A stretch of DNA of 64,000 nt. Origin: Trichocoleus sp. (GTDB lineage: Bacteria; Cyanobacteriota; Cyanobacteriia; Elainellales; Elainellaceae). The DNA lies in assembly GCA_036702865.1 (NCBI GenBank), contig DATNQD010000054.1, forward strand, positions 1-64,000. The letters are read 5' to 3'. Positions 1-64,000 of the stretch are shown here, piece after piece. The notes under the pieces were generated by a model. The model saw only the letters and a program-made list of their open reading frames with translations, had not been told where the DNA came from and ran no database searches. The position numbers and the translations under genes are program-made. Numbering within the stretch: position 1 is the stretch's first letter; every line of letters begins with the position of its first letter.

Positions 1-1112
1 TACAGTTAACCTAAATAAGATGTGAACAAATGGTAGGCTGAGGGCATGCCTCAAATTTACCTCCTCAGCCTATGGAAACGCTCGAACAATTTATTCACAG
101 TAACCCGCCTTCTTTGGAACTCAAACGTGCTCTTGCCGTGCAGATGAGTCAGAGCGGTCACACTTATCGGGAGATTCGTGACATCCTGCAGGTATCGCTT
201 GGCTTCATCACAGCGAGCCATCAACGCTACGAATGCTCGGGTGTGGAGGGACTGCGCTCCAACTATTGGGGCACCCAAGGCTATCTCAATGCCGAGCAGA
301 AGCAAGCCTTGTTCCAGTGGCTCGATAGGCAAGATGCTTGGACACTACAGGAAGTAATTGACCATGTTGAGGATGAGTATGGGGTGGTTTACCAATCGCT
401 CCAGAGCTACTATGCTCTGCTCAAAGACGCTGGTTTCAGTTGGAAGAAGGCGCAACCCGCCCACCCCGACAAAGATGAAACTCTAATCCAGGAAAAAAAA
501 GAGAACTTGAAGCGCTACTGGCAACGCATCAATCTGAGATTGCTAGGGGACAGTTGAGAGTTTTATTTCTCGATGAATGCCACTTGTTGTGGGGGGATAT
601 CAGTGGCTATGGGTGGAGTCGGCGCCAGCAACGGGTGGATGTGGAAATCAAGTCTACCAAGCAACGGCAGACCTACTATGGGGCACTGGATTATCTCACC
701 AAGCAGTTTGTGGTCAAAGAGTACAGCGCAGGCAACGAAGACAATACGGTTGCCTTCTTGCAGTATCTCCAGTCTTTGTACCCTAAGGACACGCGCTTGG
801 TCATTGTTTGGGATGGGGTGAGCTACCATCGTTCAAAGGTCATGCAGGAATTTCTGGGGCAGACCAATCGAGGCTTATCGGCTGAGGCGTGGAAGATTAC
901 TTGTATTCGTTTAGCTCCCAATGCACCTGAGCAGAATCCAGTTGAGGATGTTTGGTTGCAAGCGAAGCAGTTTATTCGCAAGTATGCCCGACTGTGTAAA
1001 AGATTTGGGTCAGTTAAGTTTCTGTTTCAATTAGTCACGCATTGTCAAACCTTTGCTTTTGCCAAAGCGTTTATGTACGGCTATTGTTCATCTCCTATTT
1101 AGGATAACTGTA
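1..1112 (+). mobile_element. IS630-family insertion sequence, complete
   Basis: A complete element bounded by imperfect terminal inverted repeats. The left end reads TACAGTTAACCTAAATAAG and the reverse complement of the right end reads TACAGTTATCCTAAATAGG, 17 of 19 matching; similarity continues inward with a small gap. Both ends start with TA, the target IS630 elements duplicate. It carries one transposase gene in two overlapping frames. The window begins exactly at the left end, so the left flank cannot be seen. The right end lies 34 bp before the start codon of a high-light-inducible gene. Intact ends and open frames suggest a recent, possibly still active insertion. Confidence 0.9.
72..1102 (+). 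CDS. IS630-family transposase made by -1 frameshift
   Basis: Cuts and joins the IS ends at TA targets. The first frame (72-557) holds the helix-turn-helix region, with a winged-helix part ending near YALLKDAGFSWKK. The second frame (readable from before 500 to 1102) holds the DDE catalytic core: FLDECH, VIVWDGVSYH and the acidic residue in NAPEQNPVEDVW. A run of eight A at 493-500 contains an A AAA AAA slippery heptamer in the right phase. Slipping back one base there continues as KKRELEALLATHQSEIARG and then QLRVLFLDECH, which is how undivided IS630 transposases read; the unshifted frame ends 57 bases later in unrelated sequence. The fused product is about 343 residues. Alternative: a plain disabling indel, less likely given the canonical slip site. 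Confidence 0.85.
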
Positions 1113-1146
1113 AATCAGATTTAAACCAGCGAGAGGACAAATCATC

Positions 1147-1353
1147 ATGAAGTTTGAAATTGAAAATTCCCTCGAAACTCCGCTTATTGCGCAAGAGTAT
1201 AATGGCGCCGATCGTAATGCTTTTATCTTTGGCTGGAACCCCCAACAAGAACTCTGGAATGGACGTTTAGCAATGCTGGGTTTTGGCGCTTATTTGCTTT
1301 GGGATCTTGCAGGATATAGCGTTGTCCGAGACGTATTGCACCTAGTCCACTAG
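1147..1353 (+). CDS. hli: High light-inducible protein (Hlip/SCP)
   Basis: A 68-residue one-helix member of the chlorophyll a/b-binding superfamily, expected in the thylakoid membrane where it binds chlorophyll and carotenoid, protecting photosystem II and chlorophyll synthesis under light stress. The diagnostic motif ELWNGRLAMLGF sits at about residues 37-48 and starts the single transmembrane helix; E and N/R in this motif are the pigment-binding and salt-bridge residues. A short N-terminal arm precedes it. A GAGAGG ribosome site lies at 1131-1136. The gene starts 34 bp after the right end of the IS630 element, so its native promoter has probably been displaced. Confidence 0.9.
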   Translation: MKFEIENSLETPLIAQEYNGADRNAFIFGWNPQQELWNGRLAMLGFGAYLLWDLAGYSVVRDVLHLVH

Positions 1354-1574
1354 CTTTCTTCCACACTCGCGGTTAATGCCTCAATTCTTTGAAACGAATT
1401 TGAAATGAATTTGCAACGAAGAATTTGTTGAAGCATTAGAAGCAGTCTGCATTCGCCCCATTCATCTCTCGTTCAGCTAGGGCTTTAGCGAAAGTAGAAT
1501 TCTTTGCATAATCGAGAATGGTGGGGCGAGTTGCATGAGACAGGTGGTTAATCCAAGCCTTTTTTATGCCTGCT

Positions 1575-2900
1575 TTAAAGCAAAACGGCGGCTCGTTCAG
1601 CCAGGTGAGAGCGTTCTCCTTTTGTTAAAGTAATGTGAGCGGCAAGAGGATCATGCTTGAATCGCTCAACGACATAAGTTAACCCATTGCTGGCAGCATC
1701 AACGTAAGGATTGTCAATTTGATCAACGTCACCCGTCAGGATAATTTTTGTTCCTTCTCCAGCTCGCGTTAGGATTGTTTTTACTTCATGTGGAGTCAGG
1801 TTTTGTGCCTCGTCCACAATCAAAAACTGTTTAGGCATACTGCGCCCCCGGATGTAAGTCAGCGGCTCAATTTGCAAAATGCCTTGCCCCAACAGTTCCT
1901 CATGTCCGCGCCGCCAGTGTCCTGGTTTTCCGGTTGAGTCTTGTGTACCAAAAATTAAATCAAAATTGTCATAGAGTGGTTGCATCCAGGGCGTTAGTTT
2001 TTCGGCTATTTCTCCCGGTAAGTAGCCTAAATCCCGCCCCATCGGGACGATCGGTCGAGAGATCAGCAAACGACTGTAGACGCGTTCATCCGCAACCTTG
2101 TGAAGCCCAGCCGCGATCGCCAGCAAAGTTTTTCCGGTGCCTGCCTTACCCACCAGTGTCACCAGGGGAATTGAGTCACGCAAGAGTAGCTCAAAGGCAA
2201 ATTTTTGTTCACGATTGCGGGCACGAATGTTAGAAATACCAGCAGGCGGTAATTTGTTGAGCGAAGTGGCTTGTTTCCCAGTTGCATCGACGATCGCCAG
2301 TGCGGTATGTGAAGGATTTGTCGCGTCTACCAGCGTCACTGCGAGATTTGGGAAGTATTCCTGCGGCAGAGCGATCGAACCCTGCTGATAAAACTGGTTG
2401 ATTATGTCTGCATCAAGCAACACTTCAGCCATGCCCTGATAAAGTCCTTCCACGTTCACTTTATCGGTTTCGTAGTCTTCTGCAATCAGATCAAGCGTAT
2501 CTGCTTTGATGCGTAGATTCGTATCCTTACTCACCATCACAACCGGGCACTGACATTGCTGCTTCAGTTCCAACGCAACTGCCAGGATTGCATTATCCCC
2601 CTGGTCGCCTTCTAGCTCGGCAGGCAGTTCTGCAAGCGTTTGTCGATGGCAAAGCGCGACTCGTAATGTACCACCGTTATCAAGCGCAATGCCTTCAGTC
2701 AAATGTCCCCGCTTCCGGAGATCGTCAAGATTACGTGAGACTTGCCGCGCATTACGACCTGTGACTTCGGGCTGTTTTTTGAAGCGATCGAGTTCCTCAA
2801 TAACCGTAATGGGGAGCACAACCTCATTTTCCTTGAATCGCACAATGGCATTGGGGTCATGCAGCAACACATTGGTATCGAGAACAAAAATTTTCTTCAT
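1575..2900 (-). CDS. PIN domain plus PhoH-like ATPase
   Basis: 441 residues. The N-terminal PIN nuclease-like domain (residues 1 to about 150) starts FVLDTNVLLHD and has further acidic residues (VVMVSKDTNLR). The C-terminal PhoH domain (about 235-441) has a Walker A motif LVGKAGTGKT and Walker B FLIVDEAQN, followed by ILTGDVDQID. This architecture is the PhoH2/YlaK type, linked in other bacteria to RNA cleavage and unwinding. Full length for the family. It is transcribed alone; no antitoxin-like partner (PhoAT) is seen immediately upstream. Start chosen at ATG 2900 because the PIN motif begins within six residues. Confidence 0.9.
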   Translation of the reverse strand: MKKIFVLDTNVLLHDPNAIVRFKENEVVLPITVIEELDRFKKQPEVTGRNARQVSRNLDDLRKRGHLTEGIALDNGGTLRVALCHRQTLAELPAELEGDQGDNAILAVALELKQQCQCPVVMVSKDTNLRIKADTLDLIAEDYETDKVNVEGLYQGMAEVLLDADIINQFYQQGSIALPQEYFPNLAVTLVDATNPSHTALAIVDATGKQATSLNKLPPAGISNIRARNREQKFAFELLLRDSIPLVTLVGKAGTGKTLLAIAAGLHKVADERVYSRLLISRPIVPMGRDLGYLPGEIAEKLTPWMQPLYDNFDLIFGTQDSTGKPGHWRRGHEELLGQGILQIEPLTYIRGRSMPKQFLIVDEAQNLTPHEVKTILTRAGEGTKIILTGDVDQIDNPYVDAASNGLTYVVERFKHDPLAAHITLTKGERSHLAERAAVLL

Positions 2901-3283
2901 GTTGGAGGGTGCGAAGGGAGCAGTCTGCTAGTCGAATCGTTGGGATCGTGTGAACGCCAAACGACAGCTCGTTCAGGAACTCGTTGGAGCAGTGTAGCAT
3001 CGCTGTTAAGAGGATAAAACAGTGACGCCCAAACGTCTCCTAGCATGCTTCCCTATTGTCCGTTGCAGCGGAGAGACAAAGCTGTTTTAGTAAATAAGTT
3101 GTTACATCCTTGAAGAACGGCAGAGGACGGGTTTCAGGAGAAAAGCCCTCTCAGCGACTACAAATTTGGGGGAGGAAGATATTGTGTCCGGCTGCAGAAT
3201 GCCCTATTGTGTTAAGAGAAATGAATCATTAAGAAAATATAAATAAAGTTTATTTCCACCCTCTGACGCTAGAAGACGTTGTT
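2901..3283. other. Intergenic region between divergent genes
   Basis: 383 bp between the PhoH-like gene and the next rightward gene. The last 60 bp before the latter are AT-rich and likely hold its promoter. A GTG at 3184 preceded by GGGGGAGGAAG opens a 20-codon frame, which is too short to call. I see no RNA gene or repeat. Confidence 0.5.
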
Positions 3284-3742
3284 ATGGACTTTTACTTGCC
3301 TCAAACCTGGAAAGAACTTGAACAGATTGTAAACAATGGCATCCTCGAAACATTACCCGTTGAATACAAGCGCAGTCCATCTCTGGGACAAGTTTATGAG
3401 CGCGATCGTCAAACCATTTCTAAAGAGCAAGCCCTCCAGAGCATTTACGCTGAAATTGATGCAGCCCGCGTTGTGTTGCCAAGTGGCAAAGAGGTTGCCC
3501 TGACATACAACAAGTATCCTTATGATCTTTTACTCCAAAACTTGCCCGGTGTGAACCATGTGCTGCTCTGGTTTAAAGGCTCTCTCTCGGTAGAGCAAGC
3601 AAAAACCTATTTGCACTCGATCGGCAAAGTGGGTTGCCTCTACGAAAATCCAGTGGCGCTAAAGTCTATTCCTGAGGTCAATCACTACCAAGTATTTTTG
3701 CTTGACAACGTCAAATCTTTTGCGCGATCGGAAGCTGCCTGA
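3284..3742 (+). CDS. Conserved protein, possibly DUF3605-like
   Basis: 152 residues, soluble, no signal peptide. It starts with TWKELEQIV and has a conserved-looking centre KYPYDLL followed by GVNHVLLWFKG. This pattern (N-terminal Trp motif, a PY motif, then a hydrophobic H-x-LLW strand) resembles DUF3605 proteins, a family of unknown function; the link is from memory and moderate. The C-terminal part has a cysteine in VGCLYENPV. The DUF362 gene follows 26 bp downstream in the same direction, so the two may be co-transcribed. Confidence 0.6.
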   Translation: MDFYLPQTWKELEQIVNNGILETLPVEYKRSPSLGQVYERDRQTISKEQALQSIYAEIDAARVVLPSGKEVALTYNKYPYDLLLQNLPGVNHVLLWFKGSLSVEQAKTYLHSIGKVGCLYENPVALKSIPEVNHYQVFLLDNVKSFARSEAA

Positions 3743-3768
3743 GGGCTGCTACGGCAACCTTATCATTT

Positions 3769-4569
3769 ATGCCTGTTGAAGCCCTTAAAGCCTCAGTCTC
3801 TGTTGTTGACACTGCACAGTTTATTTATCAGCCACCCGCTACCGCTCAAAATGCCCGACGCATCTTAGTAAAGCCTAACTTGGGTTATCCGGCTGCATCG
3901 CCTGTTACAGTCAGTATGGCTGTGCTGGGAAAAGTTCTACAAGGATTGCGGCAAGCCAGCCCTAACGCAGAAATTTTGATTATTGAAGGGGTTTGTTCGC
4001 CTGTATCCCTTGCTGAAATTGTCAGCCGTCACGGGCTTTATGCCCTGCTTGATGAAGGAATGCATGTGTTAGATGCAGACACCTTACCGCTACAGCCCTA
4101 CCCCAACCGATCGCCCCATCCGGTACGATTTCAAGCGATGGGTGCTCCGGCTCTACTTGCAGCAGTCGATTGTCGCATTAGCGTTGGTGCCTTGAAACGC
4201 ACCATTCTCAAAGATCAGCCACTCATTTCTGCCTCACTCAAAAACCTCTACGGGCTATTTCCCCGATCGCAGTATAAAGCTCGAAGCCTTCATTCTCGCG
4301 GACAGTTGCATCGCCCTTCTGTGCCGCTGATTTTGCAGGACGTGTATTTTACGATCGGGCATTTGTTTGATGGCGCAGTCGTTGATGCAGACCAAAAGTT
4401 TGTCAGCCCTGATTGGCATCCTGATCGAGGCAAAGCCGTTCTAGTGGGAAAAGTCGTTTTTTGGGAAGATTTGCTGAGCGTCGATCGAACCGCTTGCCAG
4501 ATTGCAGATGAACCAACACCAGATTATGTTGAGGCGATCGAAAAGTTGCGATCGAATTGCTCAGACTAA
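3769..4569 (+). CDS. DUF362 domain-containing protein
   Basis: 266 residues matching the DUF362 fold: RRILVKPNLGYPAASP near residues 30-45, an Asp/Glu-rich middle (ILIIEGV), and ISVGALKRTILKDQP followed by SLKNLYGLFP, where family members carry the conserved K-N-x-x-G-x-P/F motif. No ferredoxin cysteine clusters are visible, unlike the longer DUF362-ferredoxin fusions. Function is unknown. It lies 26 bp after the preceding conserved gene and ends before the region with a possible small membrane ORF on the other strand. Confidence 0.75.
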   Translation: MPVEALKASVSVVDTAQFIYQPPATAQNARRILVKPNLGYPAASPVTVSMAVLGKVLQGLRQASPNAEILIIEGVCSPVSLAEIVSRHGLYALLDEGMHVLDADTLPLQPYPNRSPHPVRFQAMGAPALLAAVDCRISVGALKRTILKDQPLISASLKNLYGLFPRSQYKARSLHSRGQLHRPSVPLILQDVYFTIGHLFDGAVVDADQKFVSPDWHPDRGKAVLVGKVVFWEDLLSVDRTACQIADEPTPDYVEAIEKLRSNCSD

Positions 4570-4605
4570 ATCTAATTCAGCCTAAATTAGCAGGGCTTTA
4601 GCAAA

Positions 4606-4683
4606 CTACATCAAAACGTTTGCCAGAACCCAAATTAGCATCAGCGACGAGAACGCGCCTAACCAAAGTTTCCATAAACTCAT
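4606..4683 (-). CDS. Possible 25-residue single-helix membrane peptide
   Basis: An open frame of 25 codons starting MSLWKLWLGAFSSLMLIWVL. Almost the whole peptide could form one transmembrane helix with Lys near the N-terminus. The ATG at 4683 is preceded on the same strand by AGGAGG with a 7-base spacer, one of the best ribosome sites in the window. It resembles in size and build the small membrane subunits of photosynthetic complexes (PetL, PetN, PsaM class) but I cannot match it to any of them. It lies alone between DUF362 and the SDR gene. Support is the ribosome site and composition only. Confidence 0.45.
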   Translation of the reverse strand: MSLWKLWLGAFSSLMLIWVLANVLM

Positions 4684-4876
4684 TGCGTTGCCTCCTGTTT
4701 TCACATCTGAAGAAAAAGTGACAGTTCAGACATTAGATTAGACATTAAATTGAATATCTAGTTTGTTCCTTTAGTCTAGCGAGCAATTCTTTCTGCTGCC
4801 TACTGCGAGTGATGTATTTTGCTGTAATTATTTCGTTCTTTTGAGTGAGAATAATTTATTGAAAAAGCGTCGAAAT

Positions 4877-5641
4877 TTATACATAAATCATCTTCCGCAG
4901 CATTCCGCCATCAACAATAAATTCTGTCCCTGTAATAAATCCTGCTTCATCCGATGCAAGATACAGCGCCATGCTAGCAATATCTTCGGGTTTTCCCACT
5001 CGTCCGACAAGATGCTGTTGATGATCTGCTTCGGTCAAGTGCGGCGACTTGCGATCGGCTTGTTTTTTCCACTCGCTGACTTCAATCCAACCCGGACTGA
5101 TACAGTTCACCCGAATCGTTGGACCCAGACTATTTGCCAGCGCATGAGTGAGGGCAACAACCCCTCCTTTTGAAGCAGAATAGGCTTCTGTATTCGGCTC
5201 AGACATCGTTGCTCTCACGGAGGCAAGGTTGATGATGACACCCCCCTGCGATCGAAGCGGAGGCACGGCATGTTTGGTGCAGAGAAACAGCCCCGTTAGA
5301 TTTGTGCGAATGATTCGATTCCAGTCCTCCAAACTCATTTCCTCAATCGGTGGATTTTCTGGATTGGCAATTGCTGCATTGTTAACCAGGATATCCAGTC
5401 GTCCAAACTGAGCGATCGTTTCTCTCACCATTTGCTGCACAGAGGCTTCATTGGCAACATCTGTTTGCACAAAGCGCACTGTGCCTAGATCTTTATATTC
5501 TGCGATCGTTTCCGCTCCCGCCTCAGCATCCACTTCTGCCACCATCACCCGCAGTTTGGCTTCTAGAAAGCGCCGCACGATCGCTTTGCCAATGCCCTGT
5601 CCACCCCCTGTCACAATTGCCACTTTGTTCGTGAAACTCAT
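4877..5641 (-). CDS. Short-chain dehydrogenase/reductase
   Basis: 254 residues, classical SDR with Rossmann fold. NAD(P) motif TGGGQGIG at residues 11-18, NNAA near 87, and the catalytic Ser-Tyr-Lys set with NLASVRATMS and YSASK. The C-terminal SPGWIEVSEW and FIVDGG motifs are typical of the glucose-dehydrogenase/FabG-like branch. Asp/Glu at the end of the second strand (VAEVDAE) suggests NAD preference. Substrate cannot be told. Divergent from ribokinase, 100 bp away, which might point to a sugar substrate, but this is inference. Confidence 0.88.
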   Translation of the reverse strand: MSFTNKVAIVTGGGQGIGKAIVRRFLEAKLRVMVAEVDAEAGAETIAEYKDLGTVRFVQTDVANEASVQQMVRETIAQFGRLDILVNNAAIANPENPPIEEMSLEDWNRIIRTNLTGLFLCTKHAVPPLRSQGGVIINLASVRATMSEPNTEAYSASKGGVVALTHALANSLGPTIRVNCISPGWIEVSEWKKQADRKSPHLTEADHQQHLVGRVGKPEDIASMALYLASDEAGFITGTEFIVDGGMLRKMIYV

Positions 5642-5743
5642 CAGATTTTCAATAAATCGTTAATATCAAAAAGACATATCAGAGCGATTCAGCGATCGTT
5701 CTACTGAAACTGTAGCGATTCCAGCCTTCATTCATATCAACCC

Positions 5744-6676
5744 ATGAGCGTAATTGTATTTGGCAGCCTCAATATGGATCTGGTTGCCCGGACTCCTAAA
5801 TTGCCGCGACCTGGAGAGACTTTACTTGGACATTCTTTTGCAACGGTTCCCGGTGGCAAGGGCGCGAATCAAGCGGTTGCTGTCGCTCGGTTAGGCATCC
5901 CCACAGAGTTTGTGGGACGAGTAGGGGATGATGCCTTTGGAAAAACCTTAGTACGGGGGCTGCAAACCGATCGCGTTCGATGTGGTCATATTCAGGTGGA
6001 TGCCTCAACTCACTCTGGCATTGCCATGATTGCAGTTGATGATGCCAGCGAAAACAACATTATTGTCATTCCTGGCGCAAATAGCAAAGTGGACGAAACC
6101 GATGTCGAACATCTGCGATCGATTCTGCCTCAGGCTAAGGTGCTGCTGCTCCAGCTGGAAATTCCGCTCCCGATCGTGCTCTCTGCGGCGAAAGCGGCAA
6201 AGCAGGCGGGCGTGATGGTCATCCTTGATCCAGCTCCAGCGCGATCGGACTTACCCGCAGAGCTTTATCCCCTGGTTGATATCATTACCCCAAATCAGGT
6301 TGAAGCAAGCCAACTGGTCGGATGGGCGATCGATGATGAAGCATCTGTAATCCAAGCCGCAAAAGCCTTACAGCAGCGAGGCGTACCAACTGTGATCATC
6401 AAGCGAGGGAAAGAAGGCGCGATTGCTCTTACTCCCACTGATACCCTAAAAATTCCAGCCTTCCCGGTCAAAGCAGTGGATACAGTCGCAGCCGGAGATG
6501 CCTTTAATGGTGGGCTTGCTGCAAGTTTGGCAGAAGGGTTGTCTTTTCAAGATGCAGCCATTTTGGCATCCGCAGTCGCGGCTCTTTCGGTCAGCCAATC
6601 GGGAGCGCAAGCTTCTTTACCGACTCGCGAGGCTCTCAATGCCTTTCTTCAGGAATTGTCCTTGCAGGAAAAGTGA
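5744..6676 (+). CDS. rbsK: Ribokinase (PfkB family)
   Basis: 310 residues. Phosphorylates D-ribose at O5 using ATP for entry into the pentose phosphate pathway. It has the two PfkB signatures: GGKGANQAVAVARLG near residue 37 and DTVAAGDAFNGGLA near residue 246, the second containing the catalytic Asp in GD. The N-terminal FGSLNMDLV and the monovalent-cation region near residue 280-290 fit ribokinase rather than fructokinase. No ribose transporter adjoins it, although a nucleoside transporter lies 13 kb away and would supply ribose. It converges with the MFS gene, three bases between stop codons. Confidence 0.88.
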   Translation: MSVIVFGSLNMDLVARTPKLPRPGETLLGHSFATVPGGKGANQAVAVARLGIPTEFVGRVGDDAFGKTLVRGLQTDRVRCGHIQVDASTHSGIAMIAVDDASENNIIVIPGANSKVDETDVEHLRSILPQAKVLLLQLEIPLPIVLSAAKAAKQAGVMVILDPAPARSDLPAELYPLVDIITPNQVEASQLVGWAIDDEASVIQAAKALQQRGVPTVIIKRGKEGAIALTPTDTLKIPAFPVKAVDTVAAGDAFNGGLAASLAEGLSFQDAAILASAVAALSVSQSGAQASLPTREALNAFLQELSLQEK

Positions 6677-6679
6677 GGC

Positions 6680-7864
6680 TCAGCCCTTATTCAATTGGAA
6701 TTGGGGATTTTTGAGCCAGGAAGCCACGACCAGTACCAAAAGCATCATGGGTATCCCGGCAAGATTCACAGCATGCCATCCGAGCTGTTCAAACACTGCC
6801 CCAGAAAGCAGCGTAGCCAGAGCAACAAAGCCAAACATGAGAAAATCATGGGCTGCCTGGGTTTTCGCTTTTTCAGTCGGTTGGTAGGCTTGAGTCAGGA
6901 GCGTCGTGGAACCAATAAAGAGAAAGTTCCAGCCAATTCCTAAGAATAATAAGGCGATCGAGAAGCTGAGGAGATTGTCGTTGGTCAGGTTCAGCACAAT
7001 GCAGGCTAAACATAGTCCTGCGCCAGTCCGAATAATGTTTAACACACCAAATCGAGCAATCAAACCTCCAGTAAAAAATGAAGGCGCAAACATGCCTAGA
7101 ACGTGCCACTGCATCACATGAGCCGCTTCATGGAACGGATGAGCCGCCGCGACAATCGCTAGTGGAGTTGCAGTCATGACCAGAGCCATAACGCCATAGC
7201 CCAACATACTGCCCAACACAGCAACCAGAAAGATGGGCTGACGCATCACAACGGTGAGCGATCGTCCTTTATCCTGCTGTTCGATTTGAGCGGGTCGAGG
7301 CAGATTGATCCCGGTCAGCAAGCCCAATGAACAGATCTGGAGGATCACAATCGTTGCCAGCGATCCGGCAAACACACCAGACTGCAGCCAATCTTTCGAC
7401 CAGGTAGCAAGCTGTGGTCCAGCAATCGCGGCAATCACGCCTCCAGCGATGACTAAAGAAATTGCTTGCGATCGGCGGGCTTCGGAGGTTGCTTCTGCTG
7501 CGGCAAATCGGTAAAACCCGACAAAGCTATTGAACCAGCCAAACACAATCGCGGCGATGCAGAACAAGACAAACTGACGGGTGACGATCGCTTGAATTGC
7601 CAGCCCAGTCGCCAAAATACCAATGATCACCCCTAACATAAAGCCTGGTCGTCGCCCTACCCGCTGCATCAACAGCGAAGCCGGAATCGTTCCGGTCATT
7701 GTGGCGATCTGCATTAAAGCAAGAGGCATTGTTGCCAGAGCTTCATTACTGGCGAGCGATTGTCCAATCAGAGCTGCCGTGATGAACCAGATGATGTTTC
7801 CAGTCATTGCTAGCGCTTGACAGGACGCCAGCAGCAAGACCGTCCGGGGAAGGGATTTGAGCAT
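6680..7864 (-). CDS. MFS transporter
   Basis: About 394 residues with twelve predicted hydrophobic segments. The MFS loop signature between helices 2 and 3 is LLMQRVGRRPG, and GRR/GFMLG follow. The overall pattern is that of proton-linked exporters of unknown substrate. I chose ATG 7864 (MLKSLPRTVLLLASCQA); the longer frame to 7963 adds a polar segment rich in spacer-like sequence that does not look like family N-termini. Upstream spacer 7865-8031 holds the GGGACAGGGAGTAG-like low-complexity sequence seen in other spacers here. Confidence 0.8.
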   Translation of the reverse strand: MLKSLPRTVLLLASCQALAMTGNIIWFITAALIGQSLASNEALATMPLALMQIATMTGTIPASLLMQRVGRRPGFMLGVIIGILATGLAIQAIVTRQFVLFCIAAIVFGWFNSFVGFYRFAAAEATSEARRSQAISLVIAGGVIAAIAGPQLATWSKDWLQSGVFAGSLATIVILQICSLGLLTGINLPRPAQIEQQDKGRSLTVVMRQPIFLVAVLGSMLGYGVMALVMTATPLAIVAAAHPFHEAAHVMQWHVLGMFAPSFFTGGLIARFGVLNIIRTGAGLCLACIVLNLTNDNLLSFSIALLFLGIGWNFLFIGSTTLLTQAYQPTEKAKTQAAHDFLMFGFVALATLLSGAVFEQLGWHAVNLAGIPMMLLVLVVASWLKNPQFQLNKG

Positions 7865-8031
7865 GGTAGAGCAGGTGGCAGGGGACAGGGAGTAGAATGC
7901 CTGATTAATTTGGGTTTTGCTCGATCGTTCTATCCAGTTTTTTAGAACAGCGATTGAGCGCAAGACAGAACAAATAGCATAGCATTACCCCCCAATTCAG
8001 CCTCGCTGACCCCTAACCCCTAATTCCTGCC

Positions 8032-9267
8032 TTATGCCTTAAACTTCTCTATGATTCGGCGCATTGCTTCCTCGACATTCTCACGGCTGTTAAATGCAGA
8101 AATGCGGAAGTAGCCTTCTCCTGCTGCTCCAAAGCCCGAACCTGGCGTTCCAACGACATTACAGCTATTCAGCAGCTTATCGAAGAAATCCCAGCTAGAC
8201 AAACCGTTGGGCGTTTGCACCCAAACATAAGGCGCATTGACACCACCATAGACCGCTAAGCCTGCCTCGCTCAACTTTTCGCGAATAATGCGGGCATTCT
8301 CCATGTAGAAGCTAATCAGAGCTTTCGTTTGTGCCTGTCCTGCTTCTGAGTAAACGGCTTCTGCGCCACGCTGCACAATGTAGGACACACCGTTGAACTT
8401 GGTGGACTGCCGCCGATTCCACAGTTTCCAGAGTTCCACATCAGAGCCATCTGCTGCCTTTGCTTTCAGCGATTTGGGCACAACGGTCAAAGCACAGCGA
8501 GTGCCAGTAAATCCAGCATTCTTGGAGAAAGAGCGAAATTCGATCGCACAGTCTCGCGCTCCGTCAATTTCATAAATTGAGTGAGGCAGGTTGGAATCGC
8601 TGATGAATGCTTCGTAGGCAGCATCAAAAAAGATAATCGAGCCATTGGCTTTGGCATAATCGACCCAGGCTTGCAGATGTTCTTTTGTCGCAACTGCGCC
8701 AGTTGGGTTATTGGGGAAACAGAGGTAGATCAAATCCACTTTCTCAGTCGGAATCTGCGCTGTGAAATTGTTCTCAGCAGTGATCGGCAGATAAACCAAC
8801 CCACCATACTCGCCCTTTTCGTTCGCATCACCCGTATGCCCTGCCATGACATTGGTATCGACATACACGGGATACACCGGATCAGTCACAGCGATCGTAT
8901 TGTTGTTGCCAAAGATATCGAGAATGTTTCCGGTATCGCACTTTGAGCCATCGGAGATAAAAATCTCGGAGGCGTCAATATCACAGCCTCGCGATTGAAA
9001 ATCCTGTACGGCAATTTTCTCTCGTAACCAGGCATAACCCTGTTCTGGACCGTAGCCCTTAAACTGAGATCGATCGCCCATCTCTTCGACTGCCTGGATC
9101 ATCGCAGTGCGGCAGGCTTCTGGGAGCGGTTCTGTGACATCTCCAATGCCCAGCCGAATGATCTTTGCGTCTGGATTTGCCTCAGCAAACGCATTGACTC
9201 GCCGTGCAATTTCAGGGAACAGATAACCTGCCTTGAGCTTGAGATAGTTGTCGTTAATCGTTGCCAT
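8032..9267 (-). CDS. dapL: LL-diaminopimelate aminotransferase
   Basis: 411 residues, PLP-dependent fold type I. Converts tetrahydrodipicolinate with glutamate to LL-diaminopimelate in one step, feeding lysine and peptidoglycan synthesis; this DapL route is the one used by cyanobacteria and plants. Visible motifs: [15 protein letters not shown] near the N-terminus, [20 protein letters not shown] with the PLP-contacting Asp and Tyr, and [13 protein letters not shown] with the Schiff-base Lys. Full length and ATG start fit the family. Single gene; 120 bp upstream of start is the DUF4278 3' region. Confidence 0.95.
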
Positions 9268-9574
9268 AGTGGATTGCTACAAATGCGTTTCGACTCAGTT
9301 GCCAACCCCAGACGGGCATCAGCATCGCGATGATTCTGATTGAATAATTAGAACCCTCATCAGAACCATTATTCCGCAGACTGAGCCATCCCCGATAGGC
9401 TGATCGCTAAATTGGGAGAAGGCAGGAAATTGGCCGATCGAGCAGGTATCCCTCAAGAAACGGGATGAACGCCCTCAAAATAAAATAGGGCAGCAGAGCC
9501 AATCAATGCTCTTACTACCCCTGAGACTGCGGAGAGACGAATTTTTAACGAAACGTATCTACCCAGGAAAACAC
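9268..9574. other. Intergenic region with two small hairpins
   Basis: 307 bp containing the promoter side of dapL and the 3' side of the DUF4278 gene. Two short inverted repeats are visible: ATCCC/GGGAT at 9448-9466 and GCCCT/AGGGC at 9471-9491. Neither is followed by a T run on the minus strand, so they are not clear terminators. No gene seen. Confidence 0.5.
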
Positions 9575-9994
9575 CTAGGCAAACAGATTAAATTCCCGCT
9601 CCAAATCCTGAAGCAGTAGCTCGTCACCCCGCATCTTTGCTGCTTGAATTCGCTGCTCCAGGCGGCGTCTGATGTTTTGCCGATGTACTTCGGTCACTTC
9701 ATCTTTCTGAAGTCGTTGAATCTGCAGTGCTAGAGGTAGCCCCGAAACGGTCGATCGAGCAGGTGGCTCAACAGCAGAACGAGAATTCAGAGCCGCTTGA
9801 AGCTGACCCCTTACATCGGTACGGCAAACTGCTCCCCGATAGAGCAGGGTATGAACAGGCTGAGGGACGGGAACGTGACGAGGATAACTGACGCCGAAGG
9901 ACTGACCTCGATATTGCCCTGTCAAACCACTGTTTGTCATTTCTACCGAAGTCGGATCATAATCGTATTCGGCACCACGATATGAGAGTCTCAT
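9575..9994 (-). CDS. DUF4278 domain-containing protein
   Basis: 139 residues. The N-terminal MRLSYRGAEYDYDP and later GQYRGQSFGVSYPR plus LLYRGAVCRT form the short RG-centred repeat that defines DUF4278, a family common in cyanobacteria with unknown role. The C-terminal 55 residues are charged and helical (RQNIRRRLEQRIQAAKMRGDE), possibly a coiled coil. No signal peptide. Monocistronic between dapL and the amino-acid transporter operon. Confidence 0.85.
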   Translation of the reverse strand: MRLSYRGAEYDYDPTSVEMTNSGLTGQYRGQSFGVSYPRHVPVPQPVHTLLYRGAVCRTDVRGQLQAALNSRSAVEPPARSTVSGLPLALQIQRLQKDEVTEVHRQNIRRRLEQRIQAAKMRGDELLLQDLEREFNLFA

Positions 9995-10314
9995 ATACTC
10001 TGGCTCCTAAAGGTTTATGGTGTGATTGTGATCAAATAGGGCGCGTTCCTTCGGGTCAATACCCTACTTCCGTCTCTTTGCACGTTTTCAAGAACACTCT
10101 GAGCAAACGCTAAAAGAGATGAACGTCTTTTGGATCTTTCTGTATCTTATTTTACGGTTTTATTCGCGGAAAAGCAAAGTGAGCAAACTTAACGAAAGTC
10201 GGATTCTTGTCTAAGTTTTATGTCTAAAAACGTACGTCTTTAGATAGATATTAAAAAATCCACTGGTTTTACCCCTTTCTTAAAGCCCTTTTAATTTCTT
10301 CTTATCAGCTTCTT
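9995..10314. other. Intergenic region, AT-rich
   Basis: 320 bp between the last gene of the amino-acid transporter operon and the DUF4278 gene. It should hold the DUF4278 promoter and the operon terminator. The right half is AT-rich with ACGTACGT at 10229-10236 region. No coding or RNA feature recognised. Confidence 0.4.
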
Positions 10315-11028
10315 CTAACCAAGATAAGCCTTCCGAATCCGTTCATCTGTAAGAAGCTCAGCGGCAGCACTGGTTAGCGTCATCTGTCCTGCCTCCAATA
10401 CATAAACCCGATCGGCAGTTTGCAGGGCAAGATTCGCGTTTTGCTCAACTAATAAGACGGTGACGCCTGTTTCTCGAAGCTGCCGAATCACAGCAAAGAT
10501 TTCGCGCACAATTTGCGGAGCCAGCCCCAAGCTCGGTTCATCTAACAGCAGCAGCCGGGGACGGCTCATGAGTGCCCGCGCAATTGCCAGCATTTGTTGT
10601 TCCCCACCGCTCAGGGTTCCGGCAAGCTGATTGCGTCGTTCGCCCAAACGGGGAAACGTGAGGAACTGCTTCTCGATGTCAGACTTGATACCCAGACGAT
10701 CGGAGCGGGTAAACGCCCCTAGCTCCAGATTGGTCAAAATGGTTTGTCGCGTTAAGACCCGTCGCCCTTCGGGACTTTGAGCAATTCCCATTTGCACTAC
10801 CTGGCTCGGCGACAGCCGCGTTATTTCCTGCCCCTGATATAAAATTTGCCCTTGCACCGGATTCACCAACCGCGAGATTGCCCGCAACGTCGTCGTTTTA
10901 CCTGCTCCATTCGAGCCAATCAGCGTCACAATCTCCCCCTCAGCGATCTCCAAATTCAGATTCAGAAGCGCTTGAATTGCACCATAGTTGACAAAGAGGT
11001 TCTTCAGTTCCAGTAATCGTTTGCTCAT
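10315..11028 (-). CDS. livF: Amino-acid ABC transporter ATPase, LivF type
   Basis: 237 residues, one ABC domain. Walker A IGSNGAGKTT near residue 38, signature LSGGEQQM, Walker B RLLLLDEPSLGL, and switch His replaced in the usual LivF way (LLVEQNANLAL). One of two ATPases that power branched-chain or neutral amino-acid import. Last gene of the operon running leftward from 15314. About 190 bp, partly low-complexity TTAGGGGTTAG-like sequence, separate it from the LivG gene, more than elsewhere in the operon. Confidence 0.92.
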   Translation of the reverse strand: MSKRLLELKNLFVNYGAIQALLNLNLEIAEGEIVTLIGSNGAGKTTTLRAISRLVNPVQGQILYQGQEITRLSPSQVVQMGIAQSPEGRRVLTRQTILTNLELGAFTRSDRLGIKSDIEKQFLTFPRLGERRNQLAGTLSGGEQQMLAIARALMSRPRLLLLDEPSLGLAPQIVREIFAVIRQLRETGVTVLLVEQNANLALQTADRVYVLEAGQMTLTSAAAELLTDERIRKAYLG

Positions 11029-11221
11029 AATTGCGCGGGGTTAGGAAACAGGGATTCGGAGCCAGGGTTAGGGGTTAGGTTTGGGCGTCGCTGAGTTCAA
11101 TCGAATTGTTTGTGATTAATTGTTTGTGATTAAGTGTGATCAAGATTGATCAGGAGTAAGCCTACTCATTTTCATCCCGCATCTCTTCTCCCTGCAAAAT
11201 CCGCGTCCTCTTGGCACATCC

Positions 11222-12007
11222 TCACTCTCCCAGATAAGCCATAATCACTGCCGGATCATTCCGCACCGTTGCCGGGTCACCCAGGGCAATAAGCTGCCCA
11301 AAATCGAGTACGGCAATTCGATCGCACAAGTTCATTACCAGTGGTACGTGGTGTTCAATCAAGACAATGGTGAGATGGAATCGATCGCGGATGTCTCTGA
11401 TTAAGCTGCTTAAGGCTCCTTTTTCATTTGGGTTCATGCCTGCGGCGGGTTCGTCGAGCAAGAGCAGTTGGGGTTCAAGCGCGAGGGCACGGGCAAGTTC
11501 TAAGCGTCGCTGGTCACCATAGGCTAGATTGCGGGCAGTTTGGTTCGCTTTATCTGCTAAGCCAACTAATTCCAGCAGCGCAAAGGCTTTTAATTGAGTT
11601 TCCTGTTCTTCTGCAACAGCAGCGGGGACAGCAAAAATTCCTTTCAGCAAGCCAGTTTTTGTGTGAACATAGCGGGCGATTGCAACATTTTCCAAGACGG
11701 ATAAGTTGCCAAATAATCGCAAGTTTTGAAAGGTACGAGCAATTCCTTTACTGGCAATTTGGTGAGGACGCTGTTTCGTGATGGACTGTCCCTGGTAGAG
11801 CAGACTGCCGCTTGAAGGGGGTATCAAGCCCGTAATGACATTAAATAAAGTCGTTTTTCCGGCTCCATTGGGACCAATCAAGCCAAAAATTTCTCCCGTT
11901 TGAACGGCAAATGAAACATGATTAACCGCGATCAATCCACTAAATCGCCTTGTCACTTGCTCAACAGCCAAAATCGTTGCGGGTTCAGTTGAAGAATGAA
12001 TCATCAC
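11222..12007 (-). CDS. livG: Amino-acid ABC transporter ATPase, LivG type
   Basis: 261 residues. Walker A GPNGAGKTT, signature region LAYGDQRRLELA (the LivG form of the LSGGQ motif), Walker B LLLLDEPAAGMNP and switch His in LIEHHVPLVM. The MNP after Walker B and the LAYGDQRRLE motif are diagnostic of LivG rather than LivF. Partner of the LivF ATPase and the two permeases. It starts 56 bp after the end of the LivM gene. Confidence 0.93.
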   Translation of the reverse strand: MMIHSSTEPATILAVEQVTRRFSGLIAVNHVSFAVQTGEIFGLIGPNGAGKTTLFNVITGLIPPSSGSLLYQGQSITKQRPHQIASKGIARTFQNLRLFGNLSVLENVAIARYVHTKTGLLKGIFAVPAAVAEEQETQLKAFALLELVGLADKANQTARNLAYGDQRRLELARALALEPQLLLLDEPAAGMNPNEKGALSSLIRDIRDRFHLTIVLIEHHVPLVMNLCDRIAVLDFGQLIALGDPATVRNDPAVIMAYLGE

Positions 12008-12062
12008 AGTTGCATTTTGAGCTCAGGAAAACGATCGCCTCAGTTGGAAGCCTCAGGAAGCC

Positions 12063-13016
12063 TCAGTTTGAAGAATTCAGCTTTTTATCCTTGTTGAACG
12101 ATCGTTTGATCCGATCTAGCAACTCAGGGGTGATCAGTCCTTGTGGATAGAAAACCGTGCCCACAACAATCAACAAACCGTAGATTACTAGCCGTCCATC
12201 CTGAAGAAATTGCGCGAACCACGGGGGTAAGCCTGGCAATCCGGCAGCAGCACGTAACACTTCTGGGAGAGCCGTTAGCACCATTCCCCCCACCACAGGA
12301 CCCACAAACGTTCTTGAGCCGCCACTGAGCACAAACGCCAGATAAACAATACTGGCATCAAAGGTTCCTTGTCTGGCATTCCAGGTGTTGAGGAAATGAG
12401 CGCTGACTGCACCCACAATGCCTGCCAGTACGGCTCCCAGAGTAAAGGAAAGCACCTTATATCGAGTTGGGTTAATGCCCATCGTATCGGCAGCCAGTTC
12501 ATCTTCTCGAATTGCCCGCATCACGCGCCCGACTTCAATCCGTTCCAGACGATAAAGAAACGCCATACTCAAGAGCAACAGCGGCAGCACCAGCCACAAA
12601 TAGCCAATTTGAGTCGTGAAAGGCTGAGGAATGCCAAAAATCCCAACGGCTCCCCCGGTGATATCCAAATTCAACGACAGAACGCGCAAAATTTCGACAA
12701 AAGCGATCGTCGCAATTGCCAGATAAATTCCCCGTAATCGCAATACCGGAATCCCCAATGCCACCGCTACCAGGGCAGAGACGATCGCCGCCAGCAGCAT
12801 TTCAAACAGCACATAAGGCAGCGGAAACGTCGTGCCTGAGAACTGAAAAACTTGAGTTGAGAGAATCGCTGCAATATAGCCACCCAGCGCATAGAAACCC
12901 GGTGATGCCAGTGACAACTGACCCGACATCAGCGGCAAGTAAACCGACAAACCCAGCATTGCCCCAAACAGCATGGAGACAATTAGAAAGCCATAAGTAT
13001 CAAGAAATGCAAACAT
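12063..13016 (-). CDS. livM: Amino-acid ABC transporter permease, LivM type
   Basis: 317 residues with eight to ten hydrophobic segments. The BPD_transp_2 coupling region shows AIREDELAADTMGINPTRYK near residue 190 and the LAFVLSGGSRTFVGPVVGG stretch typical of LivM. Forms the inner-membrane channel with the LivH protein. The gene ends close to livG and follows livH with about 30 bp between. Confidence 0.92.
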   Translation of the reverse strand: MFAFLDTYGFLIVSMLFGAMLGLSVYLPLMSGQLSLASPGFYALGGYIAAILSTQVFQFSGTTFPLPYVLFEMLLAAIVSALVAVALGIPVLRLRGIYLAIATIAFVEILRVLSLNLDITGGAVGIFGIPQPFTTQIGYLWLVLPLLLLSMAFLYRLERIEVGRVMRAIREDELAADTMGINPTRYKVLSFTLGAVLAGIVGAVSAHFLNTWNARQGTFDASIVYLAFVLSGGSRTFVGPVVGGMVLTALPEVLRAAAGLPGLPPWFAQFLQDGRLVIYGLLIVVGTVFYPQGLITPELLDRIKRSFNKDKKLNSSN

Positions 13017-13046
13017 GGGAAAACTCTGCGATCGAGGAAGGCTCGT

Positions 13047-13997
13047 CTAAACTTTTTGAATTTGTCTGCGTCCTAATAAGCCTTGAGGACGAACCAGCAG
13101 CATGATGAATAAGAGAGCGAAGGCGATCGCGTCTTTATAGCCTGAAAAATCAGCGGGGACAAAGGCTTCTGCTAAACCAATCACTAAGCCACCGATCACA
13201 GCACCGGGAATATTGCCCAACCCGCCTAACACAATCACGCCAAGCCCTTTTAAGCCAAACGCAATCCCAAAATAAGGGCCGGCAATACTGACGCTAGAGC
13301 CAACGAGGGTTCCGGCAACGCCACCCAAAAAGCCGCTTAAAAAGAAGGTGAGTGTAATAAAGCGTTCTGTATCAATTCCGAGCAGGCTGGCAGTCGTTGC
13401 ATCTTCAGCCACGGCTTGTAGCGCCTTACCAACTCTCGTAAAGCTGATGAAATAAGTAAGAATGGCAACCACCACCGCAGAAACCGCAAAGATAACGATT
13501 TGCACCGTGCGAATGACGATCGGTCGATCGGTTGTGCCAAAGTTTACAGAGGCAGGTAAGTTGCCGTAAATATTATCGGAAAATGTATAGATTTCCGCAC
13601 CCACTAAGTATTGAATGATGTTCACAATAACAACGGCTGCACCCAAACTAGAAACCAGCGTCAGCAAAGGATCTGCCCCCCGCAAGCGCAACGGTCTAAA
13701 TGCCAATCGTTCTATTAAAACAGAAGCCAAACCTGCCAAGATGCTGCCCAAAATTAGCGCGACAAAAAACGGAAATTTGATCGGCAGCGAGGCATTTGCC
13801 AAAAGCCCATTAAACCCAAACACACCCCCTGTTAGCGCATAAGTGAAATAAGCTCCAAGGGTGAAAACGGCTCCATGGGCAAAGTTGATAATTCCCAGAA
13901 TTGAGAAAACTAATGTATACCCTAATGCAAAAATGGCGTAGACACTGCCGATCGACAATCCATTGAGCACCTGTTGCAAAAAAAATGTGAGATCCAT
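13047..13997 (-). CDS. livH: Amino-acid ABC transporter permease, LivH type
   Basis: 316 residues from ATG 13997 (MDLTFFLQQVLNGLSIGSVY), the usual LivH N-terminus; a longer frame to 14078 would add residues encoded by a dispersed repeat and is unlikely. Motifs include FAHGAVFTLGAY, RPLRLRGADPLLTLVSSLG and VAEDATTASLLGID, the last being the ATPase-coupling loop. An 87-bp leader separates it from the binding-protein gene and contains a strong hairpin. Confidence 0.92.
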   Translation of the reverse strand: MDLTFFLQQVLNGLSIGSVYAIFALGYTLVFSILGIINFAHGAVFTLGAYFTYALTGGVFGFNGLLANASLPIKFPFFVALILGSILAGLASVLIERLAFRPLRLRGADPLLTLVSSLGAAVVIVNIIQYLVGAEIYTFSDNIYGNLPASVNFGTTDRPIVIRTVQIVIFAVSAVVVAILTYFISFTRVGKALQAVAEDATTASLLGIDTERFITLTFFLSGFLGGVAGTLVGSSVSIAGPYFGIAFGLKGLGVIVLGGLGNIPGAVIGGLVIGLAEAFVPADFSGYKDAIAFALLFIMLLVRPQGLLGRRQIQKV

Positions 13998-14040
13998 CGA
14001 TCGTCTCGTAATGGTCGAGCTGAGACTGGCAAACAAAAAC

Positions 14041-14080
14041 TCAAAGTCCCCCAGGGTTGGGGGATTGAGGGCACTCAAAA
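14041..14080. repeat. Dispersed hairpin repeat, copy A
   Basis: Between the binding-protein gene and livH. TCCCCC at 14047-14052 pairs with GGGGGA at 14059-14064 around a six-base loop. On the minus strand the hairpin is followed by a T-rich stretch, so it could act as a partial terminator or protect the 3' end of the abundant binding-protein message. Related sequences occur at 26686, 40047 and 51990. Confidence 0.7.
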
Positions 14081-14084
14081 AGCA

Positions 14085-15314
14085 CTATTTCAAGAAGTCA
14101 AATCGTCCATTGTTGCCATCTGCATCCATTTTGATCTGGGCTACATAAAACTGGCTCTGCTGTACTTCGCCTTCAGGATCAAACGAAATTGCCCCCAGAG
14201 GCGTGTCATATTTTCCGGCGAGAATTTGCTGATTGAGGTTCGATCGCAGTTGTTCAAGTGAGAGTGTATTCAGCTTGGTTTTATTGTCTAATGTTTTCAG
14301 CGCCTCGACAAAAACCTGCACACCTGTAAAAGCCTGGGCGCTAAACTGAGGCGGCTCTTTATCTTTGTTTTGCGCTTTATAGGCTTCGCGGAACGCTTTA
14401 TTAATCGGTGAATCTAGCTGAGGGCTGTATGCTTGAGCAATCAAAATGCCATCACAATCCTTTTTGCACACTGGAAAAAGGTTTGAGGTGTTTAAGCCAT
14501 TGCCGCCAATGATCTGTTCCTTGTAGCCCAGTTCTCTCAACTGTTTCACCAAATTACCGCCATCTGCTGCTAGACCTGAAATGATGATCAAATCAGGCTT
14601 GAGATTCATTGCATTCGTCGCTTGGCTTTGGAAGTCAGTATCTGTCGTTTGAAACTTTTGCACGGTAACAACGTTCAAACCAGCTTCTTTAACCGCTTGC
14701 TGAAAGGTTTCTGTTTCGGATTTGCTGAAGGCATCATTTTGAGCAAAGAAAACAGCTACATTTTTGATGCTCGGATTAATCTTAAGAGCTGCTTTGAGAG
14801 CGTTGGGTGCAACGACCGCAACAGGCGCAGAAACACGAGCGATATAGTCACCAATTTGAGGAATATTTTTCGCGGTATTCGAGGGAGCCAGCACCGGAAC
14901 TTTCGCCCTTTCAGCAACCGGATCGGCTCCAAATGCCTGCTGCGACAGCGTAGGTCCCACAATACCCACCACTTTATCCCTTGTAATCAGGGTATTAAAC
15001 GCATTAATTGCGCCTTGTTCATCGCCTGCGGTGTCTTGAAGAGAAAGCTTAATGGGTCTACCGTTCACACCGCCTGCCTGGTTGAAGAAGGTTTCAGCAA
15101 TTTTTGCCCCAATCACCTGTTCTTGTCCCAGAAGGGCAACGTTACTGGTCTGCGCGACTGCAACACCAAGCGGAATTGGGTCGTTATTTCCTCCAGAGCT
15201 TGCAACCCCATTACTTGATGCCGTTGGGTTGGTGTTAGTCTGGGCGCAGGCAACAACCAGGGCAAATGTACAAAAACCAAGGAATAATTTTGTAATAAAT
15301 CTTCTTGATATCAT
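14085..15314 (-). CDS. Amino-acid ABC transporter substrate-binding lipoprotein
   Basis: 409 residues from ATG 15314. The N-terminus has a basic start, hydrophobic stretch and lipobox ALVVAC, so it is a lipoprotein facing the periplasm. The rest is a periplasmic-binding-protein type I fold of the Liv/Urt family: PIPLGVAVAQTSNVALLGQEQ, VVGIVGPTLSQQAFGADPVA, and IIISGLAADGGNLVKQLRELG. Ligand is likely branched-chain or neutral amino acids; the urea-specific UrtA features are not seen. The start is set by AGGAG with a nine-base spacer. First gene of the five-gene operon. Confidence 0.9.
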   Translation of the reverse strand: MISRRFITKLFLGFCTFALVVACAQTNTNPTASSNGVASSGGNNDPIPLGVAVAQTSNVALLGQEQVIGAKIAETFFNQAGGVNGRPIKLSLQDTAGDEQGAINAFNTLITRDKVVGIVGPTLSQQAFGADPVAERAKVPVLAPSNTAKNIPQIGDYIARVSAPVAVVAPNALKAALKINPSIKNVAVFFAQNDAFSKSETETFQQAVKEAGLNVVTVQKFQTTDTDFQSQATNAMNLKPDLIIISGLAADGGNLVKQLRELGYKEQIIGGNGLNTSNLFPVCKKDCDGILIAQAYSPQLDSPINKAFREAYKAQNKDKEPPQFSAQAFTGVQVFVEALKTLDNKTKLNTLSLEQLRSNLNQQILAGKYDTPLGAISFDPEGEVQQSQFYVAQIKMDADGNNGRFDFLK

Positions 15315-15661
15315 TGGGTTCAATCTCCTAAATAGCGCAGTAGCATATCCCAACAGTAGAGCCTCTCAGAGTGTATGAAGTGAGTGTTTTCAAGCTCGTT
15401 TTATTTCAGTGCAAATCTATTATTGCAACCTTTTGATCACAATTTTTGCTCACAAGTTGTAACAAGTTTTTTGAGGATTTAATCACTCGATCGCCCGCTC
15501 ACCGCTTCCCGGCTCAAGCCCAATTTGATTTTTGCTTCAACTACGAAAAGATTTGTTGATTGCAACTGAGCTAAACCTAAGATAGCAACATCGATCGCCA
15601 TCGCCGTAGCAAGATGACGAAAGCTTAAAATTCTATTGACCCTTCTAGATTAAAAGAACCT
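15315..15661. promoter_or_regulatory. Divergent promoter region, liv operon and AmpG-like gene
   Basis: 347 bp between two divergent genes, AT-rich in the centre (15400-15480). It must hold the promoters of the amino-acid transporter operon and the AmpG-like permease. I searched by eye for the NtcA pattern GTA-N8-TAC and did not find a convincing one. Confidence 0.45.
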
Positions 15662-16954
15662 GTGCAACCGATTCAGTCTTTTCTGCAAGTCTTTCAGAGT
15701 CGCAAAATGGCAGCCCTGCTTCTGTTGGGCTTCGCTTCCGGGTTACCCCTTTTCTTGACCAGTAAAACGCTACAAGCCTGGATGACTGTCGAGAAAGTTG
15801 ACTTAGGGGCGATCGGTCTCTTCAGTTTGGTAGCGCTGCCCTACTCGCTCAAGTTTCTCTGGTCGCCATTGCTCGATCGCTATGTGCCGCCTTTTCTCGG
15901 ACGCAGAAGAGGCTGGTTGCTGCTCATCCAAATTGCCCTGACCGTATCGATCGCGGCGATGTCGCTGCAAAATCCCCGTCAATCTCTGCAACTTCTGGCA
16001 TTCAATGCCGTCCTGATTGCTTTCTTTAGCGCCAGTCAAGACATTGCAGTCGATGCCTATCGGGTGGATGTGCTGGAGGAGCGAGAAACCGGAGCAGGAG
16101 CAGCAGTTGCAGTCTTAGGCTATCGCATTGCGCTTTTGGTAACCGGATCAGTGGCACTCGTCCTGGCAGATCAAATTCCCTGGACGCTGGTTTACCTTTG
16201 TCTTGCCGGATTGATGGTGTTGACCATTCTCGTGACGCTGTTTGCTCCAGAACCAAAGCAGATCGATCGCCCACCCAGTACATTAGCAGAAGCCGTTATT
16301 TTACCGTTTCAAGAATTCTTCCAGCGATCGGGGCTGAATCAAGGGTTGCTAATCCTGCTTTTCGTCGTTTTGTATCGCTTTGGCGATGGTTTAGTTGGCA
16401 ACATGGCAACGCCGTTTTTGCTACAAGTAGGCTTCAGCCAAACAGATATCGGCACAATTCAAGGTGGGATGGGGCTACTGGCAACGATCGTCGGGGCACT
16501 GGCAGGGGGAGCAATTCTCAGCCGGATTGGAATTTATCGATCGCTCTGGATTTTTGGCATCTTCCAGGCAGTAAGTAACCTGGCATATTTCGCTTTGGCG
16601 CAGTTGGGGCAGAACTACCCCACCCTGATCCTGGCAATTAATATCGAAAATTTTTGCGGTGGTTTGGGCACATCGGCATTTGTGGCATATCTCATCAGCC
16701 TGTGCAATCATCGCTTTTCAGCAACACAATATGCTTTACTATCGAGTCTGGTTGCCGTCAGCCGTGATATTTTAGTCGCTCCTGCCGGACAAATCGCTAA
16801 AGCAACTGGATGGTCGGTTTTCTTTCTGCTGACCCTGGTTGCTGCCCTGCCCGGACTTTTGCTGCTGCCCCTCTGTGCTCCCTGGACGCCCAAACCGCCG
16901 ACAATGCCAAGACCCGGACTGGAGACAGACGAAGAAGGACGATCGCAGTTGTAG
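15662..16954 (+). CDS. ampG: AmpG-like MFS permease
   Basis: 430 residues, about twelve hydrophobic segments. N-terminus LLLGFASGLPLFLTSKTLQAWM is the AmpG signature, followed by LPYSLKFLWSPLLDRY and GRRRGWLLLIQ, the helix 2-3 loop motif. AmpG imports muropeptides for cell-wall recycling; cyanobacterial homologues may have other substrates. Starts at GTG 15662, as no ATG lies nearer to the conserved N-terminus. The C-terminus ends in a short polar tail. Confidence 0.85.
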   Translation: MQPIQSFLQVFQSRKMAALLLLGFASGLPLFLTSKTLQAWMTVEKVDLGAIGLFSLVALPYSLKFLWSPLLDRYVPPFLGRRRGWLLLIQIALTVSIAAMSLQNPRQSLQLLAFNAVLIAFFSASQDIAVDAYRVDVLEERETGAGAAVAVLGYRIALLVTGSVALVLADQIPWTLVYLCLAGLMVLTILVTLFAPEPKQIDRPPSTLAEAVILPFQEFFQRSGLNQGLLILLFVVLYRFGDGLVGNMATPFLLQVGFSQTDIGTIQGGMGLLATIVGALAGGAILSRIGIYRSLWIFGIFQAVSNLAYFALAQLGQNYPTLILAINIENFCGGLGTSAFVAYLISLCNHRFSATQYALLSSLVAVSRDILVAPAGQIAKATGWSVFFLLTLVAALPGLLLLPLCAPWTPKPPTMPRPGLETDEEGRSQL

Positions 16955-17018
16955 GATAGAAGAAGAGAATTAAAACTTTATTCTTAATTCAACTTTCTAT
17001 CCCCCCTTCCCAGTCAGC

Positions 17019-17261
17019 ATGGCTATTTTTCGTCAATATATTGCCCCTCTCATTGTCGTTTTAATCTTCCTCGTTGCCCTGGTTGCAGTCAGCGCGCGGA
17101 TCTTTCTGCCTTCTGACTTAGCAGCTCCTGCACCGATCGAAGAAATTAATCCCCAACCTGCAAAATCTGCTCAGGCTCCAGGCAAAGTTGCTGGGCTACC
17201 CCCCTCGCTCGAAACCCTGGTCCATGGCTTGCCTGTGGACAGTGTGGGAACTCGCCTATAG
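17019..17261 (+). CDS. Small single-pass membrane protein
   Basis: 80 residues. One N-terminal transmembrane helix (IAPLIVVLIFLVALVAVSA, about residues 8-26) followed by a Pro/Ala-rich polar region. Not recognised. ATG 17019 lies 64 bp after the AmpG-like gene, and the acetyltransferase starts 25 bp further on, so the three are probably co-transcribed. It could be a periplasmic anchor or spacer protein. Confidence 0.55.
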   Translation: MAIFRQYIAPLIVVLIFLVALVAVSARIFLPSDLAAPAPIEEINPQPAKSAQAPGKVAGLPPSLETLVHGLPVDSVGTRL

Positions 17262-17286
17262 TTTCTTTGCAAGACAAACCTTTACC

Positions 17287-17787
17287 GTGACAAACTTCCC
17301 GATCCCTGGCTATACCCTTCGCGTTGGATCGGGACTCGATCGCGCGTTGCTCGTCAAATTGATGCAGCGTACCTATCAAGAACTCTTCCCCAATCAAGGT
17401 TTTGCCCACCTCTCTCAAACCGTTGATCAATATCTCTCGAAGGAAACGCCGCTGTGGTGGGTGGAAGAAGACAGAGAGACGCATAGCCAGGAAAACGCTG
17501 CATTCCCAGCTACGCCATCTCCCATCGCCTGCCTTTGGATAGGAACTGCGATCGATCAAATTCAGGGCGAGCGAAACACCTACATTTTTTTGCTATATGT
17601 CAGCCCAGCCCATCGACGACAGGGAATTGGGTTTGCGCTGATGCAGCTTGTAGAAGATTGGGCAAAAGCGCGGGGCGATCAACAGATCGGGCTTCAGGTG
17701 TTTCAGCAGAATCAGCCTGCGTTGAATTTATACGAGAAGCTAGGCTATAAATCACAGTCGATTTGGATGGTAAAGCAATTGGGATAG
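17287..17787 (+). CDS. GNAT-family N-acetyltransferase
   Basis: 166 residues from GTG 17287 (MTNFPIPGYTLRVGSGLDRA). The acetyl-CoA site is VSPAHRRQGIGFALMQLVEDWA, with the Q/R-x-x-G-x-G/A pattern, and the C-terminal QPALNLYEKLGY is the usual GNAT end. A longer frame from ATG 17188 overlaps the preceding gene by 74 bp and encodes sequence unlike GNAT N-termini, so the GTG is preferred. Substrate unknown. Confidence 0.8.
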   Translation: MTNFPIPGYTLRVGSGLDRALLVKLMQRTYQELFPNQGFAHLSQTVDQYLSKETPLWWVEEDRETHSQENAAFPATPSPIACLWIGTAIDQIQGERNTYIFLLYVSPAHRRQGIGFALMQLVEDWAKARGDQQIGLQVFQQNQPALNLYEKLGYKSQSIWMVKQLG

Positions 17788-17898
17788 CGGGACGAAAAAT
17801 ATCCTCCACTGCAACTTTTTTTGTTGCAACAAAGGATAAGTTCTAACGGGCTACCAAACTGCTGAAGTAAAACGCTGAAACAGGCTACCTAATGTTGT

Positions 17899-18927
17899 TT
17901 AAAGCGGGGAAATTTTAGGGAGCGTGCCATAAGTAACACCGAGTTTTTTTAGCCACTGACGGTAGGCTAGAGAACCTCGATCGCAGGGTAAGTGGAATTC
18001 TAGATTTCCATCCAGGGGGAGGCGTTTGGGATAATGAGACTCCAGGTTAGTGCCATCCTGAGCAAAGACCTTTTCCTGAAATGCAGTGGCTTCTGCTTCG
18101 TTGATTGCATCGGCAAAGTCAAAGGTAAGACACATCCAGCCAACAAACGATTCCTCAGTGATGGGCGTGACGAAATAGAGGATGTTGAGGTGATGACCAT
18201 TGGGCATTGTTTTGCGTAGGCAAGCAACCAGTGGACGCAGTGCCCAGTAATCATAAGTGACAATCGCGCCATTTCCTGTGCCATCCGGATCAGGTTGCCA
18301 ATAGCGAATATCGTGCAGCCAAACGCCTTGGTCTGTGGTCGTCACTTCATAATCTTCGACTTCTGGCTTGTCAGGATCACCGAGAATGCCGTAATGCACA
18401 AAGGAAAAGTGAGCCACATCCAGGAAATTTTCGATCGCCCGAAACCCATTGGACTGGCAGAAGTGAGGTCCTGTTGAAAAGCGGCGATAGTTCGGATCAT
18501 CCCACTCCAAGAAATTTGGAATCGGCTGCTGCGGTTCACCCAGACAAACAAAAACAAGCCCATACTGCTCCTGTACTGAATAAGCTCGAACACAGGCTTG
18601 CTTAGGCGGTCGATAATTTGGATGTGCCGGGGCTTTGATGCAGCGTCCTTCCGTGTTGTAAACCAGCCCGTGATAGGAACAAATGACTGTATCATTGACA
18701 ATTTGCCCTTGCGAGAGGCGAACACTGCGATGTGGACAGCGATCCTCCCAGGCACACAGCTGATTTTCTTCGCTGCGCCACAGCACTAAATCTGTTTCCA
18801 GAACCCTCACGGGTATTAGCACACCGGGTTGAAGATCTTGCGATCGAGCGACTGCATACCAATCATTCCAAATGGCGGGGTCAGGAGTAATGGGCTTGAA
18901 GTAAGCAGCATTGATAGTATCTTGCAT
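17899..18927 (-). CDS. Rieske-type aromatic ring-hydroxylating oxygenase
   Basis: 342 residues. The N-terminal Rieske [2Fe-2S] domain has CPHRSVRLSQG and CSYHGLVYN (C-x-H and C-x2-H ligands). The mononuclear iron site is ENFLDVAHFSFVH, with the bridging Asp and two His. This is the alpha subunit of a single-component-type oxygenase (vanillate O-demethylase, pheophorbide oxygenase, N-demethylase group), which needs a separate reductase. It is 52 bp downstream of a nucleoside-type ABC permease and probably the last gene of that operon. Substrate unknown. Confidence 0.88.
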   Translation of the reverse strand: MQDTINAAYFKPITPDPAIWNDWYAVARSQDLQPGVLIPVRVLETDLVLWRSEENQLCAWEDRCPHRSVRLSQGQIVNDTVICSYHGLVYNTEGRCIKAPAHPNYRPPKQACVRAYSVQEQYGLVFVCLGEPQQPIPNFLEWDDPNYRRFSTGPHFCQSNGFRAIENFLDVAHFSFVHYGILGDPDKPEVEDYEVTTTDQGVWLHDIRYWQPDPDGTGNGAIVTYDYWALRPLVACLRKTMPNGHHLNILYFVTPITEESFVGWMCLTFDFADAINEAEATAFQEKVFAQDGTNLESHYPKRLPLDGNLEFHLPCDRGSLAYRQWLKKLGVTYGTLPKISPL

Positions 18928-18979
18928 CTCTCGTAAACCTTTCTGTCAATATGTTGAATGAATAATGCTGAACGAATTT

Positions 18980-19972
18980 TTAGTCTTGCTGAAAGACCTT
19001 TCCTAGCGCCGCAGGAGGTGTACTATGCACCAGTTGAATGACGATACGGCTGAATGCAGGTGGCAATAATTTCAGCAATCGATCGAGCCATTCACTGGAT
19101 GTCAGAACCAGGAACAAAATCATTAATACAAACGGTGCAACTGTTAATACTTGGGTTGGAATATTAGTCAACGTACTTTGAACAACACTTGCCAAAGATT
19201 GGAGAATCCCAAAGAGATAGCAGCCAAACGCAACTCGCAACGGATTCCAACCACCAAAAATAACGATCGCTAGTACAATCCAACCATATCCTGCCGTATG
19301 TCGCTGACTCCAGCCTGCCTTAAAATCGAGAGAAAAAGCCGCGCCTGCAATTCCCATCAACGCACCGCCCAAAACAGTATAGAGATAGCGCATCAGTACC
19401 ACATTCGTTCCCCGCACAAATGCTGCCGCTGGCTGCTCACCGATCGATCGTAGCGTCAAACCGGGGCGAGTTCGATAAAAGAAAATTGCCGTACCAATAA
19501 TCAGTAGATAGCTGAGATAAACCAGCAGATCACTCTGAAAAAAGAGTTGTCCGACGATCGGAATATCTTGCAGCAGCGGCAGTTTAAAGCTGGGAACCGT
19601 AGGACCTGGAATCCGGACAAATGGATTGCCTAAAAAAGAAGACAAATCGCCACAAAGTAGAGCCAACACAAAGCCGATCGCCACTTGTGACTGTTTCAGC
19701 GTCAGCGCCCCGAAGGCGACAATCAGGGCAATTGCAGCTCCGGTCAGGGCGGCACAGAAAAACCCAAGCAATAAACTGGGAACTGTTCCAAGACTTTCAG
19801 TCGTTTTGGCAACCGCAAATCCAACCATTGCCGAGAGCAAAATTGTTCCTTCCGCAGACAGGTTAATCACCCCTGCCCGTTCAGTAATCGTTTCACCGAC
19901 AGCAGCAAAAATGAGTGGGGTAGATGTGGCGATCGCGACAGAGAGGATAGCGATAATTTGGGCGGCTTCCAT
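18980..19972 (-). CDS. Nucleoside ABC transporter permease (BmpD/NupQ type)
   Basis: 330 residues with about eight to ten hydrophobic segments. N-terminal ATSTPLIFAAVGETITERAGVINLSAEGTILL is the hallmark of the second permease of BMP-type nucleoside transporters; GFAVA and GTNVVLMRYL follow. It pairs with the next permease upstream. The gene lies 60 bp after that permease and 52 bp before the Rieske oxygenase gene. Confidence 0.9.
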   Translation of the reverse strand: MEAAQIIAILSVAIATSTPLIFAAVGETITERAGVINLSAEGTILLSAMVGFAVAKTTESLGTVPSLLLGFFCAALTGAAIALIVAFGALTLKQSQVAIGFVLALLCGDLSSFLGNPFVRIPGPTVPSFKLPLLQDIPIVGQLFFQSDLLVYLSYLLIIGTAIFFYRTRPGLTLRSIGEQPAAAFVRGTNVVLMRYLYTVLGGALMGIAGAAFSLDFKAGWSQRHTAGYGWIVLAIVIFGGWNPLRVAFGCYLFGILQSLASVVQSTLTNIPTQVLTVAPFVLMILFLVLTSSEWLDRLLKLLPPAFSRIVIQLVHSTPPAALGKVFQQD

Positions 19973-20032
19973 TTGGGGAGGAGATAGGGAGTAGAGGAGT
20001 AAGGAGAGGAGGTGATGGGAAAGATACTCAGA

Positions 20033-21064
20033 CTATCCAGGCTTAGAAGACGGACTTTTTCGATCGCTAAAGCCGCGCCCCAGGAGGGCAAAGAGCACCA
20101 GGGTTCCCTGGATAACGCCGGATAAAGAAGACTCCAAGTTTAGGGAGAGGGGCAGTTGGAGGCTGCCAATATTTAGGGCGCTGAAAAAGAAGCCGATCGG
20201 TAGGATCAACCAGGCATTGGAGCCAATGAGCATCGCGATCAGGAGAGCCAAATAGCCCAAATTGCTGGAAATTGTTGGAATGAGGCGGTGAAACACTGCC
20301 AGCACCTGTAGCGCTCCGGCAAGCCCAGCAAAGGCACCACAAATTGCAAAAGCACTTAAAAGTTGTCGGATGGAAGGAATGCCCAGAACATAAGCAGAGC
20401 GGAGATTTTGCCCAACAGCTTTTAACTGAAGACCAAAATAGGTGCCGCGCATGACAACGATCGTTAAGCCCAATGCTGCCAGTGCAATAAGCAAGGCGAT
20501 CGGGCTAGCTTCGGTTTTGCCAAGGGTGGGCAACCAAAGAGCATCTGGAATGAGTTCTGTGCCGCTCATTGAAGCAACCCCGGCACGCTTCCAGGGACCA
20601 AAAACCAGATAGATTGCCAGTCCATCGGCAACGAAGTTTAGCCCCAGTCCAGCAAAGATCTCATTAATATGACCATAAACATTTAAGACTCCTGCCAGCA
20701 AGCCCCAAAGCAGACCGCCTAAAGCGCCAGCCAGAATTGCCAGCAGAATGACGATCGGTGGCGGTAAAACATCCTGAAATAGGCGAATGGGAATCATCGC
20801 AACGATCGCCCCAAAGCTGATCTGTCCCTCAATACCGAGGTTATACAGCCCTGCCGTAAAGGTAAACATTAAGCCACAGGCACAAAGAACGAGGGGGACA
20901 ACGGTCATCAAAACCCGTGCAAACTGATCCGGTGTGCCAAATGCCCCAGATGTCATACTTGAGAGCACTTCGATCGGAGAGCCGCCAACCAGCACAATCA
21001 GCAGCGCACTAAACAGAAGGGAAAGAACGATCGCGCCTGCCTGGTAGAAGAGGGATCTGGACAT
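20033..21064 (-). CDS. Nucleoside ABC transporter permease (NupP type)
   Basis: 343 residues, multi-pass. Contains CACGLMFTFTAGLYNLGIEGQ, the NupP/YufP-like counterpart of the LivM motif, and FGLQLKAVGQNLRSAYVLGIPSIR as the ATPase-coupling loop. Forms the inner-membrane channel with the following permease. The end is rich in charged residues (GRGFSDRKSPSSKPG). 80 bp of purine-rich spacer separates it from the ATPase gene. Confidence 0.9.
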   Translation of the reverse strand: MSRSLFYQAGAIVLSLLFSALLIVLVGGSPIEVLSSMTSGAFGTPDQFARVLMTVVPLVLCACGLMFTFTAGLYNLGIEGQISFGAIVAMIPIRLFQDVLPPPIVILLAILAGALGGLLWGLLAGVLNVYGHINEIFAGLGLNFVADGLAIYLVFGPWKRAGVASMSGTELIPDALWLPTLGKTEASPIALLIALAALGLTIVVMRGTYFGLQLKAVGQNLRSAYVLGIPSIRQLLSAFAICGAFAGLAGALQVLAVFHRLIPTISSNLGYLALLIAMLIGSNAWLILPIGFFFSALNIGSLQLPLSLNLESSLSGVIQGTLVLFALLGRGFSDRKSPSSKPG

Positions 21065-21146
21065 AAAAAGCTAGGGAGCAGGGAACAGTGGGGAAGTCGT
21101 GAGCAGGAGAAGAAAATAAGGGAATTAAAGAAAATGAAGAGAAGAG

Positions 21147-22646
21147 TTAGGAAACAATTTCCTGCTGCATCAGGGGTGTAGCATAGTCCAACCTGCCGCC
21201 AATCATTTGCCCCAGTCGATCGGCGGTGAGTTCGGCAACGGGAATCGGCTCAGAAACTTGACCACTGCTAAAAACGATAACCCGATCGCTGTATTGCATG
21301 ATTTCATCCAGATCAGAGGACGTAAACAGAATCGTTGTTCCGCCTTCGCAACGAGCAATCAGCTGCTGCCAGACCCAGAGACTCGACTCAATATCCAGCC
21401 CTCGCGTCGGGTGTTCCATTAAAAGCAAATTGAGCGGTACGGGTAATAGAGCCAGCTGAGTGCGCTGCTGGTTGCCGCCTGACAGTCGCTCAACAAGGCT
21501 ATCGGGCCTACCGCGAATGTTGAACAGCGTGATCAAATGCTGTGTCTTTTCCAGCATTGCTTTCCAGTTGACAAACCAGCTTTTGGGCGGATTTCGCAGC
21601 GCTACATGCTCCTGAATTGAAAGCCCCGGAACTAAGCCTTCCCGAAGCCGATCGGCGGGAAAAAAGCCAATTCCAGCATTTAGGTGAGCCGCATAAGATT
21701 TGTGCGTCATGTCTTGCTCATGCAGCCACACTTTGCCCGTAGGAGTTTTGAGCAGCCCGGCACAGAGTTGCAGCAGCAGCTGTTGTCCACTCCCTTCTAG
21801 CCCAGCCAACCCAATCACTTCCCCCTGATGCACCGTCAGCTCAGGAATGGTGATGTGTAGTCGATCGCTCACCATTGCTGCTTGATGCAGATGCAGGGCG
21901 ATCGATTCGCGACGAGTCTTAGGCTTAACCGGAAGTGCCAGTTCATGCCCAAAAATTAATTGCACCAACGTTTGATCAGAACAGGGAACTGGCAAATTGC
22001 CGACCACCTGTCCCTGCCGCATGACTGTGACTCGATCGCACAGTTCGTTCACATCTTCGAGCTTGTGCGACACAAAAATCACTGATTTTCCTTGTCCTGC
22101 CAGTTGTCGAGCAGCAGAGAACAATGCCTCTTTCTGGGATGCAGAAATTCCGGTTGTCGGTTCATCCAGAATCAGCGTGTTCACTCCTAGCGACAGGAGG
22201 CGCAAAATTTCAAGCTGCTGCCGCTCGCCCACAGTTAGCTCACCGACCTGAGCGTGAATATTCAGGTCAAAGTTAAACTGAGCTGCCAGTTGACGAAACT
22301 CTCGCACCACCTGCCGCCGATCCATCCAGATGCCGCCTGCTTTGCCTGCCATGAAGTTTTCCAGCACAGAGAGGGGCGGAAAGTCGAGCGGGTCTTGATG
22401 CAGCATCCCAATCCCGGCTCGAATTGCGTCAGCGGGAGTCCGAATCTTGATGGTGCGTCCATCAAACAGAATTTGACCTGCATCATGACTGATGAAGCCG
22501 CTCAAGATTTTAACCAGCGTGCTTTTTCCTGCCCCATTCTCGCCCAGTAAGCCTTGAATACTCCCTGCTTCAACCGTGAAGGAAACCCGATCGTTCGCCT
22601 GGACTGCACCAAACCGCTTACTGATGTCCTGAAGTTCAACTTTCAT
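21147..22646 (-). CDS. Nucleoside ABC transporter double ATPase (NupO type)
   Basis: 499 residues with two ABC domains, as in sugar and nucleoside importers of the CUT2/BMP class. Domain 1: Walker A GENGAGKST, signature LTVGERQQLEI, Walker B LILDEPTTG. Domain 2: a degenerate Walker A (GLEGSGQQ), LSGGNQQRTQLA and LLLMEHPTRGLD. Domain 2 lacking a canonical lysine is normal for this family, so domain 1 hydrolyses ATP. The gene starts 11 bp after the binding-protein gene. Confidence 0.92.
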   Translation of the reverse strand: MKVELQDISKRFGAVQANDRVSFTVEAGSIQGLLGENGAGKSTLVKILSGFISHDAGQILFDGRTIKIRTPADAIRAGIGMLHQDPLDFPPLSVLENFMAGKAGGIWMDRRQVVREFRQLAAQFNFDLNIHAQVGELTVGERQQLEILRLLSLGVNTLILDEPTTGISASQKEALFSAARQLAGQGKSVIFVSHKLEDVNELCDRVTVMRQGQVVGNLPVPCSDQTLVQLIFGHELALPVKPKTRRESIALHLHQAAMVSDRLHITIPELTVHQGEVIGLAGLEGSGQQLLLQLCAGLLKTPTGKVWLHEQDMTHKSYAAHLNAGIGFFPADRLREGLVPGLSIQEHVALRNPPKSWFVNWKAMLEKTQHLITLFNIRGRPDSLVERLSGGNQQRTQLALLPVPLNLLLMEHPTRGLDIESSLWVWQQLIARCEGGTTILFTSSDLDEIMQYSDRVIVFSSGQVSEPIPVAELTADRLGQMIGGRLDYATPLMQQEIVS

Positions 22647-22657
22647 GGCAGTTGTCT

Positions 22658-23947
22658 CTACTTGCTGGCTCCGTCCATTCCCTGAAGCAGTTGTGGCATG
22701 TACCAGATTTGCTGATCAGTAGCCGCTTTTCCAGACTCTACAAAGGTTGAACCATCTTGAAACTTGATTGGACCTTTGTAAGGGTTAATGCTGCCATCAC
22801 TCAAGCCCTTAACAAACTGATCCATCGATTGCTTCCGATCGCCCAGTGCCTTCCCTTCAATAAAACCGATGATGGAACTTTGAGGATCGGCAATGTTCTT
22901 CCAATCAGGGCCTAGCCAAACAAAATCATTCGGCATTTGACCTGACTTCGCCTTCTCGATCGCTGCTTTGTAAGGCACTGTCCACTGATAAAAGGGAACG
23001 CCCAGACAGATATCAGGGGCGAGCGTGCAACCACCCTTAAAGTCATAATGGACATATTTCACAGGCTTGCCTGCTGCTGCTGCTTTCTTGGCTTGAGCAG
23101 AAACTTCGGGCGTATCGATCCCCGACATCACGACATCAAAACCGCTGTTATAGTAGTCATCCGCAACTTTTGTTGGGTCAAGCGTTTTACCGGGAATGTT
23201 AAACCAGAATCCAATCCAGGTAACTTTGAAATCAAGGTCAGCAGCGGGCTTCTGGCGGTAGTTTTCCCAGCAGTATTTCGCGCCTAAGTAGGCAGCAGAG
23301 GTGTATCGTCTCGTCTCATCGTTAATGATTGGACCCACATAGCCAATCTTGCCCGTTTCTGTCCCCAGCGCTGCTGCACAGCCTGCCATCATCTTGCCAT
23401 ATTCCATCCGCCCCATAATATTGCCTAAGTTGGGCTGATTCTTGTAGTTCTGCCCTTCCTTCCAGGCATAGTCACCCGAAGCGTGAACCACAGGAACATC
23501 AGGGTGCTTTTTCGCCGTTTCGAGCGCATCATCTTTGAAATCATCCGAGTTAAAGATGATCATGTTTGCACCTTTAGAAACCAGATCATCTGCAACCTGG
23601 GCACTGGTGACATTGGGACGATCGCCCGGATTTACCTTGTCAACGTAGTCAAACTTGAGATTGGGAATCGTTTTTTGCAGATCCTGCATGGCATCAAAAT
23701 GTGCCTGGTTCCAGCCTGCATCATTGCGAGGTCCGACTAGCACCATGCCAACGGTAAAATCTTCACCTGCTGCCGCGGAACTGACAGGACTAGAAGCCGT
23801 GTTGGAATTCGTTGTCGGGCTGCCACAGCTAACAATTAACCCTAATGTGGCAAAAAATAAGCCAGCACTGCGCCAGGAATTGCGCCAGGAGCGGCGAAGA
23901 AACAATGACACTGGAGAAAAACGTTGCTCTAGAAAGCGAGTCATCAT
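22658..23947 (-). CDS. BMP-family nucleoside-binding lipoprotein
   Basis: About 429 residues from ATG 23947. A basic, Arg-rich N-terminus, hydrophobic stretch and lipobox LIVSC (Cys near residue 41) mark a lipoprotein. The mature part is a BMP/Med-type periplasmic binding fold: FTVGMVLVGPRNDAGWNQAHFDAM, KGANMIIFNSDDFKD, GYVGPI and FDVVMSGIDTPEV. BMP proteins bind purine nucleosides. Start is uncertain: ATG 23944 is next to it and ATG 23989 adds 14 residues; none has a clear ribosome site. First gene of the operon that ends in the Rieske oxygenase. Confidence 0.9.
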   Translation of the reverse strand: MMTRFLEQRFSPVSLFLRRSWRNSWRSAGLFFATLGLIVSCGSPTTNSNTASSPVSSAAAGEDFTVGMVLVGPRNDAGWNQAHFDAMQDLQKTIPNLKFDYVDKVNPGDRPNVTSAQVADDLVSKGANMIIFNSDDFKDDALETAKKHPDVPVVHASGDYAWKEGQNYKNQPNLGNIMGRMEYGKMMAGCAAALGTETGKIGYVGPIINDETRRYTSAAYLGAKYCWENYRQKPAADLDFKVTWIGFWFNIPGKTLDPTKVADDYYNSGFDVVMSGIDTPEVSAQAKKAAAAGKPVKYVHYDFKGGCTLAPDICLGVPFYQWTVPYKAAIEKAKSGQMPNDFVWLGPDWKNIADPQSSIIGFIEGKALGDRKQSMDQFVKGLSDGSINPYKGPIKFQDGSTFVESGKAATDQQIWYMPQLLQGMDGASK

Positions 23948-24574
23948 ATTTATCAGTTTGACGAGATCGGAAGAAGCGGCAACTGCCATTACTACAGACT
24001 CAATTGATCCACAAAATGAAACTACTTGGAGTCTGCATCAATACTGTACTAAAGAATTTCTTGCTTAATCTCTTTCCAATTTGCCTGAATAACCTGAAAC
24101 AGCATTTTTTGCTCAAGCATTACTCGCTAATGATAGCGAAACGTTTTTCAGTTGACAGGGCATCAACAGTCGGCGTTTTAGTACAGCAGCGAGATAATCA
24201 TGGCATCACAGCTTCTCAACGGGTGCATTGCTCTGGTTAGTGCAAATTTTGCTAATAATCTTTTATCAACTGGAATACAACCAGCCTCATCTGACAAGAT
24301 ACCCATCTCACGATATGTATCAACAAAAACAGTTCAGTTGTTTTTTAGAAGAATCTGAGCAGAAATGTTGTATTGCAGACGACAGCAAGCAGAGGATTTC
24401 GAGGGTGGAAAGACAGAGGGCAGTTACTACAGAGATTAGAACAACCAGAGGTTAGAACAACGCGATCGAGCAAAACTTAGATAATCAAAATCCGCCTGAA
24501 CTGATAGACTCAATTCGGCGGAGCAAGAACCCTGATCGAATCAAGAATTGCTCGATTGGCTAAAACCTGAAACG
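23948..24574. other. Long intergenic region with dps terminator
   Basis: About 630 bp, AT-rich, upstream of the nucleoside transporter operon and downstream of dps. It probably holds the operon promoter. Frames at 24004-24240 and 24228-24455 have no ribosome site and unlikely composition. A hairpin at the right side is listed separately. Confidence 0.5.
24483..24522 (-). terminator. Probable rho-independent terminator of dps
   Basis: On the minus strand TCCGCCGAA pairs with a matching TTC-A-GGCGGA arm around a 13-base loop, then TTTTGATTAT follows. It lies about 50 bp after the dps stop codon. Confidence 0.55.
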
Positions 24575-25129
24575 CTAGTTGCCGTTTGCCAGGGTGAAAG
24601 CGGGAGTAAGACTGTCTTGGGTCAGGAAGTGGCTGAGATGGAAGGCGCGATCTTCTGTTTCCATCAAAATTTTCTCGTACATGTAGCGCGTGGCTCGATC
24701 GCCTAGGCTCTCTGCTTGCCCTGCTTGTTGCCGCAGGAGACGAATGATTGCCTGTTCTGCCTCCAAGTCATGGATCACCATATCTCGACAAGAAAAAATG
24801 CCATCGGGTTCAGGGGTGAAACAGCAGAGTTCAGCAAGCTTCGTAAAGCTGGCAGCAGGCACACCACCCAGACCGTTTAGCCGTTCGCCCAGATCATGAA
24901 CATGTCCTTGTGCTTTACCATAGCCTTCATCAAAAAACTGATGCAAGGAGTAAAATTCGGCTCCTTCAACTACAAAGTGATGTTTTTGATACTGCAAATA
25001 CAGCGCCTGGAAGCTTGACATTGCGATATTAAGCCCTTCACAGATGGCAGTTGTGACATGGGTTTCCAGTAGAATTGGGTTGTCACGCACCTGATTAAAG
25101 GGCTGTAGTACAGTTGCAGTTGTCACCAT
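24575..25129 (-). CDS. dps: Dps family protein with His-type ferroxidase site
   Basis: 184 residues, a Dps/ferritin-like four-helix protein that forms a 12-subunit cage and stores iron while consuming peroxide. Aligning with Listeria Dps numbering, the intersubunit iron site reads His31, His43, Asp47, His58, Glu62, here residues H51, H63, D67, H78 and E82 ([26 protein letters not shown]). The usual Asp58 is a His. This matches the atypical cyanobacterial class known from Nostoc punctiforme Dps4. A GAGGAG ribosome site precedes ATG 25129. Single gene with its own terminator. Confidence 0.9.
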
Positions 25130-25450
25130 AATCTTGTTCTCCTCTTTTTATCGAGATTGAGGTTTGTTGCAGATCAGTCTTTTGCAGATCAACCTCTTAC
25201 ATCTGCATTTTCAGATTGCACTTTCAGAATTGCTTTTTTGAGTTGTTTTTTGAGTTTTGTTTTTGCACTCATTGAGCAGTTTCCTTCCTCAATCTATCGA
25301 GGCTTTACAAATGAGTCAACTGATTCAAATAATCCGAAATACTTTTAATGGCAATGATTCCTAAGAAGGGGAAATAAATTAGCAAAAATGAATGCAATTA
25401 TTGTTAATAAATTATTTTTCTTAAAATCAATCGCTTTGATAATGCTCATT
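25130..25450. promoter_or_regulatory. Upstream region of dps
   Basis: 321 bp, AT-rich. TTGCAGATCA occurs twice as a direct repeat (25167-25176 and 25182-25191), 38-62 bp before the start codon of dps, a place where an operator would lie. GATAATGCTCATTC and AATAATGATTTT near 25437-25468 resemble half-sites of a Fur box but overlap the end of the bestrophin gene. Both are candidates only. Confidence 0.35.
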
Positions 25451-26422
25451 CTATGAATAATGATTTTGGTTAAACTCAGAAGGCAGATTTGACTCGGGCA
25501 AAGGAGCTGCATAAAGGCTTTCAGAGATAGCATTAACTGGTTCTAGAGAAGCCAAATCATCAATATTGCGCTTAATCGTCAGACAAATTGCATCAAGCGG
25601 TAAATCATTCGAGTCTCGACCAAAGGGATTTTCAATTTCAATGCCGATCGCCTCAATGCCAAACAGCGTAAAGCTAATTAAAATCACCATTGGCACCGTC
25701 CACCATTCGAGGTCTTTGACAAACTGAAACGGTAAGGTGAGGCAGTAAATCAACAGAAGCTGCTTCAGGTGAATGGCATAGGCGAGTGGTATCGGTGTCC
25801 GAAGAATTCGCTCACAGCCTCCCAGCGCATCTACCATGAGATTCAATAGCTGCTGCATTTGCGTCAGTTGGTAGATATGCAGACAATGGCGACGATATTG
25901 GTGCTGAAAATAGTCCTGAATCCAAAAGGCAACTTCGAGCGGCGGATGATTCATCGTTTTCAGCTTGGCATACTGCTCTGGAGACAGTAGCCCCTGCAAT
26001 TCGTCATTGAGCGACTCTTGGCGCATATGCAGCTTGGTTGAAACAGCAAATGCAACCAGGAGATAAAGTGCCACTTTTTTGTTTTGTCGATCTTGCGGAT
26101 CTTTCTCAAGGACAGAAACCCAAATATGCCGCGCTAAATTCCGAATATGGTTGTTCAAATTTCCCCATAGCTTTCGTCCTTCCCAAAATCGCTCGTAGGC
26201 AGTGTTCGTACGAAACACCAGCATCAGACCTAGCACCACATTAGGAATTAGACTGGCAAGCACAGGCAACGACACCGGGAAGCCCCGCAGATGAAACAAA
26301 CAAACGATCGCAGCAAACCCACCACAGACTAGCGTGCGCGGCAGAATTGTTGGAATTACAGAACCTCTCACTTGCAGGGCAACGCGGAACCAGGAGCGAT
26401 CGGAGGGGTCGAGGGGAACCAT
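25451..26422 (-). CDS. Bestrophin-family anion channel (UPF0187)
   Basis: 323 residues from ATG 26422 (MVPLDPSDRSWFRVALQVRG); the longer frame to 26563 adds 47 residues not expected in the family. Bestrophin features: SWFRVALQVRGSVIP, PVSLPVLASLIPNVVLGLMLVFRTNTAYERFWEGRKLWG with the RTN-x-AY-RW/FWE motif, and the C-terminal EIENPFGRDSNDLPLD motif. In cyanobacteria such proteins sit in the plasma or thylakoid membrane and have been linked to chloride or bicarbonate flow. No partner adjoins it. Confidence 0.88.
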   Translation of the reverse strand: MVPLDPSDRSWFRVALQVRGSVIPTILPRTLVCGGFAAIVCLFHLRGFPVSLPVLASLIPNVVLGLMLVFRTNTAYERFWEGRKLWGNLNNHIRNLARHIWVSVLEKDPQDRQNKKVALYLLVAFAVSTKLHMRQESLNDELQGLLSPEQYAKLKTMNHPPLEVAFWIQDYFQHQYRRHCLHIYQLTQMQQLLNLMVDALGGCERILRTPIPLAYAIHLKQLLLIYCLTLPFQFVKDLEWWTVPMVILISFTLFGIEAIGIEIENPFGRDSNDLPLDAICLTIKRNIDDLASLEPVNAISESLYAAPLPESNLPSEFNQNHYS

Positions 26423-26751
26423 GGCAGAAAGTAACAGAGAGGAGCGATGAGGGAATTGAAAGCAGGGTTCGTGAAAGCGGATTGAATAAGCCGTTTTGTC
26501 TGAGCTGATGATTATCTCTCGATACCCTGAAACCGCGCCGAAGTTTGACGCAAGCGAAGACACCTAGCCAGCACACCAAAGCCAAGATGGATTCGGCGCA
26601 ACCTGACTTATGATGCCCTAGTGATGCCCAAGCATATAAATATCAGGTATCGATTGGTAGACTGCGATCGGCTGAATAATCTAATGCCCCAAATCCCCCA
26701 ATATTGGAGGATCTTGAGCTTTTATAGAACTTTGAGGGTTAGGATCTGCGA
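26423..26751. other. Intergenic region downstream of carA
   Basis: 329 bp between the carA stop codon and the bestrophin start. It contains hairpin repeat copy D and probably the bestrophin promoter. The part from 26423 to 26563 is open in the bestrophin frame but not conserved-looking. Confidence 0.45.
26686..26715. repeat. Dispersed hairpin repeat, copy D
   Basis: TCCCCCAATATTGGAGGA at 26694-26711 is a near-perfect 18-bp palindrome with one mismatched pair. It sits about 40 bp after the carA stop codon and could fold at the 3' end of the carA transcript. Confidence 0.6.
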
Positions 26752-27921
26752 CTAGACGATCGCGGCTGCCTGTTGCCGATGTTCACGCATTGATTGGACG
26801 AATTGGGCAAACAGGTAATCTGCATCGTGCGGGCCGGGACTGGCTTCCGGGTGGTATTGCACCGAGAACAGGGGCATCGATTTGTGGCGTAGTCCAGCGA
26901 CAGTGCGATCGTTCAGGTTCAGGTGGGTAATCTCGACCTCTGCATCCGGAAGTGAGGCGGCATCAATGGCAAAACCATGATTTTGGCTAGTAATTTCTAT
27001 CCGCTGCCGCAAGCCGCAAGGCTGATTTAAGCCACGATGTCCAAACTTGAGCTTGAAGGTTTCGCCGCCCAAAGACAACCCCAGGATCTGATGTCCCATA
27101 CAGATACCAAACATCGGCTTTTGACTGGTCAGGAGCGCCTTCGTGGTCATAATGCCTTCAGTCACGGTTGCGGGGTCACCGGGTCCATTCGAGAGAAAAA
27201 CCCCGTCTGGATTGTGCTTCAAGATTTCCTCTGGGGGTGTATCTGCAGGCACAACAATCACCCGACAGCCGTAGCTGGCAAGCCGCCGCAGAATATTGCG
27301 CTTGATGCCAAAGTCGATCGCTACCACGGTCAGTGGCGTTTCACCATCCGGTACTGATCCCACGGTGGGGCGAAATTCCCAGATAGAGTCAGTTGGGTCA
27401 GACCACTCATAAGCTGACTGAGTTGTGACTTCGCGCACCAAATTCAGACCCGCCATACTGGGGGCTTCCTGCACCTTCATCAGCAGTTCTGCCGGATCAA
27501 GGATTTCGCTAGAAATTGCACCGTTCATTGCCCCAATCGATCGCAGCTTGCGCGTCAGGGCACGGGTGTCGATGCCGTAGATTCCGGGAATATGATGCCG
27601 TTTCAGGTAATCTGGTAAAGATTCAGTCGATCGCCAGTTGCTGGGGCGATAGCAAATATTGCGGGCAATTGCGCCTCTGACATGGGGATGCTCTGATTCT
27701 TCGTCTTCTGGGTTAACGCCCGTATTGCCCAACTCTGGATAGGTAAATGTGACAATTTGTCCCAGATAGCTTGGATCAGTCAATACTTCCTGATATCCGG
27801 TCATCCCGGTGTTAAACACCACTTCCCCGATCGCCGTTCCAGGCGCACCAAACGACCACCCCTTAAAGGTTGTACCGTCCGCCAGAACTAAGAGGGCAGG
27901 CTTGGCATCCGAAAACAGCAT
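26752..27921 (-). CDS. carA: Carbamoyl-phosphate synthase small subunit
   Basis: 389 residues, full length. The glutamine amidotransferase subunit releases ammonia for CarB in arginine and pyrimidine synthesis. N-terminal CPSase small domain: [17 protein letters not shown] and [23 protein letters not shown]-terminal class I amidotransferase: [25 protein letters not shown] with the nucleophilic Cys, and [13 protein letters not shown] with His and Glu. carB is not in the window, as is usual for cyanobacteria. Confidence 0.96.
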
Positions 27922-28038
27922 AGACCACCTAGTAAATCAGCGTCTTCTATAGTACGACCGGAATGCAGAGATGGTGTAGAAGGATTGTCAAGATTACAGG
28001 ATGTTAGAGAAGCAGTAATAGGGGGCTGAGAACCGGGG

Positions 28039-28512
28039 TTAATTGAGCCGCTTTAAGTATTTGATCAGGTCTTCCTGGTAGCCCAGTTGGGTGTAGAACG
28101 ATCGCCCCCGTTGATTTTGGGGAAATGCGTTGAGGGTCAGGAAGGGGTAGTTTTGGGACTTTGCCCAAGTTTCAGCAAACTGCATGAGTGCCTGCCCAAT
28201 TCCCTGCCCTTCTGCGGTGGAGACAACAGCGAGATCGGCAATATGACCGTGTTTTTCTTGAGTAAAGAAGTCTATTTCAGACGTGAGCAGAATAAAGCCG
28301 AGGGGCTTGCCAGACCAATCTTCAGCAATAAAAAATCCTTCTGCGCCATTGCCAGATCTCCAGAATTGTGACATTTCGTTCAAGATGGCATGGATGATCT
28401 GAGATTCATCGCGTCCATTTGGAGCACCTGGTTCGAGAAAGCGGGGAACGAGTTGCTGGATAAACGTTCGGTCTTTGGGGCTGGCGGGTCGGATGTCGAT
28501 CGCTTGGCTCAT
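28039..28512 (-). CDS. GNAT-family N-acetyltransferase
   Basis: 157 residues. N-terminal IDIRPASPKDRTFIQQLVPRF and acetyl-CoA loop LAVVSTAEGQGIGQALMQFAETWA (Q-G-x-G), ending RSFYTQLGYQED. Substrate unknown. Divergent from the CSP41-like gene with about 70 bp between. Confidence 0.85.
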   Translation of the reverse strand: MSQAIDIRPASPKDRTFIQQLVPRFLEPGAPNGRDESQIIHAILNEMSQFWRSGNGAEGFFIAEDWSGKPLGFILLTSEIDFFTQEKHGHIADLAVVSTAEGQGIGQALMQFAETWAKSQNYPFLTLNAFPQNQRGRSFYTQLGYQEDLIKYLKRLN

Positions 28513-28582
28513 GAATCGAATTGCGGAATGCTGACCGATCAGCTTTAGGATGATGACATGGTATCAGCTAGGGAGAGGCGCA

Positions 28583-29512
28583 ATGCGAATTCTGGTGATG
28601 GGCGGAACTCGCTTTATTGGGGTTTATTTGACCAGAATCCTGGTTGAGCAAGAGCATGATGTCGTGCTGTTTAACCGGGGAAATCAGCCCGCGCCGATCG
28701 AAGGACTGGAGCAAATTCATGGCGATCGAACTGATCCAGAGCAGCTCAAAGAAAAACTGGCAGATGAGTCGTTTGATGCCATTTTTGACAATAACGGGCG
28801 TGAGTTGAGCGATACCCAACCCCTAATCGAGCTTTTCCAGGATCAGATCAAGCATTTTATTTATGTCAGTTCGGCAGGGGTTTACCTGAAGTCAGACCAG
28901 ATGCCGCACAAGGAAACGGATCCGGTTGATCCAAAGAGCCGTCACAAGGGCAAGTTTGAAACGGAGGCATATCTGGCAGAGCAGGGCGTTCCTTTCACCT
29001 CGATCCGTCCGGTTTACATCTATGGACCTCAAAACTACAACGAACTGGAAGCCTGGTTTTTCGATCGAATTGTGCGTGATCGTCCGGTGCCAATTCCGGG
29101 TCATGGGCAGCACATCACTCAGCTCGGTCACGTTCAAGATTTAGCCGCAGCGATGGCAGCCGCTTTGGGCAACCCAAGAGCGATCGGGCAAACCTACAAT
29201 GTGTCGGGCGATCGATTTGTCACGTTTGATGGGCTGGCGCGTGCCTGTGCCGTTGCTGCTGGAAAAGACCCCGACGCCTTAAAAATTGTTCACTATGACC
29301 CCAAACAGTTTGACTTTGGCAAGCGTAAAGCTTTCCCCCTGAGAGATCAACACTTCTTTGCCGATATCCACAAGGCACAAAAAGATCTCTACTGGGCGCC
29401 CGAATTTGACCTGATCTCTGGCTTAAAAGACTCCTTTCAAAACGACTATTTGGACAGCGAACGCGATCAGGCAGAAGTTGATTTTTCAATTGACGATGAG
29501 ATTCTAAAGTAG
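28583..29512 (+). CDS. CSP41-like NAD-dependent epimerase/dehydratase
   Basis: 309 residues from ATG 28583, which follows GGGAGAGG; the longer frame from 28550 puts the NAD motif too far in. Atypical short-chain dehydrogenase: MGGTRFIG near the start, YVSSAGVYLKSD, and RPVYIYGP. The closest known relatives are the plastid RNA-binding proteins CSP41a/b and their cyanobacterial counterparts, which bind and may cleave ribosomal or psb transcripts. The catalytic YxxxK is not evident where enzymes would have it. Confidence 0.82.
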   Translation: MRILVMGGTRFIGVYLTRILVEQEHDVVLFNRGNQPAPIEGLEQIHGDRTDPEQLKEKLADESFDAIFDNNGRELSDTQPLIELFQDQIKHFIYVSSAGVYLKSDQMPHKETDPVDPKSRHKGKFETEAYLAEQGVPFTSIRPVYIYGPQNYNELEAWFFDRIVRDRPVPIPGHGQHITQLGHVQDLAAAMAAALGNPRAIGQTYNVSGDRFVTFDGLARACAVAAGKDPDALKIVHYDPKQFDFGKRKAFPLRDQHFFADIHKAQKDLYWAPEFDLISGLKDSFQNDYLDSERDQAEVDFSIDDEILK

Positions 29513-29540
29513 GATAACGATGTTGGCTTGAGTGGTCGTC

Positions 29541-30965
29541 ATGCGTTCATTCTGGTTCGATCCCTATTTCTGGGTACATTTGGCAGGCGCGGCAGTTGTG
29601 CCCCTGGCGCTAGAACTCTGTTTGCTGGGGCTGGCAGCCGGAAATCCCTTTTTGCCGCTGGGGCTGGAGTTTTTGCTGATTGGCAGCCTGGGGGCAGCGC
29701 CAATTCTTTGGATGCAGTGGCAGCGCCCTTTTTCCATCTACAGTTTGATATTTCTGGCAGTCAAACCGACGGAGTTAACTGAACCGCAGCGAAAGGCATT
29801 ACGGCGGTTTAAATCTCCTGTTGGCAAAGGGCTGTCTCTCATTACGGCAGCAGTGCTTTGGCTAGTGCTATGGCAGCTCTACCGATTGGCTCCTCTGGCA
29901 TCTGAATCTGCCTCGATCGTTCCTTGGGGTCATGTGGGCGGCTTTTTGCTGGCAACGATCGCCTTTCTAGGCAGTAATTTGTTTTTGCAGGTTCCGGTCA
30001 GCGTCATTCAGGTAATGCTGGCAAGCGAAGCGGCATTTGCCGCAACAGAGCCTTATCCGGTTCAGGCAGTCGCGCAAGACTTCACGCTATTTGGGATTCG
30101 CGTCAAGCAAATTTTGCCCCCCCTCGTCGCTGAGCCTGAGAAACCCAAACCCGCCAAATCATCTCAGCCGGCATCGGGTAAAACGGTTCTACCCGAACCA
30201 CCCATAACAGCCCCGATCGCCGTTAAGCCTGACTCAAACCCATCAACTGCCACTAAAGAGCCAGACGAAATAGACGAAACAGAGGTTACACCCGTTGCGA
30301 TCGATCCAGCTGCGATCCCTGAATCTGCATCAATCATTCTCAACGAGACTGAAACCCCGGATACAGAGCTACTTCAGGAGCCTGATGGTCTTAATTCTGA
30401 TGGTCTTAATTCTGATGACCTCAGTGAGGATTGGGGCGATGCAGATGAGGAAGCACCGATCGCGTCTGTGTCCTCAGGAGAATCCGGCTTCATTGAAGTG
30501 ATTGAAGCAGAAGTCGTCGAAACGTTTGATACAGCCGGGGAAGTTGAAAATATTCAGGTCGAGGTGACGATCGTTGCAGTGGAGCCTGACGCACCATCTC
30601 CAGAAAGCCTGACAGAACCAGACGAATCAGCAGACCAAATCGCATCAGAAGCATTTGAGGAACCGATCGTGGCTGAAGATGTGAGCGAAGATGGAGCGAT
30701 CGAGCTGGAACAACTGGATAATTCTGAGACTGCTCCAACTGTCAACCTGGAGGACGTGAGCGAAGATGGAGCGATCGATGTGAACGTTACGAACGTTACG
30801 GATGTGCCAGCAGTCGAAGTGCCAGCAGTCGAAATGCCAGCAGTCGAAATGCCGGAAGTGCAGATTACCGCCGTTGAGGTGACTGAGGTTGCAGACGTGA
30901 CAGATGTGGTTGCAGATGAAGAAACCTCAAACTGGGATGATGATGACGAGTCATGGGACACCTAG
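29541..30965 (+). CDS. Low-complexity-tail membrane protein
   Basis: 474 residues from ATG 29541. The first 190 residues have four or five hydrophobic segments (FWVHLAGAAVVPLALELCLLG, LGLEFLLIGSLGAAPILWMQW, GHVGGFLLATIAFLG) and match the cyanobacterial family of that name. The remaining 280 residues are acidic low-complexity with internal repeats: LNSDGLNSD, two copies of VSEDGAI, and three VPAVE/MPAVE units; it ends WDDDDESWDT. Function unknown. The stop overlaps the end of the convergent serine-hydrolase gene by 15 bp. Confidence 0.82.
   Translation: MRSFWFDPYFWVHLAGAAVVPLALELCLLGLAAGNPFLPLGLEFLLIGSLGAAPILWMQWQRPFSIYSLIFLAVKPTELTEPQRKALRRFKSPVGKGLSLITAAVLWLVLWQLYRLAPLASESASIVPWGHVGGFLLATIAFLGSNLFLQVPVSVIQVMLASEAAFAATEPYPVQAVAQDFTLFGIRVKQILPPLVAEPEKPKPAKSSQPASGKTVLPEPPITAPIAVKPDSNPSTATKEPDEIDETEVTPVAIDPAAIPESASIILNETETPDTELLQEPDGLNSDGLNSDDLSEDWGDADEEAPIASVSSGESGFIEVIEAEVVETFDTAGEVENIQVEVTIVAVEPDAPSPESLTEPDESADQIASEAFEEPIVAEDVSEDGAIELEQLDNSETAPTVNLEDVSEDGAIDVNVTNVTDVPAVEVPAVEMPAVEMPEVQITAVEVTEVADVTDVVADEETSNWDDDDESWDT
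30384..30860 (+). repeat. Short tandem and direct repeats in the acidic tail
   Basis: GATGGTCTTAATTCT is repeated in tandem at 30384-30398 and 30399-30413. GTGAGCGAAGATGGAGCGAT occurs near 30680 and again near 30756. An 18-bp unit like GTGCCAGCAGTCGAAATG is repeated three times at 30805-30860. All keep the reading frame. Confidence 0.8.
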
Positions 30966-32126
30966 AATAATTCTCAGGCTGCGGCGAGCAATCTCATAAA
31001 CGGCTTCAGTCTCTTGATCGCCGCTGTTCGTCCAGACCACCACAATCAAATCATGCACTGGCAGGTAGAGAATAACAGACGAGAATCCCGTCGTTTTGCT
31101 CATTTGTCCCCAGGCTTCACCCCAAGCAGTTGGAATCCTGGCAATGCCTAAACCATAGCCGCCTTCATCAGTATCTACGGGAGCTAGCATGGTATCAAGC
31201 GATCGAGGATAGAGAAGCGTATTGCTGATAAACAGCCCACGAAAAAACTTTGCCAGATCCGGGGCACTGGAAATGATCCCGGCATCCCCTAAACCCAACG
31301 CCGTGTTGAGCAATGGTTTCGTCACACTCTCAGTTGTGCCATCCTCATTCCAATCCTGGTATCCCTGAACAAAGCCCCCCGGAATCTTCTCTTCGACTTC
31401 CAGAAAAGTGTTCTTCAGGCTTAATCGATCGCTGACTCGGTTCCGGATCGCAGTGGCAAGAGAACTGCCTGTCGCGCGTTCCACAATCATGCCTAACAGC
31501 ACATAGTTGGCGTTGGAAAAGGAGAACTGATCAAGTGCAGTTGTGGGACGATCGGCAAGGTAGGACAAAACCTCCTGGGGCTGCCAAACATGAGTTGGAT
31601 CAGCATTGACCGCTTGCTGGAAGGCTTTATCGTAAGGGTCGGGTAAGCCGCTCGTGTGGTTAAGTAATTGCTTAATCGTAATCTTCTTGCTGTTGGAGAT
31701 GCGCTGGCTGACCGCAGCAGGGAGCCAGTTGGCGATCGGATCATTTAGGTCAAGTGTCCCTTCTTCCACCAGTTGCAGGCAGATCACAGAGATAAACAGT
31801 TCACTCAGTCCCCCTGTCCGAAAGCGATCGGTTGGTTGCAGTGGCGTTTGAGCAGACAGATCGGCTGTGCCATTTACCGCAGACCAGTCTCCATCAGAAG
31901 TGGCGATATAAATGACCGCACCGGGTAACTTCCAGCTTTCGACCTTATCCGACAACATTCGCCGCAGTCTGAACGTCATTTCTGAAGGAAAGGGGCTTGG
32001 CTTCGTTGGTGGCACTGAAATTTGATTGGGCAACGACTCCACCGAATTTGCCACATCCTGATTCCGACAGCCCGACCCTCCCAGAACCAGAAGCAATGCT
32101 ACGATCGCCAAATTTCTAAACTTCAT
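30951..32126 (-). CDS. Beta-lactamase-fold lipoprotein lacking catalytic residues
   Basis: 391 residues from ATG 32126. N-terminus has a hydrophobic stretch and Cys20 in LGGSGC, a lipobox-like end. The rest follows class C beta-lactamase/penicillin-binding relatives: KLPGAVIYIA, LLNHTSGLPDPYDKAF, NYVLLGMIVE. But the S-x-x-K motif is FRTGGLSELF (Ser replaced by Gly106, Lys by Glu109), and the Y-x-N motif is FSFSNANY (Tyr replaced by Phe). The third motif (His/Lys-Thr-Gly) is not recognisable either. So it looks like a non-catalytic, perhaps peptidoglycan-binding, member. Confidence 0.8.
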   Translation of the reverse strand: MKFRNLAIVALLLVLGGSGCRNQDVANSVESLPNQISVPPTKPSPFPSEMTFRLRRMLSDKVESWKLPGAVIYIATSDGDWSAVNGTADLSAQTPLQPTDRFRTGGLSELFISVICLQLVEEGTLDLNDPIANWLPAAVSQRISNSKKITIKQLLNHTSGLPDPYDKAFQQAVNADPTHVWQPQEVLSYLADRPTTALDQFSFSNANYVLLGMIVERATGSSLATAIRNRVSDRLSLKNTFLEVEEKIPGGFVQGYQDWNEDGTTESVTKPLLNTALGLGDAGIISSAPDLAKFFRGLFISNTLLYPRSLDTMLAPVDTDEGGYGLGIARIPTAWGEAWGQMSKTTGFSSVILYLPVHDLIVVVWTNSGDQETEAVYEIARRSLRIILGVP

Positions 32127-32231
32127 GTGCCAGATCAAACGGAGAATAGACAACTGAATCTCTGGATGAAACAATTCTGTGAGATGTCCTAGTTCTCGCT
32201 ATGGTGCGGGAGGCAAGCGCAAACAGCATAT

Positions 32232-33917
32232 ATGCAGCCTAGAGTACCTGATATCAGAATGAACGATTCAAATTTGGAGGGGTTGCCAGCCCCAGCTTCG
32301 ATGATGCCTCGCAACGGGCAGACCTGGATCGCGCTGAGTGCTGGAGTGCTGATGGGCTTAACGCCTGCACCCGTCAATGCCTGGTTCCTAGCATGGTTTG
32401 CTTTGGCTCCCCTTTGGATCTTAGTCACAACTCACTCCAAATTTAATGCTTCACCCCCGCATCTGACTCGCTTCGCCAAACGATCGCGCCGTTTCTTCTC
32501 CCCCGAATTCAGGATTGGCTTCACCTGGGGCTTTGGCTACAACATCATTGCCCTCTCCTGGATCACAGGACTCCATCCCCTCACCTGGATGGGCATTCCC
32601 TGGCTCGCCAGTGTTTTGATTACGCTTGCCTGCTGGCTCATTATCACCCTCTGGGGCGCTCTCCTTGTCGGCATCTGGGCTGCGCTCCTGGCATGGCTCG
32701 ATCGCTTCTCCGCTCCCCGTTCTCTCTCTCCACTCCTCCGCATCCTGATCGGCACTGCCCTCTGGTGCATTCTCGAAACGATCTGGAGTTGGAGTCCGCT
32801 GGAATGGACATTTCTGGGCTATACGCAGAGCCCGAATAATCTATGGATTCTGCATCTGGGGCAGTTGTCGGGTCCAATGCTCGTCACAGGAGCGATCGTT
32901 GCCTTTAATGGACTGATTGCAGAAGCCTGGGCAGCAAGACAAATTCGTCATTCGCTCTGGCAGTCGAATGTTCTGGTTGGGATGAGCCTCGTCTGGCTAA
33001 TTGGCTTACATGGCGTTGGGTTGGCGCTATATAGTCGATCGCTGGGTGAACCGGCAGAAACCGCCCTAAAAGTGGGCATTGTCCAGGGAAATGTTCCGAC
33101 ACGCATCAAGCTCTTTGAAGAAGGAAGTCGGCTCTCGATCGACCACTACACTAAAGGCTATGAGGCATTGGTCGCTCAGGGTGTAGATGCTGTGCTCACA
33201 CCAGAAGGCGCATTTCCCTGGCTCTGGTTAGGCAGCCCCTTGCGAAACCCGTTTTATCAGACCATTTTGGAGCGGCAGGTGCTTGCCTGGGTGGGAACGG
33301 TCAATCTTGATCAGGGCAAACTGACTCAGTCTTTAGTAACGATCGACGGAGCAGGCAAGATCCTCAGCGACTATGACAAAGTCAAGCTTGTACCCCTGGG
33401 TGAATATATTCCGTTTGAATCGACGCTTGGCAGCTTCATTGGGCGACTGTCTCCGGTGGAGGCAACTTTGAAACCCGGTCGTTTTGATCAGCAGTTTAAT
33501 ACGCCCTTCGGACAAGCGATCGTCGGCATTTGCTATGAGTCAGCCTTTTCAGAGCTATTTCGCCAGCAAGCAGCCTCCGGCGGACAGTTCATTTTGACTG
33601 CATCCAACAATGACCCTTACGGAGCAGCGATGATGGCACAGCACCATGCCCAGGATGTGATGCGAGCGATCGAAACCGATCGGTGGGCAGTCCGAGCGAC
33701 GAATACCGGATTTTCGGGCATTGTTGACCCCCACGGACGAACGCAGTGGCTCTCCGGCTTCCGCACCTACGAAACGCACGCCCATACCATCTATCGCCGC
33801 CAGGCGCAAACGCCTTATGTCCAATGGGGCGATCGGTTTACACCTAGTCTTAGCTTTCTGGCAATCGGCGGCTGGCTCATTGCAAAATGGCGCGATCGGG
33901 CAAGAAGACCGCTCTAA
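32232..33917 (+). CDS. lnt: Apolipoprotein N-acyltransferase
   Basis: 561 residues. Adds the third acyl chain to lipoproteins at the outer face of the inner membrane. Residues 1-260 have several hydrophobic segments; the C-terminal half is a carbon-nitrogen-hydrolase domain with the catalytic triad Glu (LTPEGAFPWLW), Lys (YDKVKLVPLGEYIPFE) and Cys (VGICYESAF). The window encodes several lipoproteins that would be substrates. The ATG at 32262 is an alternative start. Confidence 0.93.
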   Translation: MQPRVPDIRMNDSNLEGLPAPASMMPRNGQTWIALSAGVLMGLTPAPVNAWFLAWFALAPLWILVTTHSKFNASPPHLTRFAKRSRRFFSPEFRIGFTWGFGYNIIALSWITGLHPLTWMGIPWLASVLITLACWLIITLWGALLVGIWAALLAWLDRFSAPRSLSPLLRILIGTALWCILETIWSWSPLEWTFLGYTQSPNNLWILHLGQLSGPMLVTGAIVAFNGLIAEAWAARQIRHSLWQSNVLVGMSLVWLIGLHGVGLALYSRSLGEPAETALKVGIVQGNVPTRIKLFEEGSRLSIDHYTKGYEALVAQGVDAVLTPEGAFPWLWLGSPLRNPFYQTILERQVLAWVGTVNLDQGKLTQSLVTIDGAGKILSDYDKVKLVPLGEYIPFESTLGSFIGRLSPVEATLKPGRFDQQFNTPFGQAIVGICYESAFSELFRQQAASGGQFILTASNNDPYGAAMMAQHHAQDVMRAIETDRWAVRATNTGFSGIVDPHGRTQWLSGFRTYETHAHTIYRRQAQTPYVQWGDRFTPSLSFLAIGGWLIAKWRDRARRPL

Positions 33918-33939
33918 TGCAACACGAATCCGGTTGTCC

Positions 33940-34818
33940 TTAGGGACGACGAATCCACCCATTCACGGTAAAGCGACTATCCGCAAAAGCTCTGGAGGGA
34001 CAGCGAATCGGCAGAACTTCGTGCATGTAGCCGCTGGGGAAGAAAACAATACTGTTGTTGATTGGCTCGATCGTTTGGAAGCTCTCTGCGTGAACCAAAT
34101 AATTATTTTCAACGCGACTATCGTAAATGAGGAGTTCGCCACCCGAAAAAGGCTTTGGTTCTCGGTAGAAATAGTAAACGTAAGTGAGTTCTCGCGTTGC
34201 TGTAATTGGACTGCCATTATCGTTATGCAGCCGATAAAAGTTGCCATCGCCATGCGCTGTCAGTTGCGCCTCAGTTTCTTGAATGATGAACGGCTCAAGA
34301 CCCAGCTTTGCCTGAACATCCGGAACAACTGAGCGAATGCGCTGCATAATCAGCTCGTGAAACTCTGGAAAATCATATAGCACAACAGACTCACGATAGT
34401 TCTCCTCGCCTGTCGTCGTCCCTGTCGGTACAAAGTCTAATTCATGCTGCAGTGCATAAGAAAGCAAGCCTTGATACTCTTCCAAGGATAAAAAATTCGC
34501 AATCTGCAACCATTGGGCAGGAATAATCTCTCCATTGGATACAGACTGGAGTTGAGAATCGATCGGCATCGCGGGAGGCTGAATCATGATGGGTGGCTCT
34601 GTAATCACCCCGACCAGTCGATCGCAGGGAAACGCCAGCATCGATTCTGCGCCGAGCGGAATTTGAAACAGCCGTCTCATCCGTTTTCCTTCCCAATCTA
34701 CCAATACCTCAAAAAGCTGTTGCAGCAGCGGATCATCAATTTGCAGGGGAACCGTATATTGCTGTCCTCCAGCAAGCAGGAGCGTGACTTGAACAGTTTC
34801 GGGGAGCAGTTCAGACAT
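33940..34818 (-). CDS. 2-oxoglutarate/Fe(II) oxygenase, prolyl-4-hydroxylase type
   Basis: 292 residues. The C-terminal P4Hc domain has the iron ligands H-x-D in YRLHNDNGSP and the distal His in GYMHEVLPI, followed by the 2-oxoglutarate-binding Arg region (SRFTVNGWIRRP). The N-terminal 100 residues begin with a strand-rich segment (VTLLLAGGQQYTVPLQIDDPLL) of unknown role. Could hydroxylate a protein or small molecule. It ends 22 bp from the end of lnt (convergent) and starts 51 bp after the end of purH, same direction. Confidence 0.85.
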   Translation of the reverse strand: MSELLPETVQVTLLLAGGQQYTVPLQIDDPLLQQLFEVLVDWEGKRMRRLFQIPLGAESMLAFPCDRLVGVITEPPIMIQPPAMPIDSQLQSVSNGEIIPAQWLQIANFLSLEEYQGLLSYALQHELDFVPTGTTTGEENYRESVVLYDFPEFHELIMQRIRSVVPDVQAKLGLEPFIIQETEAQLTAHGDGNFYRLHNDNGSPITATRELTYVYYFYREPKPFSGGELLIYDSRVENNYLVHAESFQTIEPINNSIVFFPSGYMHEVLPIRCPSRAFADSRFTVNGWIRRP

Positions 34819-34869
34819 TGGGAAGGAATAAAAGATTGGGAAGGAATAAAAACAATGAGCAGATTGAGT

Positions 34870-36411
34870 TTAATGCAAGAAATGCCTCACACCCGTCAGC
34901 ACCATCACAATTCCTAACTCATTGGCTGCCTTGATCGAGTCCTGATCGCGGAGACTGCCACCAGGTTGCACGATCGCCTTAATGCCTGCTGCGGCTGCGG
35001 TGCGAACGGAGTCATCAAACGGGAAGAAGCCATCACTGGCAAGGATTCCGCCCTGCGCTTTGTCTGCGGCTTGCTCCAAGGCAATTTTGACAGAACCGAC
35101 ACGGTTCATCTGTCCGGCTCCGACTCCGAGCGTCGTGCGATCGTTGGTGATTACAATGGCGTTTGACTTGACGTGCTTGCAGACCTTCCAGGCAAAGAGG
35201 AGTTCTTCCAGTTCCGAGGGAGTGGGCTGGCGATCGGTCACCACTTTCCATTCGGCAGCATTGGCGATTTGATCATCCGCAGCCTGGACTAAAAAGCCTC
35301 CAGCAATCTGCTTCACGAGCTGTTTTTCACCGCTTATTAAATCTGGCAGCACCAGGATTCGCACTTTCGACTTTGCCGCCAGGATTTGCTCAGCCTCTGC
35401 ATCACAACCCGGAGCCACAACGCATTCCAGAAAGGTTTTTGTCAGTTCAGTTGCTGTTGCCGTATCGATCGATCGGTTTAATGCGACAATGCCGCCAAAC
35501 GCGGAAACTGAATCGGCATTGAAGGCTTTGGTATATGCCTCAACCAGCGAATTACCCAACGCAACGCCGCAAGGATTGGTGTGCTTGATGATGACCGCAG
35601 CCGCATCGGAATCAGAGAATTCTGTCACAATCCGTCTTGCTGCTTCCAGATCCACCAGGTTGTTGTAGCTCAGTTCTTTGCCCTGAAGCTTCGCGGCGGC
35701 TGCCCATCCTGTGGCGGTTGCTCCCGTTTGATACCAAGCAGCAGGCTGATGGGGGTTTTCGCCATAGCGCAGTTCTTGAATCTGCTGTCCGCTGAGGGTG
35801 AACTGCTGCGGTAGGGTTGCTTCTAGGGTTTGCTGGCTCAGATAGGTAGAAATGGCGCGATCGTATGCTGCTGTATGCTCGAATGCTTTGAGGGCACAGG
35901 CTTGGCGGAATTCCAAGGAAGGCTCTCCATTTTGCCGCAGTTCGTTCAAGTAATCGCCATATTGCGCCGCGTTGCACAGCACTGTTAAGTGAGCAAAGTT
36001 CTTTGCGGATGCCCGGATCATCGCCGGACCCCCAATATCGATATTCTCGATCGCTTCTGCTAACGTCACACCAGGCTTAGCGATCGTCTGCTCAAACGGA
36101 TAAAGGTTGACCACAACCAGGCTGATCGGGCGGATCTGGTTTGCTTCTAAATCTGCCAAATCTTCAGGTAAATCTAACCGTGCCAAAATGCCGCCATGAA
36201 TGCGCGGATGCAGCGTTTTGACTCTTCCCCCTAAAATTTCCGGCGATCCTGTGTAATCTGAAACCTTGGTGACGGGAATGCCTGCGGCTTTGAGTGTTTG
36301 AGCGGTTCCGCCACTGCTGAGGATGTCAAACCCAAATTCCTCGACGAGACTGCGAGCCAGATCCACCAGCCCTGTCTTATCCGATGTACTCAGCAATGCT
36401 AACCGTGCCAT
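34870..36411 (-). CDS. purH: Bifunctional AICAR transformylase/IMP cyclohydrolase
   Basis: 513 residues. Performs the last two steps of IMP synthesis. N-terminal cyclohydrolase: LLSTSDKTGLVDLA, ILSSGGTAQTLK, GGRVKTLHPRIHGGIL and NLYPFEQT. C-terminal transformylase: LRYGENPHQPAAWY, VIIKHTNPCGVA with the catalytic Lys-His, and the family end VLTGVRHFLH. Full length, ATG start. Confidence 0.96.
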   Translation of the reverse strand: MARLALLSTSDKTGLVDLARSLVEEFGFDILSSGGTAQTLKAAGIPVTKVSDYTGSPEILGGRVKTLHPRIHGGILARLDLPEDLADLEANQIRPISLVVVNLYPFEQTIAKPGVTLAEAIENIDIGGPAMIRASAKNFAHLTVLCNAAQYGDYLNELRQNGEPSLEFRQACALKAFEHTAAYDRAISTYLSQQTLEATLPQQFTLSGQQIQELRYGENPHQPAAWYQTGATATGWAAAAKLQGKELSYNNLVDLEAARRIVTEFSDSDAAAVIIKHTNPCGVALGNSLVEAYTKAFNADSVSAFGGIVALNRSIDTATATELTKTFLECVVAPGCDAEAEQILAAKSKVRILVLPDLISGEKQLVKQIAGGFLVQAADDQIANAAEWKVVTDRQPTPSELEELLFAWKVCKHVKSNAIVITNDRTTLGVGAGQMNRVGSVKIALEQAADKAQGGILASDGFFPFDDSVRTAAAAGIKAIVQPGGSLRDQDSIKAANELGIVMVLTGVRHFLH

Positions 36412-36557
36412 GATGCCTCTTAACGTTGATAAGGATAAAAACTGCGGCTTAGGAGCCTATCATCTGTCTCCAAAAACCGCCTTATTCAGGATAGTATGCG
36501 GTTGGATGGTTGGAGCGGGCGATCGCGCAGGTGTGAGCAAATAAGGAGGAAGCAACT

Positions 36558-37217
36558 CTGTTACAGGCAATTTCTGTTCCGGCAAAGGGAGAACCCAAAG
36601 GCTTACTGGTGCTGCTGCATGGATGGGGAGCAAATGCTCAAGATGTGGCAGCGGTCGCGTCTTACATCAACTTACCCAACTATCAGTTTTTCTTTCCCAA
36701 TGCGCCGTTTCCTTTCCCTTATGGAGGGCAAGGTCGAGTTTGGTATAACTTCCCAGAAAATTATTCTTTTACCAGTCATCCAAATTTTGGTGAGCAAGCC
36801 GAACTGCAAGCGAGCCGTCAACAGCTGACAGAATGGCTCCGTTCTTTAGAGAGCGTTACCGGAATTCCACTGTCTCGCACCGTTTTAGCAGGCTTTTCAC
36901 AAGGCGGAGCTATGACATTAGATGTTGGGCTACGATTGCCACTGGCGGCAATTTTGGTGTTGAGCGGCTATCTTCATGCACCGATCGCTCTCGATTCGAT
37001 CGATCTGGCAACTGTGCCAAAAGTATTCATGGTGCATGGGATTTCGGATACGGTTGTCCCGCTGTTTGCTGCCCAGGAAGCGCGTGATAGCTTAATTTCG
37101 CTCAATATTTCGGTGGAATATCAGGAATTGAACATGGGACATGAAATTCCATTGATTGTATTGAACAAGATGCAAAGTTTTATAGAAGAAAAGATTGAAT
37201 TGTCCGATCCCATCTAA
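36558..37217 (+). CDS. Alpha/beta hydrolase, carboxylesterase/phospholipase type
   Basis: 219 residues if started at CTG 36558. The catalytic set is Ser in AGFSQGGAM, Asp in HGISDTVVP and His in MGHEIP; the oxyanion region is LLHGWGANAQD. A strong ribosome site AAGGAGGA lies at 36543-36550, seven bases before the CTG. No ATG, GTG or TTG exists between the in-frame stop at 36534 and GTG 36609, and the latter lies inside the first core strand (LLVLLHGWG). The frame from the CTG encodes LQAISVPAKGEPKG, which is how this family usually begins. A CTG start is therefore the best reading. Confidence 0.82.
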   Translation: MLQAISVPAKGEPKGLLVLLHGWGANAQDVAAVASYINLPNYQFFFPNAPFPFPYGGQGRVWYNFPENYSFTSHPNFGEQAELQASRQQLTEWLRSLESVTGIPLSRTVLAGFSQGGAMTLDVGLRLPLAAILVLSGYLHAPIALDSIDLATVPKVFMVHGISDTVVPLFAAQEARDSLISLNISVEYQELNMGHEIPLIVLNKMQSFIEEKIELSDPI

Positions 37218-37326
37218 GACTACGGGTAGGATAAGGAAAGAAGTCGCATCTGTACCTTTGCGGAAAGCAATGTGAAAAGATGGCGTAGAGTTCAGGATCG
37301 GATGCGAGAAATTGAGGGGGTCAGAC

Positions 37327-37539
37327 ATGAACACACTGCATTTTTCCAGTCAAGATGTTTCCAAAATCACGGAAACTGAAGTTGCTGCTCTGGCAAAACG
37401 GCTTGAACAGGACGATTACAGCAGCCCCTTTGAAGGTTTGGAAGATTGGCATTTGCTGCGGGCGATCGCTTTCCAGCGTCCCGAAATGATCGAACCCTAC
37501 ATCTACCTGCTTGATCTGGAAGCCTACGACGAAGCTTGA
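37327..37539 (+). CDS. DUF2555 family protein
   Basis: 70 residues from ATG 37327. Matches the cyanobacterial DUF2555 family: [18 protein letters not shown], then [20 protein letters not shown], then the acidic end [11 protein letters not shown]. Role unknown. Its stop TGA overlaps the coaBC ATG by one base (TGATG), so the two are translationally coupled. Confidence 0.88.
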
Positions 37540-38756
37540 TGGTGCAAGGCAGAAAAATCTTGATTGGTGTGGGTGGCGGCATTGCAGCTTACAAAGTTTG
37601 TGAAGTTGTCTCCACTCTGGCAAAAGCAGGCGCAGCAGTTCGGGTAATTTTGACCGATCGCGCCCAACAGTTTATTACCCCGCTCACCTTAGCTACGCTG
37701 GCGCGTCATCCAGCCTATACGGACGCCGATTTTTGGCAGCCAACTCATGCCCGTCCTTTGCATATTGAACTGGGGGAATGGGCAGAAGTGCTGTTGCTGG
37801 CTCCTTTGACTGCAAACACGCTGGGTAAGCTGGTTTACGGTCTGGCAGACAATCTCCTGACAAACACGGTGCTGGCTTCGGTTTGTCCCGTGCTGCTGGC
37901 TCCAGCCATGAATACGGATATGTGGGAACAGCAGTCGGTGCAGCGCAACTGGCAACAGCTTCAGGCTGACCCTCGTTATCATGCGATCGATCCTTCTGCA
38001 GGGGTTTTGGCTTGCGATCGAGTCGGTAAAGGACGGATGGCAGAACCGCCAGAAATTTTGGCACATCTGGAATCGCTGCTGCATACAGGCGGTCAACGCG
38101 ACCTCACAGGCAAGCATGTCTTGATTAGTGCAGGCGGAACCCGCGAATTGATTGATCCGGCGCGCTTTATTGGTAATCCTTCGACTGGGAAGATGGGGAT
38201 CGCTTTAGCTCAGGCGGCTTTGCATCGAGGTGCGTCAGTAACGCTAGTTCATGCCCCGATGGATGCAAGTTTGCTGAAGGTTTTATCGGGTGTGCAACTT
38301 GTGCCGATCGTCAGTGCTGCGGAAATGCAACAGGCGATGACTACCTATTTGCCTCAAGCGGATTGGATTATCATGTCTGCGGCGGTTGCGGATGTCCGAC
38401 CTGCCACTTATCACGTTGAAAAATTGCCCAAAAAATCGCTCCCCGATTCTCTCCCCCTCGCCTCTGTCCCCGATATCGTTGCAGAACTAAGCCATCTGAA
38501 ACAGCCGTATCAGAAGCTCATCGGCTTTGCTGCCCAAACCGGAGATTTTGTCACGCCAGCCCTCGAAAAGTTGCAGCGCAAAAACTTAGACGCTATTGCC
38601 GCCAACCCGATCGACCAACCCAACAGCGGTTTCGGCAGCGACCAGAATCAAGCCGTCTTCCTCGATCGACAAGGCAGAAAAGAAGCGATCGAGCCTTGCA
38701 GTAAGCTCCAGATGGCACATCGTTTGCTAGATTTTGTTCTGGAGATAAAAGATTAG
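37539..38756 (+). CDS. coaBC: Bifunctional phosphopantothenoylcysteine decarboxylase/synthase
   Basis: 405 residues from ATG 37539. Makes 4'-phosphopantetheine for coenzyme A in two steps. N-terminal FMN-binding Coa[14 protein letters not shown], and PAMNTDMW with the substrate-clamping Asn, plus Cys in [14 protein letters not shown]-terminal Coa[28 protein letters not shown] and [10 protein letters not shown]. Full length. The upstream DUF2555 gene is coupled by a one-base overlap. Confidence 0.95.
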
Positions 38757-38867
38757 CAACCGCTTATCATCCATTTATTTTCGTTAGTTTAATTGCCCCT
38801 TACTTCCACCCTACAAGAGTGATGAGAAGTTGCATCTGCATGAACAACTTGTCTCTAGCTCCTTATG

Positions 38868-39107
38868 TCAAGCAACAAGCGATCGAACAGACAAAACCTC
38901 ATCAGCCCGTAGAGGCTCTATCGCTGAAACCGGAACAGTCAGCACAGCGATCGATTCCCCAACGGCATTGAAAACCTCTAAAATGCAGCCCTCTTCACCA
39001 CTAGAAGGATGAGGAACGCGATCGATCAATGTTGCAACATCACCCTTACATAAACGATGTTCTGGAATATCAGACCTTAAGGCAACTTGTTGATATAGTT
39101 CAAGCAT
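38868..39107 (-). CDS. DUF4926 domain-containing protein
   Basis: 79 residues from ATG 39107 (MLELYQQVALRSDIPEHRL). Strong fit to DUF4926: a short beta-rich domain with LCKGDVATLIDRVPH, GCILEVFNAVGES and VSAIEPL. Function unknown; DUF4926 genes often sit beside DUF6883 genes. The start overlaps the end of the DUF6883 gene by 8 bp, so translation is likely coupled. Confidence 0.82.
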   Translation of the reverse strand: MLELYQQVALRSDIPEHRLCKGDVATLIDRVPHPSSGEEGCILEVFNAVGESIAVLTVPVSAIEPLRADEVLSVRSLVA

Positions 39108-39444
39108 TGCGTCGAGGCTCCTTCTGGGGTTTGAGAGTGACAAAGTGAAAGCTGTTATCTGAATTCCATCGTATCCAAATCGTCACCACTGTCAGACTAC
39201 GACCATTTACACCTTCAAAATTGCCTGTAACCCTATAAAGAGTTCCATACTGATTCATTCCATCTTCGATCGCTTCTACTGCCTGAATCAGATTAATGAT
39301 TGCCAACCTCAAGGCATCTGGATTTTGTAGCGTGAATCCTGCTTGAGCTAAGAACTTTGATTTATCATCGCGTAATCTTGGCACTAACAAGTAACGAGTT
39401 AGCTTTTCTTCGGGAATATCAGCATTCACAGGAATTTTGAACAT
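39100..39444 (-). CDS. DUF6883 domain-containing protein
   Basis: 114 residues. DUF6883 hallmarks: IPEEKLTRYLLVPRLRDDKSKFLAQAGF near the N-terminus, followed by a strand-rich half containing YGTLYRVTGNFEG and LTVVTIWIRWN. Found in cyanobacterial operons with DUF4926; suspected toxin/antitoxin or phage-related role, unproved. 13 bp after the XRE gene. Confidence 0.78.
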   Translation of the reverse strand: MFKIPVNADIPEEKLTRYLLVPRLRDDKSKFLAQAGFTLQNPDALRLAIINLIQAVEAIEDGMNQYGTLYRVTGNFEGVNGRSLTVVTIWIRWNSDNSFHFVTLKPQKEPRRNA

Positions 39445-39457
39445 GAAGCAGAATGCT

Positions 39458-39670
39458 CTATTCCTCTAACACATCAACCAGATCTTCGATCGAGACGTCA
39501 AAGAGACGAGCCAGTTTTTGTAGCGCTGTATAGTCTACTGTTGCCAAACTTGTAGCCTGAGCATATTTTTTGACCGTCGCATAAGGTATGCCTGTGCGAT
39601 CGGAAACTTCCTTCAATGTCCAACCCTTCTCGTCCACCAATTCCCTAACTTTCAGCCTAATTCGCCCCAT
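39458..39670 (-). CDS. XRE-family helix-turn-helix regulator
   Basis: 70 residues from ATG 39670. The helix-turn-helix spans KGWTLKEVSDRTGIPYATVKKY; a second helical part ends DLVDVLEE. It contains only the DNA-binding domain, as in many antitoxin or prophage regulators. Leader of the three-gene cassette with the DUF6883 and DUF4926 genes, so it may repress its own promoter. Confidence 0.82.
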   Translation of the reverse strand: MGRIRLKVRELVDEKGWTLKEVSDRTGIPYATVKKYAQATSLATVDYTALQKLARLFDVSIEDLVDVLEE

Positions 39671-39792
39671 GACTTGACAGAGGCTATGAGCGTAGCCTTT
39701 AATGAATTTGTTCCTAAAAACGATCGCCCCTAGCCTGGAAAACTGAAGGGCGACCGTCAAAGTATTTCCCCGAAAAATTCAGGAATGTTTTT

Positions 39793-40044
39793 ATGATACC
39801 AGCCCACCCGCCGGATACAACGGCTTCAACTTCTGCTGCGTCTGCTTCCTCAAGCTACTACGATCGGCTGCATCCCTGGTGCATTATTCGCCATTTGCCC
39901 AATCTGCAGCGCACCACGATCGCCCGTTTTCGTCACTGTAATCCGGCGGAAGCGCATCTGCGAGTCTTACGGCAGCTAACTCCTACCGCAACCTACAGTC
40001 TAGTTTTTGATACAGAGAGCGATCGGGTCAGCCGCAAGGGTTAG
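39793..40044 (+). CDS. Conserved small cyanobacterial protein
   Basis: 83 residues. An N-terminal Ser/Thr/Ala-rich segment is followed by YYDRLHPWCIIRHLPNLQ and a helical basic region ending in RVLRQLTPTATYSLVFDT. It looks like a known small family of cyanobacteria, but I cannot name it. Divergent from the XRE cassette. A dispersed repeat lies directly after its stop. Confidence 0.6.
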   Translation: MIPAHPPDTTASTSAASASSSYYDRLHPWCIIRHLPNLQRTTIARFRHCNPAEAHLRVLRQLTPTATYSLVFDTESDRVSRKG

Positions 40045-40046
40045 AA

Positions 40047-40083
40047 AGTCAAAGTCCCCAGAATCGAGGGATTTAGGGGGCTG
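40047..40083. repeat. Dispersed hairpin repeat, copy B
   Basis: Starts two bases after the stop of the small gene and contains TCCC/GGGA arms at 40055-40058 and 40068-40071. It lies between convergent genes. Its body AAAGTCCCCAGAATCGAGGG resembles copies at 14041, 26686 and 51990. Confidence 0.6.
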
Positions 40084-40129
40084 AAGGTTGAAGGGGCTTA
40101 AACAGCCGCCTGTCTATTGCGCAATCACG

Positions 40130-41635
40130 CTATTGCACAATTGCGCAGTCCTTTGTGGATAGATTTAATCCGCTCGACAATTCAGCAAACTGACCGCCCT
40201 TACCAAAGCCTTTCGCTGCACCATTCTCGTTGTAGAACAGCGCCCCTGACCCACGAACGTAGGTAAAGTCAGCACTGCTGCGTTGAGCTGCTTTCAGATT
40301 TTCCACCGTCTGGAATTTCAGCTTCTTGCCCAGTTCAAACGTGCCGCGCGAGAAGGCTAACTTGTCACCACGAGTAAAGTCACTGATGACATCAACACCA
40401 ATCGTTGCGGCATTAAACACACCATTCGTACTAAAGATAAATTGGTCGTTCCCTGCGCCACCCTTTAAGTAATCGAGTCCTTGGCGTCCTTCTAGCGTAT
40501 CGTCGCCAGCACCACCCGTTAGGTCATCACTGCCGCCATTGCCAATCAGGATATTGTTAGCACCGTTGCCAATAATGCTGTCATCTTGTGCGGTTCCATT
40601 AACGTTGAGCAAGCCAGCAGTCGGACGATCGAGGAAGCGATTTTCACCAAAGGCGATCGAGAAGGTGGATTTAGACAGATCAACCGTCAGCGCAGCCCCG
40701 GTTAAATTCGTTGCATTCAGCGTCGGCGCAGTCAGCGTTAGCCCAGCAATGTCGCCGTTGAAACCGTAAACAATATATTCCGGCTTCAGGACAGCACTCT
40801 CAGGATTATTGCCTCTTTCCAAAACCAGATCAGACAAGCCATCCCCGTTCAGGTCGCCGCTTTGAGGAATGCCTGCACCAAGCAGATCATTTGCTGCAAC
40901 ACCATTGATGACTAGCCCATTGGTTCCATTGATACTTGCCACATCAACTGATGAACCAAACCCGCCACCAACCTTACCAAACAAAGCATAGACTTGTCCC
41001 GCTTTGCTCACTCCATTCGGTGAAGCATTTGGATTACCAACTAGAACATCGCTCAGTCCATCGTTGTTTAGATCAGTAGTAGTTACCAAATAACCACCTG
41101 TAATCTTGAAGCCGTTTGTGCCATCAACCTTAGTGGGGTCAAGCGTGGCTCCAAACCCATTCTTATTGCCATAGACAATATAGGTATCGGCAGCAGAAAT
41201 TGTCTCATTGGGGTTGAGTGATGGCACCAGAGCAGCAGAAAAGCCAACGATCAGATCGGTGATACCGTCACCGTTCACGTCGCCTGCGGTCGAGACACTG
41301 TAGGGAAGCGTGTAGGAATAGGGAGTCCCTGCTGTGCTGCCTGCGACAGTTGCATTAGGGACAAGGAGGGTCAGCCCATTCGTACCATTGAGTTTCGCTG
41401 CGTCAAAGGTAGAGGTTGCCGGATTCGTGGCGCTGCCAAAGATAATATAGTTTTTTCCGGGTGAAGTATTGCCTGTGGTTAGATCGGTTACGCCCGGTAT
41501 GGTAATCAGCGAGTCATCTACTTTATCGCTATTGATATCACCAAGAACACTAAAACTACTCGTTTGAGGAACCTGGTAAGTAAAGCCAGTCTTACCATCC
41601 AGCGATACAAGATTGAGAGGTGAAGAAGTTGCCAT
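40130..41635 (-). CDS. FG-GAP and RTX calcium-repeat protein
   Basis: 501 residues from ATG 41635. The N-terminal 300 residues have several FG-GAP (integrin beta-propeller) units: DVNGDGITDLIVG, DLNNDGLSDVLVG, DLNGDGLSDLVLE, each with the D-x-(D/N)-x-D-G calcium loop. The C-terminal 150 residues hold RTX nonapeptides: GNGGSDDLTGGAGDDTLEG, GGAGNDQFIF. No cleavable signal peptide, as expected of RTX proteins exported by type I secretion, but no exporter is adjacent. Probably a secreted or surface protein. Confidence 0.85.
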   Translation of the reverse strand: MATSSPLNLVSLDGKTGFTYQVPQTSSFSVLGDINSDKVDDSLITIPGVTDLTTGNTSPGKNYIIFGSATNPATSTFDAAKLNGTNGLTLLVPNATVAGSTAGTPYSYTLPYSVSTAGDVNGDGITDLIVGFSAALVPSLNPNETISAADTYIVYGNKNGFGATLDPTKVDGTNGFKITGGYLVTTTDLNNDGLSDVLVGNPNASPNGVSKAGQVYALFGKVGGGFGSSVDVASINGTNGLVINGVAANDLLGAGIPQSGDLNGDGLSDLVLERGNNPESAVLKPEYIVYGFNGDIAGLTLTAPTLNATNLTGAALTVDLSKSTFSIAFGENRFLDRPTAGLLNVNGTAQDDSIIGNGANNILIGNGGSDDLTGGAGDDTLEGRQGLDYLKGGAGNDQFIFSTNGVFNAATIGVDVISDFTRGDKLAFSRGTFELGKKLKFQTVENLKAAQRSSADFTYVRGSGALFYNENGAAKGFGKGGQFAELSSGLNLSTKDCAIVQ

Positions 41636-42155
41636 AAGCTCCTTGAAATCAAAAATATTAGAGTTCTGCTGCAACACAGCCTTGAAGCAACGAAGCGATC
41701 GAGCTTAAACACAAACGTTCGACTGGAAACAGACATTCAAAATCAAACAAATGAATTTTGTTTCAACTTCGTTTACTCCAGGGAACAAAGCAAATCTGCT
41801 TACAGACTGCACTAAAGAACCGTAAAACAGATTGAGCAGCAGATGAAAACTAAACTATCTACAAACTTTGCTCAGGATTCCCACAGATCGCTTCAAATGT
41901 GTCACATTTAACAAAACAAATTGGATGAATGAAGTAATCGATCGATCAAAAGGCTAGATCCCACATTTTCACAAGAAATACAAGTCTAGAAAAGCGGGTA
42001 GATGGGATATCGTCTTCACAAAAAAGATATTTTTTCTGTATTGTCTCGGAAGCGGAATTGCTGAAATATGACGTGTATTTAATATAAGCAGTTGAAGAAT
42101 ATCGAAATATCGGTTCGATTCGCATCCTATTCGTTAAGCTCTGAGGCATTCACTC
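41636..42155. promoter_or_regulatory. Upstream region of RTX protein and carbonic anhydrase
   Basis: 520 bp, AT-rich, containing promoters of both divergent genes. A perfect 7-1-7 palindrome AAATGTGTCACATTT lies at 41895-41909, half-sites TGTG/CACA as in CRP-type sites. It is centred 267 bp before the RTX start and 254 bp before the carbonic anhydrase start. No coding frame in the region is convincing. Confidence 0.5.
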
Positions 42156-42830
42156 ATGTCCATGACCGGAATCATCAAGGGACTGAATCAGTTTCACGAC
42201 AACTATTTCAGTGCCAATCGTGAAATGTTCGAGCAGCTTTCGCGGGGTCAGTCGCCTGAAGCACTATTCATCACCTGTTCAGACTCTCGGATTGATCCCT
42301 GCCTGATCACTCAAGTGCCCCCAGGCAAGCTATTTGTGATTCGCAATGTAGGAAATATTATTCCAACGGCTGGAGCAGCGAACTATGGCGAAGGGGCAGG
42401 CATCGAGTATGCGGTTCATGCTTTGGGCATCAGAGACATTATTGTTTGTGGGCATTCTCACTGTGGCGCGATGAACGGCTTACTGCAAATTGGGCAGCTA
42501 TCAGAAGAAATGCCGCTTGTGTATGACTGGCTCAAGCGCAATGCCGAAGCGACCCGTCGTCTGGTGCTGGAAAACTATCAGCACTGTGATGCCGAAAAAA
42601 TGCTGAAAATTGCGATCGAGCAAAATGTTTTGACTCAGATCGAGAACCTGGAGACTTATCCAATTATTCGATCGAGGCTTCATGCCGGAAAATTGAATCT
42701 GCACGCCTGGATTTATGAAATCGAGTTGGGTGCGGTTTTTGCCTACAATGCCAGCCTCAGACAGTTCACGCTCATGGACAAATCTCCCTTTCCAGTCCCT
42801 GATCCCCTGGCAATTGCTCAGTATTCCTGA
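42156..42830 (+). CDS. ccaA: Beta-class carbonic anhydrase
   Basis: 224 residues. Interconverts CO2 and bicarbonate. Zinc ligands: Cys in TCSDSRIDP, and His plus Cys in CGHSHCGAMNG. The catalytic Asp-Arg pair is in SDSRIDP. In cyanobacteria the carboxysomal enzyme is called CcaA/IcfA, but the carboxysomal C-terminal tail (ending near residue 270) is shorter here, so the symbol is tentative. No ccm genes adjoin it. Confidence 0.88.
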   Translation: MSMTGIIKGLNQFHDNYFSANREMFEQLSRGQSPEALFITCSDSRIDPCLITQVPPGKLFVIRNVGNIIPTAGAANYGEGAGIEYAVHALGIRDIIVCGHSHCGAMNGLLQIGQLSEEMPLVYDWLKRNAEATRRLVLENYQHCDAEKMLKIAIEQNVLTQIENLETYPIIRSRLHAGKLNLHAWIYEIELGAVFAYNASLRQFTLMDKSPFPVPDPLAIAQYS

Positions 42831-42869
42831 TCTTCAGCTCAACTACCAATCGTCAGGGTGGTTTTCATC

Positions 42870-43127
42870 TCAAGCAAGCTTTAAAGAAGGCTGCGTTTCA
42901 GGATGGAACAGATGGGGCACTGCGTGAATAAAGTGAACAAGCTCATCCAGACACTCAAAGGGTTTGCTGATGAAAAAAGAATTTTCGATCCAATAAAACG
43001 GACCCTCATCAAGCAGCATAATGTTGAGAACGCAGCCCCTGGTATGCGCCAGTTTAGAAACTTCTGCAACACCCATAACATCTTCTACCTCAGTCAACAG
43101 CATAGAGAACAACAATTTGGAGAACAA
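42870..43127 (-). CDS. Hypothetical protein
   Basis: 85 residues if started at 43127 (TTG); an inner ATG at 43103 is also possible. Composition looks protein-like: VAEVSKLAHTRGCVLNIML and PFECLDELVHFIHAVPHLFH are hydrophobic-amphipathic. I do not recognise a family. It is 39 bp from carbonic anhydrase, convergent. An opposite-strand frame (42903-43190) also exists. Doubtful. Confidence 0.3.
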   Translation of the reverse strand: MFSKLLFSMLLTEVEDVMGVAEVSKLAHTRGCVLNIMLLDEGPFYWIENSFFISKPFECLDELVHFIHAVPHLFHPETQPSLKLA

Positions 43128-43273
43128 TCGGTTGCTTCTATTCTTCCGGCATCCTTTAGAGCCGCGTACCGTATTTTCATGAATCTCTGAAGAGATGGAA
43201 AATCAATTTCCGTTAGAATACGTAGCTCTGAGATCCTGTAGGCTATTGAAAGCGTTGCTTCTCCCCTTAACCC

Positions 43274-44443
43274 ATGCCGCTGAAGCCCTCTCAAATTCAA
43301 CATATCCTCAATGTGAAGCGTGAAGACTTTACGAGTTTTAACAGAGACATTTGGAAACAATTGCAGCAGTACCGTAGCGCTTTAAGTCACTTGTCTGCTG
43401 CTGGAGAATCAGAGGTACAAGCGCGATCGACCCAGCATTCGGGCAATATTGGCGCACGATTGCTGGAATCTTTGGAGAAAGCTGAGAATGGCGTAATTCC
43501 GGGGCGGCTAGTTTGGCAGAACAAAGAGCAGAGCCTCGCCTGGGTACGCGATCGACTCACCGGGATCAAAACCTTTGCAGTCGATGGATCACAAATTTAT
43601 CCGGGTAAGGACTTGTCGATCCCGATCGCGCTGGTGCAAATTGGCTGGTTTGAGAATCCGCATTTGCCAATGGGCGGCTACGAGAAGGATATTGCGCTAG
43701 ATGTAATGACGCCGTTTGATTTGCAAGCAGGCAATAGTGGGCAGCCTGTCGATCGTCGGGTGAATATGCGCCGTTTTGAAATGGAAACCCAGCGATTAGT
43801 CGATTACATCCAAACTCATGCGAATGCCGATGATTGCCTGGTATTTCTAGATGGTTCTCTCGTTGCAACCTTCGCTGAAGCTTTTGATCACAAGAGCCGC
43901 AGCTTCTATGTCAATTGCCTGCTAGAACTGCTGCGATCGAGCCAGCAATATCGCGTTCCCCTCGTTGCCTACATTGATACGTCCTACGCTCAAGATCTGG
44001 CAGTCATGCTCCGCACCCTCTATGACTTGCCCGAATCCCAATCAATTCACGATGCCCAACTTCTCAATAAATATATGGAATGGGGCGATCGAACACCGCT
44101 ATTTGAATGTCAGCGATCGGGGATTTTATCGAACTATGAGGAGCAGTCTGGGCAGGTTGCTTTTACCTATCTCAAAACGACTCGCGACAACTATCCAGCA
44201 CGTCTGGAGATGCCAATCTGGATGCATGAAGCAGGCTTGACCGATCGAGTGATGGATTGGGTGCGCGGCGAGGTAATTATTGGCGGCGGCTATCCCTACG
44301 TGATTGAAACGGCAGATCAGACGGCAGTGCTGCAGGCAGAGGATCGGCAAGCCTTTTTCCGGATTCTGCAAGATTGGGCAGAAACAGAGGAGTTAGATTT
44401 GCGGTTTTCACGAAAGATGGTGAGTAAGGTACGGCGGCGGTAA
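43274..44443 (+). CDS. nurA: NurA-domain DNA repair nuclease
   Basis: 389 residues. NurA signature near residue 97: TFAVDGSQIYPGKDLSIP, with the metal-binding Asp, and the second acidic site LVFLDGSLVATF near residue 195, then VAYIDTSYAQDL. The NurA nuclease acts with the HerA translocase in resecting double-strand breaks in archaea; the two are usually adjacent there. No HerA gene is visible in this window. Its role in cyanobacteria is inferred. Confidence 0.85.
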   Translation: MPLKPSQIQHILNVKREDFTSFNRDIWKQLQQYRSALSHLSAAGESEVQARSTQHSGNIGARLLESLEKAENGVIPGRLVWQNKEQSLAWVRDRLTGIKTFAVDGSQIYPGKDLSIPIALVQIGWFENPHLPMGGYEKDIALDVMTPFDLQAGNSGQPVDRRVNMRRFEMETQRLVDYIQTHANADDCLVFLDGSLVATFAEAFDHKSRSFYVNCLLELLRSSQQYRVPLVAYIDTSYAQDLAVMLRTLYDLPESQSIHDAQLLNKYMEWGDRTPLFECQRSGILSNYEEQSGQVAFTYLKTTRDNYPARLEMPIWMHEAGLTDRVMDWVRGEVIIGGGYPYVIETADQTAVLQAEDRQAFFRILQDWAETEELDLRFSRKMVSKVRRR

Positions 44444-44557
44444 AGCAACCAGAAGGGCGCAGGACAGGAAGATCCGGTCAGATTTTTGTAAAGGAGTTCG
44501 ACATTCCTCCGGAAAGTCCTTCTAGAGGCTCGATAATGCTGCCATTGTCTGATCGGT

Positions 44558-46303
44558 GTGGATGGGTTTATGGGTGGTTCTGGTAGATCTGGCAGATGCG
44601 TCCGGCGATGGGGCACTGTACCAGGATTATTGGTGTCGAGTCTCTTGCTAAATCCGCCAGTGGGGCAGGCAATCGCTCCGGAGACGGTGCTGTTTGCTCA
44701 AACTTCGCCTGCTGAGTCAAATTCTCCTGGCTCTGATTTTCTTCAGCCAATTCCTGTACCTAGCCCGATCGCACCAGCGGAACAAATCCCCGTTTTGCCT
44801 GTGTCGCCTGTTCCTCCCCTGCCTCAGCCAATCAGCCCCCCAGTGACAATCCCCGTCCAGCGAATTGAGGTGATCGGCAGTACGGTTTTTAGCGAGGCAG
44901 ATTTTGCGCCGATCCTGCAACCGCATCTGGGTCAATCGCTGACGCTAGAAGAGTTGCGCCAGGTTGCCGACGCTGTTACCCAGCTGTATCTCGATCGCGG
45001 CTACATCACATCGAGAGCCATTCTGGTTGATCAAACGATTCAAAATGGACTGGTGCAAATTCGGGTCATTGAAGGGAAGCTGGAGGCGATCGAAATTGAA
45101 GGAACTCGTCGTGTCAATCCGGCTTACATTCGCAGTCGGGTTCGGCTCGGCGGCAATACACCGCTGAATCAGGCAGATTTGGAAGACCAGTTGCGGCTGC
45201 TGCGAATCGACCCACTCTTTGACAATGTGGAAGCCAGCCTCAGAGCTGGGAGCGGTTTGGGACAGAGCATTCTGACGGTGAGAGTCACAGAAGCCTCTGC
45301 CTGGATTCTGGATTTGAGTGTCGATAATCTCTCGCCGCCGGATGTTGGGTCTGAACGTACAGGGGCAGTCTTGGGGACGCGCAATTTGACCGGAAACGGG
45401 GATGCCCTCACTGCTGCTTACTATCGATCGACCACGGGCGGTTCCCATGTCTTCGACTTCGCCTATCAGGTTCCGTTGAACGCCATGAATGGAACCATAC
45501 TGCTGCGCTATAGCCCCAGTAGTTTTGAAATCACGAACCCTGAGTTTGCCGCCTTTGACATTCAAGGCAGTGCCAACCTCTATGAAGTGAGCTTACGACA
45601 ACCGTTGATTCGATCGCCCAGAACAGAGTTTGCCCTATCGCTTGGCTTCAGTCATCGCACAGGACAGACGTTTGTGAGCCAGTTACTAACCGACGACAGC
45701 ACGACGAGCGTTGTCAGTTTTGGGCAGGATTATGTGCGGCGTGATCCTCAAGGTGCCTGGGTTGCGCGATCGCAGTTTAACTTTGGCACAGGCTTATTCA
45801 ATGCAACTGTGGACGAAAATCCGGATGGGCTGTTTTTTAGCTGGCTAGGACAGGCACAGCGCGTTCAGATTCTGGATCAAAGCAACCTGCTCATCGCTCA
45901 ACTCGATGTTCAACTCACACCCGATCCACTCCTGCCAGCCCAGCAGTTTGTGATCGGTGGCGGACAATCGGTTCGTGGCTATCGGCAGAATGCCCGCACT
46001 GGCGACAATGGCATTCGTTTTTCGGTTGAAGATCGGCTCGCCCTTCAGCGCAATGAGACAGGAAACCCAACCCTACAGCTTGCTCCTTTTATTGATTTAG
46101 GAGCTGTTTGGAATGCTAAAGATAATCCCACGCTATTTGATCAGAACTTCTTGGCAGGCGTCGGACTTGGCTTAATCTGGGAACCTGTTTCGCATTTAAC
46201 GCTGCGATTGGATGGAGCAGTTCCACTGGTGAACCTGGACGATCGCGGCAAGAACGCTCAGGACTATGGGTTTTATTTCAGCGTGAATTATCAGCTTGAG
46301 TAG
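44558..46303 (+). CDS. Two-partner-secretion outer membrane transporter (TpsB/ShlB)
   Basis: 581 residues from GTG 44558. A signal peptide (PGLLVSSLLLNPPVGQAIA) and Pro-rich linker precede a POTRA pair: VQRIEVIGSTVFSEADF and LEAIEIEGTRRVNPAYIRSRV. The last 300 residues are the beta-barrel with the FVIGGGQSVRGYRQN motif of the secretion/activation family. Such pores export large beta-helical TpsA proteins. None is found nearby, so it may serve a distant TpsA or another surface protein. Confidence 0.88.
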   Translation: MDGFMGGSGRSGRCVRRWGTVPGLLVSSLLLNPPVGQAIAPETVLFAQTSPAESNSPGSDFLQPIPVPSPIAPAEQIPVLPVSPVPPLPQPISPPVTIPVQRIEVIGSTVFSEADFAPILQPHLGQSLTLEELRQVADAVTQLYLDRGYITSRAILVDQTIQNGLVQIRVIEGKLEAIEIEGTRRVNPAYIRSRVRLGGNTPLNQADLEDQLRLLRIDPLFDNVEASLRAGSGLGQSILTVRVTEASAWILDLSVDNLSPPDVGSERTGAVLGTRNLTGNGDALTAAYYRSTTGGSHVFDFAYQVPLNAMNGTILLRYSPSSFEITNPEFAAFDIQGSANLYEVSLRQPLIRSPRTEFALSLGFSHRTGQTFVSQLLTDDSTTSVVSFGQDYVRRDPQGAWVARSQFNFGTGLFNATVDENPDGLFFSWLGQAQRVQILDQSNLLIAQLDVQLTPDPLLPAQQFVIGGGQSVRGYRQNARTGDNGIRFSVEDRLALQRNETGNPTLQLAPFIDLGAVWNAKDNPTLFDQNFLAGVGLGLIWEPVSHLTLRLDGAVPLVNLDDRGKNAQDYGFYFSVNYQLE

Positions 46304-46347
46304 GGGGGTAGTGAGGAGAGGGCAGAAAGTAGGGATTCAATCAGGAA

Positions 46348-47319
46348 TTAAAAGGGAGTCTGCGAGGAAGAGGGCTGGAGTTCTAGATATTGCAGGAAAT
46401 CCATCAGTTCATCATCGTTGAGTTCCTGGCGCGATCGCTTGCCATAAGTGCGTTGCAGATGTTCCCGTCCTTGTTTGGTATCCCAGCCCAGCCGCTTCAT
46501 TTCAACTCCGATTCGCGCAATTTCTTCAGAGCGATCGATTTCGGCAGCGGGTGGTTCAGGAATAGGTTGGAGGTCTGTAGCTTTGCGCTTCGGCGGTTTT
46601 TCAGATTTAGGGGCAGCTTTAGATAATGGCTCAGATAAGGGAGATTCCGGCTGCTCAAATGATTCAAAAAGGCTGCTGGCAGCAGGAGATTCTTCTAGCT
46701 CTGGTAAGGGAGGCTGAAGCAAGCTCGTTAAATCAAAGTCTGGTTCTAGAGGTTGGGTTGACGACCCTGCTAGAGGGCTGTCCCAATCTAGTCCCACGGG
46801 TTGCAGGGATGGGGGAGATTGCACCGAACGATCGTCTTCCGGAGCAGCGAACGGCTCAATGTCCAGTGAAGGTTGCGGCAGATCTGGCTTGGCTGACGCA
46901 GATGCTATGGCGGGCATCGCAGGTGCAGATGGTTCTGGCTCGGCTGGCGTGGATGCTATGGCAGGCATCACAGGTACAGACGGTTCCGGTAGTGGGACAG
47001 CAGGCAGGTTGACTGGAGAATCCGCAGCAGTTTCAGGAGCGATCGTCTGATTTTGCGTTTCCTGATTTCGCGCTGGGGCTGGTTGGATTAGCACTTCTAA
47101 CACCCGCAGTCTGGCTCGATCTTCAGCGACTTCAATATCAGCGTCGGCAGCTAAAGCAGTGGCGAGCGTCGTGCTGCCAATCTGAATAAGTGCCCGCACT
47201 ACATAAATGGTTTTTTGCGCTGTTTGTTGAACCGTTAACAGTTCAGAGAGTAGGCAGGCTGTCGGGTAGCTGCCTCGGAGTTGAGCAATTAGCGTTTGAG
47301 CAGAAGGATAGGATGACAA
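46348..47319 (-). CDS. Conserved protein with proline-rich linker
   Basis: 323 residues, started at TTG 47319 (no ATG near). Three parts: an N-terminal helical domain of about 80 residues (LIAQLRGSYPTACLLSELL, VVRALIQIGSTTLATALAA), a Pro/Ser-rich linker of about 150 residues with repeated PEPS/APAMPAIAS units, and a C-terminal conserved helix pair RIGVEMKRLGWDTKQGREHL and ELNDDELMDFLQYLE. Function unknown. The ends, but not the middle, look conserved. Confidence 0.65.
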   Translation of the reverse strand: MSSYPSAQTLIAQLRGSYPTACLLSELLTVQQTAQKTIYVVRALIQIGSTTLATALAADADIEVAEDRARLRVLEVLIQPAPARNQETQNQTIAPETAADSPVNLPAVPLPEPSVPVMPAIASTPAEPEPSAPAMPAIASASAKPDLPQPSLDIEPFAAPEDDRSVQSPPSLQPVGLDWDSPLAGSSTQPLEPDFDLTSLLQPPLPELEESPAASSLFESFEQPESPLSEPLSKAAPKSEKPPKRKATDLQPIPEPPAAEIDRSEEIARIGVEMKRLGWDTKQGREHLQRTYGKRSRQELNDDELMDFLQYLELQPSSSQTPF

Positions 47320-47559
47320 GGCGGTTTACGGTAAAAACGTGAGGGAGGACAGATATCTAGGGTAGGTCAGAGCAGCAGATTTGGCGATTAATCCGGGTAT
47401 ACTTTCAAAGTGATTTTTTGAGAATTCCTGATAAATCAAGGCTTCTCGTTCAAATCGATAGATTCAACCCCATTTCCTACAGGCTGAGCAGTCACACGTT
47501 AAGCTGAGGAAAAGAGATCCGTTTCTAATTGCTTGAGTCTCCATCACTATTGCCAATCG

Positions 47560-48330
47560 ATGTTAGATCAATTGCTTGAATATTCTCCCAGTATCGGTAC
47601 CGATACGCTGCTTTTGTTACCTGTTTTAGTGGCGCTTGAAGCAGTTTTATCTGCAGATAATGCGATCGCGCTTGCAGCCATTGCTCAAGGGCTAAACGGT
47701 CAGCAGATGCAGCAACGTGCCTTAAACTTCGGGCTGGTCGCAGCATTTGGGTTGCGCGTTGTCTTAATTTTGACGGCAACGTGGGTGATTCGCTACTGGC
47801 AGTTTGAACTGTTGGGAGCCGCCTATTTGCTCTGGTTAGTGTACCAGCACTTCTTTTCGGGAGAAGAGAATGAGGATGGCACGAGTTCGCGTCATCGTCC
47901 CCAGTTTGAGTCGCTTTGGCAGGCAATTCCAATGATTGCGCTGACCGATCTGGCATTCTCGCTAGATAGTGTCACAACAGCAATTGCAATTTCACAGGAA
48001 ATTTGGCTCGTTCTCACTGGCGGGCTGATCGGCATTATTGCCTTGCGGTTTATGGCAGGGCTATTTATCCGCTGGCTCAATGTTTATGTTCACCTGGAAG
48101 ATGCTGGATTTTTAACCGTTGCGCTCGTTGGGTTGCGGCTGCTGTTGCGCGTTATTAATCCTGCATATGTCCCGCCAGAATGGTTAATGGTGCTCATGAT
48201 TGCCAGTCTCTTTGCCTGGGGGTTTTCCAAGCGCGCTGACAATGCTGAACTCGAAGAACTAGACTCTGTGAACGATGTAGAATCGATCGAACCTGAAGCC
48301 AGAGAGCCACAGGAAATTTCAGCAGATTAG
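47560..48330 (+). CDS. TerC-family membrane protein
   Basis: 256 residues from ATG 47560, preferred over the TTG at 47533. Seven or so transmembrane helices. TerC motifs: LEAVLSADNAIALAAIAQGL and MIALTDLAFSLDSVTTAIA, both with the Asp that may bind metal; also RFMAGLFIRWLN. TerC proteins are linked to metal homeostasis and, in plants, thylakoid assembly. The C-terminus is acidic (EELDSVNDVESIEPEARE). Confidence 0.87.
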   Translation: MLDQLLEYSPSIGTDTLLLLPVLVALEAVLSADNAIALAAIAQGLNGQQMQQRALNFGLVAAFGLRVVLILTATWVIRYWQFELLGAAYLLWLVYQHFFSGEENEDGTSSRHRPQFESLWQAIPMIALTDLAFSLDSVTTAIAISQEIWLVLTGGLIGIIALRFMAGLFIRWLNVYVHLEDAGFLTVALVGLRLLLRVINPAYVPPEWLMVLMIASLFAWGFSKRADNAELEELDSVNDVESIEPEAREPQEISAD

Positions 48331-48363
48331 GTGGAGTCAGAAAGCAGAGATAAAAACTGGAAA

Positions 48364-48380
48364 GGGCGCTTGATGCGCCC
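48364..48380. terminator. Hairpin between convergent genes
   Basis: GGGCGC TTGAT GCGCCC forms a six-pair stem with a five-base loop. On the minus strand it is followed after a few bases by TTTTTATC, so it fits a terminator for ndk; it lies 34 bp after the TerC stop and could serve both genes. Confidence 0.6.
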
Positions 48381-48487
48381 ATCGGGTTTAGGGGTGACGA
48401 TCGCAGGCATCGTTTGGCTCAGCGAATGACTCAAATTCCTGATCGAGTCTGCTGCTTATCCCCTGCGATAGCCAGATACATGTGGCA

Positions 48488-48937
48488 TTATTCGTAGATC
48501 CAAGGCGTAATCGTCGGCTTCCAGCTTGCCAGTTCTTCATCCTTGAACCATAGTGCAATCTCGCGTTGAGCCGTTTCAACTGCATCGGAACCATGAATTA
48601 GGTTGCGCCCAATGCTAACACCATAGTCACCGCGAATCGTTCCCGGTTCAGCCGTTAGAGGATTGGTTGCCCCAATAATTTTACGAGCGGAAGCGACAAC
48701 GCCATCGCCTTCCCAAACCATAGCGACAACGGGACCAGAAGTAATGAAATCGACCAGGCCTGCAAAAAAAGGCTTCTCTCGGTGGACATCATAGTGCTGT
48801 TCTGCCAGTTCTCGACTGACTTGCATCAGCTTCAAACCCACGAGGGTAAAGCCCTTTGTTTCAAAGCGACGAATGATTTCGCCAACGAGCGCCCGCTGAA
48901 CGCCATCGGGTTTTACAGCAAGAAATGTCCGTTCCAA
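48488..48937 (-). CDS. ndk: Nucleoside diphosphate kinase
   Basis: 149 residues, full length. Transfers phosphate between nucleoside tri- and diphosphates through a phospho-His. [19 protein letters not shown] at the start and the active site [16 protein letters not shown] with the catalytic His. Ends in WIYE as in cyanobacteria. Confidence 0.96.
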
Positions 48938-49690
48938 AGGTGACTCCTTGTTCGACTAACAACTCCAGATCTCAGATTACCTCAGAAGGTTTCTCTGCAA
49001 GGAAGTTTATTCGTTTTCCCATTGAGTCACCCGATTCCAGAACTAGGGTTTCTTCAGATCTCGCGGCGCGTTGCAGAAAATGTTTATCCTGCTGTTTAAA
49101 TGGTGCCGATCGCCAGCTTCAGGGCACAATAAGCGGAAGAAAACGTTGGGTCTCGGAGGGGGAGCCTGGCCTGTTGGTCGATGCACTGTTCGCAGTTCCG
49201 TTGGGCGTAGGCATGGAGCCGTTTTCCAGGACTTGTTTCATCTCAACAGAGGTAAACCTGTCGAATCATCTCATTATCAGTACCTATTTTAGGGAAGCTG
49301 TGGCGAATCGCTCTCCGGGTTCGGCTGCTTCAGCTTGGGGCTTAGAACGAAATAAACCTTTGATACATCCTGTCAAGTAAATCCTGGCGATCGACCTCTA
49401 GTAATTGCCGCTATGTTAATTTTTATTAAATTATGCTAGTATTAGATTAAGGATTATTAATAAATACTAAGATCACTCAGCATGATGGATGCAGCCAACT
49501 TCTAGTTGAGCCTTTTATTCAATCGTTTTCCTAAAACTTGGCTGATCTGGATATAGATTATAAGTAATGTTTATCATAGAGATTAAATAATTCCAAGGAG
49601 TCTTCTCTGATACCAGGAGAAGGCAATAAAACAGGAATAGCAAAATAAACTGACTGAACCATCATTACTAGAATCTGTGAGGTGAGGTTG
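48938..49690. other. Long intergenic region, no convincing gene
   Basis: 753 bp. A 151-codon frame (48925-49380, plus) overlaps the 5' end of ndk, has no ribosome site and no recognisable protein features, and I reject it. The right part (49410-49640) is AT-rich, likely promoter DNA of the next small gene. No tRNA or repeat found. Confidence 0.5.
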
Positions 49691-49915
49691 ATGATCGCAT
49701 CTAATTACGTGTCCGAATCACTCCAAGAAACCCTGAACTCGATCGCCCTCCGGCAAGACGATCGAAAAGATGAGGTGGTTGATATGCTCAGTGATGAGCA
49801 GCCCAGCAAGAGCAGATTCGTTGAAATGTCATACCTGCAATGCACTTGGTGGGAAGGGTGCTATTACTGTCAGGATGAAGCGAAACGCTGGTATCGGGTC
49901 AAATGCTTTATCTAA
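49691..49915 (+). CDS. Small hypothetical protein
   Basis: 74 residues from ATG 49691, preceded by GAGGTGAGG. The end is distinctive: CTWWEGCYYCQDEAKRWYRV, with closely spaced Cys and aromatic residues, perhaps a metal-binding knuckle. Not recognised. AT-rich upstream DNA fits a promoter. It overlaps nothing. Confidence 0.55.
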   Translation: MIASNYVSESLQETLNSIALRQDDRKDEVVDMLSDEQPSKSRFVEMSYLQCTWWEGCYYCQDEAKRWYRVKCFI

Positions 49916-50021
49916 GCAGGCAAGTTGTATTCTAGATGGCTTGCTTTTTATCTAGCGGATGCGCTTGAGTGTGAGAGGGTTGAAACCTGCTCATTAGGAC
50001 TGACCTTTTGAAAAAGCCTGT

Positions 50022-50681
50022 ATGATTCAGCCGATCGATGCTCGTCAATCCGCTCCTGCAACCCAACGCAATCGAGAACCGATTCTGGCGATCTTGCAGC
50101 AGGTCTTACCGCCTCATGGCACTGTGTTAGAAATCTCAAGCGGCACAGGCGAACATGCTGTCTTTTTTGCGCCTCGTTTAGCTCCGCGTCTCTGGATTCC
50201 TTCTGACCCAAACCCAATTGCCCGATCGAGCATTGCCGCATGGAGCGATCATTGCCCTGCTGATAATTTGTATCCGCCGATCGCGTTAGATGTGCGTGAA
50301 CCCGTTTGGACGATCGAACAGGCAGAACGACCCCAAAACTTGCAGGAATTAGACCTGCAGCAAAATCCGATCACGGCGATCGTCAACATCAACATGATCC
50401 ATATTTCTCCCTGGTCAGCTTGTCTGGGACTTATGGCAGGTGCAGAACGAATTTTGTCAGTAGATGGAATTTTGTATCTCTATGGTCCCTTCAAGCAAAA
50501 CGGACAGCACAATGCCCCCAGTAATGCCGCATTTGACGAAAGCCTGCAAGCTCAAAACCCTGAGTGGGGAGTGCGGAACCTGGAAGACGTGGTTGCTATT
50601 GCCCGATCGCATGGGCTCTCGCGCTTCAGAACCTACCCCATGCCCGCAAATAATCTTTCAGTTGTCTTTCAACGTCAGTAA
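50022..50681 (+). CDS. DUF938 methyltransferase-like protein
   Basis: 219 residues. Class I SAM-binding fold: EISSGTGEHAVFFAPRL, then IPSDPNPIARSSIAAW, then AIVNINMIHISPW; the DUF938 family shows this N-terminal RQSAPATQRNREPIL start. Substrate unknown. Monocistronic. Confidence 0.85.
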   Translation: MIQPIDARQSAPATQRNREPILAILQQVLPPHGTVLEISSGTGEHAVFFAPRLAPRLWIPSDPNPIARSSIAAWSDHCPADNLYPPIALDVREPVWTIEQAERPQNLQELDLQQNPITAIVNINMIHISPWSACLGLMAGAERILSVDGILYLYGPFKQNGQHNAPSNAAFDESLQAQNPEWGVRNLEDVVAIARSHGLSRFRTYPMPANNLSVVFQRQ

Positions 50682-50921
50682 TCATCAGCGTTAGAACTCC
50701 AGCGTTAGGAATAGAGTCAAAAAGTCTTCGAGATTGCAAATCCTCAAAATTTTCTGGCTTTTCACCGTTTGTGGTCATGCTGCTGCACTCGCAAGTTGGA
50801 AATATTCCCCAACCTGTTATCGATCACCGCTGAGAGCTATTTTCTGCCTATTTGAAGATTCTCCATACATTCGCATTTCGCTAGGCTGCAGAGAGAAATC
50901 GTGAATGCCGGAGGAAGAATC

Positions 50922-51401
50922 ATGCCTGATAACCTACATCCTGATGCTCAAGATCCATCTGAGTTTGTCAGCAATATGCCACCGGATGATGACGATGAGT
51001 TGGAAGATGAAGTGATTTATGGGGATGATGTGCCGCAAGAACTTACAGAGTCTTATGGTACAGGTGTGCAAGAGCTGCCCGGACTAAACATTGGGGGTCG
51101 CACGATGCGCGATCGTCGCGATGAAGCTCCCCAGGGTTCTGAAATAGTGACGGGTGGGGATGTTGACGCAAACTGGTATCAGGCGAGTGTAGTCGGTGAC
51201 GAGTCTGTGGGTGGTACGGTTAATACACCGGATATGTCCATTGTGGAAGAAGTCGCTGCTGCCGTCGGCATTCAATATGATGATAACTCTTTCCTCCGTA
51301 CAGAAGACATGTTAGAGCAGCGAGACGATCGCCGCTGGGAGCTTGATCCTGCTTCTTCAGAAGATTATGGGGTTCGCCGCGAGGAAAGACAGGAGGAATA
51401 A
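50922..51401 (+). CDS. DUF6335 family protein
   Basis: 159 residues from ATG 50922, which follows GGAGGAAG. Acidic protein: PPDDDDELEDEVIYG near the start, then GPSIGG-like GLNIGGR and TGGDVDANWYQASVVGDESVGG, the conserved DUF6335 core, then TPDMSIVEEVAAAVGI. The family is common in cyanobacteria and has no known role. Soluble, no signal peptide. Confidence 0.82.
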   Translation: MPDNLHPDAQDPSEFVSNMPPDDDDELEDEVIYGDDVPQELTESYGTGVQELPGLNIGGRTMRDRRDEAPQGSEIVTGGDVDANWYQASVVGDESVGGTVNTPDMSIVEEVAAAVGIQYDDNSFLRTEDMLEQRDDRRWELDPASSEDYGVRREERQEE

Positions 51402-51490
51402 GAGCGAATCAGTCTACGAATGGAGATGAACTGTACAATTCTTAAATAAATGCAGTAAAAGTTAAGAAATTACCTGCTCGTCTCCTCGCT

Positions 51491-51976
51491 ATGACGATGA
51501 CCGATCGACCCTTGGGCAAACCTCGTCCACTGTGGCGAGTAATTTTGTTGTCTGGTTTAACGCTGATGCTCTATTACGGATGGTACAAGTGGATCATTCA
51601 GGAGGAACTGCGGCGATATCAGGGCTTTGGTTGGTCAGGAACCCTCTGCCTCCTGCCCTTTGTTCTGGGTGTTGCTGTGCCCCAGATCCTGGTTTTGTTT
51701 GATCCAGATGTGCCAGGGTGGTTTGGCTGGGCATCATTTCTGGGAATTGCCTGGATTTACATCGTGCAGTTTCGCCTGTATTGCACTACAAACAAGCTGT
51801 ATGAGGAGGCAGGGCTCAAGAAACCCTTAACCGTCTGGTGGATTTTTGTACCGGGATTAAACCTGATTGTCGGTTTGCGGCAAATCCACTTTCTCAGCGA
51901 GTTTTGGGCAAACCAGCAGGGCATAGAAGTGAGCGACCCGATCGCCAAAACCATCCCTTTTCTCTCAGCCTTATAA
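51491..51976 (+). CDS. Membrane protein, DUF4234-like
   Basis: 161 residues with four hydrophobic segments: VILLSGLTLMLYYGWYKWII, LCLLPFVLGVAVPQILVLF, WFGWASFLGIAWIYIVQF and a segment with IFVPGLNLIVGLRQIHFL. The first segment (LTLMLYYGWYKW) is like DUF4234. Function unknown. A hairpin repeat follows. Confidence 0.65.
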   Translation: MTMTDRPLGKPRPLWRVILLSGLTLMLYYGWYKWIIQEELRRYQGFGWSGTLCLLPFVLGVAVPQILVLFDPDVPGWFGWASFLGIAWIYIVQFRLYCTTNKLYEEAGLKKPLTVWWIFVPGLNLIVGLRQIHFLSEFWANQQGIEVSDPIAKTIPFLSAL

Positions 51977-51989
51977 AAACTGACTAAAA

Positions 51990-52022
51990 CAAAAATCCCC
52001 CAAAGTTGAGGGATTTGGAGGG
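51990..52022. repeat. Dispersed hairpin repeat, copy C
   Basis: AAATCCC at 51993-51999 pairs with GGGATTT at 52010-52016 around a ten-base loop. Located 14 bp after the DUF4234-like gene and before the convergent sulfite reductase end, so it could terminate both. Related copies at 14041, 26686 and 40047. Confidence 0.7.
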
Positions 52023-52064
52023 CAAGACAACACTTACCCCAAAGCAATAACCCATGTGAAATGG

Positions 52065-54008
52065 CTAGGAAGGCAAGCTGTTCAAGTAAGCTTCGATCGC
52101 CGTGTTCACGATTTCAGTCATTGGCTTCCCATGCTCCATAGCAGCAGTCTTGAGTTGCTGATAGAGGTCAGGCCGAACCGTGATGCGGTGGCGAGGTTTT
52201 ACTGCAGGAGGCGCAATGTCTTCAGACGTTACAGGAGTTGCCGTTGGATCATAGGTGGCAGCAAACTGACGCAGTACCTCAAACCCAACACGGTGACAGA
52301 AATCCCCGAAGCTTTCCTCTAACTGGCGCGATTGCTTGAAGTAGACAAACAGCGGCTCCAGCGTCACTTCCAGATCATCGATCGCCATATTGTCGAGATA
52401 AGGCGAAGCCAGGCGGGTTTGATTCGGGCAGGCTCCTAGCCAAATTTGATAAGCCGTAGGAGATTGTCCAACGAAGCCCAGCTCTGCCAGATAAGGACGA
52501 GCACAGCCATTAGGGCAGCCCGTCATCCGCGTAATGAACGACTCTTGCGGTAGACCCACTTTATCCAACAGTGTCCTGATGCGATCGAGGATGCCAGGCA
52601 TTGCCCGCTCTGACTCAATAATGGCTAAGCCACAAGTTGGAAGTGCCGGACAAGCCATTGAGTAGCGCACCAGCGGATCAATCTCGGTTTCCTTCTTGAC
52701 GCCACAACGATCGAGGATGCCTTGGATCTCTGCTTTGTGAGCAGGATCGATTTCAGACAGAACGAGATTTTGGCTGGGAGTCAGCCGCATCGGCAGAGCA
52801 AATTTTTCCTCAATCTCGCGGAGAGCCGTTTTGAGCTGGAACGAGCCATCGTCTTTGACGCGACCATTTTCGATCGAAATACCCAGAAACAGCTTGCCGT
52901 CTCCCTGCTCATGCCAGCCCAGATAGTCCTCATAGCGGAACTCAGGTAAGGGCTTAAGCGGTTGAATGGGTTTGCCAAAGTAGCCTTCCACCACCTGACG
53001 GAACTTCTCAACGCCCCAATCATGCAGCAAATACTTCATCCGGGAATGGCGGCGGTTCGCTCGGTCGCCATTATCTCGCTGCGTCGCAACGATCGCCTTC
53101 ATCAGGTCATAGATATCGTCTTTCTCGACATAGCCGATCGGGTCTGCGGCACGAGCAAAGGTTTCTTCTTTGTTGTGGGTTCGTCCCAGTCCACCGCCAG
53201 CGTAGACATTAAAGCCTTCGAGTTCGTCCTGCTCATTCAAGATGACAACGAGGCTAACGTCCTGCGAGAACAGATCAACCGAATTATCTCCGGGTACTGT
53301 AATGGCGCACTTGAATTTGCGCGGCATGTAGTACGTGCCGTAGATCGGTTCCTCGCTGTCGGAAATAAGCGTGCCGTTGCTGTCGTGCTGTAAAGCTGCA
53401 ACGACCTCTGCGTGAGGTTCTGCGCTAATGGCTTTTTCGCCATCCAGCCAGATTTCGTAGTAGGCTCCGGTGCGGGGCATCAGCAGATCGGCAATGCGAT
53501 CGGCATATTCTCTGGCGTGGACGTAATCCGGACGATTTTTGTAGGTGGCAGGCGGAGCCATCACATTCCGGTTCAGGTCGCCGCAGGCTCCAAGGGTTGA
53601 GCCCATGTTGCGAATAATGGCGGCAATCACCGTCTTCAGGTTTTTCTTGGGTACGCCGTGAATCTGGAAGCCTTGGCGAGTTGTCACTCTCAGCGTCTGG
53701 TTGCCATATTCATCTGCGAGGCGATCGAGCGTCAGGTAAAGCTGCGGGGAGATAAAACCACCCGGATTGCGCGTCCGCAACATGAACTGATAGTCTTTCT
53801 CTTGCCCTTTAGCCCGATTGTCCCGGTTGTCCTGTTGATAGGAGCCGTGAAATTTCAGGATTTGGGTGCCGTCTTCGCTAAAGTGGGTCGTGTCTTGCAA
53901 AATTTCGGTGGCAATTGGCTCACGCAGCGCATGACTGCGTTCCTTCAGACCCTCGACTTTCGAGACTTTAACAGGGGTAGAAATCGGTTTTGGCGGAGTT
54001 GTAACCAT
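52065..54008 (-). CDS. sir: Ferredoxin-sulfite reductase with C-terminal ribbon-helix-helix
   Basis: 647 residues from ATG 54008 ([10 protein letters not shown]). Reduces sulfite to sulfide with siroheme and a 4Fe-4S cluster. Cluster ligands: CPALPTC (C-x5-C) and TGCPNGC (C-x3-C). Substrate-binding and ferrite features: [14 protein letters not shown] and [11 protein letters not shown]. After residue about 600 comes [14 protein letters not shown] and [17 protein letters not shown], a clear ribbon-helix-helix like CopG DNA-binding domains. Sulfite reductase of pea chloroplasts compacts plastid DNA, so a DNA role is conceivable. Alternative start at 54035 adds nine residues. Confidence 0.9.
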
Positions 54009-54226
54009 CGCAATGAGTTGGGCGACTGAGAGCAAATAAATCCTTCCCGACTTCCATCATCCTGCTAAACAGCATATCCGGTATTCCGGTCGGGAAAAGG
54101 GTGAATTGAAACACTGTTCAATCTTAGCATCGCATCCCATTGGATCATGTGGGGCTTTGCGTTAGAAAATTTTCGATTCTTGTGCCAGACGGCAATCGAA
54201 GCAGGGCAATTGGCTTTTTCGTTGGC

Positions 54227-54829
54227 TCACTTGCGAGAAACAGCAGGACAGCCTTGAATGTACCATCGCCAGGGCAAATCGATTCCCTGGGTCAGCCCAA
54301 TTCGGGTCGTTTGCACAAATTTCAGCATTTGGCGATCGATTTGCGCCTGAAATGCATCATGCCGATGCTCCAGCCACAGATCTCCCCCCAAACGAAAGGG
54401 CTGTGCAGTGAGGCTCAGATCAATTTTGAGGGCACGGCAGAGTTTTCCGGGTCCAGCAGCAATGCGATCGGGTTTGGTTCGATGCTGGGGTTCAATCCAG
54501 GGTGGAATGGAATCGAGTTGCAGGGCACGGAGCAGTACCGCACTAGGGACTCCCTCCTGGTCAGTCACAACATTGATGCAGTGGTACATGCCATAGATCA
54601 AATAAACATAGGTCATCCCGGCAGCACCAAACATGACAGCATTGCGAGGCGTTTTGCGGCGGTAGGCATGCATTGCCGGATCATCAGGCGTATAGGCTTC
54701 GGTTTCCACGATCAAGCCGCGATAGATAGTCCCATCTGAGATCTGTCGTACCAGAGTACAGCCCAGCAGATCAGGAGCAACGGCAGTAGCAGGACGGGAT
54801 AGCCAGACAGGATCGATCGAATGTGGCAT
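54227..54829 (-). CDS. mpg: DNA-3-methyladenine glycosylase (AAG/MPG type)
   Basis: 200 residues from ATG 54829 ([19 protein letters not shown]). Removes alkylated purines in base-excision repair. Diagnostic: [18 protein letters not shown] with the catalytic Glu, [21 protein letters not shown], and [19 protein letters not shown]. This is the human MPG-type fold, not AlkA. Full length. Confidence 0.92.
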
Positions 54830-55047
54830 GGAATAGGGGACGATCGAACAGGAGCTTTGAGTCAGCAAGAATCCTAAAGAATGTTAGTTTATGGGGTCAA
54901 GTTGCTCGGTTTTTCCTCCACAATTTGGGTAAGTTAATTAAGTTGAGTAAATCTTGTCACAATCCACCATTAGTTCAATCGTTTGTTTGGTGAACCTTCC
55001 GATAGAATTTCCATTGAGAGCCGTTTTAGAGCAATTCAACTAAACCC

Positions 55048-55170
55048 ATGGATGTAAAGCTAATTTTGCTTGCCTTAACCCCAATTTTTATTCTGGCTTG
55101 CCTGTTCTTCGGCACGCGCAACGGGTTTTATGATACCGACAACTATCATGGCAATGGATCTGCTCACTAA
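55048..55170 (+). CDS. 40-residue single-helix membrane protein
   Basis: Begins MDVKLILLALTPIFILACLF, with one helix (residues 4-21), then a short polar tail containing GTRNGFYDTDNYHGNGSAH. The tail has Asp/Asn/Tyr/His unlike random sequence and feels conserved, similar in size to small photosystem or NDH-1 subunits. I could not name it; it is not PsbM, PsbT, PsbX, PsbY, PetN or PsaM by sequence. The 5' DNA has AT-rich stretches. Too short for ordinary gene finders. Confidence 0.6.
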   Translation: MDVKLILLALTPIFILACLFFGTRNGFYDTDNYHGNGSAH

Positions 55171-55402
55171 TCGCTGAATCAAATTTCTGCGTCCCGGTAA
55201 ACGTTAGGATTAAACTCTAGGGCTGGTATTGCTCATCTGGCGTGATCGGCATGGCTCGATCGAAACAGTGCGATCGACAACGGTATTACTTACCTGCTGA
55301 AGCTGCGCTCTATCTGAGACTTCTGCTTCTCTCTGCTGTTCTCTTTTGTTGCTCACCCCAATCCATCAGCCCTAATCCTGAGTCTCTTGTTTTCTTTCAG
55401 GT

Positions 55403-57082
55403 GTGGAATTCGCTGCTGTGGCTGAACTGGAATGCTTGCCCTTCGGTTCCGGACAAGACAATGAAGGGGTCTGTTTGCTGGTGCAAATGGGACCTTATCG
55501 AATCTTGCTGGATTGTGGTCTAGAGAGCGTTGCTCCCCTTTTGCAAAATGCGCGTCGATCGCCTCCCGTGGATCTGGTGCTTTGTTCTCATGCCCATCCT
55601 GACCATGCCAAAGGGCTGCTCGATCTCCACCGAGCCTTTCCCCAACTGCCAATCTATGCGAGCGATGTCACGACGCAACTGCTCTCCCTCAATTGGTTGA
55701 ATGAGACAGATGCATCCATGTTTTGTCAGGCGTTGCCCTGGCGCTCTCCAGTCGAGTTTCGGGATGGCTTAAGCGCAGAACTTTATCCGGCTGGACATTT
55801 ACCCGGAGCCGCTGCCCTGCTGCTGACGTATACCACGCCGAAGCGATCGTATAGCCTGTTCTACACAGGAGACTTCCTGCTTTCAAACTCTCGCCTGGTA
55901 GATGGTCTGCCGCTGGAAGAATTGCGGGGCTTAAAGCCTGATGTGCTGATTTTAGAAGGCAGCTATGGCACAGGTAGACACCCACACCGCCGTCAGCAAG
56001 AAAACCAGCTTGCCGAGCGAATTCATCGAGCGATCGAAGAAGGACAATCAGTGCTGCTGCCAACGCCAACCCTTGGGTTAGGGCAGGAAATCTTGATGCT
56101 GCTGCGAAGCCATCATCATTTCACCGGGCGCGATCTAGACATTTGGGTGGCAGGCAGTGTGGCATTGGGCTGCGATGCATATCTGGAGATGTTGCCGCAT
56201 TTCCCCAGTTCTGTCCAAAATTTTGCCCGTCATCAGCCACTCTTTTGGGATGAGCGGATTCGTCCGCGCGTGCGGCGTTTGCCCCCTATCAGCGAAGGAA
56301 ATGGCAAATCAGGGGTGATGAACCAGTTTCCTTGTATTGTGCTGGTTGATAAAGACGCAGACTTAAGCCATTATTGCCGTCCGGATCGCGGTTCCTGGCT
56401 CATGCTTGCTCCACAGCAACCAGGACGATCGGGGTCTGTGGAAATGGCAGTCGTCCAGGCGATCGAAACATCTCCAATGCTGCAGCTGATGATTCAAACT
56501 GGGCAATTGGCGATCGAGTCTTATTTCTTGGGCGATCACTGCGATGGCACAGGAACAACTCAACTCATTCATAACTTGCGTCCGCAGCATGTGATTTTTG
56601 TGCATGGCTCTCCCACCTATCTCAGCGATCTAACCAGCCTGGAGGAGTTGCAAAACCGCTATCACCTGCATACACCAGCAGCAGGAATTCAAGTTGATTT
56701 GCCAATCGGCGAAACCTTTATTCAGCCTGCGGCTCCTGAAACGCACTACGAAGGAGAACTCACAGAACAAGAAACCGCTGTGACGATCGTTCTACCAGAT
56801 ACCATTACTGCCGATCCACGCTGGCAGCATTTCGCCAATACTGGACTCATTGAAGCGCGTTGGCAGGGGGAAGATCTTGTTTTGCGCGGCTTGAGTCAGC
56901 GCGAAGTTTTGAGCCAGAGCAACGAAATGAACCTGCCCGTCGAAGCAGAATGTTGCGAGAATTGTTTGCACTTCCGAGGGCAACGCTGCTGGAATCAGGC
57001 ATCTCCCCTATTTGGGTTTAAGGTGACACCAGAGGGATATTGCCCTGCCTTTGAGTTTTCTCAACCAGTGCGAGACGGATAA
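55403..57082 (+). CDS. Metallo-beta-lactamase-fold protein with Cys-rich C-terminus
   Basis: 559 residues from GTG 55403. MBL motifs: SHAHPDHAKGL near residue 60 (H-x-H-x-D-H), PAGHLPGAAALL and YTGDF, then a beta-CASP-like region and HVIFVHGSPT near the C-terminal part of the fold. After residue 510 follows CCENCLHFRGQRCW and YCPAFEF, four or five Cys that could bind zinc or an iron-sulfur cluster. Related to the RNA-processing CPSF/RNase-J-like group, but the substrate is unknown. Confidence 0.82.
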   Translation: MEFAAVAELECLPFGSGQDNEGVCLLVQMGPYRILLDCGLESVAPLLQNARRSPPVDLVLCSHAHPDHAKGLLDLHRAFPQLPIYASDVTTQLLSLNWLNETDASMFCQALPWRSPVEFRDGLSAELYPAGHLPGAAALLLTYTTPKRSYSLFYTGDFLLSNSRLVDGLPLEELRGLKPDVLILEGSYGTGRHPHRRQQENQLAERIHRAIEEGQSVLLPTPTLGLGQEILMLLRSHHHFTGRDLDIWVAGSVALGCDAYLEMLPHFPSSVQNFARHQPLFWDERIRPRVRRLPPISEGNGKSGVMNQFPCIVLVDKDADLSHYCRPDRGSWLMLAPQQPGRSGSVEMAVVQAIETSPMLQLMIQTGQLAIESYFLGDHCDGTGTTQLIHNLRPQHVIFVHGSPTYLSDLTSLEELQNRYHLHTPAAGIQVDLPIGETFIQPAAPETHYEGELTEQETAVTIVLPDTITADPRWQHFANTGLIEARWQGEDLVLRGLSQREVLSQSNEMNLPVEAECCENCLHFRGQRCWNQASPLFGFKVTPEGYCPAFEFSQPVRDG

Positions 57083-57218
57083 GCCTACGTTATGCTGCTG
57101 ATTCTCTCTCGAGGCAACCCTTTGAGACTGTCTGTTTATATTTAGTAGTGTGTGAAAGACGGTCAACGAAGTTTTAGTCCTGGGAATACTGTGAATAGCT
57201 TTAAGTTTAGGAAATAGT

Positions 57219-57779
57219 ATGGGCATAACAGCTACTTACAGACGTGTTACACCAAAAGAGTTTTCAGAGCTTCAAAATGATCCTGAAGCGGCTGAATCTT
57301 TTTTCGGGCTTGACCTAGATAGCTTCAATTTCAGCAATCCAGAGGCAATGCTTGCCAAATTTCAGGAGCAAGAAGCTGATGAACGTTACTTTAGCCTTGA
57401 AAAAGAATGGCACGCCCTACATTTCTTAATCACTGGGGATTCAAGTCTAGAGGGTGATACTCAGCTACAACCACCCTATTGCAACATCGTTGTGGGAGGT
57501 ACACCAACGCAGTTTGAAGCAACATACGGGTTTGTACGCTACCTCACACCTGAAGAGGTTAGAGCAGTTGCTGAGTTGCTGAGTACAATTTCTGTCGAGG
57601 AATTGAGACGAAGATTTGATCCTGCTGAGTTTAATGCTGCAAAAATTTATCCGAACCCTCGTCCTGGTGGATGGGATGAGGAGGAGATAGAACCATTATT
57701 AGAAATGTATCCAGAATTGGTAGAGTTCTTTCAGAATGCTGCTAGAGATGGAGACATTGTTTTGCTCTCATCTGATTGA
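57219..57779 (+). CDS. DUF1877 (YfbM) family protein
   Basis: 186 residues. Begins MGITATYRRVTPKEFSELQ, with the centre SLEKEWHALHFLITGD and the end PRPGGWDEEEIEPLLEMYPEL, as in DUF1877. A small soluble protein of unknown role. The coding region is relatively AT-rich and lacks the CGATCG octamers common in its neighbours, suggesting recent acquisition. Convergent with the osmoprotectant ATPase gene. Confidence 0.85.
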   Translation: MGITATYRRVTPKEFSELQNDPEAAESFFGLDLDSFNFSNPEAMLAKFQEQEADERYFSLEKEWHALHFLITGDSSLEGDTQLQPPYCNIVVGGTPTQFEATYGFVRYLTPEEVRAVAELLSTISVEELRRRFDPAEFNAAKIYPNPRPGGWDEEEIEPLLEMYPELVEFFQNAARDGDIVLLSSD

Positions 57780-57890
57780 ACCATGCAGCTTAACAACTCT
57801 GGTGCAGTGAATTTTTCGAAGCTGCTTGCTATGTAACAAAGATCTTGAAAATCGCTGACTAGGAACGTTGAACAGCAGATGGCAGGACGA

Positions 57891-58847
57891 TTAGCCCTTA
57901 ACACTTGCCGAATCCCGAATATGTTCCAGGGTGAGCAGCCCGATCGCCTGACCATTCTCCAAAACAGTTAGTTTTTTGGCTCCGGTACGAAGGATCAAAG
58001 AGAGAGCTTCCCGGAGACTTTCCTGGCGATCGATGGTGGGTTGATTGAAGCCGTTTGATGCGGGTAGGCGGGTCATCGCTGTTTCAACGCGTAGAAATCC
58101 GAGTTGGCGCACAATATCATCTGCTCCCATCAAATCACGTACGAAGCGATTAGCGGGTTGGGTGAGGATGTGAAAAGGGGTGTCATACTGCACAATGCGT
58201 CCTGCCTGCATAATCAAAATGCGATCGGCGAGGCGGAGGGCTTCCTCAACGTCGTGGGAGACAAACAAAATTGTTTTGTGAAGCTGATTCTGAAGCCGCA
58301 GGATCTCATCTTGCAGATTGGCTCTTGTAATGGCATCGATCGCCCCAAAAGGTTCATCCATCAGCATGACACCTGGATCACCTGCCAAAGCCCGCGCTAA
58401 CCCGACTCGCTGTTGTTGTCCACCGGATAGCTGTACCGGATAACGATTGCGGAACTCCTGCGGCGGCAGTTCAACCAGCATCAGCAGTTCATCGACCCTT
58501 GCCTGAATGCGAGGATTTTTCCAGCCCAGAAGCTTGGGCACAACTCCAATGTTTTGGGCAACCGTCATGTGCGGAAACAAGCCTGACTGCTGGATGACAT
58601 AGCCAATTTGCTGGCGCAGATGAGTTGCTTGAAACTGCCGGATATCCCGCCCATTGAGGCTAATTCTGCCAGACGTGGGTTCATAGAGGCGGTTCACCAT
58701 CTTTAACAGGGTCGTCTTACCGCAGCCAGAGGGACCCAAAATGACGACAAACTCGCCCGTTTCAACCTCACAACTGCATCGATCGACTGCTGCCTGAGAT
58801 GCACCTGGGAACCGCAGGGATACTTCCTCAAATAGAATTGCACTCAC
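57891..58847 (-). CDS. Osmoprotectant ABC transporter ATPase (OpuCA type)
   Basis: 318 residues. ABC domain: Walker A GPSGCGKTT, signature LSGGQQQRVGLARAL, Walker B VMLMDEPFGAID, switch His in LFVSHDVEEAL. C-terminal residues 245-318 are a single CBS-like segment (LREALSLILRTGAKKLTVLE, IGLLTLEHIRDS), as in OpuCA/ProV relatives, often sensing ionic strength. It follows the binding-protein gene by 173 bp; no permease is near. Confidence 0.88.
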   Translation of the reverse strand: MSAILFEEVSLRFPGASQAAVDRCSCEVETGEFVVILGPSGCGKTTLLKMVNRLYEPTSGRISLNGRDIRQFQATHLRQQIGYVIQQSGLFPHMTVAQNIGVVPKLLGWKNPRIQARVDELLMLVELPPQEFRNRYPVQLSGGQQQRVGLARALAGDPGVMLMDEPFGAIDAITRANLQDEILRLQNQLHKTILFVSHDVEEALRLADRILIMQAGRIVQYDTPFHILTQPANRFVRDLMGADDIVRQLGFLRVETAMTRLPASNGFNQPTIDRQESLREALSLILRTGAKKLTVLENGQAIGLLTLEHIRDSASVKG

Positions 58848-58911
58848 GAAATAAAAGAGGAGCGAATGGGGCTAATTGGTCAAGACTGATGAGGGGCGAT
58901 TGGGGCGTGTA

Positions 58912-59001
58912 ATGGGTAAATCAATGATTGCTGCAATCCGATAGGAGCGATCGTCAAGGCTAAAACAGGCTATCTCACTGATTACCCATCACTTTACCCA
59001 T
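58912..59001. repeat. Inverted repeats in osmoprotectant gene spacer
   Basis: ATGGGTAAATCA at 58912-58923 faces TGATTACCCAT at 58979-58989 (one extra base) and TTTACCCAT at 58993-59001. The arms could form alternative hairpins in the transcript between the binding-protein and ATPase genes. Confidence 0.5.
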
Positions 59002-59020
59002 CACGATTTACTGTTCCTTC

Positions 59021-59929
59021 TTACAACATCCCCTCTTGCTGTAAAAACGCCTTTGCGACTTCCGCAGGTTCTCGCTGTTTGCCGCTCACTTCATAGTTAA
59101 GACGCTGCATTGTCTCATTTGTGAGTTTGGGTGCGAGTTTGTTCAAAGCATCAGCAAGACCTGGGTTAGCATCGAGGGCAGCTTGCCGCACCACTGGAGC
59201 AACCTGGTAGGGTGGGAACAGTTTCTTGTCGTCCTCCAGGACAAGTAAATCGTTGGCGCTAATTTCACCATCTGTGCCAAAGGCAACCGCCACATCTGCC
59301 TCTCCGTCCACTAAACCCTTGTATCGTAGGCCCGGGTCGACCGCTTTATATTCCTTAAGCTGAAAATTGCCGTATTTCTGTTTGATTCCAGGCAGCCCGT
59401 CTTCTCTGACCTCAAACTCAGGTGGACCAATCATAATCAATTGGTTGGCTTTGGTTGCCATATCGGAAATGGTCTTAATACCATATTTTTGCGCCCCAGC
59501 TTTGGTCATTGCCAGCGCTTGTGTATTGTTCATTGGAGCTGGAGTCAGCCAGACTAGATTGTATTTTTCCTTATAACCTTGAGCAACTTGATCAAATACT
59601 TCTTTCTGCTCACTGTTGGGCGGCAGCTTGAGAACTGTCAAAAGTCCAGTTCCCGTATATTCAGGATAAACATCAATCTCGTTATTTTGCAGGGCTGCTT
59701 GAGCCACCGGAGTTCCACCTAGATTGAGCTTGCGCTCGACTTTCAACCCGTTTTTCTCCAGTACCAGGGCATACATTTCACCCAGGATAAACTGCTCAGT
59801 AAAGTCTTTTGAGCCAACTTTAATGGGTGTTTTAGCAACATCACTGCCACCAGAGGCACAAGCAATCAGAACTGCCGCAGTCAACAAGGCAAGCAGGGGC
59901 AAGATGAGTAAGCGACGTAATCTTTTCAT
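59021..59929 (-). CDS. Glycine betaine/choline-type ABC binding lipoprotein
   Basis: 302 residues. Signal peptide with lipobox AVLIAC. OpuAC/OsmF-type fold: IKVGSKDFTEQFILGEMYALVLEKNG, LNLGGTPVAQAALQNNEIDVYPEYTGTGL and FELKEY-like QLKEYKAVDPGLRYKGLVDGEADVAVAFGTDG. Binds quaternary amines. First gene of the pair with the ATPase. Confidence 0.9.
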   Translation of the reverse strand: MKRLRRLLILPLLALLTAAVLIACASGGSDVAKTPIKVGSKDFTEQFILGEMYALVLEKNGLKVERKLNLGGTPVAQAALQNNEIDVYPEYTGTGLLTVLKLPPNSEQKEVFDQVAQGYKEKYNLVWLTPAPMNNTQALAMTKAGAQKYGIKTISDMATKANQLIMIGPPEFEVREDGLPGIKQKYGNFQLKEYKAVDPGLRYKGLVDGEADVAVAFGTDGEISANDLLVLEDDKKLFPPYQVAPVVRQAALDANPGLADALNKLAPKLTNETMQRLNYEVSGKQREPAEVAKAFLQQEGML

Positions 59930-60093
59930 GGAAAGGACCTTTAGAGGGCACTGTATTTAACGCAGACACCTTAGCAATCTCATCCTGTCATGATACAAGA
60001 CTCCTCCAGGTTGTAGTGCCCTGAGGAGACGTGAAGCCAGGCAAATCGGCAGCAAGCATAGCCTGGGTTTAAGACACAGCTTAAGACAAAAGG

Positions 60094-61623
60094 TCAAGGG
60101 AGCCAGCGGGGTCGAAGCCCAGTAACGCCGAGTGCTTGTGGCTGTGCCTGTAATGGCATTCCGTCCTGGTCTTGCAGAGCGGGCAGCAGCCAGAGTTGAC
60201 TAGAGGCGATCGAGGTTCCAGACTGAGTCCGAATGAGTCCGGGCTTACTGGGATCATTGGCTGCAACGATTTGATCAAAGAGAATCCCTAAGCCGTCTGG
60301 GGCAAGGCTCATCTGGATATCACGCTGAATCGGCAGACGCAACAGATCAATCAGCTTTCCTGTTTTGAGGTTAATGGCAGCGAGGTAGGGTTCTTCTAAG
60401 TACAGATCGCCAGGTAGGAGTTTAGTGTAGAGACAGTAGAGGTTCTGCTTGTTTGGGTCGAACTGGGCATTCAAAACAGAGCCATTCGTTTTCAGCAGTT
60501 CTTTCTCAGCGCCCTGGTTTGTAACGTAAAAGAGCGATCGGGTGGGGTTGTTGGGGTCGGTGTTGAACTTGACCATTGCCGCCGAGGAGCCATCTTTGGA
60601 GAAGCTGAGAATCATGCCAAACTTAGGCAGAAAATCGAGCTTTTCGGCATTGGTCGCCAGCGGCAGAATTGCCATTCCCTGTCCCTGAGACATGGCAAGC
60701 GATCGGCTATCAGGGGCAATCAGAAAATCACCACCGGGATCGGTTTTAATCTGCTGCGGTGAAGCACCAGCCTGGAGCATCCATAAGCCAAAGTCGGTGG
60801 GCTGCTGTTTGTTGGCACGTTGGACGATGATGGTTTGTCCATCGGGAGACAAATCAAACTTCAGGTTTTGATAGTCCTTGCTATCCAGGATTTGCGTGAC
60901 CGTGCCAATTGGGCTGGACTGAGGATTCGATTTTTTTTGCTGCGGATCATTGGGATCACTGGCAGGAGCTTTTACCTGAATTCCAGTGCTGACCGTGTAA
61001 ATTTGTTGATCGAGAACACCCTGCGCCTGGGTTGTCCGATCGGTCGCAGAGAACAGAACCCGATCGCCTTCTGGATAAGGCTTAAATTCCATCACGACCA
61101 GATTCGCAGGCGTCAGAATCCGCTTTTCCTGACGGGTCAAATTTTGCAGCACTAACCGACCTTCTTCATCACCCTCCACCCCTAAATAGACAAACGCCCG
61201 ATCGCGAGTGCTAAATGTGCCACTGAACGGTTGAATCTGAGCGCGAGGATCATTGGCTTTGGTGAATCGATCGCGGGCTCCATCCAGCGCTATTTGAAAG
61301 GTTTTGCCGTAAGGCGCAGGCGTTTCAAGCGTATAAGCCATCCGTCGTCCTGCCCAACTGATCTTTCCGGGCAATGGCGGCTCAAGCTTCAGGTTTTGCT
61401 CCACGCTGGCGTGATCCATCGGGCGGCTAAAGGTCAAAATAAAGGCGTTATCTTCCGCACCAACTTGCCGATTTTGCCAGCTAAAATCTCGCACTCGCGC
61501 CGCTGCCTGCCCCCCGACAAGCACCACTAAACCGATCGCTACTGTTAATGCCAGCATGAGCAAGATTGCCACACGATCGATCGATTGCAGAGATTGTTTG
61601 AGACGGGCGATCGGGTTGAACAT
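60094..61623 (-). CDS. Membrane-anchored protein with SbsA-like Ig domain
   Basis: 509 residues. One N-terminal transmembrane helix (IDRVAILLMLALTVAIGLVVLVGG, residues about 17-37), so the rest is periplasmic. Then an SbsA-like bacterial Ig domain (FILTFSRPMDHASVEQNLKLEP), then repeated beta-strand units with LAMSQGQGM, DSRSL and LSPDGQTI/LAPDGLGIL that suggest a WD40/TolB-like beta propeller. Function unknown. Confidence 0.7.
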   Translation of the reverse strand: MFNPIARLKQSLQSIDRVAILLMLALTVAIGLVVLVGGQAAARVRDFSWQNRQVGAEDNAFILTFSRPMDHASVEQNLKLEPPLPGKISWAGRRMAYTLETPAPYGKTFQIALDGARDRFTKANDPRAQIQPFSGTFSTRDRAFVYLGVEGDEEGRLVLQNLTRQEKRILTPANLVVMEFKPYPEGDRVLFSATDRTTQAQGVLDQQIYTVSTGIQVKAPASDPNDPQQKKSNPQSSPIGTVTQILDSKDYQNLKFDLSPDGQTIIVQRANKQQPTDFGLWMLQAGASPQQIKTDPGGDFLIAPDSRSLAMSQGQGMAILPLATNAEKLDFLPKFGMILSFSKDGSSAAMVKFNTDPNNPTRSLFYVTNQGAEKELLKTNGSVLNAQFDPNKQNLYCLYTKLLPGDLYLEEPYLAAINLKTGKLIDLLRLPIQRDIQMSLAPDGLGILFDQIVAANDPSKPGLIRTQSGTSIASSQLWLLPALQDQDGMPLQAQPQALGVTGLRPRWLP

Positions 61624-61725
61624 GATTCGCAGTGGAGTTAATTATCAGCGGAGTTTCTCAAAAGAATTCTGTAGGATGGCAGCTTGCCCGCCAATTTTAC
61701 AGAGCAGGCATCTTGCAGCCATTGA

Positions 61726-62688
61726 TCACACTGGCAAATTTGCTCTAGGGTCAAACGTCTCTAGCTGCCGTAGCTTCTCATAAAGCTCTCGCTCAGTTTC
61801 GCTCAAGTCCTTCGGTGTGACAATCTGAATTTCGACAATTTGATCACCCCGCTCTCCATCCAGGGGGTAGCCCTTGCCACCCAAACGCAACTTCTGCCCC
61901 GATCGCACCCCTGCCGGAATCATCATTTTGACCAAACCATCCAACGTCGGCACTTCGATCGGACCACCCAGTACAGCTTCAGCAGGTGTGATGGGCAGTT
62001 GACAGAAGATATCAGAGCCATCGAGTTGAAAGAAAGGATGTGGCGAAACCGTGATTGTTAAATATAAATCTCCGCCATTGACGCCCTGCCCTTTGAGGCG
62101 GACTTTTTGTCCGGTAAACATTCCCGGTGGCATATTCACTTCTAACGATCGACCATCCTCTAGTCGAATTCGTTCTCGTCCTCCGGTATAGGCGCGATCG
62201 AGCGGCACTGTGAGCTTCGCTTCAGCATTGCGTGGGGAAGGATTAGCGCGAGGAACCGTATAGGTTGTTTTGTTTGTACCAGGACGATAGGGATCAGGCT
62301 CGCGGGCTGCCGTTGTTGTGGTTGAAGAATTTGTGCGGCGGTTCAGCAGTTGATCCACAAAGGAGTTGAAATCGCGAAACTGCCCAAAATCAATATCCTC
62401 AGCATTACGACCTAAACCACCCCAACCTTTCGAGCGGGGCGTGTTGCCCTGAAAGCCGTCTCGCTTCCAGAAGCTACTGAATTGGTCATACTGAGCACGC
62501 TTGCTTGTGTCAGAGAGGACTTCGTAGGCTTCCCCCAAATCTTTGAATTTTTCCTCTGCGGCGTTGTCCCCAGGATTCATATCCGGGTGATACTGGCGTG
62601 CCAACTTTCGATAAGCTTTTTTGATTTCCTCAATCGTGGCATCTCTGGAAACTCCCAAGATGCCGTAGTAGTTCCGGAAGTTTTGCAT
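61726..62688 (-). CDS. dnaJ: DnaJ-family co-chaperone (DnaJ3-like)
   Basis: 320 residues. J domain residues 5-70 with [34 protein letters not shown] (HPD loop) and [16 protein letters not shown] Gly/Phe-poor linker follows, then the DnaJ C-terminal substrate domains ([33 protein letters not shown]). No zinc-finger cysteines, so a type II J protein. It starts 77 bp after the end of the dnaK gene, same direction, so probably one operon. Confidence 0.92.
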
Positions 62689-62765
62689 GGAGCGGAAGTT
62701 AGGGGATTAGGTAGCAGGTGGCAGGGGAGAAGGTTTTCGCGATTGATTACTGAGCCTTGATGCTT

Positions 62766-64000
62766 TTATAACCACTCGTCATCATCATCCCAATCGTCGT
62801 CAGCAGCGTTGCTGTATCGGGGATTAGGCTCGTAGGAACGGCGGGGCGGTGGATCAGCACGGCGATCGTCTTGGGGGGGGTAAGCGTCTCGCTGGCGGGG
62901 GCGAACTTCTGGGCTGTCCGGGCGATCGTAGGGGTCACGACGCGGGCGATCAGTTGGGACATCATTACGTGGGACATCATTACGACCATAGGGATCAGCA
63001 GGACGAGTGCGGCTGTTATCAGAGCGATCGTAAGGATCACGGTTGCCTCGATCATAATCCCGGTCGTTGTTCCGGTCATAATCTCGACTGGGGCGATCGG
63101 CTCTTCCGTAATCCCGGTCGTTGTTCCGGTCATAATCTTGGCTGGGGCGATCGTAAGCGTCACGACTATCGCGAACGTTGCGGCTGTCTCTAGGAGCATC
63201 CCAATCGTCTTTGCCATAATCGCGGCGATCTCTAGCGAAATCATCCCGATAGGCAGGGCGGCTGTCCCTGGGGTATTCTTCCCGACGGCCTCCATAGTAG
63301 TCGCGGTTGCTGTAGGGGTCGCGTCCATAGGGATCACGGCGATCGTCGTAAAAGTCATCGTCGTCGCCAAACAGATCGTCCCCAATGCTAGAGAGGGTAC
63401 GGCGAATTGAGCCAAAGAAATCGCCTTCTTCCTCGTCTTCCTTGGTCAGTTGGTAGACTTCGCGTTGCAGGTCATAAAGCGCATCGCGCAGATCGCCCTG
63501 AGTGATATCAATGCCGCGATCGTCATTTTGCTTCAGGTAGTTCCGCAACTCCTGAACCAGGTTTTCGATGCGACGACGATAGGAACTCGCAAACTGCATC
63601 CCAAAATCAAGCGCGACTTCCCGCAGTTGTCTTTCTGCCTCAAACGTGAGGGCTTCAGCTTTGGTGCGTTTCTCGATTCGATCGCGCAGTTGTCGATCCT
63701 GGTCGGCAAATTTCTCAGCCTCTTCGACCATGCGCTGTACTTCTGCTTCGTTCAGGTTAGAGGCTCCCTGGATGGTGACGCCTTGTTCTCGTCCTGTCGT
63801 GCGATCGAGCGCAGTCACCTGTAAAATGCCGTTTGCGTCAATGTCAAAAGAGACAGTGATCTGAGGAATGCCGCGCGGTGCAGGCGGGATGCCCATGAGT
63901 TTGAAGCGACCCAGCGACTTATTATCCGCTGCCATTTCGCGTTCGCCCTGCACGACATGGACTTCCACCATCGTTTGATTATTCTCTGAAGTCGAGAAAG
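62766..64000 (-). CDS. dnaK: DnaK chaperone, C-terminal part (DnaK3-like)
   Basis: Partial; the frame is still open at the window edge (64000). What is visible is the last part of the substrate-binding domain (FKLMGIPPAPRGIPQITVSFDIDANGILQVTA), the helical lid, then a long charged tail of about 200 residues. The tail is rich in Arg, Asp, Tyr and Asn with repeats near RDYDRNNDRDYGR at 54-bp spacing and ends in DDDWDDDDEWL. Next to a DnaJ gene, as in the cyanobacterial DnaK3/DnaJ3 pair, whose DnaK3 is thylakoid-associated. The DnaK3 label is inferred from the tail and context. Confidence 0.88.
   Translation of the reverse strand, partial: FSTSENNQTMVEVHVVQGEREMAADNKSLGRFKLMGIPPAPRGIPQITVSFDIDANGILQVTALDRTTGREQGVTIQGASNLNEAEVQRMVEEAEKFADQDRQLRDRIEKRTKAEALTFEAERQLREVALDFGMQFASSYRRRIENLVQELRNYLKQNDDRGIDITQGDLRDALYDLQREVYQLTKEDEEEGDFFGSIRRTLSSIGDDLFGDDDDFYDDRRDPYGRDPYSNRDYYGGRREEYPRDSRPAYRDDFARDRRDYGKDDWDAPRDSRNVRDSRDAYDRPSQDYDRNNDRDYGRADRPSRDYDRNNDRDYDRGNRDPYDRSDNSRTRPADPYGRNDVPRNDVPTDRPRRDPYDRPDSPEVRPRQRDAYPPQDDRRADPPPRRSYEPNPRYSNAADDDWDDDDEWL

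Follow-up and report, generated by a model that had tools for sequence, protein, structure and literature searches.

The window analysed here, a stretch of 64,000 nucleotides from a Trichocoleus sp. genome (G000, contig C54), carries on its minus strand, at positions 17,899–23,947, a five-gene operon that runs from a BMP lipoprotein through a double ATPase and two permeases to a Rieske oxygenase, with intergenic gaps of 11, 82, 60 and 52 bp in operon order. An uptake system of this type with a Rieske oxygenase 52 bp further on had been proposed in the initial annotation, and all five genes were confirmed, in that order and on the minus strand. The features are:

22658..23947, minus strand: BMP-family substrate-binding lipoprotein, first gene, 429 aa (PF02608, 51.3 bits)
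21147..22646, minus strand: double-domain ABC ATPase (two PF00005 stretches)
20033..21064, minus strand: ABC permease A (PF02653, 104 bits)
18980..19972, minus strand: ABC permease B (PF02653, 108 bits; 83–89% identity to the copies in orthologous operons)
17899..18927, minus strand: VanA/SxtT-type Rieske non-heme iron monooxygenase, last gene (PF00355, 81.5 bits; VanA_C PF19112, 77 bits)
17800..17838, minus strand: terminator-like hairpin at the operon end (16-pair stem followed by a T run; consensus match only)

The Pfam matches to lipoprotein, double ATPase and two permeases together give the composition of a BMP-type ABC importer. The best NCBIfam model of the ATPase is that of the BMP-type ATPase, with a score under the model cut-off. 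The lipid-anchor residue Cys41 of the lipoprotein is invariant across orthologues, and its start at 23947 fits the orthologue starts better than the alternative in-frame ATG at 23989. The hairpin, about 60 bp beyond the oxygenase stop codon, is strong and terminator-like and would close the operon. Downstream lie a GNAT gene and ampG, both oppositely oriented; dpsA lies upstream, over 600 bp from the binding-protein gene, and is read in the same direction as the operon. All of the three closest operons (window, L037 and L038) retain dpsA (24575-25129 in the window) a short way upstream of this gene. No Rfam riboswitch, of the purine type or another, was found in the window or in five related loci. 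There is no perfect NtcA box upstream of the operon, nor are perfect boxes in excess.

Oxygenase orthologues, with 46–74% identity to the window protein, were collected from the genomes of 60 relatives and by scanning GTDB genomes, which gave 27 non-redundant loci. The 25 loci with at least 2.2 kb of upstream sequence form the informative set, and in 12 of these two co-directional BMP-type permeases lie directly upstream of the oxygenase, so that the pair is indeed kept in other cyanobacteria, as the initial annotation had asked to be checked. Six of the 12 have the window-type transporter and six a divergent, paralogous BMP-type transporter that is only ~35% identical to it; at one of the latter (L058) just the two permeases are still recognisable. 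One further informative locus has the binding protein alone upstream, and about half of the oxygenase orthologues lack a transporter. Plasmid pLBX of Leptolyngbya boryana is a named example of an orthologous operon. The window-type binding protein occurs in 9 of 13 genomes with the oxygenase versus 5 of 47 without it (Fisher p = 6.6e-5, relatedness ignored). Since the same gene order is found in six genomes with the window transporter and at six loci with the divergent one, chance pairing is excluded, and its recurrence with two pumps across many related cyanobacteria indicates a real functional unit. Neither transporter type is confined to a single branch of the oxygenase clade, so the coupling to BMP importers is either old or arose repeatedly with different importers. 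Literature searches returned no description of this operon, nor of such a setting for a separate clade within the VanA type.

A 4'-phosphopantetheinyl-transferase-like gene lies upstream at L063, L068 and L079. It abuts the oxygenase at L063 and L079, while at L068 the transporter lies between the two, an arrangement consistent with loss of the transporter genes at L063 and L079.

The oxygenase has the Rieske ligands C64, H66, C83 and H86 (CxH, CxxH) as well as the iron ligands H173, H178 and D291 and the bridging D170, all of which are invariant in the alignments. By sequence the closest solved structures are those of SxtDIOX/SxtT (E ~1e-72), followed by NdmA (E ~1e-34). The AlphaFold2 model (pLDDT 82.9) gave the same ranking by Foldseek, with SxtT/GxtA on top (TM ~0.9), then NdmA, and NdmB and DdmC following. 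In the maximum-likelihood tree the window protein belongs to a 23-row clade with support 100/98, which is nested in a larger cyanobacterial group. SxtDIOX belongs to that group as well, its exact position being uncertain due to its long branch. The oxygenase is thus a VanA-type Rieske monooxygenase from a cyanobacterial clade with good support. This clade stands apart from the Ndm-like plasmid proteins (in a tree built without authentic CBB5 sequences), from the HpxO-adjacent group and from the Acinetobacter hpx oxygenases, which form another clade with cyanobacterial members of its own (Klebsiella HpxD is not in the tree).

SxtT and GxtA (SxtDIOX), which are C-H hydroxylases, are the closest characterised relatives, with 38% identity and the same catalytic ligands. 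The window clade is separate from them and, other than they, tied to an importer operon. Their substrate contacts Q226, D239 and Y273 (PMC7293229) correspond to A235, I249 and Q284 of the window protein, and similar replacements are found clade-wide. The next relatives, NdmA and NdmB, are VanA-type Rieske monooxygenases that act on purine rings as methylxanthine N-demethylases. The motif AF[N/Q]xxVFAxD is common to them and the window oxygenase, in which Gln284 is aligned with the position changed to Gln in the NdmA QL mutant 6icp. In NdmA this position sets the choice between N1 and N3. Gln at 284 is found in neighbouring clades as well.

No reductase gene lies at the locus, as the initial annotation had noted, and a whole-genome query of G000 for a VanB-type reductase returned ferredoxin-domain matches only. 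NdmA and NdmB, in contrast, use an NdmD-type reductase, and Rhodococcus and Pantoea relatives have a VanB-type gene adjoining the oxygenase. As no VanB-type reductase was found in G000, the electron donor is likely a stand-alone ferredoxin. SxtT accepts a non-native VanB donor in vitro.

The importer had been called nucleoside-type. Its BMP type holds, but bases seem a more likely cargo than nucleosides: the lipoprotein has as its nearest solved relatives, albeit at low overall identity, 3s99, in which adenine is modelled, and 6pi5/AtzT, whereas nucleoside-binding BmpD is a far weaker match. AtzT binds guanine with a KD of ~110 nM (PMC6834077). The structure model of the binding protein (pLDDT 49.7) is too poor for use. 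In the sequence alignment four pocket residues of AtzT, Y45, S97, E165 and W194, are kept as W79, S134, E211 and W248. Where AtzT has the base-contacting N218 and N220, the window protein has G276 and D278, so the ligand need not be guanine. As judged from this alignment, the ligand is likely base-like.

Although no purine enzyme adjoins the operon in the window itself, purine genes are found at orthologous loci. At L070 the full operon faces opposite-strand genes for XdhC and both xanthine dehydrogenase (XDH) subunits, the latter scoring over the equivalog cut-offs. At L042 the genes after the orthologue encode HpxO (616 bits), another Rieske oxygenase, HIU hydrolase and OHCU decarboxylase, a urate-oxidation cluster. 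Elsewhere in G000 xdh genes are divergent from hpxO, with HIU hydrolase also present (contig C79), and OHCU decarboxylase occurs with a deaminase-like amidohydrolase (contig C64). Among the 25 genomes with the oxygenase 21 have HpxO over the cut-off, 23 OHCU decarboxylase and 21 the XDH domain MoCoBD_1. HpxO co-occurrence is weakly informative since HpxO is common in relatives (38 of 60 genomes; association with the oxygenase p = 0.02 only). A set of 229 genomes chosen around one from the Burkholderiales gave no HpxO match.

Two side observations concern these loci. Directly after the xdh genes of L070 lies part of a second ATPase gene of the window type (9315-9743), which suggests that the xanthine dehydrogenase genes once had a further transporter copy beside them. 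Furthermore, the genomes G056, G063 and G065, which have HpxO and no clear XDH match, and G008, with a weak XDH match, have a second Rieske protein that is located beside HpxO or is of the Acinetobacter hpx type; examples of second Rieske genes are found at L042 (11720-12904), L152 (7911-8969), L189 and L191. This second Rieske oxygenase is a likely substitute for XDH in cyanobacteria.

The reading we consider somewhat more probable than not is that the operon takes up a purine-like base, which is oxidised with electrons from ferredoxin and enters purine catabolism. The lipoprotein would capture a flat, purine-like base outside the cytoplasm and the ABC transporter would bring it into the cell, where the Rieske monooxygenase, possibly a homotrimer as are its relatives, would oxidise it with electrons from a stand-alone, perhaps photosynthetic, ferredoxin. 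The product might then feed the purine breakdown route of the host via xanthine dehydrogenase, HpxO, HIU hydrolase and OHCU decarboxylase and serve as nitrogen source. The earlier idea that a modified nucleoside or base is imported and oxidised is hereby partly supported: a purine-like substrate is suggested by the relatives and pocket of the binding protein, the xdh and HpxO genes that neighbour orthologues and the rank of NdmA as second-nearest characterised relative. Points against this reading are the window locus with no adjoining purine enzyme, the orthologues that lack a transporter, the two changed base contacts in the pocket, the commonness of HpxO among relatives, the Gln of neighbouring clades at position 284, and the negative outcome for purine riboswitches and NtcA boxes.

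Which chemistry such an enzyme would perform is a further matter, and two variants of the preferred reading can be distinguished. N-demethylation of a methylated purine taken up by the importer, for instance methylxanthine or methylguanine, completed by XDH, had been raised on the basis of known Rieske N-demethylases. It is in line with NdmA being the second-nearest characterised family, with the match of Q284 to the Gln of the QL mutant, and with Rhizobium relatives in which a BMP transporter accompanies a split oxygenase and a GST, an arrangement reminiscent of NdmC/NdmE. The fact that 21 of the 25 oxygenase genomes have xanthine dehydrogenase, which would render a hypoxanthine or xanthine hydroxylase redundant, also argues for chemistry beyond XDH, for example N-demethylation. 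The idea loses ground, however, by the separation of the window clade from the Ndm-like branch, by nearest characterised relatives that are C-H hydroxylases, by an identity to NdmA of ~26% in the structure match, and by the absence of formaldehyde-detoxifying genes beside the window oxygenase; we hold it for possible only. The other variant, an HpxD-like ring hydroxylation of hypoxanthine, xanthine or another unmethylated purine, is suggested by the orthologue directly upstream of hpxO at L042 and by Klebsiella HpxDE, a Rieske system that oxidises hypoxanthine and xanthine (PMC7373994). It seems unlikely given that xanthine dehydrogenase coexists in most oxygenase genomes and that the different Rieske proteins of G056, G063, G065 and G008, either hpxO neighbours or members of the Acinetobacter hpx type, fit the role better. 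A part for the window oxygenase as replacement of XDH was lowered in our ranking for the same reasons. Oxidative N-demethylation of a methylated purine is rated slightly above ring hydroxylation.

Beyond purines, the importer could take up another flat ring, a non-purine N-heterocycle or guanidine-type compound, with the oxygenase as a catabolic or biosynthetic cousin of SxtT. That SxtT and GxtA are the nearest characterised enzymes by both sequence and fold speaks for this, as do relatives outside the window clade that lie in biosynthetic-looking clusters (L078, L162 and L164). We nevertheless hold it for less likely than a purine-like substrate, because the SxtT/GxtA substrate contacts are not kept in the window clade and because transporter and neighbouring genes point to purines. 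A last alternative is a chlorophyll-degradation type of oxygenase that lies beside an unrelated transporter by chance. The initial annotation had named such an oxygenase type, and a lack of conservation of the pair, as outcomes that would refute its idea, and neither was observed. Cyanobacteria do have several such PaO/CAO-type Rieske oxygenases, and G000 itself encodes two proteins with the PaO domain PF08417, but that domain is absent from the window oxygenase, and the oxygenase is repeatedly linked to two transporter types, hence this explanation was rejected as extremely improbable.

Returning to the import and oxidation of a purine-like base, a more specific proposal can be put forward tentatively. 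The window clade may represent a new cyanobacterial family of ferredoxin-driven purine Rieske oxygenases with operon-linked base importers, which would oxidise a modified purine into the urate pathway, a methylated base released in nucleic-acid turnover being one example; SxtT and GxtA, whose substrate has a perhydropurine-like skeleton, would share ancestry with it. Cyanobacterial purine scavenging is little described in the literature searched. With a light-linked oxygenase and a base importer in one operon, cyanobacteria would have a further route to organic nitrogen, possibly including methylated bases beyond the reach of the standard purine enzymes. The SxtT/GxtA hydroxylases would also gain a catabolic relative open to testing, from which the search for functions of the many VanA-type Rieske enzymes that are still uncharacterised could start.

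Rieske proteins that are more distant yet likewise adjoin BMP genes were found at L050, on an Acinetobacter hpx plasmid (L172), in Rhizobium (L163) and on a plasmid of the caffeine degrader Paraburkholderia caffeinilytica (L173). In hpx clusters, such as Klebsiella hpxDE and that of the Acinetobacter plasmid, the Rieske oxygenase is linked to HpxO, and on the latter plasmid a BMP transporter and a deaminase accompany it. The Rhizobium sp. K102 plasmid locus (L163, 9983-18150) has a Rieske oxygenase split over two genes, after which come a GST gene and the BMP transporter; split oxygenase and GST recall NdmC/NdmE, while the catalytic half is closest to SxtDIOX. A sister Rieske group (L050, 1-3626, and L051-L054) lies beside amidohydrolase, creatininase or agmatinase-like genes, and at L050 its Rieske gene comes directly after a BMP-type permease. 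Finally, G000 has a second BMP-type transporter on contig C59 (L150, 8995-17331), located among a nitrilase-like and two isochorismatase-like genes, as named from the starts of their sequences.

Follow-up and report, generated by a model that had tools for sequence, protein, structure and literature searches.

The locus lies within a 64,000-nucleotide stretch of Trichocoleus sp. DNA, the whole of which is referred to here as the window. It comprises three genes on the minus strand, XRE (39670 to 39458) followed by DUF6883 (39444 to 39100) and then DUF4926 (39107 to 38868), with the following features and neighbours:

ends at 38756, plus strand: coaBC, left neighbour on the DUF4926 side
38868..39107, minus strand: DUF4926 (PF16277) gene, 79 aa from ATG 39107; PF16277 39 bits (cut-off 29.1)
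39100..39444, minus strand: DUF6883 (PF21814) gene, 114 aa; PF21814 52 bits (cut-off 27)
39458..39670, minus strand: XRE (Cro/C1-type HTH) gene, 70 aa from ATG 39670; Pfam HTH_26 39.3 bits, HTH_3 34.1 bits
39793..40044, plus strand: 83-aa 'HPWCIIR..LP..QR' ORF, divergent from XRE, with homologues at most XRE loci of the family
40130-41677, minus strand: FG-GAP/RTX-type protein gene, to the right of the 83-aa ORF

A preliminary description of this DNA had reported three tightly packed minus-strand genes, a 70-residue XRE protein and an 8-bp overlap between the two DUF genes, and these details were borne out: 13 nt separate the XRE stop from the DUF6883 start, the DUF6883 and DUF4926 frames overlap by 8 bp (gap -8 nt), and the XRE product has the reported length and matches two Pfam HTH families. 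The mechanical ORF of DUF4926 begins at TTG 39143; because its relatives start at the Met corresponding to ATG 39107, we took 38868-39107 as the coding region, and the 8-bp overlap agrees with this start. XRE, DUF6883 and DUF4926 each show purifying selection (pN/pS 0.22-0.36 against relatives, a rough estimate with synonymous sites near saturation), and the DUF6883 and DUF4926 families have one copy each in this genome. Promoter and terminator scans at the locus returned about as many hits as in shuffled sequence, and its repeats were two-copy and of chance size, giving no sign of cassette attachment repeats. The gene at 40130-41677, near the cassette, encodes a 515-aa product with FG-GAP and RTX calcium-binding repeats.

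The XRE gene and its varying neighbours

The preliminary description had taken the three genes together as the layout of a toxin-antitoxin (TA) or defence module. Read in this way, the XRE protein would serve the module as its own regulator or antitoxin, and the trio would move as one cassette. The gaps between XRE and the pair at the three loci where they are linked (13 nt in the window, 15 nt in G401 and 44 nt in G407) suggest co-transcription, and a Meiothermus plasmid (L220:2733-3632) carries a different, unrelated HTH gene (HTH_17) 25 nt upstream of DUF6883-DUF4926, an independent association of the pair with an HTH protein. However, while XRE relatives were found in 21/36 genomes of the taxonomic family, the DUF pair stands beside XRE at only 3 of about 28 XRE loci. 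In a tree of 55 XREs, which rests on only 70 columns and has many weak forks, the three pair-linked sequences are split (three changes) and form one clade in 0% of bootstraps. The window XRE is 83% identical to a pair-less XRE in G410 but only 61% identical to the pair-linked XREs of G401 and G407, and an XRE directly upstream is missing at most other pairs, among them the plasmid copies nearest to that of the window. We therefore regard a three-gene module as improbable, and the idea that XRE is the module's own regulator is not supported; XRE is possibly a local transcriptional regulator, with co-transcription possible at the three linked loci, rather than a core part of the pair. A search that relied on linkage to XRE would therefore overlook almost every copy.

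The usual arrangement at XRE loci of the family is a divergent pair of XRE and a homologue of the 83-aa ORF, whose relatives share the motif 'HPWCIxRxLPxxQRxxxARF' (window 39458-40044; L122-L135, L136-L161) and which returned no Pfam match above cut-off and no PHROG. At L123-L125, L127, L129, L130 and L132, XRE is divergent from another protein of ~150 aa (HPLSRFATKE..IYRIE..SRFVSYADLPPI), of which the single copy scanned had no Pfam match. More distant cyanobacteria have XRE in tandem arrays of two to four copies. The gene behind XRE varies, being HigB followed by a HigA-like gene, a Gp49/HigB-like gene followed by an antidote-like gene, a HicB-like gene, TIR, Uma2 or DUF6883/DUF4926. This variation, seen at about 28 loci compared without statistical control, suggests that a conserved unit of XRE and the 'HPWC' ORF heads a variable slot.

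DUF6883 and DUF4926 as a mobile pair

The preliminary description had proposed surveying how the two DUFs co-occur with XRE genes and how mobile they are; such a survey gave a strong association and signs of mobility for the two DUFs, while the XRE linkage proved to be local. Across 386 cyanobacterial genomes, DUF6883 is present in 94 and DUF4926 in 99, with both in 89, DUF6883 only in 5, DUF4926 only in 10 and neither in 282 (Fisher p 4.5e-69, indicative only, since the genomes are related). DUF4926 directly adjoins DUF6883 in 30/30 of the best-scoring DUF6883-seeded loci and in 23/24 further loci from named genomes, and the pairwise distances of the two families are closely correlated (Mantel r 0.91, 0/5000 permutations). 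DUF6883 usually comes first, with the order reversed on a Methylobacterium plasmid and in one Puniceicoccales genome, and none of the loci inspected contained a natural fusion of the two. The unit is thus DUF6883 with DUF4926, not the trio with XRE, as the adjacency of the pair is far beyond chance and that of XRE is local. Adjacent, usually overlapping small genes that are inherited together are a trait of type II TA systems, seen here as the 8-bp overlap, the co-occurrence and the co-divergence.

The two partners differ in how they are found alone. Among 30 DUF4926-seeded loci, 15 have an intact DUF6883, six a truncated or broken one and nine none, with a toxin remnant upstream of DUF4926 in 1/9 orphans searched. 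Orphan copies of DUF4926 and broken copies of DUF6883 are common, whereas DUF6883 rarely stands without DUF4926; this comparison is not fully balanced because the 30 DUF6883-seeded loci were the best-scoring ones. This asymmetry is the pattern expected if DUF4926 is the harmless partner. Two further arrangements were noted: on a Nostoc plasmid (L068:4361-4782), the DUF4926 of matching type behind DUF6883 is truncated and an intact DUF4926 from a different subfamily comes next, which looks like an antitoxin replacement, and DUF4926 carries long C-terminal extensions, possibly effector-associated domains, at L059:1428-2117 and L087:828-1484, one of them with 'SGDNVAGDKI'-like repeats.

The cases of DUF6883 without DUF4926 are chiefly large fused proteins, namely a MuF fusion and two proteins of ~500 aa (Methylobacterium, Streptomyces). 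In the fusion, located in a plasmid-borne prophage of Anoxybacillus (L216:2939-4538), DUF6883 forms the C-terminus of a Phage_Mu_F minor head protein; MuF head proteins are a known site of injected BECR (Barnase/EndoU/Colicin/RelE) effectors (PMC5512222). Viral models of minor capsid proteins also match DUF6883. Searches of a phage collection returned no match. An overlapping 56-aa ORF follows the MuF-DUF6883 gene and could encode its immunity protein.

Stable vertical inheritance across the cyanobacteria, which the preliminary description had named, together with a lack of toxicity, as evidence against a TA or defence module, is not what was observed. Both families are patchy and multicopy, with 0-9 copies per genome. 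Within the taxonomic family, DUF6883 occurs anywhere in the genome in only 14/36 genomes, several copies having internal stops, whereas coaBC is present in 36/36 and the pair lies near it in only two, the window and G401. In G401, the pair is in the same coaBC neighbourhood, a few kb further on and behind a transposase-like gene, and among 30 coaBC loci with 1.5-kb flanks, only the window has the pair inside the flank. Occupancy of the site near coaBC is accessory-gene behaviour. The nearest plasmid relatives of the window pair lie beside ParA/ParB-type genes (parAB) on small mobilizable Nostoc and Tolypothrix plasmids, another is on a conjugative plasmid, and the two families also occur on plasmids of Proteobacteria, Actinobacteria and Deinococcota. 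A patchy, mobile and multicopy distribution (94/386 genomes, up to nine copies, plasmids) is likewise a trait of type II TA systems.

These data also bear on whether the two genes might form a vertically inherited housekeeping pair with a role in RNA processing, for which the purifying selection on both genes and their presence in about a quarter of the sampled cyanobacteria could be cited. The patchiness, the variable copy number, the many broken copies, the plasmid carriage and the absence of the pair beside most coaBC genes of the family argue against such a role, which we consider very unlikely.

TA pairs often serve defence, and the pair could act against phage by abortive infection rather than by simple addiction, a sub-case of the TA reading that differs in trigger and benefit. 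One of the nearest plasmid relatives of the window pair has hsdS on one side and hsdR on the other, within a type I restriction operon, and, on an Agrobacterium plasmid (L219:2793-3300), DUF6883 is directly behind a BPTD_3080-family restriction endonuclease. However, no PADLOC model matched the window DUF6883 or DUF4926, their relatives gave one chance-level match only, and the copies beside plasmid partition genes suit stabilisation equally well. We regard an anti-phage role as possible but rather unlikely. The C-terminal end of the Agrobacterium endonuclease weakly matches DUF4926.

Predicted structures and function of the pair

PDB sequence searches with single proteins and with profiles returned nothing significant for DUF6883 or DUF4926, and NCBIfam gave no match for either. 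The AlphaFold2 model of DUF6883 (pLDDT 92.6, pTM 0.84, from an alignment of 47 sequences) contains the elements H12-19, H28-33, H42-55, E58-63, E67-77, E83-93 and E99-106, that is, the N-terminal helices followed by a four-stranded meander that characterise the BECR fold. A Foldseek search of the PDB with this model returned 6CP9 for all of the top four chains (E 4.9e-4 to 1.3e-3), and a second structural alignment to 6CP9, the toxin CdiA-CT Kp342, gave Z 10.4 and rmsd 2.4 A over 98 residues at ~16% identity. Weaker matches were to 6CP8 (EC3006, Z 7.5), BrnT (Z 6.7) and RelE (Z 5.9), with unrelated folds below Z 5. As the PDB sequence searches were without significant match, the relation of DUF6883 to 6CP9 is visible by fold only.

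The Kp342 tRNase uses K157, Y160, H170, R252 and T255, which comprise a triad of Lys, Tyr and Thr together with a His and an Arg (PMC9086364). Judged from where the structural alignment starts and stops (8 to 151, 107 to 259), DUF6883 K14 corresponds to K157, residue 100 to R252 and T103 to T255, a mapping that assumes no gaps near the ends; Y18 maps one residue off the listed Y160. Among the 47 relatives, K14 is conserved in 45/45 ungapped rows, Y18 in 45/46, T/S103 in 44/46 and R/K100 in 40/46, and H24 is frequent; the L004 type is an example of a member with the complete K-Y-H-R-T set. This places a Ser/Thr in strand 4 and the candidate catalytic residues in the N-terminal helix, the configuration of Kp342 and EC3006 rather than the common His form of the BECR fold, and K14, Y18 and T103 are the predicted catalytic triad of DUF6883. 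The window copy retains all three residues; with His in place of Arg at position 100 and Leu in place of His at position 24, it may be less active or act on a different target. Not every BECR fold is an RNase, as ParE illustrates (PMC11980606); we infer the RNase activity and the tRNA target of DUF6883 from the match to Kp342 and the conserved triad.

DUF4926 is modelled as an SH3-like (SH3/KOW-like) barrel (pLDDT 85.3), a generic match shared with many unrelated chains at Z 7-8.7, and no recognised DNA-binding domain was found in it by Pfam or in the model. We predict it to be an SH3-like-barrel antitoxin, encoded across the stop of DUF6883; the DNA binding and autoregulation that antitoxins often provide might be supplied locally by XRE. 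The roles could be reversed, with DUF4926 as the toxin and DUF6883 as the antitoxin, given that MazF toxins have an SH3-barrel fold (PMC7180214) and DUF4926 models as an SH3-like barrel. Nevertheless, it is DUF4926 that occurs alone and DUF6883 that occurs in broken form, the predicted toxin fold and triad sit in DUF6883, DUF6883 is the domain fused to a phage head protein, and SH3-like antitoxins have precedent in VapX and VapY (PMC11980593). We give a reversal of roles hardly any credence.

Taken together, DUF6883-DUF4926 is probably a bicistronic TA module of a BECR-RNase toxin and an SH3-like antitoxin. The TA or defence layout noted in the preliminary description thus stands, as a predicted function, for these two genes, on the basis of fold, triad, co-occurrence, mobility and orphan asymmetry, and falls for the trio with XRE. 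In the mechanism we propose, DUF6883 would be a small metal-independent endoribonuclease of the BECR fold, nearest to the CdiA-CT tRNase toxins Kp342 and EC3006, that most likely cuts tRNA via its Lys-Tyr-Thr site. DUF4926, made from the overlapping downstream frame, would bind and block it in a type II-like design. The module would be an accessory cassette moving between chromosomes and plasmids, with a role either in stabilising plasmids or islands or in arresting growth when triggered by phage. In the genome of the window, it lies 3' to coaBC and follows an XRE gene that is conserved independently and may locally drive or repress its expression.

The literature searched contained no paper on DUF6883, one passing mention of DUF4926 and none describing the pair, such that two Pfam families of unknown function gain a concrete and testable predicted function, with the residues to mutate named. 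More tentatively, we suggest that the pair represents an undescribed, multi-phylum TA family of a stand-alone intracellular tRNase of the CDI class and an SH3-like antitoxin, that its toxin domain also serves in phage head proteins as a likely injected effector, and that the XRE-'HPWC' pair marks a conserved chromosomal slot collecting exchangeable TA and defence cassettes in this cyanobacterial family. If so, one domain would link CDI tRNase toxins, phage MuF effectors and chromosomal TA modules, serving bacterial modules and phages alike.

Comparison with known systems

The CdiA-CT toxins Kp342 and EC3006 (6CP9, 6CP8), of a type for which tRNA-Ile cleavage is a feature, are the best structural match of DUF6883, over nearly the whole domain. 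The Lys and Thr of the predicted triad are in equivalent places, the Tyr is one helix turn after the Lys, and most relatives have a conserved basic residue three before the Thr. In contrast to these toxins, DUF6883 is a stand-alone protein without the CdiA delivery region and has DUF4926 as its partner; sequence identity is only about 16%, and the window copy lacks His24 and has His for Arg. CDI systems carry their toxin at the C-terminal end of a large CdiA, which CdiB exports; a system of this kind was considered for the locus and rejected, the window gene being a 114-aa stand-alone ORF with XRE and coaBC as neighbours.

In BrnT/BrnA and the type II TA systems of the RelE/ParE superfamily, a small BECR-fold protein is likewise encoded in an operon of two genes, the other being its overlapping partner, and BrnT and RelE are among the weaker fold matches; however, there is no sequence match, and DUF4926 is not a recognised DNA-binding antitoxin. 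The name DUF6883 is absent from a review of 13 monodomain BECR TA families. VapX and VapY provide a precedent for an SH3-like-barrel antitoxin that neutralises a ribonuclease toxin (PMC11980593), although their toxin belongs to another family (VapD), with no sequence relation to DUF4926 shown. Finally, the PBECR and MuF-linked effector RNase domains of phages share the fold class with DUF6883 and its position C-terminal to Phage_Mu_F in a prophage head protein, but PBECR families mostly use a helix-1 histidine, where DUF6883 has Lys and Tyr in helix 1, and the window copy of DUF6883 is neither fused nor phage-borne.
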